A DNA stretch of 41,022 nt from an uncultured Actinomycetes bacterium (GTDB lineage Bacteria > Actinomycetota > Actinomycetes > Nanopelagicales > Nanopelagicaceae). This document shows, one piece after another, positions 1 through 41,022 of the stretch. Below the pieces are notes generated by a model that made no database searches, was not told the DNA's origin, and was given only the letters and a program-made list of their open reading frames with translations. Made by a program: the position numbers and the translations under genes. The stretch is taken from NCBI GenBank assembly GCA_903895995.1, contig CAITVX010000032.1, positions 1 through 41,022 of the forward strand, given 5' to 3'. The number at the start of each line of letters is the position of its first letter. Position 1 is the stretch's first letter.

Positions 1-477
1 AAATCCAAATTTCTCGATGATTCGCATCGAAGGTTTATTAGCGCCGCTTACGGTGTATCTCAAGGTCTGAACATTCGGTTGATCTAGCACCCAACTCCAC
101 ATACCCATAAGGGCTTCACTCGCATACCCGTCGTTCTGGAAAGCTGGTTCAATCCCCAGCCCAATCTCAATCATCCCAGCTTCATTAGGTGCGCCATGGA
201 AACTAGCGCTTCCGATGATTTCACCACTCTCTTTGAGAACGATCCAACGAACAAACCAAATGTTCAGTGATGGATCGCTCTTTACTTGAGGTACTCGCCA
301 CGGCAGTGGACCTGAGTCATTTACTAATACACGGTGGGGATTGGCAAAAGGTTTGCCTGCATAGATCGATAGATTTTCCGGATCTTCAAAGAGAGTAATG
401 AGCTCATGTGGGGCGATTAAATACAACGAAAGGCGCTCGGTCTCAATGAGTGAGCCATCCGATTCGCTTTCATTCAT
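1..477 (-). CDS. GNAT N-acetyltransferase, RimJ/RimL type (3' end outside window)
   Basis: The minus strand is open from an ATG at 477 to the window edge, giving 159 residues with no stop, so the C-terminus is missing. The N-terminal part has the ETERLSLYLIAP strand common to RimJ/RimL-like acetyltransferases. The core follows: GEIIGSASFHG, then IEIGLGIEPAFQNDGYASEA, which matches the acetyl-CoA-binding motif A of GNAT enzymes (usually Q/RxxGxA/G), and finally the SGANKPSMRIIEKFGF segment that closes the fold. Enzymes of this kind move an acetyl group from acetyl-CoA to an amine on a protein or small molecule; the substrate cannot be read from sequence. It is divergent from the ABM-like gene starting at 558. 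No Shine-Dalgarno sequence is visible before the ATG. Confidence 0.85.
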   Translation of the reverse strand, partial: MNESESDGSLIETERLSLYLIAPHELITLFEDPENLSIYAGKPFANPHRVLVNDSGPLPWRVPQVKSDPSLNIWFVRWIVLKESGEIIGSASFHGAPNEAGMIEIGLGIEPAFQNDGYASEALMGMWSWVLDQPNVQTLRYTVSGANKPSMRIIEKFGF

Positions 478-557
478 ATGAAAAGTAAAGCAGATAGAAG
501 TTGCTTCGGCTACTTTCCTAGCATAATGAGGCCCTACGACTAAGGTAAGGAATTCCT

Positions 558-911
558 ATGGAGTCAGTCAGAGCGGTTGCAACTTTCCCTTATATCGCGC
601 CAGAAAATTTAGAGGCATTCAAAAAACTTGCATCAGAGATGCTCTTGGTTATTCACAAGCAAGAGTCGATTCTGCGATATGACTTATTTTTCAGTGCAGA
701 TTTGACTCAATGCGTTGCGCTAGAAGAGTTCACATCACCAGCAGGGATCCTCGAGCATGTTGCTGCAAACCGAAAGATCTTGGATCAACTCGCAGAACTT
801 GGTGGTCAAGTCACAGGAGCGATATTTCCCATGAGCCAAGAGGGGGAAGCCCTCGAAGTAATCCGCTCAGAGTGGAGAGCACCGATGCATATTCACTTTG
901 CCGGCAAGTAG
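558..911 (+). CDS. ABM-like (dimeric alpha/beta barrel) protein
   Basis: This 117-residue protein has the size and pattern of an antibiotic-biosynthesis-monooxygenase-like or quinol-monooxygenase-like ferredoxin fold. It has a first strand (VRAVATFPYIAPENLEAFKK), a helix, then a strand (LRYDLFFSADLTQCVALEEF) followed by a short helix containing EHVAANRKIL. These small proteins form dimers and may oxidise quinones or act on small aromatics, but many have no known activity. A purine-rich AAGGAA lies about 6 bases before the ATG. It is followed 46 bases later by the class V aminotransferase on the same strand. A second ABM protein lies at 9934-10227. The family is fairly clear; the function is unknown. 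Confidence 0.7.
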   Translation: MESVRAVATFPYIAPENLEAFKKLASEMLLVIHKQESILRYDLFFSADLTQCVALEEFTSPAGILEHVAANRKILDQLAELGGQVTGAIFPMSQEGEALEVIRSEWRAPMHIHFAGK

Positions 912-945
912 TAATTTTGCTATTGAGTTCTGAACCAAGCACGGC

Positions 946-951
946 TTTAAT
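946..951 (+). promoter_or_regulatory. Candidate -10 (TTTAAT) of a leaderless transcript
   Basis: TTTAAT ends 6 bases before the ATG at 958, and there is no Shine-Dalgarno sequence in the gap. The spacing would place the transcription start at or next to the start codon. The hexamer matches TATAAT at 5 of 6 positions. No clear -35 was found. Confidence 0.45.
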
Positions 952-957
952 TGGAAC

Positions 958-2157
958 ATGAGCTACAACGTTGAAAAAATTCGCGAGCATTTCCCCGCCC
1001 TGAAATCTGGATTGGCATTCTTTGACGGACCCGGCGGCAGCCAGGTCCCGACTCAAGTAGGCGCAGCAATCGCTGCAGCGATTACTCAACCGATTTCAAA
1101 TCGCAGTGTCACGACTCTCTCTGAAAGAAATGCTGAAGAGATTGTTATTGGATTTCGTCAAGCAGTCGCAGATCTCATTAATGCCGACGCCGGTGGAGTT
1201 GTCTACGGCCGTAGTTGGACTCAAATCACCTATGACTTCTCTCGCACATTAGCTAAGACCTGGAAAGCTGGCGATGAAATCATCGTCACAAACCTTGATC
1301 ATGATTCAAATATTCGCCCATGGGTCCAAGCTGCTGAAGCAATGGGAGTAGTTGTTCGATGGGCCAAATTCGATACAACAACAGGTGAATTACCTACTTC
1401 GGCAATCTCTGAATTACTGAATGAGAAGACTCGCCTTGTCGCTGTGACTGGCGCAGGAAATACTTTGGGAACTAGACCTGATATTCAAGAGATTTCTCAA
1501 GCGGTCCACAAGACGAAGGCACTTTTATATGTAGATGGAGTTCATCTAACTCCACATGCAGTCATTGATATGCAGGCTATGGGCGCTGATTTCTTTGGAT
1601 TCTCGTTCTATAAATTATTCGGGCCACACTGCGCGGCTATTGCAGCAAAGCCAGAACTCCTCAAAACTTTAAATAATGAGAAGTTATTGCCATCCACAAG
1701 CAATGTTCCTGAGCGCTTTGAGTTCGGAACACTCCCCTATGAACTCATGGCTGGATGTACAGCAACGATTGACTACATCGCAAATATGGTTGAGGGAGCC
1801 GGTAGCCGTCGCGAGAGAATCATTAACTCCATGTCTGCGGCAGAGAAGTATGAAGAAACGCTCTTTGAATATATGGAATCAGAGATTAAGGCGATCCCCG
1901 GTGTGACTTTGTACGGGCATGCTAAAAAGCGAACTCCGACACTCTATTTCAACCTTAAGGGCGTTGAAGCGGCAGATGTCTATAAACACCTAGCAACCGT
2001 GCAGGTGAATGCTCCTGCTGGAAACTTCTACGCACTCGAGGTCTCTCGTGCATTGGGACTCGGAGATACCGGTGCAGTTCGTGCAGGTTTAGCTCCGTAC
2101 AGCACTACCAAGGATGTAGACCGCTTAATTGCTGGATTGCACCAATTAGCGAAGTAA
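958..2157 (+). CDS. Cysteine desulfurase-like class V aminotransferase
   Basis: This is a 399-residue PLP enzyme of the aminotransferase class V fold, close to the cysteine-desulfurase-like subgroup often annotated near SufS. The N-terminus FPALKSGLAFFDGPGGSQVP is typical of that subgroup. TNLDHDSN (about 111-118) matches the substrate and cofactor loop, YVDGVH (191-196) carries the PLP-binding Asp193, and FGFSFYKLFGPH contains the likely Schiff-base Lys219. No SUF or ISC partner genes lie nearby, so a dedicated role in Fe-S assembly is not supported; a lyase or aminotransferase acting on an unknown amino acid is equally possible. Its stop lies one base from the stop of the convergent SDR gene. 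Confidence 0.85.
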   Translation: MSYNVEKIREHFPALKSGLAFFDGPGGSQVPTQVGAAIAAAITQPISNRSVTTLSERNAEEIVIGFRQAVADLINADAGGVVYGRSWTQITYDFSRTLAKTWKAGDEIIVTNLDHDSNIRPWVQAAEAMGVVVRWAKFDTTTGELPTSAISELLNEKTRLVAVTGAGNTLGTRPDIQEISQAVHKTKALLYVDGVHLTPHAVIDMQAMGADFFGFSFYKLFGPHCAAIAAKPELLKTLNNEKLLPSTSNVPERFEFGTLPYELMAGCTATIDYIANMVEGAGSRRERIINSMSAAEKYEETLFEYMESEIKAIPGVTLYGHAKKRTPTLYFNLKGVEAADVYKHLATVQVNAPAGNFYALEVSRALGLGDTGAVRAGLAPYSTTKDVDRLIAGLHQLAK

Positions 2158-2158
2158 C

Positions 2159-2911
2159 TTACATACGTAAGTAAGAAGCTCCATTAAAATCTAATACTGC
2201 GCCACTCGCCCACTCGCTATCAGGTGATGCTAAGAAGTAAACCGCTTTCGCTAGCTCTTCTGGCCTTGCAGCACGATTAAATGGGCTTTGCGCACGGATA
2301 CCTGCTCCTTCGGGACCATCTAAGAGCCGAGATGCCATCTCTGTCTCAACAAACCCCGGGGCAAGTGTTGTAACACCAATATGCATCGGCGCTAGTGCTT
2401 TAGCAATTGATTGACCGAAGGCAACTATCGCAGCCTTTGAAGCGCCATATGCAGGGCTTAAGGGTTCACCTCGGAAAGCTCCGCGAGATCCAATATTTAC
2501 GATGCGAGAAGTTCCATTCTTTGGCATATGACGTAGCGCGCACCACGAAACATTTGCAGCGCCGATCAAGTTAACTCCGAGTGTTTGGGACCAAGCAGCC
2601 TGCCACTCTTCATACGTAGTCGTTTCGATTGGGTGATCCACAAATAGACCAGCATTGTTAATCAATACATCAATTTTTCCAAATGTCTTTGCAACTTCTT
2701 CAACCATTCTCCGAATCGCTTCAGGGTCACGTAATTCGGCTTGAGCGGTGATATGTCCATCTCCTGGCAAAGATTTACAGACTGCATCAGCATCTGATTG
2801 GGATGAAACAAAATGAATCGCTATCCGATCGCCTGCTTGAGCAAACTCCTGAGCAATTGCAGCCCCGATACCTCGGGCGCCACCAGTTATAAGAACGGTA
2901 CGTCTATCCAT
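2159..2911 (-). CDS. SDR-family NAD(P)-dependent oxidoreductase
   Basis: The 250-residue protein is a classical short-chain dehydrogenase/reductase. TGGARGIGAAIA (about 9-20) is the glycine-rich dinucleotide-binding motif, LINNAG (about 83-88) is the structural NNAG motif, and the catalytic Ser-Tyr-Lys is seen as NIGSRG followed by YGASKAA. The C-terminal LAPGFVETEM segment is also typical. It resembles FabG, but no fatty acid synthesis genes are near, so the substrate is unknown. The ATG at 2911 is preceded by TAGAAT with a 6-base gap, which suggests a leaderless message and supports this start. Confidence 0.88.
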   Translation of the reverse strand: MDRRTVLITGGARGIGAAIAQEFAQAGDRIAIHFVSSQSDADAVCKSLPGDGHITAQAELRDPEAIRRMVEEVAKTFGKIDVLINNAGLFVDHPIETTTYEEWQAAWSQTLGVNLIGAANVSWCALRHMPKNGTSRIVNIGSRGAFRGEPLSPAYGASKAAIVAFGQSIAKALAPMHIGVTTLAPGFVETEMASRLLDGPEGAGIRAQSPFNRAARPEELAKAVYFLASPDSEWASGAVLDFNGASYLRM

Positions 2912-2917
2912 TGACGT

Positions 2918-2923
2918 ATTCTA
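2918..2923 (-). promoter_or_regulatory. Candidate -10 (TAGAAT) for the SDR gene
   Basis: On the minus strand TAGAAT is separated by exactly 6 bases (ACGTCA) from the ATG at 2911. It matches TATAAT at 5 of 6 positions, and no ribosome binding site is present. Confidence 0.6.
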
Positions 2924-3072
2924 ATTGCTAACTCTCAAAGCAGAAAGGGCGAGTGCCCCTGAGCCGATGATCTTGCGGTGTGAGAGAGTCATATTCATGG
3001 ATAAATCCAAATGGACGGATATTTCATCAAGCTGAATTCAAAGGGAGGAAAAGGTTAACGACTGGTAACAAG

Positions 3073-3145
3073 TGCGCTTGAAGGGATTCGAACCCCTAAC
3101 CTTCTGATCCGTAGTCAGATGCTCTATCCGTTGAGCTACAAGCGC
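3073..3145 (-). tRNA. tRNA-Arg (anticodon ACG)
   Basis: The minus strand folds into a full 73-base cloverleaf. The acceptor stem is GCGCTTG/CAAGCGC, the D stem GCTC/GAGC, the anticodon stem TCTGA/TCAGA with loop CTACGGA (anticodon ACG), and the T arm holds TTCGAAT. The discriminator base is A. No CCA is encoded after it, unlike the two tRNA-Ser genes in this window, so the CCA must be added afterwards. The first anticodon A is expected to be edited to inosine by TadA to read CGU, CGC and CGA. Confidence 0.97.
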
Positions 3146-3176
3146 TTGGTGGTGGAGAGTGAATACTACCTGTTAA

Positions 3177-4487
3177 CTAATTAAGCCCCAAACTCAGCAA
3201 TTTAGCCCAAGAAACCTCTTTTACTCGAGGTTTACCAACTGGCTCCCCTGCTGCAGCCTCAGCTGCATTGATCTTTGCCCAAGCGCTCTGATCAATGACT
3301 TGATGTCCTGCCGGGATAAGCATTGCAATATCCATTGTTTCTTTTGGTTCTTTGAGATCTGAAATAAGTAGATCTACAACATCGGATGCATCGCTCTTAT
3401 TAGTACCGATAACTCCAGAGGGACCGCGCTTTGCCCAACCGACTGTATAAATATTGGTACCAAGTACGCGCCCAGCTTCGTTCTCAATGATTCCATTATG
3501 GAAGTAGACGCCATTGATTGGGGCCGCCTGATAACCAATTGCAGATATAACGAGTGAGCAAGGAATTGAATATGTCTCACCTGTGTCAACTACTTTGCCA
3601 TTTTCAATCTTGTTGATTCCAAAGATTACTTCTTCGACCTTGTCGTTGCCTTTAATTTCTTTTGGCGCAGAGAGGAATCTGAACTCCATCGAACGTTCGT
3701 GGCCAGACTTCGGATGCTCTGCGATCAGACGCCATGCTTCAAGGTTCGATGCAACATGCTTCTCAATTTCACCAGCAGCCGCTGCACGGGCATGTGCTTC
3801 ACTCACTTGATCTGCATCGATATAGACATCTGTATGTTCTAGCTTTGGAAGATCACGAAGCTCTGGCGCTGTGAATGCAGCATGTTCTACTCCGCGACGC
3901 CCTGCGATATAGACCTTGCGGATATTTGATCCATGGAAAGTAGCGAGCGCATGATCAGTCGTATCGGTCGGATCTAGTTCGATTGGATTTATAGCCAGCA
4001 TGCGAGCGCAATCCATTGCAACGTTACCTGCGCCGATAACAACTGCAGTTGTTCCAGAGAGGTCGATGTTCAATGCTGCAAAATCTGGGTGACCGTTATA
4101 CCAAGGGACAAATTCAGCAGCAGATAGTGAGCCAGGGAGATCTTCTCCAGGGATACCGAGTTTGCGACCAATTGCAGATCCGGTACACATCACTACCGCG
4201 TCATAACGAGATGTGAGATCTTCAATATCAATATCCTTGCCGATCTCGATATTGCCAAAGAGTCTGAAATTGGGCTCGGCCGCTACCTTTTCAAAGACCT
4301 TTGCGACTGTCTTAATCTTTGGATGATCAGGTGCAACGCCTAGGCGTACGAGCCCCCACATAGTTGGGAGGCGCTCAAAGAGATCGATAGAGAAGGTGCG
4401 ATCCTCGTTCTGGGCGTTCTGAAGGGCCTGCGCAGTGAAGTAACCAGCAGGGCCTGCGCCAACGATTGCGATCGAGTAATGAGCCAT
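3177..4487 (-). CDS. fprA: Ferredoxin/adrenodoxin-type NADP+ reductase (FprA-like)
   Basis: The 436-residue flavoprotein matches the adrenodoxin-reductase family found in actinobacteria (FprA). It passes electrons between NADPH and ferredoxins through FAD. IAIVGAGPAGYFTAQAL at the N-terminus is the FAD-binding Rossmann motif, and MWGLVRLGVAPDHPKIK is a family signature. VVIGAGNVAMDCARML (about 165-180) is the NADPH-binding motif, followed by the GRRG segment that helps select NADP. The C-terminal TVGWAKRGPSGVIGTNK is also characteristic of the family. No ferredoxin gene lies next to it. The ATG at 4487 has no clear Shine-Dalgarno; a TAAACT hexamer lies 9 bases before it. tRNA-Arg follows downstream. 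Confidence 0.93.
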   Translation of the reverse strand: MAHYSIAIVGAGPAGYFTAQALQNAQNEDRTFSIDLFERLPTMWGLVRLGVAPDHPKIKTVAKVFEKVAAEPNFRLFGNIEIGKDIDIEDLTSRYDAVVMCTGSAIGRKLGIPGEDLPGSLSAAEFVPWYNGHPDFAALNIDLSGTTAVVIGAGNVAMDCARMLAINPIELDPTDTTDHALATFHGSNIRKVYIAGRRGVEHAAFTAPELRDLPKLEHTDVYIDADQVSEAHARAAAAGEIEKHVASNLEAWRLIAEHPKSGHERSMEFRFLSAPKEIKGNDKVEEVIFGINKIENGKVVDTGETYSIPCSLVISAIGYQAAPINGVYFHNGIIENEAGRVLGTNIYTVGWAKRGPSGVIGTNKSDASDVVDLLISDLKEPKETMDIAMLIPAGHQVIDQSAWAKINAAEAAAGEPVGKPRVKEVSWAKLLSLGLN

Positions 4488-4520
4488 CAGGGTCGCAGTT
4501 TACAGGGCTAGCAGTAAGCG

Positions 4521-4539
4521 GGACCTCATTAGAGGATCC
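4521..4539 (-). terminator. Hairpin after the glycosidase gene
   Basis: Just past the stop of the glycosidase gene the minus strand reads GGATCCTCTAATGAGGTCC. This can form a 7-bp stem (GGA.CCTC/GAGG.TCC with one bulged T) around a TAAT loop. There is no following T tract, so termination is plausible but not proven. Confidence 0.4.
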
Positions 4540-4552
4540 AGTGAAGGGGTCT

Positions 4553-5497
4553 TTAAGGTCGTTTCACTTTGAGAGTGCCCGCATCTGTCATTATCAAAGG
4601 AATTGGGTCACAAATTCGCCCAGTGAAATCTTCTTTCACTTGGCCATTTTCAAATCCGATGATGGACCATTGACCTTGTCGGTCTTTGATAATGCGCCCC
4701 GCATAAATTCCTTCTGCATCGATGATATCTGCCTGATCAAAATGAATTGGGCCCGTTGGCGAATCCATTGGAACTGAGTAAGTCCCAGTTTGAAATCCAG
4801 CTTTGAATTCATTGATGTGGTGTGAGGCAACACAGAAGATCATGACATAGCGACCATTGATCTTTTCTACCTGCACAACCTCAACTTGCCCGAACCCCGC
4901 TTCTCCATGCAATGGAGGCAATACTTCCCATGTTTTAAGATCCGAAGATATTGCATGAGCGACTGTCGCACGCGTTTTAATTCCACCGCCTCTGATATCT
5001 GCCGTGTTTAGCATGTGCCATTTTTTGTCTCGGTCATCAAAGAAAATCCATGGATCACGCCAATTCGTATCCGGGTCTCCGCTTTCTTGGCTTTCGTAAT
5101 ATTGTGGATCAGCCTTTGTCACTGGGTTATTAAGATTACGAGTCCATGTGATTAAATCCGGGCTGGTTGCAAATCCAATTTGCTGAACGATTCCACCATT
5201 TACTTTAGAGACTCCGGTGTAGAACATGTAATAGAGATTGTCAGCAGGATTTTTGATTACGCTCCCAGTCCAGGTTGCAACATCATCCCAAGCAGGTGCA
5301 TCTGCACAGACAAGTGCATCTGGAAGAAGGATCCAGTTCTTTAAATCTTTTGATTGGGCATGACCTATCGACGCTCGAAAATGACGTCTATCAGGATCCC
5401 CGAGCGCTTTGGACGCACGCAAAAAGAATATGTGAAAGTTCTCTCCATCATCAAAGAGCCAACAATCCCAAACCCAGTGGTCATTGAGTTGAAGCAC
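4553..5497 (-). CDS. Glycoside hydrolase, five-bladed beta-propeller (GH32/GH43/GH68-like), intracellular
   Basis: The 314-residue protein has repeated propeller strands of the pattern 'SxDLxTW' (QSKDLKNW, TSPDLITW, SSDLKTW), typical of the GH32/43/68 clan. Candidate acidic residues are the Asp in DHWVWDCWLFDDG near the N-terminus (nucleophile region), the Asp in TNWRDPWIFFDD (the RDP motif), and the Glu in GQVEVVQVE (acid/base region). There is no signal peptide, so it should act inside the cell on a sugar imported by the ABC genes in front of it. A fructosyl or arabinosyl substrate is possible, but the family does not fix it. It starts at a GTG whose G is the last base of the permease TAG stop (TAGTG), pointing to translational coupling. 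It is the last gene of the cluster. Confidence 0.8.
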   Translation of the reverse strand: MLQLNDHWVWDCWLFDDGENFHIFFLRASKALGDPDRRHFRASIGHAQSKDLKNWILLPDALVCADAPAWDDVATWTGSVIKNPADNLYYMFYTGVSKVNGGIVQQIGFATSPDLITWTRNLNNPVTKADPQYYESQESGDPDTNWRDPWIFFDDRDKKWHMLNTADIRGGGIKTRATVAHAISSDLKTWEVLPPLHGEAGFGQVEVVQVEKINGRYVMIFCVASHHINEFKAGFQTGTYSVPMDSPTGPIHFDQADIIDAEGIYAGRIIKDRQGQWSIIGFENGQVKEDFTGRICDPIPLIMTDAGTLKVKRP

Positions 5498-6330
5498 TAC
5501 TTAACAGCTCCAGTAGAAATACCAGAGATGAACTGGCGCTGGAGAACGAGGTAGAAAATGATGATTGGTAGAACAGCGAGTAAAAGTCCAGCCATTGCTT
5601 GACCATATTGGGTCGAATATTGACCATAGAAGAGATAGGTCGAAAGTGGGAGCGTCTGGGTCTCTGGTGTGAGCACCAACCGCGGAAGGAGGAAGTCATT
5701 CCAGATCCAGAGTGAGTTAACAATAGCTACTGTAGCTGTAACAGGGCGAAGCATTGGGAAGACAATTCTCCAGAAAATAGTGAAGTCATTTGCTCCATCC
5801 ATTGCCGCTGCTTCGTCAATCTCTGCTGGAATTTTTGAAATAAAGCCGTGATAAAGAAATGTTGAAAGGGCAACGCCAAAACCTTGGTAGAAGAAGATCA
5901 AAGCAATACGGTTATTGATTGAAACAAATTGAGCAAAGATCGACATAAAAGGAATCATCAATGCTTGGAATGGCACGATCATTGAGGCAACAAGAATGAG
6001 AAAAGTCGTCTTTGTAAACTTGTTCTTCGTACGAGCCAAATAGTAAGCAAGCATGGAAGAAAAAATGATTAAAACAGATACGCTAAAAGTTGTAATAATG
6101 ATCGAATTTACTAGCGATCTAAAGAAATTCATCTTTCGAAGTGCTTCTTGGAAGTTGTCCCACGTGAAGTTAACCGGCCACCCAAGAGGGTTTGCCAAAA
6201 TATCAAATTTAGGCTTCACCGAGTTAAGTAGCACCAAAAGAAAGGGTGCTACATAAGATACTGAAAGAAAGAGGCCGAGTCCAAAGATCACTTTTTTACT
6301 GATCGAACGTCGCTTCGAGGGATTGTTCAC
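5497..6330 (-). CDS. Carbohydrate ABC transporter permease, MalG/UgpE type
   Basis: This 277-residue inner-membrane permease has about six hydrophobic segments, the first at roughly 12-33. Its cytoplasmic EAA loop, EIDEAAAMDGANDFTIFWRI, is the contact point for the ATPase. Family and length fit the MalG half of CUT1 sugar importers. It starts at GTG within a GTGA overlap with the MalF-type gene and ends in a TAGTG overlap with the glycosidase, so the three genes are translated together. No ATPase gene lies in the cluster. Actinobacteria often share one MsiK-type ATPase among several such importers, and that is the likely arrangement here (inference). Confidence 0.92.
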   Translation of the reverse strand: MNNPSKRRSISKKVIFGLGLFLSVSYVAPFLLVLLNSVKPKFDILANPLGWPVNFTWDNFQEALRKMNFFRSLVNSIIITTFSVSVLIIFSSMLAYYLARTKNKFTKTTFLILVASMIVPFQALMIPFMSIFAQFVSINNRIALIFFYQGFGVALSTFLYHGFISKIPAEIDEAAAMDGANDFTIFWRIVFPMLRPVTATVAIVNSLWIWNDFLLPRLVLTPETQTLPLSTYLFYGQYSTQYGQAMAGLLLAVLPIIIFYLVLQRQFISGISTGAVK

Positions 6331-7205
6331 TGTTGAACCTCCAACCGCTTGCTAATACGCACTTGGATGAGGGCTGCGATCGCAACCATAAAGAACATTA
6401 AAACTGCCTGAGCTTGACCGGTTCCGAAGTGTCCGAAGGCGAACGCCTCTTGGAAAATGTGCATGGAGATTAATTCGGTCGTTCGGTATGGGCCACCACC
6501 GGTCAGCGCTAAGTTGACGTCGTATGCCATAAATCCGGCACGCATGGTTAGGAAGAGTGAGATCGTGAAAGCTTGTGCCATCAATGGAATTTTGATTGCA
6601 GTCAGCATTCGGAGAGGGGAGGCGCCATCAACTTTTGCAGCTTCAATGACATCCTGCTCGATGCTAATGAGACCGGTGATGTAGATAATCATCATGTAAC
6701 CAGATGACTGCCAGATGGTGACAATAATAAGAGCCCAAAAAGCCTTATTAGTATCGTTCAGCCAAGAATCCTGAAAGAAGGGGATATTGAACTTTCTTGC
6801 GATCGCAGTGATTGCGGTATTAAAAATGAATTGCCAAATGACACCGAGCACAACACCACCGATGAGGTTTGGAATAAAGAAGAATGTGCGGAAAATATTT
6901 GAGCTCTTGAGTTTAGATGTCACTAGAAGGGCGAGTCCGAAAGCGACTGCATTAACAAGAATGACTGAGACGAGAACAAACTTTAACGTGAAGCCTAGGG
7001 TGGCCCAAAAGGTAGGGTCCCTGAACGATTTTGTGTAATTTTCGAATCCCGCTAATTTTGTATATTTAAATCCATTCCAGTTTGTAAAGGTAAGAAAGAG
7101 ACCTTGAGCAAATGGATAAACAAGCACAGCTAAAAAAATCGAAAGTGGGATTGCGCCAAAGGTCAGAAACTTCCTGATCTGTTGGGATCGGCTTTGTTGA
7201 CTCAT
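6327..7205 (-). CDS. Carbohydrate ABC transporter permease, MalF/UgpA type
   Basis: The 292-residue membrane protein is the MalF-type partner of the following MalG-type permease. Its first membrane helix is near the N-terminus (FGAIPLSIFLAVLVYPFAQG), five more follow, and the EAA loop is EQDVIEAAKVDGASPLRMLT. The reading frame allows a GTG at 7208 immediately before the ATG at 7205; I chose the ATG. A GGAG stretch sits very close to both. The gene is separated from the binding-protein gene by about 140 bases that hold a strong hairpin. Confidence 0.91.
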   Translation of the reverse strand: MSQQSRSQQIRKFLTFGAIPLSIFLAVLVYPFAQGLFLTFTNWNGFKYTKLAGFENYTKSFRDPTFWATLGFTLKFVLVSVILVNAVAFGLALLVTSKLKSSNIFRTFFFIPNLIGGVVLGVIWQFIFNTAITAIARKFNIPFFQDSWLNDTNKAFWALIIVTIWQSSGYMMIIYITGLISIEQDVIEAAKVDGASPLRMLTAIKIPLMAQAFTISLFLTMRAGFMAYDVNLALTGGGPYRTTELISMHIFQEAFAFGHFGTGQAQAVLMFFMVAIAALIQVRISKRLEVQQ

Positions 7206-7251
7206 CACTCCGCTTTCTTAAAAGCAATCATTGTTCATATACAACGTTAGT

Positions 7252-7290
7252 GAGGCCACTCCCAAGGGTAAAACCCCCAGGAATGGCCTC
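7252..7290 (-). other. Intergenic hairpin between binding-protein and permease genes
   Basis: GAGGCCATTCC and GGAGTGGCCTC form an 11-bp stem on the minus strand with one G-T pair, and the loop contains further complementary G/C runs. It lacks a T tract. In sugar ABC operons a hairpin at this place often protects the abundant binding-protein mRNA or lets only part of transcription pass to the permeases. A weaker inverted repeat (CTAACTT/AAGTTAG) lies at 7300-7325. Confidence 0.65.
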
Positions 7291-7345
7291 GACTAACTTC
7301 TAACTTACTAGTTTTAACAAGTTAGATCTAGCAGTGGGGTACGAA

Positions 7346-8689
7346 TTACTTCGTAGCTCCGCGCCAGGTCTTAACTTGGCCCTTCCAAGCAGCTTGGATT
7401 GCCTTGGCGAGGTCAGCAGAGGAGATCTTGTCAGTGAAATACTGCTGCATAGATACCTTTCCTACTGTCTCTTGTAATCCAGCTGGGTAGTAAGTGTTGA
7501 TCCACTCTGTTGTCTTGCCAGCGTTAACAAATCCAGCAATAGCCTTAGACATGAATGTGCTTGGTGGGACATTCCACTGCTTGTAGACAGGGATGAAGCC
7601 CATTCCGCCACCAGTTGTGGTTGTTGGATCTGAAACATGGTGTTGTCCAGCCGCTGATGTGTAAAGCCATGTCAAGAAGTCAACTGCACCCTTGCGCTCT
7701 GTAGCGGTTGATTGGGTGTTGTCGACCATGAAGTAGCCAGGTACGCCAACAGGAATCGAGTCATTTCCATATGCCTTTGCATCATTGCTGATAGGCAATG
7801 GCATGATGCCGAAGTCAGTTGTCGCTGAAGCCTGAAGTAGATTTGGCTCAGTCCAGTTACCTTGGAACATGAAACCATAGTTTCCGCTTGCAAGGTCTGC
7901 GATTGAAGCATCGTATTCAGTATCTGTGAGATTCACAGCTGAACCGTTGTACTTCTTGAGCATATCGAATGTTGATAGCCAGTTTTTGAATACTGGATCA
8001 ACAGTCAGGTCTTTTGTGCCAGCAGCGAGTGAATCAAGAACAGCCAAGCGGCCTTCATGAGTCGAAGCAGCATCAGTGTGGTAGATATTTGTGAAGTGTG
8101 CACCAAGTGACCACCAGATAGCTGAGAAGTGGATAGCTTTCTTACCCTTTGCCTGCAGGGTTTTGAAAGCTGCTTCTAGATCTGTGCGGGTCTTGATTGT
8201 TGTTGGATCGATACCAGCTGCATCAAGAACCTTCTTGTTGTAAAGAAGTCCGAAAGCTTCAGCAGTTGATGGAACACCAACTTGCTTTCCGCCTACGTTT
8301 GCTGCTGCAAGAAGACCCTTGGGGGCTAGCTGAGTAAGGCGCTGTCCCTTCCAGTCCATGACTTTGTCAGCCATGTCAGGAATCTCTTGGAGTGTGTACA
8401 TGATTGTTGGTGCATGCTTTGCGGCATACATAGGTGTTACGTTCTGGAGGAATGTTAGATTGCGATCGCCAGGAATAGACTTAAGTGTGTAACAACTCTG
8501 GCTCTTGTTGTAGTCAGCGACTGCAGCAAGGAACTGATCTTGAATTTCAGGCTTGATGGTTCCAAGCATTGTGACGGTTGTCTTCTTTGCGCATGTATAT
8601 GAGGCGGCAGGAGCCTGAGCAGCCACAGTTACAGAAAGCGCCAGAGCGGCTGTTAGGGTGAGGGCCCCAACTTTAAGAGCTTTCTTCAT
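7346..8689 (-). CDS. Sugar ABC transporter substrate-binding protein
   Basis: This 447-residue protein is an extracytoplasmic solute-binding protein of the MalE/UgpB class (SBP family 1). It opens with MKKALKVGALTLTAALALSV, a signal peptide with a basic start and a hydrophobic core, ending around AAQA-PAA. Mature-protein features include LYNKKVLDAAGID (about 150-162), typical of the family, and FMFQGNWTEPNLL. There is no lipobox: the only early Cys (Cys33) is preceded by SYT, so it is predicted to be cleaved by signal peptidase I rather than lipidated. AGGAG lies about 6 bases before the ATG. It is the first gene of the uptake operon and would set its sugar specificity, which I cannot read from sequence. 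Confidence 0.92.
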   Translation of the reverse strand: MKKALKVGALTLTAALALSVTVAAQAPAASYTCAKKTTVTMLGTIKPEIQDQFLAAVADYNKSQSCYTLKSIPGDRNLTFLQNVTPMYAAKHAPTIMYTLQEIPDMADKVMDWKGQRLTQLAPKGLLAAANVGGKQVGVPSTAEAFGLLYNKKVLDAAGIDPTTIKTRTDLEAAFKTLQAKGKKAIHFSAIWWSLGAHFTNIYHTDAASTHEGRLAVLDSLAAGTKDLTVDPVFKNWLSTFDMLKKYNGSAVNLTDTEYDASIADLASGNYGFMFQGNWTEPNLLQASATTDFGIMPLPISNDAKAYGNDSIPVGVPGYFMVDNTQSTATERKGAVDFLTWLYTSAAGQHHVSDPTTTTGGGMGFIPVYKQWNVPPSTFMSKAIAGFVNAGKTTEWINTYYPAGLQETVGKVSMQQYFTDKISSADLAKAIQAAWKGQVKTWRGATK

Positions 8690-8711
8690 ATTTATCTCCT
8701 AGTTTGGTTTT

Positions 8712-8735
8712 GTCGGCTCCAGGAATGGATCCGAC
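8712..8735 (-). other. 5'UTR hairpin of the uptake operon
   Basis: GTCGG.TCC pairs with GGA.CCGAC around a 6-base loop, with one A/G mismatch, just upstream of the Shine-Dalgarno sequence of the binding-protein gene. It may stabilise the message or tune translation. Confidence 0.4.
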
Positions 8736-8753
8736 AATCTTGCGATAATTTCT

Positions 8754-8775
8754 TGTGCCAGTCGACACATGTCAA
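8754..8775 (-). promoter_or_regulatory. Promoter -35 and candidate LacI-type operator of the uptake operon
   Basis: The minus strand has a perfect -35 TTGACA at 8775-8770. It is followed directly by the imperfect palindrome TGTGTCGACTGGCACA (8769-8754), with TGTG/CACA arms. Loose -10 candidates (GAAATT, AATTAT) come next at a 17-19 base spacing. A repressor bound there would cover the space between -35 and -10. The divergent LacI-family gene is the obvious candidate binder. A second AGTCGAC-containing stretch lies at about 8802-8815. Confidence 0.5.
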
Positions 8776-8895
8776 TTACAATGGGAGAAGTTACAGAAAT
8801 CCGTCGACTCGTGTCTATTCAAATCAAAGGCATTTTGGTAACAGTTTTATAACGAATTACGGCCTTATGGGTTGCAGAAAGGTAGGGTCGGCCAA

Positions 8896-9912
8896 GTGGC
8901 TAAGCGTTCAGATGTGGCACGTGCGGCTGGCGTAGCCGAAAGCACCATCTCCTATGCTCTTTCAGGCTCAAGACCAATCTCCGCAGAGACGAAAACACGC
9001 ATTTTTAAGGCGATGAAAGACCTGGACTACAAGCCAAATGCCGTCGCTGCCGCCCTCAGAAGCGGAAGCAGCAAGATGCTCGCGCTTGTGTTTGGGGTGA
9101 CCGACCACGGTATCTCCCAAGGAGACATTAGTTACGTCTTGGGTGCGGCTGATGCCGCTCGCGAACTTGGCTACCACCTAATTCTATGGCCGGTACGTGA
9201 TCGAGATATTGATGGAGTCATCGCACAAGCTCAATCAGGATTGCTCGATGGAGTCATTCTGATGGAAATCAGACTTGAAGATACTCGCGTAAAGCTCTTT
9301 AGAAAATTGGGTATCCCGGTCGCTTTGATTGGTCGAACCTCTAAACCCGAGAAAGATATTTATGCGGATCGTGATTTCGATGGCGCGGTTCGATTGGCTA
9401 TTGCGGAACTCGTAAGACTTGGACACAAAAAAATTGATTATCTCAGTACAACGTTAAAGCAGGCGGAGGACGGATTTGCTGCGGTCGTGCGCGCTGAAAA
9501 TGTTGCGTTAGAGGTCGCGAAAGAGCTTAAAATTAAACTCTCAGTGCTGCATTGCGGGATTACTACCGAAGCAGGGGTAGAGCTGGCCGGGGAGTATTTA
9601 AAAATGAGTACTGCTTCAACTGGCATAGTATCAATCAACTCAGAAGCTATTTCAGGATTTTCACGAGCCATTCAAAAAGCTGGAGTAAAAATTCCAAAGG
9701 ACTTCTCTATTATTTGTATCGATTCGAACCCTCTCGAAGCAGTTGCGCAAGAGCCTTCGTTAACAACAATCTCTCCACCAGCCGCTGATATTGGTGCCGC
9801 GGCTGTTACTGCACTGATTAAAAGCTTGGCTCATTTAGATATTGAAGATCCTCAAAAACTTTGGCGCGGAACTCTTGTGACTCGAGAGAGTTCGGGGCCT
9901 GCACCTAAGTAA
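8896..9912 (+). CDS. LacI-family transcriptional regulator
   Basis: The protein has the LacI N-terminal helix-turn-helix (AKRSDVARAAGVAESTISYAL) with the hinge segment RPISAETKTRIFKAMKDLDYKPNAVAAALR. A periplasmic-binding-protein-like sensor domain follows to the end (for example IICIDSNPLEAVAQEPSLTTI). I chose the GTG at 8896 (338 residues): it puts the helix-turn-helix at the usual distance from the start, and AAAGGTAGGG lies about 8 bases before it. A TTG at 8872 in the same frame would add 8 residues but has no binding site. It is divergent from the sugar uptake operon and probably represses it until its sugar ligand is present (inference). Confidence 0.92.
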   Translation: MAKRSDVARAAGVAESTISYALSGSRPISAETKTRIFKAMKDLDYKPNAVAAALRSGSSKMLALVFGVTDHGISQGDISYVLGAADAARELGYHLILWPVRDRDIDGVIAQAQSGLLDGVILMEIRLEDTRVKLFRKLGIPVALIGRTSKPEKDIYADRDFDGAVRLAIAELVRLGHKKIDYLSTTLKQAEDGFAAVVRAENVALEVAKELKIKLSVLHCGITTEAGVELAGEYLKMSTASTGIVSINSEAISGFSRAIQKAGVKIPKDFSIICIDSNPLEAVAQEPSLTTISPPAADIGAAAVTALIKSLAHLDIEDPQKLWRGTLVTRESSGPAPK

Positions 9913-9933
9913 AACCCTTAAGTTTGAGCTCAA

Positions 9934-10227
9934 TTAATCTAATTTATGCATGAAAGAAACGCTAATGTCATTGACGGTCAACTCATCCTTTAAAGCGCGA
10001 AAAGCTTCGATATGGGGAGTCTTATCATGCACTGCATGCGACTCTCGGTCACTCCAAGCTTCTCTGAAGTAGAAGATATTGGGATCATCGCGATCAACAT
10101 TGAGGATGTAATACAGACAACCAGGCTCGCCTTGAGTCGCTTTCTCCATCATCTTCAGCTGTGAAAGAAGTTCTTCACGCTTTCCTGGAGCTGCTTCAAA
10201 ACGAACGACCATGTGAAACTCAGACAT
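9934..10227 (-). CDS. ABM-domain protein (putative quinol monooxygenase)
   Basis: This 97-residue protein matches the antibiotic biosynthesis monooxygenase fold. It has a first strand FHMVVRFEAAPGKREELLSQL, a middle strand GCLYYILNVDRDDPNIFYFREAWSDRESHAVH, and a final segment with HIEAFRALKDEL. Proteins of this size, such as E. coli YgiN, act as dimers on quinols or other aromatics. GGGA lies about 5 bases before the ATG. It stands 28 bases downstream of the nucleoside hydrolase on the same strand and may be cotranscribed with it. The substrate is unknown. Confidence 0.82.
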   Translation of the reverse strand: MSEFHMVVRFEAAPGKREELLSQLKMMEKATQGEPGCLYYILNVDRDDPNIFYFREAWSDRESHAVHDKTPHIEAFRALKDELTVNDISVSFMHKLD

Positions 10228-10255
10228 AAAATCCCTTTTCTCTTATTGGGTAAAG

Positions 10256-11248
10256 CTAGGAAATATCTACTGCTGGATCGCCGGCTGCCACAAGCAGATT
10301 CGTGAAGTAATCCGGGAATCCATCTTCTAGCTCAAGAGGTACTCGGCAGTGAGCGCCTTCTTGTGGTGGATAGTTGAGATATTTACCTCGTAGATCACAA
10401 ATTGTCTGTCCACGACCTGGTCCATCTGTCGTATCAACTTCAGCATGTACTAATGGCGAGATGGTTGCTCGCACAAGATTTGCTGCAAGGCCAACTGCAA
10501 CTGCGTCATGCATAGTCGCAAGTGGCTTTCCAAAGGATGCATTCTCATTGAAAGCGGTATAGAACTCTGCAATCTGAGCCATGTATTTGGATATTCCGCC
10601 GCCTTTTCTCATGCGATCAAAGTGATCAGGAGTGAGGAGTGTCTTCATTGTTACATCAAGCCCAACCATCGTGATTGGCCACTGCGCCTTAAATACAAGA
10701 TCCGCTGCTTCTGGATCGTGCCAGATATTTGCTTCTGCAACCGGTGAGACATTTCCTGGAGTGAGCGCAGTGCCACCCATAATTGTTACGCCGCGAACTA
10801 ACTTCGGAAGATTTGGTTCAAGCTGTAGTGCAAGTGCGATATTTGTAAGTGGTCCGACAGGTACTAACTCGATCTCTCCGGGGCGTTTGCGACAAGCATC
10901 AACAATAAATTCTGCAGCAGTCATGGAAATTTGCTTTCCATATTTGCCTTTCATGCCACGGTTGCCTTGACCATCATCGCCGTGAACAAAATATGCGTAA
11001 TCGACGTGCGATCCATTCAGTGGAGTCTCCGCGCCTCTTGCTACTGGAACATCCGGCTTGCCGCACATTGCCAAAATATTTAATGAGTTCTGCGTTGCAA
11101 GATCGAGATCAACATTGCCCCAGATGGTGCCGATGCCAACCAGCTCAATCTCGGGCGCAAGACAGGCGAAGATAATCGCCATGGTGTCATCAACACCTGT
11201 GTCGCAGTCGAGGATGATCGGGGTTTTAGATGGATGTGAAGTAGGCAT
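10256..11248 (-). CDS. Inosine-uridine preferring nucleoside hydrolase
   Basis: The 330-residue protein carries the N-terminal IILDCDTGVDDTMAI, whose Asp cluster binds the catalytic calcium of IunH-type nucleoside hydrolases. Other conserved parts are LVPVGPLTNIALAL, the VTIMGG segment, and the C-terminal MHDAVAVGLA carrying the last calcium-binding Asp. These enzymes split nucleosides into base and ribose for salvage. An upstream TTG at 11263 in the same frame would add five residues. I prefer the ATG at 11248 because TACGCT stands exactly 6 bases before it, the leaderless spacing seen elsewhere in the window. The gene begins 30 bases after tRNA-Ser(GCT), so readthrough from the tRNA is also possible. 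Confidence 0.9.
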   Translation of the reverse strand: MPTSHPSKTPIILDCDTGVDDTMAIIFACLAPEIELVGIGTIWGNVDLDLATQNSLNILAMCGKPDVPVARGAETPLNGSHVDYAYFVHGDDGQGNRGMKGKYGKQISMTAAEFIVDACRKRPGEIELVPVGPLTNIALALQLEPNLPKLVRGVTIMGGTALTPGNVSPVAEANIWHDPEAADLVFKAQWPITMVGLDVTMKTLLTPDHFDRMRKGGGISKYMAQIAEFYTAFNENASFGKPLATMHDAVAVGLAANLVRATISPLVHAEVDTTDGPGRGQTICDLRGKYLNYPPQEGAHCRVPLELEDGFPDYFTNLLVAAGDPAVDIS

Positions 11249-11254
11249 TCCTGC

Positions 11255-11260
11255 AGCGTA
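11255..11260 (-). promoter_or_regulatory. Candidate -10 (TACGCT) for the nucleoside hydrolase
   Basis: TACGCT keeps the TAnnnT core and is 6 bases from the ATG at 11248. It is a weak match, given weight only because of the shared spacing. Confidence 0.35.
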
Positions 11261-11278
11261 CAAGAAGTGGAGTGAATC

Positions 11279-11370
11279 TGGCGGAGACGAGGAGATTTGA
11301 ACTCCTGAAGGGTTTAACCCCTTACCTCGTTAGCAGTGAGGCGCACTCGACCGGGCTATGCGACGTCTCC
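11279..11370 (-). tRNA. tRNA-Ser (anticodon GCT)
   Basis: The minus strand gives a class II tRNA with acceptor stem GGAGACG/CGTCTCC, discriminator G and an encoded CCA. The anticodon loop is CTGCTAA (anticodon GCT, reading AGC and AGU), and the variable arm is long, as expected for serine. The anticodon stem CCTCA/CGAGG has one A-C mismatch next to the loop. Confidence 0.96.
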
Positions 11371-11419
11371 AAGTGGTGAGTGGAGTTTACAGCAGGAACT
11401 GTCGAGGGAAAACAGGGCT

Positions 11420-12535
11420 TTAAGCCGAGTATTCGATCCGCGCTCCAGCGCTTGGGGAGACTATGAAAGCTCGTGGCTTTTTGAAGCCTGCATCAGCAAA
11501 TGCCTTGCTGACATTGGCAATAACGGTTTGCGTATTATCTATTGGAGTCAAAATAATCGCTGACCCACCGAATCCTCCACCCATCATTCGCCCACCAAAA
11601 GCTCCTGAAGTAAGCGCAACCTCGCAGGCTAGATCCAATTCTTTGCAACTTACTTCATAAATATCTCGAAGTGATGCATGTGATTGGTTGAGCAGCTCAC
11701 CGACTTCTCGGAAATTCTTCTCTTTGAGCGCAACCATCGTTTTGCTTACTCTTTCCATTTCGGCGATGACATGACTTACTCGCTTGCGAACAAGCGGTTC
11801 AAGATCCGCGCTTTCAAAAGCTTCACGAGTTAAGTGGCGTAATGAATCTAATCCCAAAGTGGATCTTGCGCTCTCACATGCAGCAAAGCGACTCGCGTAA
11901 CCGCCATCAACGAGTTGATGCTTGACTTGTGAATCAATCAAAAGTATTTCAAGGTTATCTTCACTTAGATTAAATGGAAGTTGCTGAGTTTCAAAAGTGA
12001 GACAATCAAAGGCAAGAATGTGATTCTCTTGGGAGAGCATTGATGCCGCTTGATCCATGAGGCCACACGGCATTCCGACATATTCATTCTCTGCTCGCCT
12101 GCAGATCTTTGCAAGATCTAGTGATGAGTGACCGAGTGAGAAGAGCTCATTGAGCGCAAGTGCTGTTGCGCATTCAAGGGCAGCAGAAGATGAGACGCCC
12201 GCTCCATGAGGAACAGATCCATCAATTTCAATATCAAGTCCTGGGAAATCCGCACCAAGGGTACGTAAAACGTGGACTACACCAAGGGGATAGCGCGCCC
12301 ATGGTGTGCCCTTCCAGTTTTCTAGTTCATCTAATTCAAGAGTGATCGCTAACTTTGAATGGGTCGAGCTGACGTGAAGTTTTCTATCACTTCTGCGGGT
12401 TACTCCGACGTGGGTTCTATCGCTGATAGCAAAGGGAAGAACTACTCCCCCTGCATAATCAATATGTTCTCCGATTAAATTTGCACGCCCTGGAGCGCTC
12501 GCCACTATCTCGTGCTTCTTTAGCTTTGTACTCAC
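11420..12535 (-). CDS. galK: Galactokinase
   Basis: The 371-residue protein has all GHMP-kinase galactokinase signatures. APGRANLIGEHIDYAGGVVLP near the N-terminus is the galactose-binding signature, VPHGAGVSSSAALECA is the ATP-binding motif 2, and GAFGGRMMGGGFGGSAI is motif 3. It phosphorylates galactose to galactose-1-phosphate in the cytoplasm, the first Leloir step after mutarotation. It starts at GTG in a GTGA overlap with galT, which makes the next step, so the two are translated together. No galE is present in the window. Confidence 0.96.
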   Translation of the reverse strand: MSTKLKKHEIVASAPGRANLIGEHIDYAGGVVLPFAISDRTHVGVTRRSDRKLHVSSTHSKLAITLELDELENWKGTPWARYPLGVVHVLRTLGADFPGLDIEIDGSVPHGAGVSSSAALECATALALNELFSLGHSSLDLAKICRRAENEYVGMPCGLMDQAASMLSQENHILAFDCLTFETQQLPFNLSEDNLEILLIDSQVKHQLVDGGYASRFAACESARSTLGLDSLRHLTREAFESADLEPLVRKRVSHVIAEMERVSKTMVALKEKNFREVGELLNQSHASLRDIYEVSCKELDLACEVALTSGAFGGRMMGGGFGGSAIILTPIDNTQTVIANVSKAFADAGFKKPRAFIVSPSAGARIEYSA

Positions 12536-13671
12536 AGTTTTATAGCAACTGCCTTGAGCTGTTCTGCTGATTGCTCTGGGGTCAGATCCATGATGAATGC
12601 ACCCATTGCGGATTCACTACCAGCGAGATACTTCAATTTTCCTGGTGCGCGTCGCACGCAGGTGATCTGCCAATGCAGGCGTAATACGTCACGACCGACT
12701 GATACGGGGGCCTGGTGCCAAGCGGCCATGTATGGCATCTCAACATTGAAGACTCCATCAAGTTGAAGCAAGACTCTCTTTGCGATCTCTGGATACGCAT
12801 TCAGCTGATCCATTGTTAGCTCTGTTAAATCAGCAACGCTCTTACGAGGTGCAACATGAATCTCAAATGGGTAGCGCGCTGCATAAGGAACATAGGCAAC
12901 CCAATGCTCGTTCTCGGCGGTGATGCGCACGCCATCTTTAATTTCACGGGCAACCACGTCATCGAGAAGTACTCGCCCGGTTTGCGCATGATAGGCACGT
13001 GCTGTGTTGAGCATCTTCTCCGTGCGCGGAGTGAGATATGAATAAGAATAAATCTGTCCGTGTGGATGATTAATAGTTACGCCGACTTCTTCCCCGCGGT
13101 TTTCAAAGGGGAAGACTTGAACGATATTCGGTAGCGCCGAGATCTCTTGGGTGCGGTCACGAAGCGCTTTAATAACAAGGAGAATACGATCAAGGGAGAG
13201 CGATCCAAAGCTTCCGTGGTGCTCGTCAGAGAAACAAATAACTTCGCACTTCCCTGCTGCTCCAGTTGTTGATGTATTCGGGCCGCTTAAGGTAGGTAGC
13301 GCCCATTCAGACCCAGCTGGTGCTAGCGATGGGTTCTTATTATCAAAGGCAACTACTTCAAAGTGAGAGTCAGGGATCTCTGTTAGTAAACCACCTGTAG
13401 TCGGGCAGAGAGGGCAGAGCTCTTTAGGTGGCAAGAAAGCGCGATGCTGGCGATGTGCCGCATAGGCAATCCATTCATTTAAGAGAGGATCCAAGCGCAG
13501 TTCACCCATCTTCGCTGGCTCTTCGGTTGGGCGTAAATCTTCTGCGGTACGGCTGGTCTCTTTACTATCGTAATAACGGATTGTTCGGCCATCGTTCATG
13601 AGGCGATCTGTACGAAAAATTGAGGTATCCAACTGGCGGGAATTTTGAGCCGCGGTTGGTTTTTCACTCAT
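12532..13671 (-). CDS. galT: Galactose-1-phosphate uridylyltransferase
   Basis: The 379-residue enzyme exchanges UMP between UDP-glucose and galactose-1-phosphate. Its HIT-like active site is clear: GVTINHPHGQIYSY contains the HPH motif with the nucleophilic histidine, and the CPLCP pair (about residue 85) fits the metal-binding cysteines of GalT. The C-terminal YMAAWHQAP segment is also conserved. The frame stays open upstream into the neighbouring gene. I chose the ATG at 13671 because the protein start (MSEKPTAAQ) fits and TATGAT lies exactly 6 bases before it. The message is probably leaderless and continues into galK. Confidence 0.95.
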   Translation of the reverse strand: MSEKPTAAQNSRQLDTSIFRTDRLMNDGRTIRYYDSKETSRTAEDLRPTEEPAKMGELRLDPLLNEWIAYAAHRQHRAFLPPKELCPLCPTTGGLLTEIPDSHFEVVAFDNKNPSLAPAGSEWALPTLSGPNTSTTGAAGKCEVICFSDEHHGSFGSLSLDRILLVIKALRDRTQEISALPNIVQVFPFENRGEEVGVTINHPHGQIYSYSYLTPRTEKMLNTARAYHAQTGRVLLDDVVAREIKDGVRITAENEHWVAYVPYAARYPFEIHVAPRKSVADLTELTMDQLNAYPEIAKRVLLQLDGVFNVEMPYMAAWHQAPVSVGRDVLRLHWQITCVRRAPGKLKYLAGSESAMGAFIMDLTPEQSAEQLKAVAIKL

Positions 13672-13677
13672 ATCGCA

Positions 13678-13683
13678 ATCATA
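13678..13683 (-). promoter_or_regulatory. Candidate -10 (TATGAT) of galTK
   Basis: TATGAT, 5 of 6 to consensus, is followed by 6 bases (TGCGAT) and the galT ATG. No Shine-Dalgarno and no convincing -35 are present. Confidence 0.6.
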
Positions 13684-13733
13684 TCTAATGGCCTCTGATT
13701 CCCTTACCCCTTTGTCGCAAGCAAAGTAGTCAG

Positions 13734-13739
13734 TAGAGT
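13734..13739 (+). promoter_or_regulatory. Candidate -10 (TAGAGT) for the aldo/keto reductase
   Basis: TAGAGT is followed by six C residues and the ATG at 13746. The C run excludes a ribosome binding site, which favours leaderless translation. Confidence 0.45.
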
Positions 13740-13745
13740 CCCCCC

Positions 13746-14720
13746 ATGTTAAAAACTCGCGCGCTTGGCCCATATAACGTCTCTGCTGTCGGATTAGGGT
13801 GCATGCACCTCTCATTCCCGAGTGATCGCCATCCAGGTCTCACCGATGATCTTGATCGCGGAATTGCAGTAATCCACGCTGCTTTAGATGCAGGTGTGAC
13901 TCTTCTCGACACAGCTGATATTTACGCACCATCATGGAACACGATGGGCCATAACGAGCGCGTTGTTTCTCAAGGTTTTCATACATGGAATGGCACGTCA
14001 GAACAGAAAGCAAAAGTTATTCTCACAACTAAAGCTGGAATCACCCGAGCAAAAGATGGAACAGCCTTCGGTGAATCAGGAAGAAATTCTTCCAAGCATT
14101 ATCTCTATCGCGCAGTCGAAGCCTCTGCATCACGTATGGGACTTTCAAAGATTCCACTATGGCAACACCACCGTACTGATCCAGCAATCTCGTACGAAGA
14201 GCAGTTCGATAATGTGATGGGCCTTAAAGAACATGGTCTTGTTGCAGAAATTGGTCTGAGTAACGTCACCGCAGAGATGTTGCGTCATGCGATTAAAGCT
14301 GGGGGAACCCCACAACAAGGTGGAATCATCTCGGTACAAAATGAATACAGTCCCAACTACCAGCATTGGGCTGATGTGATCGATATCTGCACCGAATATG
14401 GAATTGCTTATCTCCCGTGGTCACCCATTGGTGGAGCTCGCTCTGTTCAGAAAATTGGTGCCGGAGAGATCGGTGGATTCAAAACTATGGCAGATGAAAA
14501 GGGTGTCTCACCATATGCACTCACGATCGCCTGGCACTTGGCTAAATTCCCAACATCAATCCCAATTCCTGGCGCATCGAAGGCTTCTTCAATTCTTGAT
14601 TCACTCGAGGGGCTCAAGATTGAATTGACTGCAGCAGAGATTGCGACACTGGATGCAAGTTGCCCAACCGATATTCCGCTCAATCCAGAGTTGATTGATA
14701 TCGCAAAGCTGAAGGGTTAA
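13746..14720 (+). CDS. Aldo/keto reductase
   Basis: The 324-residue protein is a TIM-barrel aldo/keto reductase. The catalytic tetrad is visible: Asp55 and Tyr60 in LLDTADIY, Lys96 in VILTTKAG, and His142 in QHHRTDP. The C-terminal SIPIPGASKASSI segment is the NADPH-binding part. Such enzymes reduce sugar aldehydes or ketones or oxidise polyols. It converges with the last gene of the inositol operon at 20 bases distance. An oxidoreductase of this kind could serve inositol or inosose interconversion, since no IolG is in the window, but nothing in the sequence fixes that role. Confidence 0.9.
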   Translation: MLKTRALGPYNVSAVGLGCMHLSFPSDRHPGLTDDLDRGIAVIHAALDAGVTLLDTADIYAPSWNTMGHNERVVSQGFHTWNGTSEQKAKVILTTKAGITRAKDGTAFGESGRNSSKHYLYRAVEASASRMGLSKIPLWQHHRTDPAISYEEQFDNVMGLKEHGLVAEIGLSNVTAEMLRHAIKAGGTPQQGGIISVQNEYSPNYQHWADVIDICTEYGIAYLPWSPIGGARSVQKIGAGEIGGFKTMADEKGVSPYALTIAWHLAKFPTSIPIPGASKASSILDSLEGLKIELTAAEIATLDASCPTDIPLNPELIDIAKLKG

Positions 14721-14740
14721 ATCCGGAAGAAGTTAAATTC

Positions 14741-15814
14741 TTACTTATCTGGGTTAGGAATAAGTACATCACGAACGAGAGCTTCGAGTTCGTTGACAGC
14801 GACTAAGAACCCACGCAATGTGCGGGTAACAGCCCCGTATGTTGAAAATTCTGCAACAGATAGGCCATCTGGTTCGTAGGCCTTTCTGAACTCAGAAAAC
14901 TCAAGCAGAGCACTAAGAATTCGAGGATCTACCGGCTTATCGATCGAGTGGAGATCCGGCTTGATCGATGAGTTATTGATCCGCTCCTGCCATGGATATG
15001 GAGGAGAGATAACAATATCTCCGCCGAGAAGTTCACTCCAGTGCATTGGATTTCTAAATGCCGCGACAAGTAGTCGAGTGCGATATCCACGTTCTTGATA
15101 GATCTTGTAGGCATTCTTAAAGACTGCAATTCCTGCCCATTCAAAGATCCCTGGATCAACAGCAGCCTTATCTCGCTCAGCAACAAGTCGGACCCAATCA
15201 TCAGTGCGTCCAACCATAATTGTGCAGACCGGGCCCATAGTTGAGATATCTAAACCTTCAGCTTCACGGCGCTTGAGTCCACGCTCTACGGCTTCGGCAA
15301 CTGCAAGAGTTTGCGCAACAGTAAATGAGACAGTCGCATTAATACTGACTCCGCGATATGTCGCCTCTTCAAAGGCATCAATTGCAAAGCTTGTCACAGG
15401 AATCTTGACAATAATATTGTCGGCAAGTTTTGAGAACTCAAATGCCTGATCTGCCAAAGCTTTAGCATCACGGTGTATACGTGGATCTGTTTGGATAGAG
15501 AGGCGGCCATTGCGTCCGTTGTACTTCCTAAATGCAGGCTCAAGTAATTTTGCGGCGTTGATAGATAACTCTCGGACCATCGCCCAACCGATAGCGTCAT
15601 CAGAGGCAAGGGGGTTCTTCGCTGCATAATCTTTAATTCGCCCAGTCCAATATGGCATATCGGCTTTAATTGCAGAGAGAGCAAGTGGCGGGTTACATGT
15701 CGCACCGACACCACCCCACGAGATTGAGTCAGCAAGTTCTTTGGGATTTGCAGAGTCGTTCCAGAGCACGGTCTTGCAATTATCGGCTGCGTATTTCAGT
15801 GGCGATCCAGACAT
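14741..15814 (-). CDS. Transaldolase-family protein in the inositol operon
   Basis: The 357-residue protein belongs to the transaldolase family. GATCNPPLALSAIKA (about 37-51) stands where transaldolases have the TTNPSL motif, RLSIQTDPRIHRD (104-116) matches the Q-V-D strand, and DNIIVKIPVT carries the likely Schiff-base Lys137. INATVSFTVAQ (158-168) matches NCNLTLLFSxxQ, and VGRTDDW contains Arg203, at the place of a phosphate-binding Arg. The motifs differ from standard pentose-phosphate transaldolases. It follows iolD by 33 bases, with AGGGAG about 6 bases before its ATG, so it is the fourth gene of iolA-iolB-iolD. I infer it may split 2-deoxy-5-keto-gluconate by transfer to glyceraldehyde-3-phosphate. 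An ordinary transaldolase role remains possible. Confidence 0.85.
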   Translation of the reverse strand: MSGSPLKYAADNCKTVLWNDSANPKELADSISWGGVGATCNPPLALSAIKADMPYWTGRIKDYAAKNPLASDDAIGWAMVRELSINAAKLLEPAFRKYNGRNGRLSIQTDPRIHRDAKALADQAFEFSKLADNIIVKIPVTSFAIDAFEEATYRGVSINATVSFTVAQTLAVAEAVERGLKRREAEGLDISTMGPVCTIMVGRTDDWVRLVAERDKAAVDPGIFEWAGIAVFKNAYKIYQERGYRTRLLVAAFRNPMHWSELLGGDIVISPPYPWQERINNSSIKPDLHSIDKPVDPRILSALLEFSEFRKAYEPDGLSVAEFSTYGAVTRTLRGFLVAVNELEALVRDVLIPNPDK

Positions 15815-15847
15815 TTCTCTCCCTATGGTTCCCTTGAACTAATTGAA

Positions 15848-17785
15848 CTACTTGGACTTCTTGGATGGCTCTCTATCGATTGCACCTCTGCCCAGCAACG
15901 GCTTCTGCGCTGCAACAGCCTTTTGGTACTCCTTAAGTGCATTTTGGGTGGATTCAAGCGTGGAAACTTGGGCTACAGGCACATCCCACCAGCTCTCGTT
16001 ACTGATTGAGTAGAGCAACGGATCGCTGTTGATATGAATCAACGTTGATTGATCACTCGCCTTCGCTGCCTTCATCGCTGCTTTGAGATCAGCAATCGCG
16101 TTAGCGGACTCATCGACTCTGATCACATTAATACCAAGCGATTGCGCATTGGTAGCCAAGTCGACTGGTAATACTTCACGATCTTCAAAGTTATTCTTTG
16201 CAGAGTCGTGATAGCGATACTTTGTTCCATAACGCTGTGAACCAATCGTTTCAGAGAGATGCCCAATTGAAGCAAAGCCATGATTTTGAATAAGAACAAT
16301 AATGAGCTTGAGACCTTCAGCTACAGCACTCACGATCTCGGTATGCATCATGAGGTAAGAACCATCGCCGACCATAACGATCGGGGTACGACCCTCTGCC
16401 CAACGAGCAATTCCTACACCAGCAGCAATCTCATATCCCATGCAGGAGAAGGCATACTCAACGTGGTATCCGAGTGGATCGCGCACACGCCATAATTTAT
16501 GAAGATCACCCGGCAGGGATCCTGCAGCGCAGATGAGAATATCCTTCGGATCACTTGATTCATTTACTGCACCAATAATTTCAGATTGGCTTGGCTTCAC
16601 TCTCTTCTGATCAACAAAGGATTCAGATACAGCGCTATTCCATTCTGCAATATCCGAAGCGATGGCTGCGCAATATTCTCTACTTTGAGTGTGACCATTG
16701 AGTGCTGGAATCAGTTCCTTGAGAGTTTCTCGTGCATCCGCCACAACAGGAATCGCGCTTCCATGTTTGAAAGCATCAAATGAGGCAATATTGATATTAA
16801 TGAACTTTACATTCGGGTTTTGGAAAGCTGTTCGCGATGCAGTGGTGAAATCGCCATAGCGAGTTCCGATTCCGATAATAAGGTCTGCATCACGTGCCAG
16901 ACGATTCGCTGCGGTGGTTCCTGTCGCACCTACTGATCCAAGAGATTGTGGGTGGTCCCAGTTGAGAGAACCCATCCCGGCTTGGCTAAAACCAACGCCG
17001 ATCCCTGTCTTTGAGGCAAGTTCAGCGAGAACGGCATGAGCATCAGAGTAGATAACTCCTCCACCAGCGATGATCATCGGCTTCTTTGCTGCACGAATCG
17101 CAGCAGCGACTTCTTCAATGATTCCTGCATCTGGGCGAGGGCGACGTATATGCCATTCACGATCAGCGAGAAATTCAAGTGGAACATCGATAACTTCTGC
17201 CTGAACATCTTCAGGTAGGCAGATAGTTACAGCACCTGTCTCAACTGGATCAGTTAAGACGCGCATTGCACCGAGTAGGGCTGAATAGATCTGTTCTGGG
17301 CGTTGAACGCGGTCAAAAAATCTAGAGAGAGGCTTGAAAGCATCATTGACTGAAATAGAGGCATCGTGAGGAAGCTCGAGTTGTTGTAATACAGGATCGG
17401 ATACTCGAGTTGCGAAGGTATCTGATGGAAGTAATAGAACAGGAAGGCGATTTGTTGTAGCGACTGCAGCACCTGTCAACATATTTGTAGCGCCAGGACC
17501 AACAGAGGCTGTGCATGCAAATGTAGAACGGCGACGATTCACACGAGCGAATGCAGTTGATTCATGAACCATTGCTTGCTCATTGCGAGCCTGGTGATAC
17601 GGCATAAGTTCTGGATCTGTTACAGAAAATTGCTTAAGTGCTTGTCCGATACCAGCAACGTTTCCATGCCCGAAAATTCCAAATATGCCGTCGATAGTGC
17701 GTACGCGAATATCGCCATCCACTGTGTATTGATGGGCAAGAAATTCAACAACTGCTTGTCCCACAGTCATTCTCTTGGTAGTCAT
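15848..17785 (-). CDS. iolD: 3D-(3,5/4)-trihydroxycyclohexane-1,2-dione hydrolase
   Basis: This 645-residue thiamine-diphosphate enzyme opens the inositol-derived ring to 5-deoxyglucuronate. The N-terminal pyrimidine domain has ARNEQAMVHESTAFAR with the conserved Glu near residue 69. The middle domain has MIIAGGGVIYSDA, and the C-terminal domain has the thiamine-diphosphate motif VGDGSYLMMHTE (from about 472) closing at the Asn of IQNHG. I chose the ATG at 17785, which overlaps the iolB stop (TGATG) and has the strong binding site GAAGGAAGG just upstream. The frame is open 66 bases further up but only inside iolB. It is the third gene of iolA-iolB-iolD-transaldolase. Confidence 0.95.
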   Translation of the reverse strand: MTTKRMTVGQAVVEFLAHQYTVDGDIRVRTIDGIFGIFGHGNVAGIGQALKQFSVTDPELMPYHQARNEQAMVHESTAFARVNRRRSTFACTASVGPGATNMLTGAAVATTNRLPVLLLPSDTFATRVSDPVLQQLELPHDASISVNDAFKPLSRFFDRVQRPEQIYSALLGAMRVLTDPVETGAVTICLPEDVQAEVIDVPLEFLADREWHIRRPRPDAGIIEEVAAAIRAAKKPMIIAGGGVIYSDAHAVLAELASKTGIGVGFSQAGMGSLNWDHPQSLGSVGATGTTAANRLARDADLIIGIGTRYGDFTTASRTAFQNPNVKFININIASFDAFKHGSAIPVVADARETLKELIPALNGHTQSREYCAAIASDIAEWNSAVSESFVDQKRVKPSQSEIIGAVNESSDPKDILICAAGSLPGDLHKLWRVRDPLGYHVEYAFSCMGYEIAAGVGIARWAEGRTPIVMVGDGSYLMMHTEIVSAVAEGLKLIIVLIQNHGFASIGHLSETIGSQRYGTKYRYHDSAKNNFEDREVLPVDLATNAQSLGINVIRVDESANAIADLKAAMKAAKASDQSTLIHINSDPLLYSISNESWWDVPVAQVSTLESTQNALKEYQKAVAAQKPLLGRGAIDREPSKKSK

Positions 17786-18687
17786 CAGATACCTTCCTTC
17801 TGGGCCTTCTGGGTATACGGCAGACGTGAATCTACATCTTGGCCGTTCCACGTTTCACGAATCCATGCATGTGCAGGATCGTCAGTCACGAGCCACTCAC
17901 GTTTTTCATCAGGTCCAGCCATAACATTAAAGAAGTAGAGATCGTATCCCGGTGCAGCAGCTACTGGGCCGTGATATCCATGCGGGACAAGAACGACATC
18001 CCCGTGATGAACAGCGCTATCCAGCTCAAATTCACGCTGATCGCTGGCATATCCCCGGAAATAGCCGAATGGTTCGGTGGTACCGCCAGCCTTTGAGGTT
18101 TTCGTAACAGCTGCTTCAAAGTAGTAGATCTCTTCGAGCGCAGACTCTTTGCCTGGGATAGAGCGATCATGTTTATGGGCAGGGACTCCTGACCAATTAC
18201 CTGCAGGAACAATTCCTTCCACACAAATTAATCGATCTGCATCCATCGTATCTGGCATGCAAAAATTATGAATCTGGCGCGATTCACGGCCGGCGCCACG
18301 AAGTAATACTGGGACGTGATCCTTACGCATAATCTGTGGCTTCTTCTTATTGCGTGCTGGTGCTTCACCGATAATGACGCGTGCATCTCCTTCGATCTTT
18401 GCAGCAGTATTGATGGGGAGATAAAGAACATCAGAAGGACCATGAAAGACTGATTCACGTCCAGAAAGAATTACCTCTTGATCCTCATACGTAATTGTGA
18501 CACTTTTACCCGAAGCGATAAGAATGACTCGTTCATTATTATCAGATGGGAGTTCAATTCCGTTCTTTACATCTGCAACGCGTAATCCAGTATGTGCCCA
18601 CCCTTTAATGGGAGCACTCAGTGGATCTACATGAGCAAGCAAAGTTTCGCTACGAAGTTCACCAGATTCATAGTGCCACTTAGCCAT
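17785..18687 (-). CDS. iolB: 5-deoxy-glucuronate isomerase
   Basis: The 300-residue protein is a bicupin of the IolB/KduI type that turns 5-deoxy-glucuronate into 2-deoxy-5-keto-gluconate. Metal-binding residues are visible in WSGVPAHKHDRS (two His) and ALEEIYYFEA (Glu). DVVLVPHGYHGPVAAAPGYD, with the third His, and LYFFNVMAG near the C-terminus are also family marks. It starts 18 bases after iolA and overlaps iolD by one base, so all are in one operon. Its product is the branching point of this cluster: the usual next enzyme, the kinase IolC, is not here. Confidence 0.95.
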   Translation of the reverse strand: MAKWHYESGELRSETLLAHVDPLSAPIKGWAHTGLRVADVKNGIELPSDNNERVILIASGKSVTITYEDQEVILSGRESVFHGPSDVLYLPINTAAKIEGDARVIIGEAPARNKKKPQIMRKDHVPVLLRGAGRESRQIHNFCMPDTMDADRLICVEGIVPAGNWSGVPAHKHDRSIPGKESALEEIYYFEAAVTKTSKAGGTTEPFGYFRGYASDQREFELDSAVHHGDVVLVPHGYHGPVAAAPGYDLYFFNVMAGPDEKREWLVTDDPAHAWIRETWNGQDVDSRLPYTQKAQKEGI

Positions 18688-18705
18688 CGAAGTTGATATC
18701 TCTAC

Positions 18706-20199
18706 TTAATTCTGCGGGAAACCAAGGTTGATGCCACCATGACTTGGATCAAGCCATCTGCTGGTAATGGTTTTGCCGCGTGTAAAGAAGTGAACTCCTT
18801 CAGCTCCGTGAGCTTTTGTATCTCCAAAGAGAGATTGCTTCCACCCACCGAAAGAGTAATAAGCAACTGGGACTGGGATAGGAACGTTAATGCCAATCAT
18901 TCCCACTTCAATCTCATTCTGGAATCTACGTGCAGCGCCACCATCGTTAGTGAAGATCGCTGTGCCATTTCCGAATGCGCCGCTATTGATGAGTGCGACT
19001 CCATCATCAAAGGACTTTACGCGCACGATAGAGAGGACAGGTCCAAAGATCTCATCTGTATAGACTTTAGAGGAAGTTGGGACGCTATCAATGAGGGTAG
19101 GCCCGAGCCAGAAACCAGCTGAATCTCCGTCTGGCTTCACGTTTCTGCCATCGACGACAACTTTCGCGCCATCTTTAATAGCGATATCTATATAACCGGC
19201 GACCTTGTCGCGGTGTTCACGAGTAACAAGAGGACCCATATCGCAATTTCTGCGGCCATCTCCTGTCACGAGGTTCTTCATGCGTGCAACAATCTTCTCA
19301 ATAAGTGCATCCGCAACAGGTTCGACGGCAACCACAACTGAAATCGCCATGCAGCGTTCACCTGCTGAACCAAATCCTGCATTGATTGCGCTATCTGCGA
19401 CTAGTTCAAGGTCAGCATCTGGCAAGACGAGCATGTGATTCTTAGCGCCACCAAGTGCTTGAACACGCTTACCGTACTTACTTGCCTTCTCATATATATA
19501 TTGTGCGATTGCTGTTGATCCTACAAAAGAGATCGATTCGACATCGGGGCTTTCAAGCAATCCATCGACCGCTTCTTTATCGCCTTGCAAAACATTGAAT
19601 ACGCCATCCGGTAGGCCAGCATCTTTCCAGAGTTGTGCCATCCATAACGCAGCTGAAGGATCCTTCTCAGAAGGTTTGAGAATTACTGTGTTACCAGCAG
19701 CTATAGCGATGGGGAAGAACCACATCGGAACCATTGCAGGAAAATTGAAGGGGGAGATTACGCCGACAACGCCTAGTGCCTGGCGGGTTGAGTAAACATC
19801 AACGCTGGTTGAAACATTCTCTGAGTAGAAGCCTTTTAAGACATGAGGCATACCAGTAGCAAATTCAACAACTTCTTGGCCTCGGGTAATTTCGCCAAGA
19901 GCATCTGAAAGCACCTTGCCGTGCTCACTCGTAATAATTTCTGCGAGCTCACCTTTGCGAGCATTCAATAATTCTCTAAAGGTGAAGACGATTTGCTGGC
20001 GCCGGGCAAGGGATGTGTCGCGCCATGCAGGAAATGCTCTCTTTGCTGATGCAATAACCGCATCGATATCTTTCTTATCTGCGAGAACTACTTGTTTGGT
20101 TTGTGTACCAAGAGCTGGGTCGTAGACGGGTGCAAATCTCGTGCTCTGACTCTTACCTTGCGCGCCATTAATCCAGTGGTTGACGATAGGTAGAGACAT
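18706..20199 (-). CDS. iolA: (Methyl)malonate-semialdehyde dehydrogenase, CoA-acylating
   Basis: The 497-residue aldehyde dehydrogenase matches the CoA-acylating MmsA/IolA group, which converts malonate semialdehyde to acetyl-CoA and CO2 with NAD. The oxyanion Asn152 lies in ISPFNFPAMVPMWFFPIA, and the catalytic Cys283 in FGSAGERCMAI. The QALGGAKNHM stretch, where the general-base Glu of ordinary ALDHs is replaced, is a mark of the MMSDH group. The context of iolB and iolD favours the inositol role over valine breakdown. It is the first gene of the minus-strand operon, with AGGGG about 8 bases before the ATG, and is divergent from the IolE/IolH-like gene. Confidence 0.94.
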   Translation of the reverse strand: MSLPIVNHWINGAQGKSQSTRFAPVYDPALGTQTKQVVLADKKDIDAVIASAKRAFPAWRDTSLARRQQIVFTFRELLNARKGELAEIITSEHGKVLSDALGEITRGQEVVEFATGMPHVLKGFYSENVSTSVDVYSTRQALGVVGVISPFNFPAMVPMWFFPIAIAAGNTVILKPSEKDPSAALWMAQLWKDAGLPDGVFNVLQGDKEAVDGLLESPDVESISFVGSTAIAQYIYEKASKYGKRVQALGGAKNHMLVLPDADLELVADSAINAGFGSAGERCMAISVVVAVEPVADALIEKIVARMKNLVTGDGRRNCDMGPLVTREHRDKVAGYIDIAIKDGAKVVVDGRNVKPDGDSAGFWLGPTLIDSVPTSSKVYTDEIFGPVLSIVRVKSFDDGVALINSGAFGNGTAIFTNDGGAARRFQNEIEVGMIGINVPIPVPVAYYSFGGWKQSLFGDTKAHGAEGVHFFTRGKTITSRWLDPSHGGINLGFPQN

Positions 20200-20248
20200 T
20201 TACGTTACCCCTTTTATCAAGCAAGGCTCGTCTGAGGTTGCTTCTGGT

Positions 20249-20264
20249 GCTTACTCTAGCAAGC
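20249..20264. promoter_or_regulatory. Candidate operator between iolA and the IolE/IolH-like gene
   Basis: GCTTACTCTAGCAAGC is an imperfect 16-base palindrome with GCTT/AAGC arms, in the middle of the 97-base divergent intergenic region. Its position would allow one regulator to control both directions. No inositol regulator gene is present in the window. Confidence 0.35.
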
Positions 20265-20284
20265 CCGTAGTAACTCAAAACGAA

Positions 20285-20290
20285 TATCAT
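20285..20290 (+). promoter_or_regulatory. Candidate -10 (TATCAT) for the IolE/IolH-like gene
   Basis: TATCAT is 6 bases (TAGAGC) before the ATG at 20297. No ribosome binding site is seen. Confidence 0.55.
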
Positions 20291-20296
20291 TAGAGC

Positions 20297-21187
20297 ATGA
20301 CCACTAAAACCATAAAGATCGCAGGCGCACCAATCTCTTGGGGAGTATGTGAAGCACCTAATTGGGGCTATCAGATGCAACCTGGGCGTGTACTTCAAGA
20401 GATGGCAGAGCTTGAATTGGGAGCGATGGAATTTGGTCCTCTTGGTTTTCTGCCAGTCGAGCCTTCAGCCCGCGCAGAGGCTTTAAAAAAATATAACATG
20501 GTCGCTGTCGGCGGATTTTTTCCAATCCTTCTTCATGATTCAACCTACGATCCGCTCCCAGATGTGAAAATAGAGCTTGAGTCGTATATAAAAGCTGGGG
20601 CAAAAATTTTAGTGCTAGCAGCAAGTACCGGAGTCGAAGGTTACGAGATAAAGCGACCAGAACTCACTGCAGATCAATGGAAAACTTTCTTTACAAATTG
20701 CGATCGCATCTCTGAATATGCGGCAACAATTGGTGTGACTGCCACGGTCCACCCGCACGTTGGAACAATGATCGAAAGCAAGAGTGATGTCTATGGACTT
20801 CTTGAAGGTTCTGATATCGGTTTCACCTTAGATACAGGCCACATGATTATCGGTGGGACTGATCCAGTTGAATTTGCACAGAAGCATCCGGGCCGCGTGA
20901 AGCATGTACATATGAAAGATGTAAATATGCAGAGAGCCAGCAAGGTGGTTGATGGTTCACAGACTTATAACGAAGGCGTGAAGGCTGCGATGTACACACC
21001 TCTTGGTGAGGGCGATGTGGATGTTAAAGCGATCGTTACTGCACTTGTTAATAGCGGTTACGACGGTTGGTTCGTTCTTGAGCAAGATCTTATGCTTGAT
21101 GGAGAACCCGAAGCTGGTGGATGGCCATTCACAGATGCAAAGAAGAGCGTTGATTATTTGAGAGCTGTTGCTGCAAGCCTTAATTAA
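20297..21187 (+). CDS. Inosose dehydratase-like TIM-barrel isomerase (IolE/IolH family)
   Basis: The 296-residue protein is an AP-endonuclease-family 2 TIM barrel, the fold of IolE, IolH and xylose-isomerase-like epimerases. It opens with IAGAPISWGVCEAPNWG, matching actinobacterial members in inositol gene sets. Metal-site residues are likely in ATVHPHVGTMIES, FTLDTGHMIIGG, VKHVHMKDV and WFVLEQDLML. IolE dehydrates scyllo-inosose to the dione used by IolD, and this is the natural role beside iolD; IolH, of less certain function, has the same fold and cannot be excluded. It is divergent from iolA and converges with the cupin gene. Confidence 0.82.
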   Translation: MTTKTIKIAGAPISWGVCEAPNWGYQMQPGRVLQEMAELELGAMEFGPLGFLPVEPSARAEALKKYNMVAVGGFFPILLHDSTYDPLPDVKIELESYIKAGAKILVLAASTGVEGYEIKRPELTADQWKTFFTNCDRISEYAATIGVTATVHPHVGTMIESKSDVYGLLEGSDIGFTLDTGHMIIGGTDPVEFAQKHPGRVKHVHMKDVNMQRASKVVDGSQTYNEGVKAAMYTPLGEGDVDVKAIVTALVNSGYDGWFVLEQDLMLDGEPEAGGWPFTDAKKSVDYLRAVAASLN

Positions 21188-21201
21188 TCAGTTAAAGCTC
21201 T

Positions 21202-21552
21202 TTACCGACCGAAGTCATCTTCGATACGAGTGATGTCATCTTCACCAAAATAACTCCCGGTCTGCACTTCTACGAAGATTAACTCCTCTGTGCCGGTGTT
21301 ATGCATGCGATGGGCGATGCCGATCCCAAAGGTAACTTCATCACCAGGATGGACCTGATGAACGACTCCATCTAAAGTCACTTCGCCATGGCCAGTAACA
21401 ATAAACCAGTGCTCTGCACGCTTTTCGTGGCGTTGATAAGAGAGGCGTTGCCCAGGTGAAACCCAAATCGTCTTCACTTTATATGTGGGTTGATCAGAGA
21501 GAACTTCGTATCTGCCCCATGGGCGTTCAGACTTCTCAAGAGGAGAGCTCAT
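21202..21552 (-). CDS. Mannose-6-phosphate isomerase type II-like cupin
   Basis: The 116-residue protein equals the C-terminal cupin domain of type II mannose-6-phosphate isomerases. RPWGRYEVL near the start is the family signature, LSYQRHEKRAEHWFIVTGHG carries the metal His and Glu residues, and IAHRMHNTG supplies the later His. It probably interconverts mannose-6-phosphate and fructose-6-phosphate, but stand-alone cupins of this sort can have other sugar substrates. The frame is open to an ATG at 21564, but that ATG lies inside the TATGAT promoter hexamer. The ATG at 21552, 7 bases after TATGAT, is the more likely start. Confidence 0.85.
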   Translation of the reverse strand: MSSPLEKSERPWGRYEVLSDQPTYKVKTIWVSPGQRLSYQRHEKRAEHWFIVTGHGEVTLDGVVHQVHPGDEVTFGIGIAHRMHNTGTEELIFVEVQTGSYFGEDDITRIEDDFGR

Positions 21553-21559
21553 AGTTTTA

Positions 21560-21565
21560 ATCATA
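21560..21565 (-). promoter_or_regulatory. Candidate -10 (TATGAT) for the cupin gene
   Basis: TATGAT is 7 bases from the ATG at 21552 and overlaps the alternative upstream ATG, arguing against that longer start. Confidence 0.5.
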
Positions 21566-21595
21566 CAGGGCTAGTGAAAACCAAAGCTTGCGGGT

Positions 21596-21601
21596 TAGGA
21601 T
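21596..21601 (+). promoter_or_regulatory. Candidate -10 (TAGGAT) for the aminopeptidase
   Basis: TAGGAT is 6 bases (TACAAC) from the ATG at 21608. The GG inside it could be mistaken for a ribosome binding site. Confidence 0.5.
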
Positions 21602-21607
21602 TACAAC

Positions 21608-23038
21608 ATGAGTAAGAAAGTGAAATTAGCCTCGCACGATGCACCCGGCGCTAAAGCCTGGGATAAGTTCATGTCTTCAGGATGGGCGCCTTCACCACTT
21701 CAAGGAATCTCAGAAGTTGAAGCTGCGCCATTTTGTGCCAAGCGTCGCGAAGCGCTATCTAAGGCATTCCCCGGAGAACGACTAGTCATTCCCGCAGGCT
21801 CGCTGAAAGTTCGCAGCAACGATACTGATTATCGATTCCGTGCACACTCTGCCTACTCATATCTCACTGGTATCTCTGCAACTGATTCTGTCCCTGATTC
21901 TGTATTGGTTCTTGAACCAAAGAAGAATGGCCACGAAGCAGTTCTCTTTATCCACCCACGTTCTCCTCGTGACTCTGAAGAATTTTATAAAGACCGCGTA
22001 CACGGTGAATTCTGGATTGGCCGTCGTATGACCCTCGATGAGACCACAACTCTGTATGGAATAAAGACCAGGCATATTGATGGGCTTAAGAAATTCCTCG
22101 GTGATGACGCAGATACATTAATTGTTCGTGGTGAAGATGCGATCGTTGATAAGGCTGTATCAAAGCGGAAGAAGAAGGAATCTGAATTCGAAATATTCCT
22201 ATCTGAGATGCGCTTGATCAAGGATTCTTATGAAGTGAAAGAGATGCAAGCTGCAGTTGACGCGACCGGTCGTGGTTTTGATGACATGATCAAGAGCTTT
22301 AACTCTGCAGTAGGCGTTCGCCGTGGAGAGAGAATTATTGAAGGCGCATTCTTTACACGCGCACGTATCGAAGGAAATGAACTTGGTTATGACTCAATCG
22401 TTGCAAGCGGCGCCCATGCATGTGTTCTCCATTGGATCCGCAACGATGGTGATGTGCTGGATGGTGATTTGATTCTGATCGACGCTGGTGTTGAGCTTGA
22501 ATCGCTCTATACCGCCGATATCACCCGCACATTGCCAGTCAACGGAAAGTTCTCTCCCGCTCAACGCGATATCTACGACTTGGTCTGGAAATCACAACAG
22601 GCTGGATTTGCAGCTTGCAAGCCTGGTGCAAAGTTCGCCGACATCAACAAGGCATGCCATCAAGTATTAGCAGAAGGTCTTGCAGCACTTGGTGTACTTC
22701 CCATCTCTGCCGAAGAGTCTATGAAACCTGAATCTGGTTTACATCGTCGTTGGACTATCCATGGGGTAAGCCACATGCTCGGTATTGATGTGCATGATTG
22801 CCAAGCAGCGCGCGAATCTGAATATAGCCAAGGTGTTCTCAAAGCAGGAATGATTTTGACGGTCGAACCTGGTCTCTACTTCCACCCTGATGATCTTCTT
22901 GCCCCAGAACGTTTGCGCGGAATCGGTGTACGCATCGAAGACGATGTCGTAATCACTGAGAATGGCTGTGAAGTTATGAGCAAGGGTATTCCTACTCAAG
23001 CAGATGAGGTCGAAGCTTGGATGAAGAAGCTTTTATAA
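21608..23038 (+). CDS. pepP: Xaa-Pro aminopeptidase (M24B)
   Basis: The 476-residue enzyme has an N-terminal aminopeptidase-P domain (GERLVIPAG, then FRAHSAYSYLTGI) and a C-terminal pita-bread metallopeptidase domain. The five metal ligands are visible: two Asp in LILIDAGVELESLYTADITR, His in HGVSHMLGIDVHD, Glu in TVEPGLYF, and Glu in GVRIEDDVVIT. It removes N-terminal residues that precede proline, in the cytoplasm, using two metal ions. Its last 6 bases overlap the end of the convergent crcB gene. Length and domain order are normal for PepP. Confidence 0.95.
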   Translation: MSKKVKLASHDAPGAKAWDKFMSSGWAPSPLQGISEVEAAPFCAKRREALSKAFPGERLVIPAGSLKVRSNDTDYRFRAHSAYSYLTGISATDSVPDSVLVLEPKKNGHEAVLFIHPRSPRDSEEFYKDRVHGEFWIGRRMTLDETTTLYGIKTRHIDGLKKFLGDDADTLIVRGEDAIVDKAVSKRKKKESEFEIFLSEMRLIKDSYEVKEMQAAVDATGRGFDDMIKSFNSAVGVRRGERIIEGAFFTRARIEGNELGYDSIVASGAHACVLHWIRNDGDVLDGDLILIDAGVELESLYTADITRTLPVNGKFSPAQRDIYDLVWKSQQAGFAACKPGAKFADINKACHQVLAEGLAALGVLPISAEESMKPESGLHRRWTIHGVSHMLGIDVHDCQAARESEYSQGVLKAGMILTVEPGLYFHPDDLLAPERLRGIGVRIEDDVVITENGCEVMSKGIPTQADEVEAWMKKLL

Positions 23039-23374
23039 GTAATTTCCGATTGCAGCTGCGCCAATTCCTAGTACCAAAGTGAGTGCTAGATAGAGATAAG
23101 CCTTGCCTCGGTGATTTCTCTTAATGAGGTGATGTGCTTCCACTGCAAAAGTCGACCAGGTCGTAAATGCACCCGCAAAACCAGTTCCGATGACAAATCC
23201 AATATTGTGGTTGTAATGAACTGTGAGACCGAGAATAAATGAACCGACTGTGTTGATCCCAAGTGTTTCGATCGGAATCAAAGATCGATGGAGCTTCTTT
23301 ACCTTTTGATCAACGAGATAGCGTGCCGGCGCACCTACTCCAGCACCAAGTGCAATGAGAAGTTCGGTATTCAT
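23033..23374 (-). CDS. crcB: Fluoride channel subunit CrcB/Fluc (first copy)
   Basis: The 113-residue membrane protein has about four hydrophobic helices and the Fluc signature residues. GAGVGAPARYLVD is at the N-terminus, INTVGSFILGL carries the conserved Asn, and GFAGAFTTWSTFA is the pore motif with the phenylalanine. Fluc channels are dual-topology dimers that let fluoride leave the cell. The gene starts at an ATG that overlaps the stop of the second crcB copy (ATGA). Two adjacent crcB genes, as here, usually make a heterodimer. No fluoride riboswitch was found near the operon. Confidence 0.93.
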   Translation of the reverse strand: MNTELLIALGAGVGAPARYLVDQKVKKLHRSLIPIETLGINTVGSFILGLTVHYNHNIGFVIGTGFAGAFTTWSTFAVEAHHLIKRNHRGKAYLYLALTLVLGIGAAAIGNYL

Positions 23375-23745
23375 TTCACCAACTTCTTCTCAAGGAGCTC
23401 GTGGGTCACAAAGACCAAGATATATGTCCCAAGTAGCGAAGCAACTGCATAGATAATTGCAGAACTCGGATTTCGATTTTCAAAGTATTGATCCATCTTC
23501 AGTGCGAAGGCTGAATATGTTGTGAATCCCCCACAAAAACCAGCGCCCAGCGCAGGTCTCCACCACCATTTCGCCGATTTATGGTGTCTGGAGTAGAGAA
23601 GTACAGCAACTAAGAAGACAGAGCCGGCATAGTTAACAAGGAGAGTTCCCCACGGAAAACTCTTCTCAGAGAATGGTAGAGAGATCCCCCAGCGAGAGAG
23701 CGAACCGATTATGCCGCCGAGTGAGACGACAACGACGTTCTTCAG
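23371..23745 (-). CDS. crcB: Fluoride channel subunit CrcB/Fluc (second copy, CTG start)
   Basis: The minus strand encodes a 124-residue second CrcB that has no ATG, GTG or TTG at a usable place. The frame shows GGIIGSLSRWG, then WGTLLVNYAGSVFLVAVLL with the conserved Asn, then GAGFCGGFTTYSAFA, the pore motif, and a last helix before the stop. The only sensible start is CTG at 23745. It forms a CTGA overlap with the stop of the upstream gene, the same 4-base layout as the GTGA and ATGA junctions elsewhere in the window, and GGGG lies 5 bases before it. The frame is closed by a TAG 24 bases further up. It pairs with the adjoining crcB, giving the usual two-gene heterodimer. Confidence 0.9.
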   Translation of the reverse strand: MKNVVVVSLGGIIGSLSRWGISLPFSEKSFPWGTLLVNYAGSVFLVAVLLYSRHHKSAKWWWRPALGAGFCGGFTTYSAFALKMDQYFENRNPSSAIIYAVASLLGTYILVFVTHELLEKKLVK

Positions 23746-24095
23746 TTTTTCCCCACACGCTTTACAGTGCTATTAAGTAATCCTGAGACGAGGGAGATGA
23801 TTAAAGCTGCAAAGAGAGCTGACCAAAAATTATTGATTGTGAGCGCACTCGACCAACGTGCAGTGAGTTCAAGCATCGCGGCGTTAATAACAACAATGAA
23901 GAGACCCATCGAGAGCAAGACGGCTGGAAGAGTCAGCAATTTCAACATGGACCCGATGGTTGTGTTAATCACTGAGAAGAGTAAAGCGACCCAGAAATAG
24001 CTCCATGCCCCACCGTGAACATTTATTCCGGGAACCAACGCGGTGGCAGCCCAAACAGCAAGTGCACTTGCAGCCCAACGGATTAAGAGTTTCAT
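23742..24095 (-). CDS. Small membrane protein, YvlD/phage holin 4-2 family
   Basis: The 117-residue protein has four predicted membrane helices: about 5-21, 33-50, 57-75 and 90-107. It matches the family of YvlD-like proteins named after mycobacterial phage holins, with an ATALVPGINVHG loop and INTTIGSMLKLLTLP after the second helix. These are ordinary chromosomal membrane proteins of unknown function, and no phage genes surround it. It is the first gene of an operon with both crcB genes, joined through the CTGA overlap. TACCCT lies 7 bases before the ATG. Confidence 0.82.
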   Translation of the reverse strand: MKLLIRWAASALAVWAATALVPGINVHGGAWSYFWVALLFSVINTTIGSMLKLLTLPAVLLSMGLFIVVINAAMLELTARWSSALTINNFWSALFAALIISLVSGLLNSTVKRVGKN

Positions 24096-24102
24096 ACCTT
24101 AA

Positions 24103-24108
24103 AGGGTA
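24103..24108 (-). promoter_or_regulatory. Candidate -10 (TACCCT) of the YvlD-crcB-crcB operon
   Basis: TACCCT is 7 bases from the ATG at 24095; it is a weak match to consensus. An AAGG immediately before the ATG is too close to be a good ribosome binding site. Confidence 0.3.
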
Positions 24109-24130
24109 CTAGATAGATCAAAGAAAGATA

Positions 24131-24892
24131 TTAGAGCATGCCCTCGCGCTTGCGAATCTTGCTTCCAAGCCAGCGTAGCGGATCATATTTCTCATCGACA
24201 ACACGCTCCTTCATTGGAATGATCGCATTATCGGTGATACGAATATGTTCTGGGCAAACTTCGGTGCAGCACTTGGTGATGTTACACATTCCAAGTCCAT
24301 GTTCTTCTTGAGCGCTCTTCTTGCGGTTACGCAAAATATCTAGTGGATGCATATCAAGCTCTGCGATACGGATAAAGAAGCGTGGTCCTGCAAAGGATTT
24401 CTTATTCTCTTCGTGATCGCGAATAACGTGGCAGGTATCTTGGCACAAGAAACATTCAATGCATTTACGGAATTCTTGGGATCGTTCGACATCGATCTGT
24501 TGCATGCGAGGTTCGCCAGGCTTCATGCCAGGAGGCATTTCAACAGATGGGATCTCCATCGCTTTCTTGTAGTTAAAGGAGACATCTGTAACGAGATCCT
24601 TGATGACAGGAAATGCGCGAAGTGGCGTGATTGTGATGGTTTCATCTTCTGGATACGAAGCGACTTGAGTCATGCATGCAAGGCGAGGCTTTCCGTTGAT
24701 CTCCATTGAGCAAGATCCGCATTTACCAGCCTTACAGTTCCAGCGAACAGCAAGATCACCCATCTGAGTTGCTTGAACGCGATGAATAATATCGAGCACA
24801 ACTTCACCATGATTCGCCTCAACCGTTACATCTTGCAGACCACCGGTCTTATCGTCTCCACGCCAGATACGTAATTTGAGAGTGCGTGCCAT
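24131..24892 (-). CDS. sdhB: Succinate dehydrogenase iron-sulfur subunit
   Basis: The 253-residue protein carries the three iron-sulfur centres of the succinate dehydrogenase/fumarate reductase family. CKAGKCGSCSMEINGKPRLAC holds the 2Fe-2S cluster, while CIECFLCQDTCHV and CNITKCCTEVCPEHI hold the remaining cysteines for the 4Fe-4S and 3Fe-4S clusters. It passes electrons from the FAD of SdhA to the membrane quinone site. Its length and the size of the neighbouring membrane subunit match the Sdh1 type of mycobacteria. It begins in a TAATG overlap with the stop of sdhA. Confidence 0.95.
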   Translation of the reverse strand: MARTLKLRIWRGDDKTGGLQDVTVEANHGEVVLDIIHRVQATQMGDLAVRWNCKAGKCGSCSMEINGKPRLACMTQVASYPEDETITITPLRAFPVIKDLVTDVSFNYKKAMEIPSVEMPPGMKPGEPRMQQIDVERSQEFRKCIECFLCQDTCHVIRDHEENKKSFAGPRFFIRIAELDMHPLDILRNRKKSAQEEHGLGMCNITKCCTEVCPEHIRITDNAIIPMKERVVDEKYDPLRWLGSKIRKREGML

Positions 24893-26775
24893 TAGTTGGA
24901 ACCGCCTTTCGAAATTTCTTCCGGGGTCATGTACTTTTCAAGTTCGTGTACATCAAAGAGGTCGAAAAGTTCCTTTGGAAGTACAGGAAGAGGTTGGGCT
25001 TTCACAATTACTTTATCGCGATCAAAGCTTGAAATGTGGTTGACCTGACGCCATGTTGAATTCATTCCAGGGAAATCATCGCGTGTGTGGCCACCGCGGG
25101 ACTCTTCACGCAGCAATGCAGATTTCGCAGTGCTCTCGGCAACAAGCAACATATTGTCGAGATCGAATGCCAAGTGGAATCCAGGATTGAACTTGCGATC
25201 GCCTGTCACTGAAATATTTGCACTGCGCTTTCGGATATCAGCAATCTTCTCAATCGCTTGTGTTAGTTCGGCGCCAGTGCGGATGATTCCGACGAGATTA
25301 TGTGTGACTTCTTGAAGTTCTTGGTGGAGTGAGTAAGCGTTCTCGCCACCTGTGCGAGTAAATGGAGCAGCGATTCGTGTTGCTGCCTTCTCGAGAGTCG
25401 CGGCGCTTACGGGGTTCTTGCCATGTGATTTCACATATTCGACTGCGCCCATGCCGGCACGGCGTCCGAAGACCAAGAGATCTGTGAGTGAGTTTCCGCC
25501 GAGTCGGTTAGACCCATGCATTCCGCCTGCAACTTCACCAGCTGCAAAGAGACCATCTACACCAACAGCTGCTGCTGTATCTGGCTCAACTTCAACGCCG
25601 CCCATGACATAGTGACAAGTTGGGCCAACTTCCATAGCTTCCTTGGTGATATCTACGCCAGCTAGTTCGTAGAACTGGTGCCACATAGATGGAAGGCGCT
25701 TCTTAATAACTTCGGCAGAAAGACGCTTTGAAACATCGAGGAATACTCCACCATGTTCGGTCCCACGTCCCGCCTTTACTTCAGTATTGATAGCGCGTGC
25801 CACTTCATCGCGAGGCAATAACTCTGGTGGGCGACGGTTATTGTCTTGATCGATATACCAACGATCGGCTTCAGCTTCATTATCTGCATACTTATCTTTG
25901 AAGACATCTGGAATATATTTGAACATGAATCGCTCACCGAGCGAGTTGGTGAGAATTCCACCTTCGCCGCGAACAGACTCTGTTACAAGAATTCCTTTAA
26001 CAGAAAGTGGCCAGACCATTCCTGTTGGGTGGAATTGTAAAAATTCCATATCAACTAAGTTGGCACCGGCTTTGAGAGCAAGCGCATGGCCATCGCCAGT
26101 GCCCTCCCAAGAGTTCGATGTAATTTTAAATGTCTTTCCAACGCCACCAGTTGCGATAACGACTGCAGGTGCTTCAAAGAGAATCTCTTCGCCAGTTTCT
26201 CGGCGGTAGCCATATGCGCCTGCAATTTTGCCATTCTCTTTGAGAATGTCAGTGATAGTTACTTCGGCAAATACTTTGAGGTTCTTCTCGGCGTCGCCAG
26301 TTTCCCGCTTATCTTTCTGCTGCAAAGCAACGATGCGTTGCTGCATGGTGCGAATAAGTTCTAGACCGGTGCGATCACCAACGTGAGCAAGACGTGGGTA
26401 CTCATGCCCACCGAAGTTGCGTTGAGAAATTTTGCCCTCGGATGTGCGATCAAAGAGTGCGCCCCACATCTCAAGCTCCCAGATGCGGTCTGGTGCTTCT
26501 TTGGCGTGTAGTTCAGCCATTCTGAAGTGATTGAGGAACTTACCGCCACGCATAGTGTCGCGGAAGTGAACCATCCAGTTGTCATTGTCGTTGACGTTAC
26601 CCATCGAGGCTGCGGCTCCACCTTCAGCCATAACTGTGTGAGCCTTACCAAAGAGTGACTTACAGACGATTGCGACAGATAAACCTGCATCGCGAGCTTC
26701 TACTGCTGCGCGAAGTCCAGCCCCACCAGCCCCGACGATAACCACGTCGTATGAATACTTCTCTAGATTAGCCAT
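24892..26775 (-). CDS. sdhA: Succinate dehydrogenase flavoprotein subunit
   Basis: The 627-residue protein is the catalytic subunit. VVIVGAGGAGLRAAVEA is the FAD-binding motif. GKAHTVMAEGGAA contains the His expected to bind FAD covalently. FLQFHPTGMVWP and HGSNRLGGNSL belong to the substrate and FAD sites, and a C-terminal helical domain follows. It oxidises succinate to fumarate on the cytoplasmic side. GGGGGA lies about 10 bases before the ATG. It stands 18 bases after sdhC and overlaps sdhB by one base, so the order is sdhC-sdhA-sdhB. Confidence 0.96.
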   Translation of the reverse strand: MANLEKYSYDVVIVGAGGAGLRAAVEARDAGLSVAIVCKSLFGKAHTVMAEGGAAASMGNVNDNDNWMVHFRDTMRGGKFLNHFRMAELHAKEAPDRIWELEMWGALFDRTSEGKISQRNFGGHEYPRLAHVGDRTGLELIRTMQQRIVALQQKDKRETGDAEKNLKVFAEVTITDILKENGKIAGAYGYRRETGEEILFEAPAVVIATGGVGKTFKITSNSWEGTGDGHALALKAGANLVDMEFLQFHPTGMVWPLSVKGILVTESVRGEGGILTNSLGERFMFKYIPDVFKDKYADNEAEADRWYIDQDNNRRPPELLPRDEVARAINTEVKAGRGTEHGGVFLDVSKRLSAEVIKKRLPSMWHQFYELAGVDITKEAMEVGPTCHYVMGGVEVEPDTAAAVGVDGLFAAGEVAGGMHGSNRLGGNSLTDLLVFGRRAGMGAVEYVKSHGKNPVSAATLEKAATRIAAPFTRTGGENAYSLHQELQEVTHNLVGIIRTGAELTQAIEKIADIRKRSANISVTGDRKFNPGFHLAFDLDNMLLVAESTAKSALLREESRGGHTRDDFPGMNSTWRQVNHISSFDRDKVIVKAQPLPVLPKELFDLFDVHELEKYMTPEEISKGGSN

Positions 26776-26793
26776 GAATAACGATCCCCCGAC

Positions 26794-27597
26794 TTAGAAG
26801 AAGTACCAGTTAGTGATCGCGTGGGTCGCGACTTCACGTACATAAACATCAGCAAAGGCAACGCCGAGCAATGAGACCCAAGCGAAGTTCTGGTGGTAAT
26901 GGTTGAGTTTTGAAACAAATGTCCATGCCTTGTAGCGAAGTGGGTGCTTCGAGAAGTTACGAAGACGTCCACCGACTGTGTGGCGACAGGTGTGACACGA
27001 AAGTGAGTAGAACCAGAGGAATGTCGCATTTGCCAAGAGCACAAGTGTGCCGACTGACATATGGCCCCATTGCTTCTCAGGGTTTCTAAATGCCAAGATC
27101 GCATCGACTGTGAGCAAGACGTTAAAGACAAGCCCTGCATAGAAGAAGTAGCGGTGCATGTTCTGCATAATCAAAGGTGCACGAGTCTCACCGGTGTATT
27201 TGGAGTGTGGCTCAGCAACTGCACATGCAGGTGGAGACATCCAGAAAGAACGGTAGTAAGCCTTACGGTAGTAATAACAAGTCATGCGGAATCCGAGTGG
27301 GAAGATCAAGATCAATAGCGCTGGTGAAAGAACCATTCCGAAGATATGGATAATTCCAAATGGTGTGCCGAGTAATGAAGCTCCGGCGACGCAAGCAGTT
27401 GAAAGACATGGTGAGTAGAAAGGTGAGATCAGCGGTTCTGCAAAATAATTACCATTTTCAAATGCGCGAAGAGTTGCATAAATAATGAATGCGATCAGAA
27501 CCAGGAAAGTAATGAGAGGTTGAACCCACCACTTATCGGTGCGCAGCGTGCGCTCTGAAATCTTTGCTCGCCCTTGAGAAAATACGCCTGTTGCCAT
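26794..27597 (-). CDS. sdhC: Succinate dehydrogenase membrane anchor subunit (Sdh1 type)
   Basis: The 267-residue protein has about five membrane helices, beginning near residues 28-46 (PLITFLVLIAFIIYATLRAF). It is rich in His, Cys and Tyr in the parts near the membrane surface (MTCYYYRKAYYRSFWMSPPAC, SLSCHTCRHTVGG). It resembles the single membrane subunit of the Mycobacterium Sdh1 complex (Rv0249c type), in which one long protein replaces separate SdhC and SdhD. It holds haem and the menaquinone site; the exact haem ligands are uncertain. No Shine-Dalgarno is obvious before the ATG. Confidence 0.88.
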   Translation of the reverse strand: MATGVFSQGRAKISERTLRTDKWWVQPLITFLVLIAFIIYATLRAFENGNYFAEPLISPFYSPCLSTACVAGASLLGTPFGIIHIFGMVLSPALLILIFPLGFRMTCYYYRKAYYRSFWMSPPACAVAEPHSKYTGETRAPLIMQNMHRYFFYAGLVFNVLLTVDAILAFRNPEKQWGHMSVGTLVLLANATFLWFYSLSCHTCRHTVGGRLRNFSKHPLRYKAWTFVSKLNHYHQNFAWVSLLGVAFADVYVREVATHAITNWYFF

Positions 27598-27618
27598 GAG
27601 AGAAGTCTGCCGAGCGAG

Positions 27619-27630
27619 GCAAAGCTTTGC
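27619..27630. promoter_or_regulatory. Perfect 12-base palindrome ahead of sdhC
   Basis: GCAAAGCTTTGC reads the same on both strands. It follows a TATATC that could be the -10 of the sdh operon, which puts it near the likely transcription start. It could be an operator or the base of a short hairpin. Confidence 0.35.
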
Positions 27631-27643
27631 TAGATATAAGTAA

Positions 27644-27674
27644 GCGCAGGGGCTGTGAAGTCAGCCACCTGCGC
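27644..27674 (-). terminator. Hairpin after tRNA-Ser(TGA)
   Basis: GCGCAGG/CCTGCGC and GGCTG/CAGCC form a 12-bp stem with one bulged T around an ACTTCA loop. It is followed by the T-rich TTACTTATATC. It lies 9 bases after the tRNA and fits a terminator. Confidence 0.65.
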
Positions 27675-27682
27675 TCATTTAC

Positions 27683-27768
27683 TGGCGGAGGACGTGGGAT
27701 TTGAACCCACGAAGGTTTCCCTTGCCGGTTTTCAAGACCGGTGCACTCGGCCGCTATGCGAGTCCTCC
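27683..27768 (-). tRNA. tRNA-Ser (anticodon TGA)
   Basis: The minus strand forms a class II tRNA with acceptor stem GGAGGAC/GTCCTCC, discriminator G and encoded CCA. The anticodon stem is CCGGT/ACCGG with loop CTTGAAA (anticodon TGA, reading UCN codons with A or G third). A long variable arm and a T arm with TTCAAAT are present. It lies on the same strand as, and downstream of, serS and the HAD gene. Confidence 0.97.
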
Positions 27769-27797
27769 GTGGGCAAACTTACCGTTTGGAGAGCCAT

Positions 27798-27815
27798 CCC
27801 TCAAAATTGAGAGGG
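27798..27815 (-). terminator. Small hairpin between the HAD gene and tRNA-Ser
   Basis: CCCTC and GAGGG form a 5-bp stem around an 8-base loop, starting 4 bases after the HAD stop. With no T tract it is a weak terminator or a processing signal. Confidence 0.3.
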
Positions 27816-27818
27816 TAT

Positions 27819-28655
27819 CTAGGCAGGGAGTGCGATTAACTCTTCAATAATGCGAGCGACAGAATCGGTGTGATGCGGTTCTGCGACAAATTTTGCATGT
27901 TTTATTCCATCGCGATGTCCATCGCCCATCGCCCAAGAACGGCCAGTCCATTCCAACATAGAGAAGTCATTGGGATTATCACCAAAGCTCACGCAATCAG
28001 CAGCATCGATCCCTAAACGTTCTGCAACCTTTGCGAGGGTCTCCCCTTTACTCACGCCAGTAGCAGAGATCTCAAGAAGTGATTCAGTTGGATTTGAATG
28101 TGTAATCGTTGCTAGATGCCCCGCCTCACGAATTGCGATTTCGAGCATCTCATCTGAAGACATCTCGTAGTCACTACAACGTGCAAGCATCTTGAAAGCA
28201 GGTCGAATCATCTTCGCTTCGATCTTATCGATCGGTTGCATATCGACTCCGATATCCCAACGGGGAACGTATGCAATCTCGTGGTGGAACTCATCGCCAT
28301 ACTCGATAGCAAAAGAGATATTGGGAATATGTAAACGTAAGATGCGAGCGAGTTCTAATTGGTTCTGGATCGAGATTCCCCACTCTTCGAGAATCTTATC
28401 TTCTCGAAAATCATAAAGCATCGCCCCATTGGCACAGATTGAATCTCCGAATGAGAATGCCTTACGAATCTCTGGCATCCAGCGAGGTGGGCGTCCAGTA
28501 ACAAAGTAAATATGTATACCTAAATCATGTGCAGCTTTAAATGCATCGATTGTTCTTTGGCGAATTTGGCTCTCGTCATAGCCGCTACCGTGAACGACGA
28601 TCGTGCCATCGAGATCTGTAGCAATAAGTTTCGGACGCTTGCCCGGGATACTCAC
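27819..28655 (-). CDS. HAD-superfamily hydrolase, Cof type
   Basis: The 278-residue protein is a Cof-type (class IIB cap) HAD phosphatase. [11 protein letters not shown] (about 10-20) is motif I with the nucleophile Asp, [11 protein letters not shown] is motif II, and [14 protein letters not shown] is motif IV with the magnesium-binding Asp pair. The motif III Lys lies in SKGETLAK. Such enzymes remove phosphate from sugar phosphates or cofactors; the substrate is unknown. It starts at GTG inside a GTGA overlap with serS, so it is translated together with the tRNA synthetase. Confidence 0.9.
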
Positions 28656-29917
28656 GCTTGCGGGAGCAATCTATCTACTCCCAAGAATGGGCGTAGCGCT
28701 GCAGGAACGTTGACTGAGCCATCGGCATTCTGATGGTTCTCAAGGATTGCGACGATCATTCGAGGAATAGCAACGAGTGTTCCATTAAGAGTTGCAACAG
28801 ATTTCGTACCTGACTCTTCACGGTAGCGAATATTGAGTCTGCGAGCCTGAAATTCGGTGCAATTCGATGTTGATGTAACTTCGCGATAAGCGCTCTGAGT
28901 AGGGATCCAGGCCTCGATATCAAATTTACGAATCGCAGATGCGCCAAGGTCACCTGATGCAACATCAATCACGCGATATGGAATCTCCATCGCGTTCATA
29001 AAATCTTTCTCCCATTGCAAAAGGCGCAAGTGCTCGGCCTTTGCATCTTCTGGCTTGCAGAAGGTGAACATCTCAACCTTGTCGAACTGGTGCACTCGGA
29101 TAATTCCACGAGTGTCCTTGCCGTAGGTTCCAGCTTCGCGGCGGAAGCATGATGAGTAACCGGCATAGCGAAGTGGGAGATTATCGATGATCTCATCCAT
29201 GTGATACGCAGCGAGCGGAACTTCAGATGTTCCAACAAGATAGAAATCATCTTCTTCAAGATGGAAGACATTCTCTGCAGCCTGCCCAAGGAAGCCAGTT
29301 CCTTCCATCGCAGCAGGTTTTACAAGTACCGGTGGGATTACAGGAGTGAAGCCAGCTTTTGTTGCAGATGAGATCGCATGGTTAACAAGTGCGAATTCAA
29401 GAAGAGCGCCTATGCCAGTGAGGTAATAGAAACGTGAACCCGAAACCTTTGCACCGCGTTCAGTATCAATCGCCTTAAGGATCTTTCCAATCTCGACATG
29501 ATCTTTTGGTTCAAAGCCATCAACGGTGAAATCACGTGGTGTGCCGACATGTTCAATGATTGTAAAATCTTCTTCGCCGCCGACAGGTGCATCTGGATCA
29601 ATCAAGTTATGAATCTTCAGCAAGATTGCCTGTGATTTTTCAGCGAGCTCAGAGGCCTTGGATTCTGCTGCTTTTACTTGAGCAGCGAGTTCCTTCGCAT
29701 TCTCAAGAATCTTCGCCTTCGCATCGCCCTTTGCGGCCCCAACGCTCTTAGAGAGAACGTTCTGTTCTGCGCGAAGTGCTTCAAATGCTGTGAGGGCTGT
29801 TCGGCGTGCATCATCTGCAGCAATTACTTGGTCGATCAGGGCAGGGTCTTCTCCACGAACCTTCTGTGATGCGCGTGCAGCATCTGGGTTTTCACGGATT
29901 ACCTTGAGATCGATCAC
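28652..29917 (-). CDS. serS: Seryl-tRNA synthetase
   Basis: The 421-residue class II synthetase begins [17 protein letters not shown] and continues with the long antiparallel coiled coil (about 30-105) that grips the long arm of tRNA-Ser. [13 protein letters not shown] is motif 2 and [18 protein letters not shown] is motif 3. It charges tRNA-Ser and tRNA-Sec-like substrates with serine. The start is GTG at 29917, supported by TAGAAT exactly 6 bases before it. That hexamer includes the TAG stop of pheA, so serS has its own promoter at the end of pheA. Both tRNA-Ser genes of this window encode substrates. Confidence 0.97.
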
Positions 29918-29923
29918 GGCGTG

Positions 29924-29929
29924 ATTCTA
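29924..29929 (-). promoter_or_regulatory. Candidate -10 (TAGAAT) of serS, built on the pheA stop codon
   Basis: TAGAAT lies 6 bases from the GTG of serS, and its first three bases are the stop codon of pheA. This would give a leaderless serS message. Confidence 0.55.
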
Positions 29930-30766
29930 CCGAACTCTTGGGTAGGAACCGAGGAAGCGAATATCTTCGCAAATTTCGCGAAGTCCTTTGACTGCTGCCG
30001 CGACAGATTGATCGTTGATATGTCCTTCGACATCAATAATGAAGTGATAATGCCCGAGTTCGCGACCAGTTGGGCGGCTCTGAATAAATGTGAGGTTGAC
30101 GTTGTTCTTCGCAAACTCGGTAAGGATCTCCAGAAGCGCACCTGCATGATCGATATCGATATATGCAACAAGTGAAGTGCGATCATGTCCAGTCGGGGCG
30201 GAAAGTTCGCCAGGTAGTTCAGCAATCACAAAGCGAGTGACCGCTCCTTGGTTCTCACCAATATCTTCGGCCACAACAGTTCGGCCATATTTTTCAGCGG
30301 CCCACTTTGCTGCAATTGCAGCATCAAAGTTTCCATCAGCTAACCCTTTTGCGGCTGCAGCTGTAGATGATGTTTCGATAACTTCTGCATCGGGAAGTTC
30401 GCGAGCAATATAACCGCGGCACTGCGCTTCTGCATGGGGATGGGTAGCGATACGAGTAATTTTTTCGCCGACACGATCTGGCATCACCATCAGCGCAAAG
30501 GAGACAGGAAGTGTCGTTTCGGCAGTAATAACTAATGGGGTACCGATTGCGAGCTCATCGAGTGTGCGAGCAACAACGCCTTCCACTGAATTCTCGATTG
30601 GGACGAGCGCCTTGAGGACATCACCATTTCGGACAGCCTCGAGCGCAGCAGTCACATTGGCATAAGCGATGAGCTCATCCTCAGAGGTTGTGATCTGACG
30701 AAGAGCCGCTTCCGTAAATGTGCCTTCAGGTCCAAGATAGGCATATCGAGTCGCAGGGCGGGTCAC
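29927..30766 (-). CDS. pheA: Prephenate dehydratase
   Basis: The 279-residue enzyme makes phenylpyruvate from prephenate in phenylalanine synthesis. YAYLGPEGTFTEAAL opens the catalytic domain, LVPIENSVEGVV is conserved, and GAVTRFVIA holds the catalytic Thr-Arg-Phe. A C-terminal ACT domain contains LTFIQSRPTGRELGHYHFIID, whose ESRP-like motif (here QSRP) binds phenylalanine for feedback control. There is no chorismate mutase domain, as usual in actinobacteria. The start is GTG at 30766, with TACCCT 6 bases upstream. Confidence 0.95.
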   Translation of the reverse strand: MTRPATRYAYLGPEGTFTEAALRQITTSEDELIAYANVTAALEAVRNGDVLKALVPIENSVEGVVARTLDELAIGTPLVITAETTLPVSFALMVMPDRVGEKITRIATHPHAEAQCRGYIARELPDAEVIETSSTAAAAKGLADGNFDAAIAAKWAAEKYGRTVVAEDIGENQGAVTRFVIAELPGELSAPTGHDRTSLVAYIDIDHAGALLEILTEFAKNNVNLTFIQSRPTGRELGHYHFIIDVEGHINDQSVAAAVKGLREICEDIRFLGSYPRVR

Positions 30767-30772
30767 TCTCTA

Positions 30773-30778
30773 AGGGTA
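30773..30778 (-). promoter_or_regulatory. Candidate -10 (TACCCT) for pheA
   Basis: TACCCT is 6 bases (TAGAGA) from the GTG start of pheA. The AGAG part could act as a weak ribosome binding site instead. Confidence 0.4.
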
Positions 30779-30853
30779 ACTTGTTAGGCTCAGGGCTTGT
30801 AATCCATATTCATCCGGCAAGATCTCAGGCGAATTCGAGAGAGAGGAGCAGCT

Positions 30854-31627
30854 ATGGCCCGCTCTTTCCGCGTACTTGCTGCTACAGATCTCGGTCTCGT
30901 CCGTGATGGAAACGAGGATGCTGCACTGGTATCTCCATCACTGATCGCCGTTGCCGATGGAATGGGCGGTCATGCTGCCGGAGAAGTCGCATCGAAAATT
31001 GCAATCACATCACTTGCTGCCTTAAGCAAAGTTTTAGATGATGGCGCCATCGATGACGACTCTCGTGAAGATTTATTACTCAATATTTGTTATTCGATCG
31101 ATCAAGAAATTTTAGATCGCACGTCAGAGAATCCAGCGCTCAGTGGCATGGGAACTACGCTGACAGCGCTGCATCTCACCGATCGCACCATCGAACTTCT
31201 TCATGTCGGTGATTCACGTGCCTATAGATGGAATGGAAAGAAACTCTCTCAGATCAGCGTCGACCATACTGTTATGCAAGAACTTATCGATCAAGGCCGA
31301 CTCACTCCTGAAGAAGTACACGATCATCCCCAGCGTTCACTCTTAACACAGGCACTCATGGGAGACTCTGGAATCGATCCAGTGCTTGTGTCACTCGATG
31401 CAAGCAGTGGCGATAAATTCTTACTGTGCAGCGATGGTTTGAGCTCTGTCCTCTCAGATTATGAAATTAACCAAATCATAAAAAAGAGCACCGAAGAAGT
31501 TCTATTGAGTGCCCTCATTAATGCAACAAAAGAAAAGGGTGCACCAGATAACATCACTATCCTCTGGGCTGAGATCGTTGATGAAAAATTAAGTGGTACG
31601 CAATTGATTGGTGCCGCAAATGAGTAA
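30854..31627 (+). CDS. pstP: PP2C-type serine/threonine phosphatase (PstP-like)
   Basis: The 257-residue protein has the PPM phosphatase motifs in order: GLVRDGNEDAAL, VADGMGGHAAGEVA, GMGTTLTALHL, LLHVGDSRAY, LLCSDGLSSVL and APDNITILWAE. The Asp residues bind two or three metal ions. It most likely removes phosphate from PknB and its substrates. Compared with mycobacterial PstP (about 500 residues) it lacks the membrane helix and outer domain, so it should be cytoplasmic. AGGAG lies 6 bases before the ATG, one of few clear ribosome binding sites here. Its end overlaps pknB by 8 bases. Confidence 0.94.
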   Translation: MARSFRVLAATDLGLVRDGNEDAALVSPSLIAVADGMGGHAAGEVASKIAITSLAALSKVLDDGAIDDDSREDLLLNICYSIDQEILDRTSENPALSGMGTTLTALHLTDRTIELLHVGDSRAYRWNGKKLSQISVDHTVMQELIDQGRLTPEEVHDHPQRSLLTQALMGDSGIDPVLVSLDASSGDKFLLCSDGLSSVLSDYEINQIIKKSTEEVLLSALINATKEKGAPDNITILWAEIVDEKLSGTQLIGAANE

Positions 31628-33158
31628 GGTATTAGGTAATCGTTACACCGTCGGTCCAATGATCGGTACTGGTGGGATGGCGGATGTTTATGCTGCTCAC
31701 GATGATCGACTTAATCGTGATGTTGCAATAAAGATATTGCGTAGCGATCTCGCTCGTGACCCGGCATTTGTTGCTCGCTTTAGAAAAGAAGCCCTCGCTG
31801 CTGCAGGCCTTAACCACACTGGAATCGTTGCCGTGTATGACTCTGGTGAAGATGGCACTGACTCTTACATTGTGATGGAACTCGTTAAAGGACAGACCCT
31901 TCGTGAACTTCTTCAACAGAGTGGGTCAATCGAAACTGAGACCGCCCTTGAATTAACAGCTGGAATTCTCGAAGCCCTTGAATACTCGCATTCCAAGGGA
32001 ATTATCCATCGAGATATCAAGCCTGGAAATATCATGATCACCGATACCGGTGAGATCAAAGTGATGGACTTCGGAATCGCTCGCGCACTCGCCGATATTG
32101 GTGCAACCATGACGAATACATGGAATGTCGTAGGCACTGCCCAATACCTATCCCCTGAGCAAGCAACTGGTGAGACCGCCGATGCTCGCAGTGATATCTA
32201 CTCACTTGGTTGTGTTCTCTATGAGATGCTCTCAGGCGAACCGCCATTTACGGGAGATACGCCAGTCTCAATCGCATTCCAGCATGTTTCTGGTCAACTT
32301 ATTCCCCTGACAGAGCGCGCTCCTGAGATCGAAGCCGGTCTTGGAACTATTTGTGGCGTCGCACTTTCAAAGGATCCCGCGCATCGATACCAGAGCGCAC
32401 ACGCAATGCTTACTGATCTCAAACGTGCGATGAAGGGCGAACCTGTCACCACAAAGATTCGCCGTATTAAGCCGCGCAAAAATGCACTTCTTGCAACGGT
32501 GATCGGGCTGATCCTTGTTATCGGGGCATCAAGTATCTACTTTGTCACTAAAGGCAGCACCACAATGATTCAAGTCCCCAGTGTGGTCGGGTTGACTCAA
32601 GATGAAGCGAAGAATCTATTGCGCAACTTTACGATCAACATCACCCAGGGCCCAGATGCAAGAATTCCTGTAGGTCGCGTTGCAAGCCAATTACCGCTTG
32701 CAACTTCGCATGTCCCGTCTGGATCATCTATCTCAATTGTTATATCTGAAGGCCCAGGACAGACAACTGTTCCTGTTGATCTGATTGGTAAATCTCTCAG
32801 CGATGCTCGCAACTCACTCCTTGCCGTCGGTTTATCTGTTACCCAAATTGTGCCGGTGGATTCCAATCAGAGCCCTGGAACTATCTTGCAAGTCACTCCT
32901 ATGCCAGGAACCTCACTAGCTGCAGGAAGTGGTGTAATTCTTCAAATCGCAAGCGGTAGTACGACAGTTCCTTTGCTTACTAATATCGCTGAGGTTGAAG
33001 CACAGACGATCCTTACCCAAGCAGGATTCTTATTTAAGATTATTTATGCTTACGACGCAACACAAACTATTGGAAATGTTTTGGCTCAAGCACCTGCAGC
33101 TGGGGCATCACAACCGATTGGTTCTTCAGTAACTATTACAGTTAATAAGCAGAACTAA
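31620..33158 (+). CDS. pknB: Serine/threonine protein kinase with PASTA domains (PknB-like)
   Basis: The 512-residue protein has a kinase domain (about 9-265) with glycine loop IGTGGMADVY, Lys38 in VAIKIL, HRDIKPGN with Asp132, the DFG Asp150, and an activation loop rich in Thr (GATMTNTWNVVGT). One membrane helix follows at about 289-310. Three PASTA domains follow outside (roughly 316-381, 382-446, 447-512), which in PknB sense peptidoglycan fragments or lipid II. Mycobacterial PknB has four. I chose the ATG at 31620 because it fits the usual kinase start; upstream TTG and GTG codons in frame lie inside pstP. It is the core of a cell-wall and division control set with PstP and CrgA. Confidence 0.95.
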   Translation: MSKVLGNRYTVGPMIGTGGMADVYAAHDDRLNRDVAIKILRSDLARDPAFVARFRKEALAAAGLNHTGIVAVYDSGEDGTDSYIVMELVKGQTLRELLQQSGSIETETALELTAGILEALEYSHSKGIIHRDIKPGNIMITDTGEIKVMDFGIARALADIGATMTNTWNVVGTAQYLSPEQATGETADARSDIYSLGCVLYEMLSGEPPFTGDTPVSIAFQHVSGQLIPLTERAPEIEAGLGTICGVALSKDPAHRYQSAHAMLTDLKRAMKGEPVTTKIRRIKPRKNALLATVIGLILVIGASSIYFVTKGSTTMIQVPSVVGLTQDEAKNLLRNFTINITQGPDARIPVGRVASQLPLATSHVPSGSSISIVISEGPGQTTVPVDLIGKSLSDARNSLLAVGLSVTQIVPVDSNQSPGTILQVTPMPGTSLAAGSGVILQIASGSTTVPLLTNIAEVEAQTILTQAGFLFKIIYAYDATQTIGNVLAQAPAAGASQPIGSSVTITVNKQN

Positions 33159-33784
33159 GCTTTAACAACGACAGGACGTAAGTGTTCTGAACGTTCGCGT
33201 GCCTGCGCATCCCCACAGACCACTAACCAGTTGCCTAACATTTTATGGCCGTGCTCTGTAAGCACTGATTCTGGGTGGAACTGAACGCCAGAGATCGGAA
33301 GAGTCTTGTGTTGGATCGACATCACGATTCCAGAATCTGTCGTGCTTGTCACTTCAATTTCTGCAGGAAGAGTTGCTGGTTCAATCGCGAGTGAGTGATA
33401 TCGCGTGACGGTAATTGGCGAAGGAATATTTGCCATGACGCCGTGATTATTATGTTCAATCACGGATGTCTTTCCATGAAGTAATTCAGGTGCGCGTGAG
33501 ACAGTTGCTCCAAAAGCTGTGGCGATCGCTTGATGTCCAAGGCAGACACCAAAGAGAGGAATTTTCTCTTGCGCGCAGAAATTCACCATATCGATAGAGA
33601 TTCCGGCTGCCTCAGGAGTCCCAGGGCCCGGTGAGATTAAGACGGCATCAAATTCGCGTGCCTTCTCGACTGTGATCTCATCATTTCTGACCACAGTGCA
33701 CTCAGCCCCGATCTGCCCCAAGTATTGAACAAGGTTGTAGACGAAGGAGTCATAGTTATCGATGACGAGGATCTGCTTAGGCAC
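33155..33784 (-). CDS. trpG: Glutamine amidotransferase, anthranilate/PABA synthase component II
   Basis: The 209-residue class I amidotransferase has ILVIDNYDSFVYNLVQYLG at the start, ISPGPGTPEAAG as the oxyanion loop, and FGVCLGHQAIA with the catalytic Cys. The His-Glu pair is in GVQFHPESVLT. It supplies ammonia for anthranilate or 4-aminobenzoate synthesis; sequence alone does not separate TrpG from PabA. The same gene stands next to pknB in mycobacteria. It starts at GTG, with AAGAAT 6 bases before it. It converges with pknB (4-base overlap) and is divergent from crgA, 37 bases away. Confidence 0.93.
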   Translation of the reverse strand: MPKQILVIDNYDSFVYNLVQYLGQIGAECTVVRNDEITVEKAREFDAVLISPGPGTPEAAGISIDMVNFCAQEKIPLFGVCLGHQAIATAFGATVSRAPELLHGKTSVIEHNNHGVMANIPSPITVTRYHSLAIEPATLPAEIEVTSTTDSGIVMSIQHKTLPISGVQFHPESVLTEHGHKMLGNWLVVCGDAQARERSEHLRPVVVKA

Positions 33785-33809
33785 CTGCTAATTCTTGCCT
33801 AATATGTAG

Positions 33810-33815
33810 TAATCT
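33810..33815 (+). promoter_or_regulatory. Candidate -10 (TAATCT) for crgA
   Basis: TAATCT is 6 bases (TGCGCC) from the ATG of crgA. The candidate -10 of trpG on the other strand (33791-33796) is only 13 bases away, so the two promoters overlap. Confidence 0.5.
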
Positions 33816-33821
33816 TGCGCC

Positions 33822-34091
33822 ATGCCTAAATCCAAGGTCCGCAAGAAGGTCAAAGAGCAGAACCACATCGATCAGCTCGTTGAGCAGCAAGAGCATGCCC
33901 ATCAGCTCGCTGAGTCTCCAAAGTGGCTCGCCCCAACGATGGTCGCTGCCTTCCTCGCCGGTCTGATCTGGATCGTTATCTTCTACGTCTCAGGCACCAG
34001 CTACCCAGTTCCTCATATCGGGGCTTGGAATATGCTCATTGGCTTCGGATTTATCGGAGCTGGCTTCACCCTCGCCACTCGCTGGCGGTAA
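33822..34091 (+). CDS. crgA: Cell division protein CrgA
   Basis: The 89-residue protein has a charged cytoplasmic start (MPKSKVRKKVKEQ), a region rich in Gln, Glu and His, and two membrane helices at about 38-55 and 67-84. The conserved SPKWLAPTM stretch opens the first helix, and SYPVPHIGAWNMLIGFG joins the two. It matches CrgA (UPF0233), an actinobacteria-specific division protein that binds FtsZ, FtsQ and FtsI at the septum. In mycobacteria crgA also lies close to trpG and pknB, so the order supports the call. Confidence 0.95.
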   Translation: MPKSKVRKKVKEQNHIDQLVEQQEHAHQLAESPKWLAPTMVAAFLAGLIWIVIFYVSGTSYPVPHIGAWNMLIGFGFIGAGFTLATRWR

Positions 34092-34125
34092 ATACAAGCT
34101 CACCTAATTACACCGTTGTAACTCC

Positions 34126-34151
34126 TCCACAGGTGTTGATATCTCTGTGGA
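34126..34151. repeat. Inverted repeat with DnaA-box-like arms
   Basis: TCCACAG and CTGTGGA stand 12 bases apart between crgA and the response regulator gene. Read outward, each arm lies in a 9-base match of about 7 of 9 to the DnaA box TTATCCACA. It may be a DnaA site or an operator of the two-component system. Confidence 0.4.
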
Positions 34152-34236
34152 TGCCCAGATACTCAAGGCTCGGGCTAGGCTCGTTCTCAGGAAACCCCCA
34201 GCAAAGAAGAGGACTCTTCGGAACGAGGTGAAAACA

Positions 34237-34992
34237 ATGACAATTCTTCAGAACGCTCCAAGAGCGCAAAAGGCAGGTACCGAGACAATGGAAAAGACCA
34301 CACAAAGAATCCTGGTTGTCGATGACGAAAGCAGTATCTCTGAACTCATCGCGACAAGTCTTAAATTCGTCGGTTTCGAAGTTCGAACTGCGGCGACTGG
34401 ATCAGAAGCTCTTCGTGTAGCTGAAGAGTTCAGGCCACATGCACTTATTTTAGATGTCATGCTCCCAGACCAAAATGGTTTCGACGTATGTCGTCAACTT
34501 CGCCAAGATGGACACTCTGTTGGCGTTCTCTTCTTAACTGCGAAAGATACAGTCGAAGATAAAATCGCAGGGCTCACTATCGGTGGCGATGATTACGTCA
34601 CAAAGCCATTTAGTTTAGATGAACTTGTTGCAAGACTTCGTGCACTCTTACGTCGTATCGGCGCAACCGAAGCTGAAGTCGATGATGAGAAAGTTCGCTT
34701 TGCAGATCTCGAACTCGATGAGGCAACTCATGAAGTTCGTCGTGCAGGAAATCTCATTGATCTCTCTCCAACAGAGTTCACATTACTTCGATACTTGATG
34801 ATTAACGCTGATCGCGTTGTCAGTAAGTCCCAGATCTTGGACCATGTCTGGCAATATGATTTCCGCGGAGACGCTGGAATTGTTGAGACATATGTTTCCT
34901 ACCTGCGTAAGAAGATTGATATCTATGAACCCGCTCTTATCTATACCGTTCGCGGTGTTGGATATCGCATGAGAATGCCAGCCGCTCAGTAA
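34237..34992 (+). CDS. OmpR-family response regulator
   Basis: The 251-residue protein has a receiver domain with Asp29-Asp30 in ILVVDDES, the phosphorylated Asp73 in ALILDVMLPDQNG, and the Lys in DDYVTKPFS. A winged-helix DNA-binding domain follows (LDEATHEVRRAGNLIDLSPTEFTLL to RGVGYRMR). The frame is open from 34147. I chose the ATG at 34237 because GAGGTG lies about 6 bases before it; an ATG at 34288 (MEKTTQRILVV) is a shorter alternative that removes an unstructured start. It forms a pair with the histidine kinase 7 bases downstream and probably regulates its own operon. Confidence 0.93.
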   Translation: MTILQNAPRAQKAGTETMEKTTQRILVVDDESSISELIATSLKFVGFEVRTAATGSEALRVAEEFRPHALILDVMLPDQNGFDVCRQLRQDGHSVGVLFLTAKDTVEDKIAGLTIGGDDYVTKPFSLDELVARLRALLRRIGATEAEVDDEKVRFADLELDEATHEVRRAGNLIDLSPTEFTLLRYLMINADRVVSKSQILDHVWQYDFRGDAGIVETYVSYLRKKIDIYEPALIYTVRGVGYRMRMPAAQ

Positions 34993-34999
34993 TTGTTCT

Positions 35000-36442
35000 A
35001 TGCGTATTACACATTGGAGTCTTCGTAACCGATTGCTCGTCTCGGTATTAATCGTTTCAGCAATCGGTATCGCAGCTTCAGATTTTGGTGCGATTCAATC
35101 TCTGCGTCAATTTTTAGTAAATCAGCTTGATACTCAACTAACCACGATCTCCCACAACACTCAGATGCAGTTGGATCGTGCTGGTATTGAATCCCAGCAG
35201 CAAGCAACCGACGATATGCAGTTCATGCCAATCCGACCTCTGCGCGGTGTTCCGACTACAACAACAGTGACACTTCTGGATCCAACTGGAGCGGTTATTG
35301 GCCACATTGGCGGAGACTTAACGGGTATCAGTACGGGCGAGCAATTCCAGGGTTTCACGCTAGCTAAAGTGGCTGCAACTCAAGGCAAGCCCTTTAATTT
35401 TAATACTGCCAACGATCTCCATTACCGAGTAATTGCAACTTCGCTACCTTCGGGACAAGGTTCTGTCCTCATCTCATCATCACTTGAAAATGTCAGTAAG
35501 ACTTTGAAGGAACTCGGGTTCCTCTTCTTGCTGATCTCATTACTCGTTCTCGCTCTCGTTGGACTCCTTGCTCGTGCATTTATTCGTCTGAGCCTTAAAC
35601 CGTTGAGTGAAGTCGAAGTAACCGCTGCCGCTATTGCAGGCGGTGATCTCTCTGCGCGTTTGCCACAGAGCCGCCCAACAACTGAAGTTGGAAAACTCAC
35701 CACATCGCTCAACCGAATGCTTGAGCGCATTGAAGAATCTTTCGCTGTTCGCGTCGAGTCTGAGTCAAAGCTACGTCGCTTTGTTGCAGATGCATCACAT
35801 GAGCTGCGTACTCCCCTCACCGCAATCCGCGGCTTTGCCGAGCTCCATCGACAAGGCGCTGTATCGGGTGAAGAAAAAACCAAAGAACTTGTTGGTCGCA
35901 TTGAGAAAGAATCTATTCGTATGGGTTCACTCGTTGAAGATTTACTCTTACTCGCACGAATGGACCAGACACCAGAGCTTGCAAAAGAGCCAGTCGATCT
36001 CGACACCTTGGTCCACGAAGTTGTTGCATCGGCTCGCGCCGCTGGCCCTGATCACCCAATCACTATTAATATCCCAAGCGGAGATAACTTCGTCTTAGGT
36101 GATTCGATCCGAGTGCACCAAGCCATTGCTAACCTCTTAGCAAATGCGCGAACACATACTCCATCTGGTACTCCGATCACAGTTGCTATTAAAGAGCTTG
36201 AGAATGAAACAACAATTACAGTTGCAGATAAGGGTCCTGGTTTGTCTCACGCTGATCAAGAGAAGATCTTCGAACGTTTCTACCGCGCTGATACCTCGCG
36301 TGCTCGTACTAAAGGTGAAGGTTCGGGGCTTGGACTATCTATCGTTGATGCGGTGATGAAGGCCCACGGTGGATCTGTTTCAGTGCTTTCAGAGCTTGGC
36401 CAGGGTTGCGAATTCACCCTGCACTTCCCTATTACAGCTTAA
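35000..36442 (+). CDS. Sensor histidine kinase
   Basis: The 480-residue membrane protein has a first helix at about 11-30, an extracytoplasmic sensor region of some 140 residues, and a second helix at about 172-196. A HAMP domain with AIAGGDLSARLP follows. The H box is FVADASHELRTPLTAIRGFAE with the phosphorylated His267. The ATPase domain has N box (HQAIANLLANARTHTP), VADKGPGLS and GSGLGLSIV. It pairs with the response regulator before it. The signal is unknown. Its last 4 bases overlap the convergent htpX gene. Confidence 0.95.
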   Translation: MRITHWSLRNRLLVSVLIVSAIGIAASDFGAIQSLRQFLVNQLDTQLTTISHNTQMQLDRAGIESQQQATDDMQFMPIRPLRGVPTTTTVTLLDPTGAVIGHIGGDLTGISTGEQFQGFTLAKVAATQGKPFNFNTANDLHYRVIATSLPSGQGSVLISSSLENVSKTLKELGFLFLLISLLVLALVGLLARAFIRLSLKPLSEVEVTAAAIAGGDLSARLPQSRPTTEVGKLTTSLNRMLERIEESFAVRVESESKLRRFVADASHELRTPLTAIRGFAELHRQGAVSGEEKTKELVGRIEKESIRMGSLVEDLLLLARMDQTPELAKEPVDLDTLVHEVVASARAAGPDHPITINIPSGDNFVLGDSIRVHQAIANLLANARTHTPSGTPITVAIKELENETTITVADKGPGLSHADQEKIFERFYRADTSRARTKGEGSGLGLSIVDAVMKAHGGSVSVLSELGQGCEFTLHFPITA

Positions 36443-37362
36443 TTAAGCGGATTTGATTCCATGTTACGTAGGATCGCAATGCGCTCTTCTAACGGTGGGT
36501 GAGTGCTAAATAACTTCGAGACAGCTTTCCCATCAAGTGGTGATTCAATCCAGATATGCGCAACTGCATTCGACTTCTGGCGCACGACAGTTGAATCAGC
36601 TTGGAGAACTTCCAGTGCCTTACGCAATCCTGCAGGATTACGGGTAAAGGCAACGGCTGTTGCATCAGCGAGTGATTCACGCTTACGTGAGATTGCCGAT
36701 TTCAGTAAGAGAGCTGCGATCGGAGCCAAAATAAGTACGATGAGTGAGACCACAATTGCGATTGGGTTCTGGTTATTCTCGCGATCATCGCGATTTCCCA
36801 TCCCGCCGAAGAACATCATGCGAGTCAACATATCGCTCAAGATTGCAATAGCACCCGCTGTTGTGGCAGCGACGGCTGAGACCAATGTGTCGCGGTTAGC
36901 TACGTGAGACATCTCGTGTGCAATAACTCCTTGAAGTTCATCACGATCCATTACTTCTAGGATCCGCGTTGTAAAAGCAATGAGCGCATGATCAGGGTTA
37001 CGACCTGTTGCAAAGGCATTGGGAGCGCTGTCTTGAACAATCGCAACCTTTGGAAGTTTGAGTCCCGATGCAATACAGACCTCTTCAACTAAATTGAAAA
37101 GTTCTGGATTATCTTCGCGTTCAATAATTTTTGCACCTGTCATTGTGATAACAAGTGAATCCGAGAAGTAGTACGACCCCCAGACAGAGATCAGTGCAAA
37201 ACCAACAGCAACCGGAACGATCATCGCTGATGACTTACCCATGTAGGTCATTGCTGCAAAGACAACTAACCAGACAAGTGCACCCATTCCAGCCAAGAGG
37301 CCGAAAGTTTTCATGCGGTTAGAGCTCTGCAGCCCTCGGAAATCTAAAGACGATTGAGTCAT
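36439..37362 (-). CDS. htpX: Membrane zinc metalloprotease HtpX
   Basis: The 307-residue M48B protease has two early membrane helices (about 20-40 and 45-68). The zinc site is VIAHEMSHVANRDTL, with the later Glu in RKRESLADATAVAFTRNP, and there is another membrane helix pair around 155-215. HtpX degrades damaged membrane proteins. It lies 8 bases after lemA on the same strand, and lemA-htpX is a common pair. The start is ATG with no clear ribosome binding site. Confidence 0.95.
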   Translation of the reverse strand: MTQSSLDFRGLQSSNRMKTFGLLAGMGALVWLVVFAAMTYMGKSSAMIVPVAVGFALISVWGSYYFSDSLVITMTGAKIIEREDNPELFNLVEEVCIASGLKLPKVAIVQDSAPNAFATGRNPDHALIAFTTRILEVMDRDELQGVIAHEMSHVANRDTLVSAVAATTAGAIAILSDMLTRMMFFGGMGNRDDRENNQNPIAIVVSLIVLILAPIAALLLKSAISRKRESLADATAVAFTRNPAGLRKALEVLQADSTVVRQKSNAVAHIWIESPLDGKAVSKLFSTHPPLEERIAILRNMESNPLN

Positions 37363-37370
37363 ACGTGCAA

Positions 37371-37925
37371 TTAGAACTTAACGTTAGGAACGTTACGATC
37401 TGCTGCGTTTTCAATCTCGTAAAAGGCACGTGCGCTTACCTTTGCGATGCCAGCGAAGAGACCAGAAGGAAAAGTCTTGACAGCTTGGTTGAGGCTGCGG
37501 ATTGTGTCATTGTAGAACTGACGAGCAAATGCAACCTTGTTCTCAGTTGTCGAAAGTTCTTCTTGGAGAGATAAGAAGTTTGCAGATGCTTTGAGATCTG
37601 GATAGCTCTCTGCGACAGCGAGCAACCCACGGAGCGCGGTTGTAAGTTGACCATCAGCAGCTGCGACATCAGCAATACCAGTCGCACTAGTTGCCTTTGC
37701 ACGAGCAGTGATTACAGCATCAAGAGTTGTCTTCTCATGTGATGCATAGCCTTTGACGGTCTCAACAAGATTAGGAATCAGATCAGCACGACGCTTGAGT
37801 TGAACTTCGATCTGCGCAAATGATTCATCGGCAGAGATGTTCAAACGAACAAGCTTGTTGTAGCTGGCGATAAACCAGATGGCGAGCAAGGCGATAACTG
37901 CAACGATGATTACTGTGCTTTTCAT
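37371..37925 (-). CDS. lemA: LemA family protein
   Basis: The 184-residue protein has one N-terminal membrane helix (about 4-22, VIIVAVIALLAIWFIASYN) and a long helical body. It contains LKRRADLIPNLVETVKGYASHE, the signature of LemA, and later FLSLQEELSTTENKVAFARQFYND. The body should lie outside or in the periplasm-like space. Its function is not well known; the pairing with htpX suggests membrane protein quality control. TAGAGT stands 6 bases before the ATG, so this is the first gene of the pair. Confidence 0.94.
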   Translation of the reverse strand: MKSTVIIVAVIALLAIWFIASYNKLVRLNISADESFAQIEVQLKRRADLIPNLVETVKGYASHEKTTLDAVITARAKATSATGIADVAAADGQLTTALRGLLAVAESYPDLKASANFLSLQEELSTTENKVAFARQFYNDTIRSLNQAVKTFPSGLFAGIAKVSARAFYEIENAADRNVPNVKF

Positions 37926-37931
37926 ACTTTT

Positions 37932-37937
37932 ACTCTA
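37932..37937 (-). promoter_or_regulatory. Candidate -10 (TAGAGT) of lemA-htpX
   Basis: TAGAGT is 6 bases (AAAAGT) from the lemA ATG. A GAGGAG further up (about 20 bases) is too far to be the ribosome binding site. Confidence 0.5.
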
Positions 37938-37968
37938 GCTCCTCTGTGAACTCTCGCTTGGCTGAAAG

Positions 37969-38547
37969 TTACTGAATTTTGGACTGGTGAAAGTTCAACC
38001 ATGATTTAGATGGCGTAGGTCCACGTTGTCCCTGGTAACGAGAACCGTAGACGGCGGAACCGTAAGGATGCTCAGCCGGAGATGAGAGTTTGATGAGACA
38101 AAGTTGTCCGATCTTCATTCCTGGAAAGAGCTTTACCGGAAGATTCGCAACGTTTGAGAGTTCGAGCGTGATGTGTCCGCTAAAACCTGGATCGATGAAG
38201 CCAGCGGTTGAGTGTGTAAGTAAACCTAAGCGCCCGAGTGATGACTTACCTTCAAGTCGGCCCGCGATGTCATCGGGGAGGGTGATCACTTCATAGGTGC
38301 TCGCCAGAACAAACTCGCCTGGGTGCAAAATAAAGTGTTCATCTGGATCAACTGCGATCTCACGTGTGAGCTCGGGTTGTTCGATAGACGGATCGATCAC
38401 CGAATACTTGTGATTTTCGAAGACGCGGAAGAAGCGATCGAGGCGTACGTCGACGCTCGAAGGCTGGATCATCGCCTCGGTAAATGGCTCGACCTTGACT
38501 CGGCCAAGCTGGACTTCTGAACGGATATCGCGGTCACTTAGTAGCAC
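37969..38547 (-). CDS. dcd: dCTP deaminase
   Basis: The 192-residue protein has the dCTP deaminase/dUTPase fold. [12 protein letters not shown] is the standard start, [15 protein letters not shown] follows, [14 protein letters not shown] is the phosphate-binding part, and [19 protein letters not shown] carries the catalytic Glu. It turns dCTP into dUTP for thymidylate synthesis; some actinobacterial members also hydrolyse dUTP to dUMP. The C-terminus [12 protein letters not shown] closes over the active site. The start is GTG at 38547, with TAAGGT exactly 6 bases before it. Confidence 0.96.
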
Positions 38548-38553
38548 GAGCCG

Positions 38554-38559
38554 ACCTTA
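38554..38559 (-). promoter_or_regulatory. Candidate -10 (TAAGGT) for dcd
   Basis: TAAGGT is 6 bases (CGGCTC) from the GTG start of dcd. An AAGG inside it could also be read as a weak ribosome binding site at 8 bases. Confidence 0.4.
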
Positions 38560-38609
38560 TAGCCTCACATGAGGTTGCATAAGTTACTGGTCAGTAGCAT
38601 TATTGAGTC

Positions 38610-40430
38610 ATGGGCCATTACATAGCGAATTTACGTGACATCGAGTTCTGCCTCTTCGACCTGCTTGGGCGGGAATCGATCTTAGGCAGCTCTCTCTACA
38701 AAGAGCTCGACCGCGAGACGGTTATGGGCATGCTCGATGAAGTGAAGCGCATGGCAGAGAATGATCTCGCTGAAAGTTTTGTCGAAGGCGATCGAGTCGG
38801 AACAGTTTTTGATAAAGCAACTGGTTCGGTGAAGCTTCCTGAGAGTTTTAAGAAGTCATATCGCACATTTGTCGATAACGAGTGGTGGCGTATTGACGCT
38901 CCTGCCGAACTCGGTGGAACGATTATTCCATTCTCAGTTCGTTGGGCAATCGCTGAAATGGTTCTCGGTTCAAATCCAGCAGTGCATCTCTATACAACCG
39001 GTGCATCGATGGCAAATGTCTCCTACCAGCTCGGTACTGATGAACAGAAGAAGTGGTCGAAGTTCATGGTTGATCGCGAGTGGGGCGCAACGATGGTTCT
39101 CACAGAACCTGAAGCAGGTTCAGATGTTGGCGCTGGTCGAAGCAAAGCTGTGAAGCAAGCAGATGGTTCATGGCATCTCACTGGAACAAAGCGTTTCATC
39201 ACATCTGGTGATTCAGATTTACAAGAAAACATTTTGCATTATGTATTAGCTCGTCCAGAAGGTGCGGGTCCTGGAACTAAAGGTCTCTCACTCTTCTTGG
39301 TTCCAAAGTTCCACTTTGATAAAGAGACCGGCGCACCTCTTAATCGCAACGGTGTCTATGTCACCAATGTTGAACACAAGATGGGACTTAACGTCTCTGC
39401 AACATGCGAACTCAGTATGGGCGAGAAGGAACCTTGCGTTGGTTATCTCTTAGGAGAAGTCCATAACGGTATCTTCCAGATGTTTAAAGTTATTGAATTC
39501 GCTCGCATGATGGTTGGAACCAAAGCTATTGCAACACTTTCAACTGGCTACCAACAAGCTCTGAAATATGCGAAGGAGCGCGTCCAAGGTGGCGATATGA
39601 AGGTAATGAATGACAAGGCTTCACCGCGCGTCACAATTATCCACCACCCAGATGTGCGACGTTCGCTTATGGTCCAGAAGGCTTATTCCGAAGGCATGCG
39701 CGCACTAGTGCTCTATACCGCCTCAATTCAGGATGCAGTTGCGCTCGCAAAAGCTGAGGGCAAAGATGCTGAAGATCTTGAGAAGCTCAATGATCTCTTG
39801 CTCCCAATCGTTAAGGGTTATGGCTCTGAAAAGTCATGGACACTTCTTGGAACAGAATCACTCCAAACATTTGGTGGCTCTGGATTCACACAAGATTGGC
39901 CGCTTGAGCAATATGTTCGCGATGCGAAGATCGATACCTTGTATGAAGGTACAACTGCCATTCAAGGGCTCGACTTCTTCTTCCGTAAGATCGTCAAAGA
40001 TGGCGGCCGTTCAATCGGACTACTCGGAAAAGAGATTGGCGCATTCGCTGGAACTGGTGGCGATCTCGCCGCAGAGAAGGAAGAGCTTGCAAAGGCACTT
40101 GAAACTCTTAACTCCATGATCGGCACGATGGTTGGTTATGCGATGGAATCTCAAGAGAGCCCAGAAGCGATCTATAAGACAGGATTGAACACAACTCGCG
40201 TCTTAATGAGCGTTGGTGAAATCATCATCGCGTGGTTGCTCTTGCGCCAAGCAGATATCGCTACAGCAAAGCTTCCGACTGCTACTGGTAAGGATAAAGA
40301 TTTCTACACTGGCAAGATTGCGAGCGCGAAGTACTTCGTCCGCACAGTGCTGCCACATCTTCGTTCAGAGCTGAAGATCATCGCCTCTGAAGATGGTGCA
40401 ATCATGAACCTGCCAGAGAGCGCGTACTAA
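38610..40430 (+). CDS. Acyl-CoA dehydrogenase
   Basis: The 606-residue flavoenzyme belongs to the long acyl-CoA dehydrogenase group with N- and C-terminal additions to the usual 380-residue core. MGHYIANLRDIEFCLFDLL is the special N-terminal segment. VLTEPEAGSDVGAGRSKAVK and WHLTGTKRFITSGD belong to the FAD and substrate site. LQTFGGSGFTQDWPLEQYVRD and IDTLYEGTTAIQG follow, the latter with the likely catalytic Glu. It introduces a double bond into an acyl-CoA in beta-oxidation; chain length is unknown. No electron-transfer flavoprotein genes are near. A weak CATTAT hexamer lies 6 bases before the ATG. Confidence 0.93.
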   Translation: MGHYIANLRDIEFCLFDLLGRESILGSSLYKELDRETVMGMLDEVKRMAENDLAESFVEGDRVGTVFDKATGSVKLPESFKKSYRTFVDNEWWRIDAPAELGGTIIPFSVRWAIAEMVLGSNPAVHLYTTGASMANVSYQLGTDEQKKWSKFMVDREWGATMVLTEPEAGSDVGAGRSKAVKQADGSWHLTGTKRFITSGDSDLQENILHYVLARPEGAGPGTKGLSLFLVPKFHFDKETGAPLNRNGVYVTNVEHKMGLNVSATCELSMGEKEPCVGYLLGEVHNGIFQMFKVIEFARMMVGTKAIATLSTGYQQALKYAKERVQGGDMKVMNDKASPRVTIIHHPDVRRSLMVQKAYSEGMRALVLYTASIQDAVALAKAEGKDAEDLEKLNDLLLPIVKGYGSEKSWTLLGTESLQTFGGSGFTQDWPLEQYVRDAKIDTLYEGTTAIQGLDFFFRKIVKDGGRSIGLLGKEIGAFAGTGGDLAAEKEELAKALETLNSMIGTMVGYAMESQESPEAIYKTGLNTTRVLMSVGEIIIAWLLLRQADIATAKLPTATGKDKDFYTGKIASAKYFVRTVLPHLRSELKIIASEDGAIMNLPESAY

Positions 40431-40449
40431 CTAGTTAGTATCGCTTTAA

Positions 40450-41022
40450 CTACGCAAGATACCCCAGTGCATTCTTAAGGATTGCACTGCGCTTATTAAT
40501 GCCTAGTGAGATGTGGCCTTCACCTGGTTCGAAATGTAATTTTGCCGTTGGAATCTTACTTGCGAGCCATTTGCCGTGTGCGTGAGGGACCATTAAATCT
40601 TCATCACCTTGCCACAGTTCTACTGGTTTTGTAATTGCACCGATATCAAAGCCCCATGGTTTTACAAAGGCGATGTCGTCATCCATCCATCCGTAATAAC
40701 TTACAGAGAGAGCGTGACGAAATACCGAAGCAGTTTCTTCAGCAACCACTGGTGTGAGTGAGCGCTTATCTGCATTCCCGATCAGACCACCGAGTGCTTC
40801 GATAAGTTGTGAGCCAGTTACATTCGCTGTACCGCCTGAATTTTCTTTCATCCATGCTTCAAGGATTTCTGTGCCAGCTACTGCTGCGCCAAACTCAATA
40901 TGGTTCTCTTCGCCCATTCCTTCTAAGAAATCTAAATCTGATGAACCGTATTCAGCTACGCCTGCAATGCTGATAGCTGCAACGTTCTCAGACAATGTTG
41001 TATCTGCAAGGCAGTGAGGTCC
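40450..41022 (-). CDS. Alpha/beta hydrolase (5' end outside window)
   Basis: The minus-strand frame is open through the window edge: the visible part begins GPHCLADTTLSENV, which looks like the segment just after the nucleophile elbow (usually GxSxGGPHALA) of an alpha/beta hydrolase. The remaining 190 residues carry a helical cap and the last catalytic residues, Asp in LWQGDEDLMVPHAHG and His in EPGEGHISLG. The start codon and nucleophile are not in this window. The substrate is unknown. It converges with the acyl-CoA dehydrogenase. Confidence 0.85.
   Translation of the reverse strand, partial: GPHCLADTTLSENVAAISIAGVAEYGSSDLDFLEGMGEENHIEFGAAVAGTEILEAWMKENSGGTANVTGSQLIEALGGLIGNADKRSLTPVVAEETASVFRHALSVSYYGWMDDDIAFVKPWGFDIGAITKPVELWQGDEDLMVPHAHGKWLASKIPTAKLHFEPGEGHISLGINKRSAILKNALGYLA

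Follow-up and report, generated by a model that had tools for sequence, protein, structure and literature searches.

A fluoride channel subunit gene with a probable CTG start overlapping the upstream stop codon in the Nanopelagicaceae

The window, that is, the whole stretch of 41,022 nucleotides analysed here (contig CAITVX010000032.1 of an uncultured member of the Nanopelagicaceae), harbors two adjacent genes of the CrcB/Fluc fluoride channel family, named crcA and crcB here, behind genes for succinate dehydrogenase and a small membrane protein (Table 1). The frame preceding sdhA matched nothing in Pfam or NCBIfam at the thresholds applied and is likely sdhC. A gene for Xaa-Pro aminopeptidase faces the cluster from the other side. 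No fluoride riboswitch was recognized in the window at Rfam gathering scores, three tRNAs being the only matches.

Table 1. Features of the crcA locus (positions in the window)
Feature	Position	Strand	Remarks
Membrane-protein-like frame upstream of sdhA, 267 aa	26794-27597	-	assigned by position
sdhA, succinate dehydrogenase flavoprotein subunit	24892..26775	-	NF005866, 1103.2 bits, over cut-off
sdhB, succinate dehydrogenase iron-sulfur subunit	24131..24892	-	NF009052, 467.7 bits, over cut-off
Small membrane protein, Phage_holin_4_2 family (PF04020)	23742..24095	-	overlaps crcA
TAG closing the crcA frame upstream	23770..23772	-	
GGGG, Shine-Dalgarno-like	23751..23754	-	5 nt before CTG; the stretch pairs with ACCUCCUU at -5.5 kcal/mol
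CTGA 4-nt overlap of crcA start and upstream stop	23742..23745	-	
Putative CTG start codon	23743..23745	-	aligned with CTG in L002 and L003, ATG in L006, GTG in L034 and L119
crcA, CrcB/Fluc subunit	23371..23745	-	124 codons from CTG, plus TGA; predicted N-in/C-in
TGA stop of crcA	23371-23373	-	
crcB, partner CrcB/Fluc subunit	23033..23374	-	ATG start, ATGA overlap with crcA stop; predicted N-out/C-out

A sequence-only reading had described crcA as a complete 124-residue CrcB without any ATG, GTG or TTG near its beginning, closed by a TAG just upstream and overlapping the preceding stop codon as CTGA, and all of these points were confirmed. From the TAG onward, the frame reads CAC TGT AAA GCG TGT GGG GAA AAA CTG AAG AAC GTC on the minus strand; its earliest ATG, GTG or TTG is codon 92 from the opening of the frame, which is residue 84 of 124, and the TGA of the upstream gene (23744-23742) overlaps the CTG. 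As had been predicted for standard gene callers, crcA is absent from a listing of ORFs that begin with ATG, GTG or TTG (minimum 60 aa) and is present in a stop-to-stop listing. It had been called the second channel gene; it is indeed a channel gene, but in the order of transcription it is the first of the pair.

The crcA product matches PF02537 (CRCB) over the whole protein with 83.5 bits (cut-off 32.9), and its partner does so with 90 bits; the corresponding scores for TIGR00494 were 66.9 bits, which is below the cut-off of 80.45, and 80.9 bits. In phmmer comparisons with Fluc proteins of solved structure, the crcA product matched Fluc-Bpe (5a40/5nkq, 3.8e-11) and Fluc-Ec2 (5a43, 9e-10). The pore motif claimed earlier, GAGFCGGFTTYSAFA, is present in the translation, and the pore stretch GAGFCGGFTTYSAF aligns with TGFLGGLTTFSTF of Fluc-Bpe, where the Phe that follows TT is replaced by Tyr in the crcA product and by Trp in the partner. 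With loop borders set by eye on the proteins of the window, the K+R loop-charge bias was above zero (N-in) for CrcA and below zero (N-out) for CrcB, each in 41 of 41 loci. Such an opposite bias is the signature of twin Fluc channels (PMC3755343), so that both halves of the channel are probably needed; judging from loop charge, the pair is predicted to be an antiparallel heterodimer that conducts fluoride, in agreement with the two-subunit set proposed from the window alone. La1/La2 of Lactobacillus acidophilus, the heterodimeric "fraternal twin" Fluc described there, is likewise encoded by tandem crcB genes (crcA and crcB both belong to the CRCB family), and one of its partners has positive N and C termini and a positive loop 2, while the other has positive loops 1 and 3 (PMC3755343). 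Unlike La1/La2, crcA has a CTG start that overlaps an unrelated membrane-protein gene behind sdhAB, and the channel function of crcA/crcB is a predicted one.

Matches to crcA were found in 50 of 60 relatives at E <= 0.001 and in 41 of 296 genomes of the family at E <= 1e-20, and merging of identical proteins among the relatives' matches gave 42 distinct loci, with the distant L027, L029 and L030 and the extra-familial L078-L118 left out. In five genomes of the same genus (G003, G015, G017, G022 and G024), no CrcB match was obtained at E <= 0.001, and the channel pair seems to have been lost or to have remained unassembled there. A contig from a bin labelled as a beta proteobacterium (L049, CAISYI010000242.1) carries an actinobacterial sdhB-holin-crcA-crcB locus, and the bin is mislabelled or mixed. 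An sdhB gene precedes crcA in 41 of the 42 loci; the remaining locus lies at a contig edge. Scans for a promoter or terminator of crcA's own gave matches no more frequent than in shuffles, and because no terminator-like site above chance lies between sdhB and crcA, the two genes are likely carried on one transcript. The Phage_holin_4_2 gene is missing in L034 and L119, where crcA directly follows sdhB and begins with GTG (after a gap of 3 nt and in a GTGA overlap, respectively); these two loci appear to represent a natural deletion of the coupling partner.

For codons 2-124 of L001-L003, pN/pS was 0.11-0.13 in two pairs whose synonymous sites were saturated, and dN/dS was 0.04 in one pair. Codons 2-21, with few differences overall, gave dN/dS values of 0.08 (L001/L002), 0.25 (L001/L003) and 0.48 (L002/L003, 17 differences). 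These ratios indicate that crcA is under purifying selection, less clearly so for codons 2-21 in L002/L003. In a tree of both subunits (41 rows, without the partial L028), the rows with CTG are scattered over several branches, many of which are weakly supported.

In the two closest relatives, G012 and G028 (86-87% identity), the corresponding codon of crcA is likewise CTG. The CTGA junction with the upstream gene exists in 10 of the 42 loci and in four genera, as defined by handle: L001-L003 (g1), L032, L033, L035 and L072 (g30), L036 and L037 (g31), and L076 (g34; assigned to G099 by matching coordinates). The overlap in L035 is shifted eight codons upstream and is still CTGA, and three of the ten loci offer other possible starts (ATG at -13 in L033, GTG at -37 in L036 and ATG at +9 in L076). 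In 16 loci (L007, L009-L013, L015, L017, L018, L020, L024, L025, L028, L031, L074 and L075), a TTG, or GTG in L074, is located two codons before the codon that overlaps a TAA stop. Five others (L004, L016, L019, L021 and L038) have no standard start codon and show ATA or ATC at the same -2 position, which is a possible start. The remaining 11 loci have an ATG or GTG start, placed exactly in the CTG column in L006 (ATG), L034 and L119 (both GTG); further upstream in L008, L014 and L049 (ATG at -7) and in L022 and L023 (ATG at -8); and in overlaps three codons upstream in L026 (GTGA) and L069 (ATGA), with the same ATG in L070, which is cut by the contig end. An in-frame stop shortly before this GTG in L034 and L119 rules out a start further upstream. 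Altogether, 12 of the 42 loci (L001-L004, L016, L019, L021, L032, L035, L037, L038 and L072) contain no ATG, GTG or TTG from the opening of the frame to codon +12. The comparison of N-termini proposed at the outset thus found ATG or GTG in the same place in three relatives; a start elsewhere in relatives, which had been named as grounds for refutation, is real for the 16 loci with TTG or GTG at -2 and for those with ATG seven or eight codons upstream, and does not apply to the closest relatives.

Among the 12 loci in which a PF04020 gene ending in TGA overlaps the crcA frame (L119, whose GTGA overlaps sdhB, is not one of them), the junction is CTGA in ten, ATGA in one and GTGA in one. At the crcA-crcB junction of the same set of loci, in contrast, the base before TGA is A in 24, G in 13, T in one and C in none (n=38); for C before TGA at the two junctions, Fisher's test gave p=6e-9, a value overstated since the species are related. 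The C may partly follow the last-codon usage of the upstream gene, though the residue encoded there varies (N, F, R). At the third base of codon 0, CTG was kept in 9 of 9 loci (without L035) against 0 of 24 other invariant fourfold-type columns, which is no proof, because two bases of this codon are already set by the overlapping TGA.

As a genome-wide control, 348 kb of this genome (the window and 18 further stretches) were surveyed, in which stops of adjacent genes form ATGA 28 times, GTGA six times, TTGA twice and CTGA four times. The four CTGA sites are that of crcA, those of L134 and L138, where an ordinary start follows within a few codons, and one located 53 codons upstream of the conserved part. 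In 188 of the 204 dominant conserved ORFs in the same 348 kb, a standard start lies no more than 15 codons from the onset of conservation; of the 16 that were flagged, crcA alone among identified genes lacks a standard start for over 80 codons. Besides crcA, five of the flagged ORFs were inspected singly: two short start-less frames, judged to be shadow frames, L135, and two with a late ATG, in which the conserved sequence before the ATG is taken as non-coding; the ten others reach a standard start 16-26 codons after the alignment begins.

Pairing with the 3' end of 16S rRNA was computed as duplex energy of positions -19 to -4 before the start against ACCUCCUU, an end seen in two other genomes of the family; searches of this genome, G012 and G028 did not recover it. 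The mean energies, relatedness of the species being ignored in all three comparisons, were -3.5 kcal/mol for the CTGA group (10 loci; control -1.7, P=0.007), -4.6 kcal/mol for the ATA/ATC group (5 loci; control -1.9, P=0.003) and -0.4 kcal/mol for the group with TTG or GTG at -2 (15 of the 16 loci; control -1.65, P=0.97). Good Shine-Dalgarno-like motifs are present in four of the five ATA/ATC loci, and within the CTGA group L033 and L072 lack such pairing and L035 shows it only weakly. A Shine-Dalgarno-like motif thus goes with the weakest codons, and initiation at the TTG loci seems to depend only on the overlap, ribosomes at the loci with TTG or GTG at -2 perhaps being supplied only by coupling. 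No common RNA structure was recognized at the start among the seven of the ten CTGA loci folded (the window, L040, L039, L041, L050, L057 and L072), with z values of -0.5 to +0.2 in six and -2.27 in L072.

Two peculiarities of the translation machinery were considered and are not supported. An initiator tRNA of the tRNA-fMet M1 type, with changed G-C pairs in the anticodon stem, accepts CUG (PMC11497404), but a normal stem (GGG..CCC) was seen in this genome and in others, 10 of 12 in all; in G087 and G099, no initiator tRNA was found at up to two mismatches. IF3, whose absence was the other candidate, is present in 12 of 12 genomes. With a normal initiator stem and IF3 present, nothing suggests special translation machinery.

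We consider it probable (about 0.78) that crcA is an intact gene for one subunit of a heterodimeric Fluc channel and is translated from the CTG that overlaps the upstream stop. That a pseudogene or a base-call error accounts for the missing start is exceedingly improbable: the assembly consists of 39 contigs from an uncultured lineage, but the identical codon recurs in two other species whose genomes were assembled separately, which excludes a sequencing error for practical purposes, and CTGA in four genera, the strong purifying selection and an open frame without in-frame stops speak against decay. If ribosomes shifted to the -1 frame over the last codons of the upstream gene and so fused its membrane protein to CrcA, no start codon would be needed at all, and crcA does lie in the -1 frame of that gene, with overlapping frames in most loci. 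However, no X XXY YYZ heptamer was found in the last eight codons of the upstream frame (0 of 39 loci), six of the seven folded loci have no unusual structure near the site, frame relation and overlap length vary between loci, and L034 and L119 have their own GTG in the absence of the upstream gene. Based mainly on the lack of slippery heptamers and on these stand-alone starts, a programmed frameshift was rejected as very unlikely. Hardly less unlikely is initiation elsewhere in the short open stretch at a different non-standard codon, either 5' of the CTG or within the first transmembrane helix, where ATA and ATC are candidates at codons 12 and 13; five relatives likely use ATA or ATC at -2, but other relatives have ATG or GTG in the CTG column, a start at codon 12 would remove conserved residues of TM1, and it is CTG alone that recurs in the CTGA loci.

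A less easily settled question is whether the CTG, if used, is a selected throttle or is just tolerated as a by-product of the overlap geometry, in that ribosomes which reinitiate would be hardly sensitive to the codon. The latter is a serious possibility, if somewhat short of even odds, as the junction has been solved in many ways (CTG, TTG at -2, ATA or ATC at -2, ATG and GTG) and as the TTG group lacks the Shine-Dalgarno-like motif, which is expected if coupling supplies the ribosomes. On the other hand, the neighboring 4-nt overlap in the same loci always has a standard codon, ATGA prevails over GTGA and TTGA elsewhere in the genome sample (28:6:2), and upstream genes that end in R could reach ATG or GTG by a synonymous change.

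For the preferred reading of an active CTG start, initiation with fMet and coupling at the overlap would proceed as follows. Ribosomes that terminate on the upstream membrane-protein gene would stop over the CTG, where the Shine-Dalgarno-like stretch in the last codons of that gene would aid a start with fMet-tRNA, and crcB would be translated via its own ATGA overlap with crcA. Because crcB would be coupled behind crcA, a weak CTG would determine how much of both subunits is made, and channel output from the sdh transcript would be kept low; we infer that the weak codon may be kept because it holds down output from this housekeeping transcript.

Genes of the infC/pcnB type begin with AUU and have kept a weak non-standard start over long evolution, in infC with feedback by the translation factor. 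They resemble crcA in this long-kept weak start, and the ATA/ATC candidates of five relatives are closer to them than CTG is. Bacterial CTG starts are established, though very rare, with few conserved cases; 20 of nearly 85,000 genes were annotated with one, as cited in PMC11983097. The clearest case described in the part of that source available is RepFIB rep, the nearest precedent for crcA: its CTG start is genuine and often mis-annotated downstream, a change of CTG to CTC kills its function, and CTG with a good ribosome-binding site was suggested to give just enough expression (PMC11983097). However, RepFIB rep is a plasmid replication gene for which a stop overlap is not described in that part, whereas crcA is the gene of a chromosomal membrane channel with a CTGA overlap across genera. 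Overlaps of -4 nt between unidirectional genes, as in crcA, are enriched for subunits of heteromeric complexes, with translational coupling as standard (PMC10666635); starts are treated there as ending in G and non-canonical ones as rare, and CTGA, unlike in crcA, is not discussed in the part available.

In the open literature searched, we found no report of a crcB gene with a non-canonical start or of a CUGA start overlap with reinitiation, and nothing on fluoride in the Nanopelagicales. As far as these searches reach, the novelty lies in a membrane channel subunit whose CTGA start has persisted in several genera, other non-standard starts being present in sister lineages. Because CTG, TTG, ATA/ATC, GTG and ATG replace one another naturally in the same gene and neighborhood, start-codon tuning and termination-reinitiation become directly testable. 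For annotation, a gene caller limited to ATG, GTG and TTG makes the fluoride channel appear to have one subunit. As a tentative proposal, to which we give well under even odds, this freshwater actinobacterial family may keep a deliberately weak start on one subunit, with CTGA in four genera, AUA or AUC elsewhere, and a Shine-Dalgarno-like motif kept at the weakest codons and lost with UUG, so that a single codon would dose the whole channel on the sdh transcript. If true, gene callers would be overlooking a non-AUG start that is both conserved and evolving.
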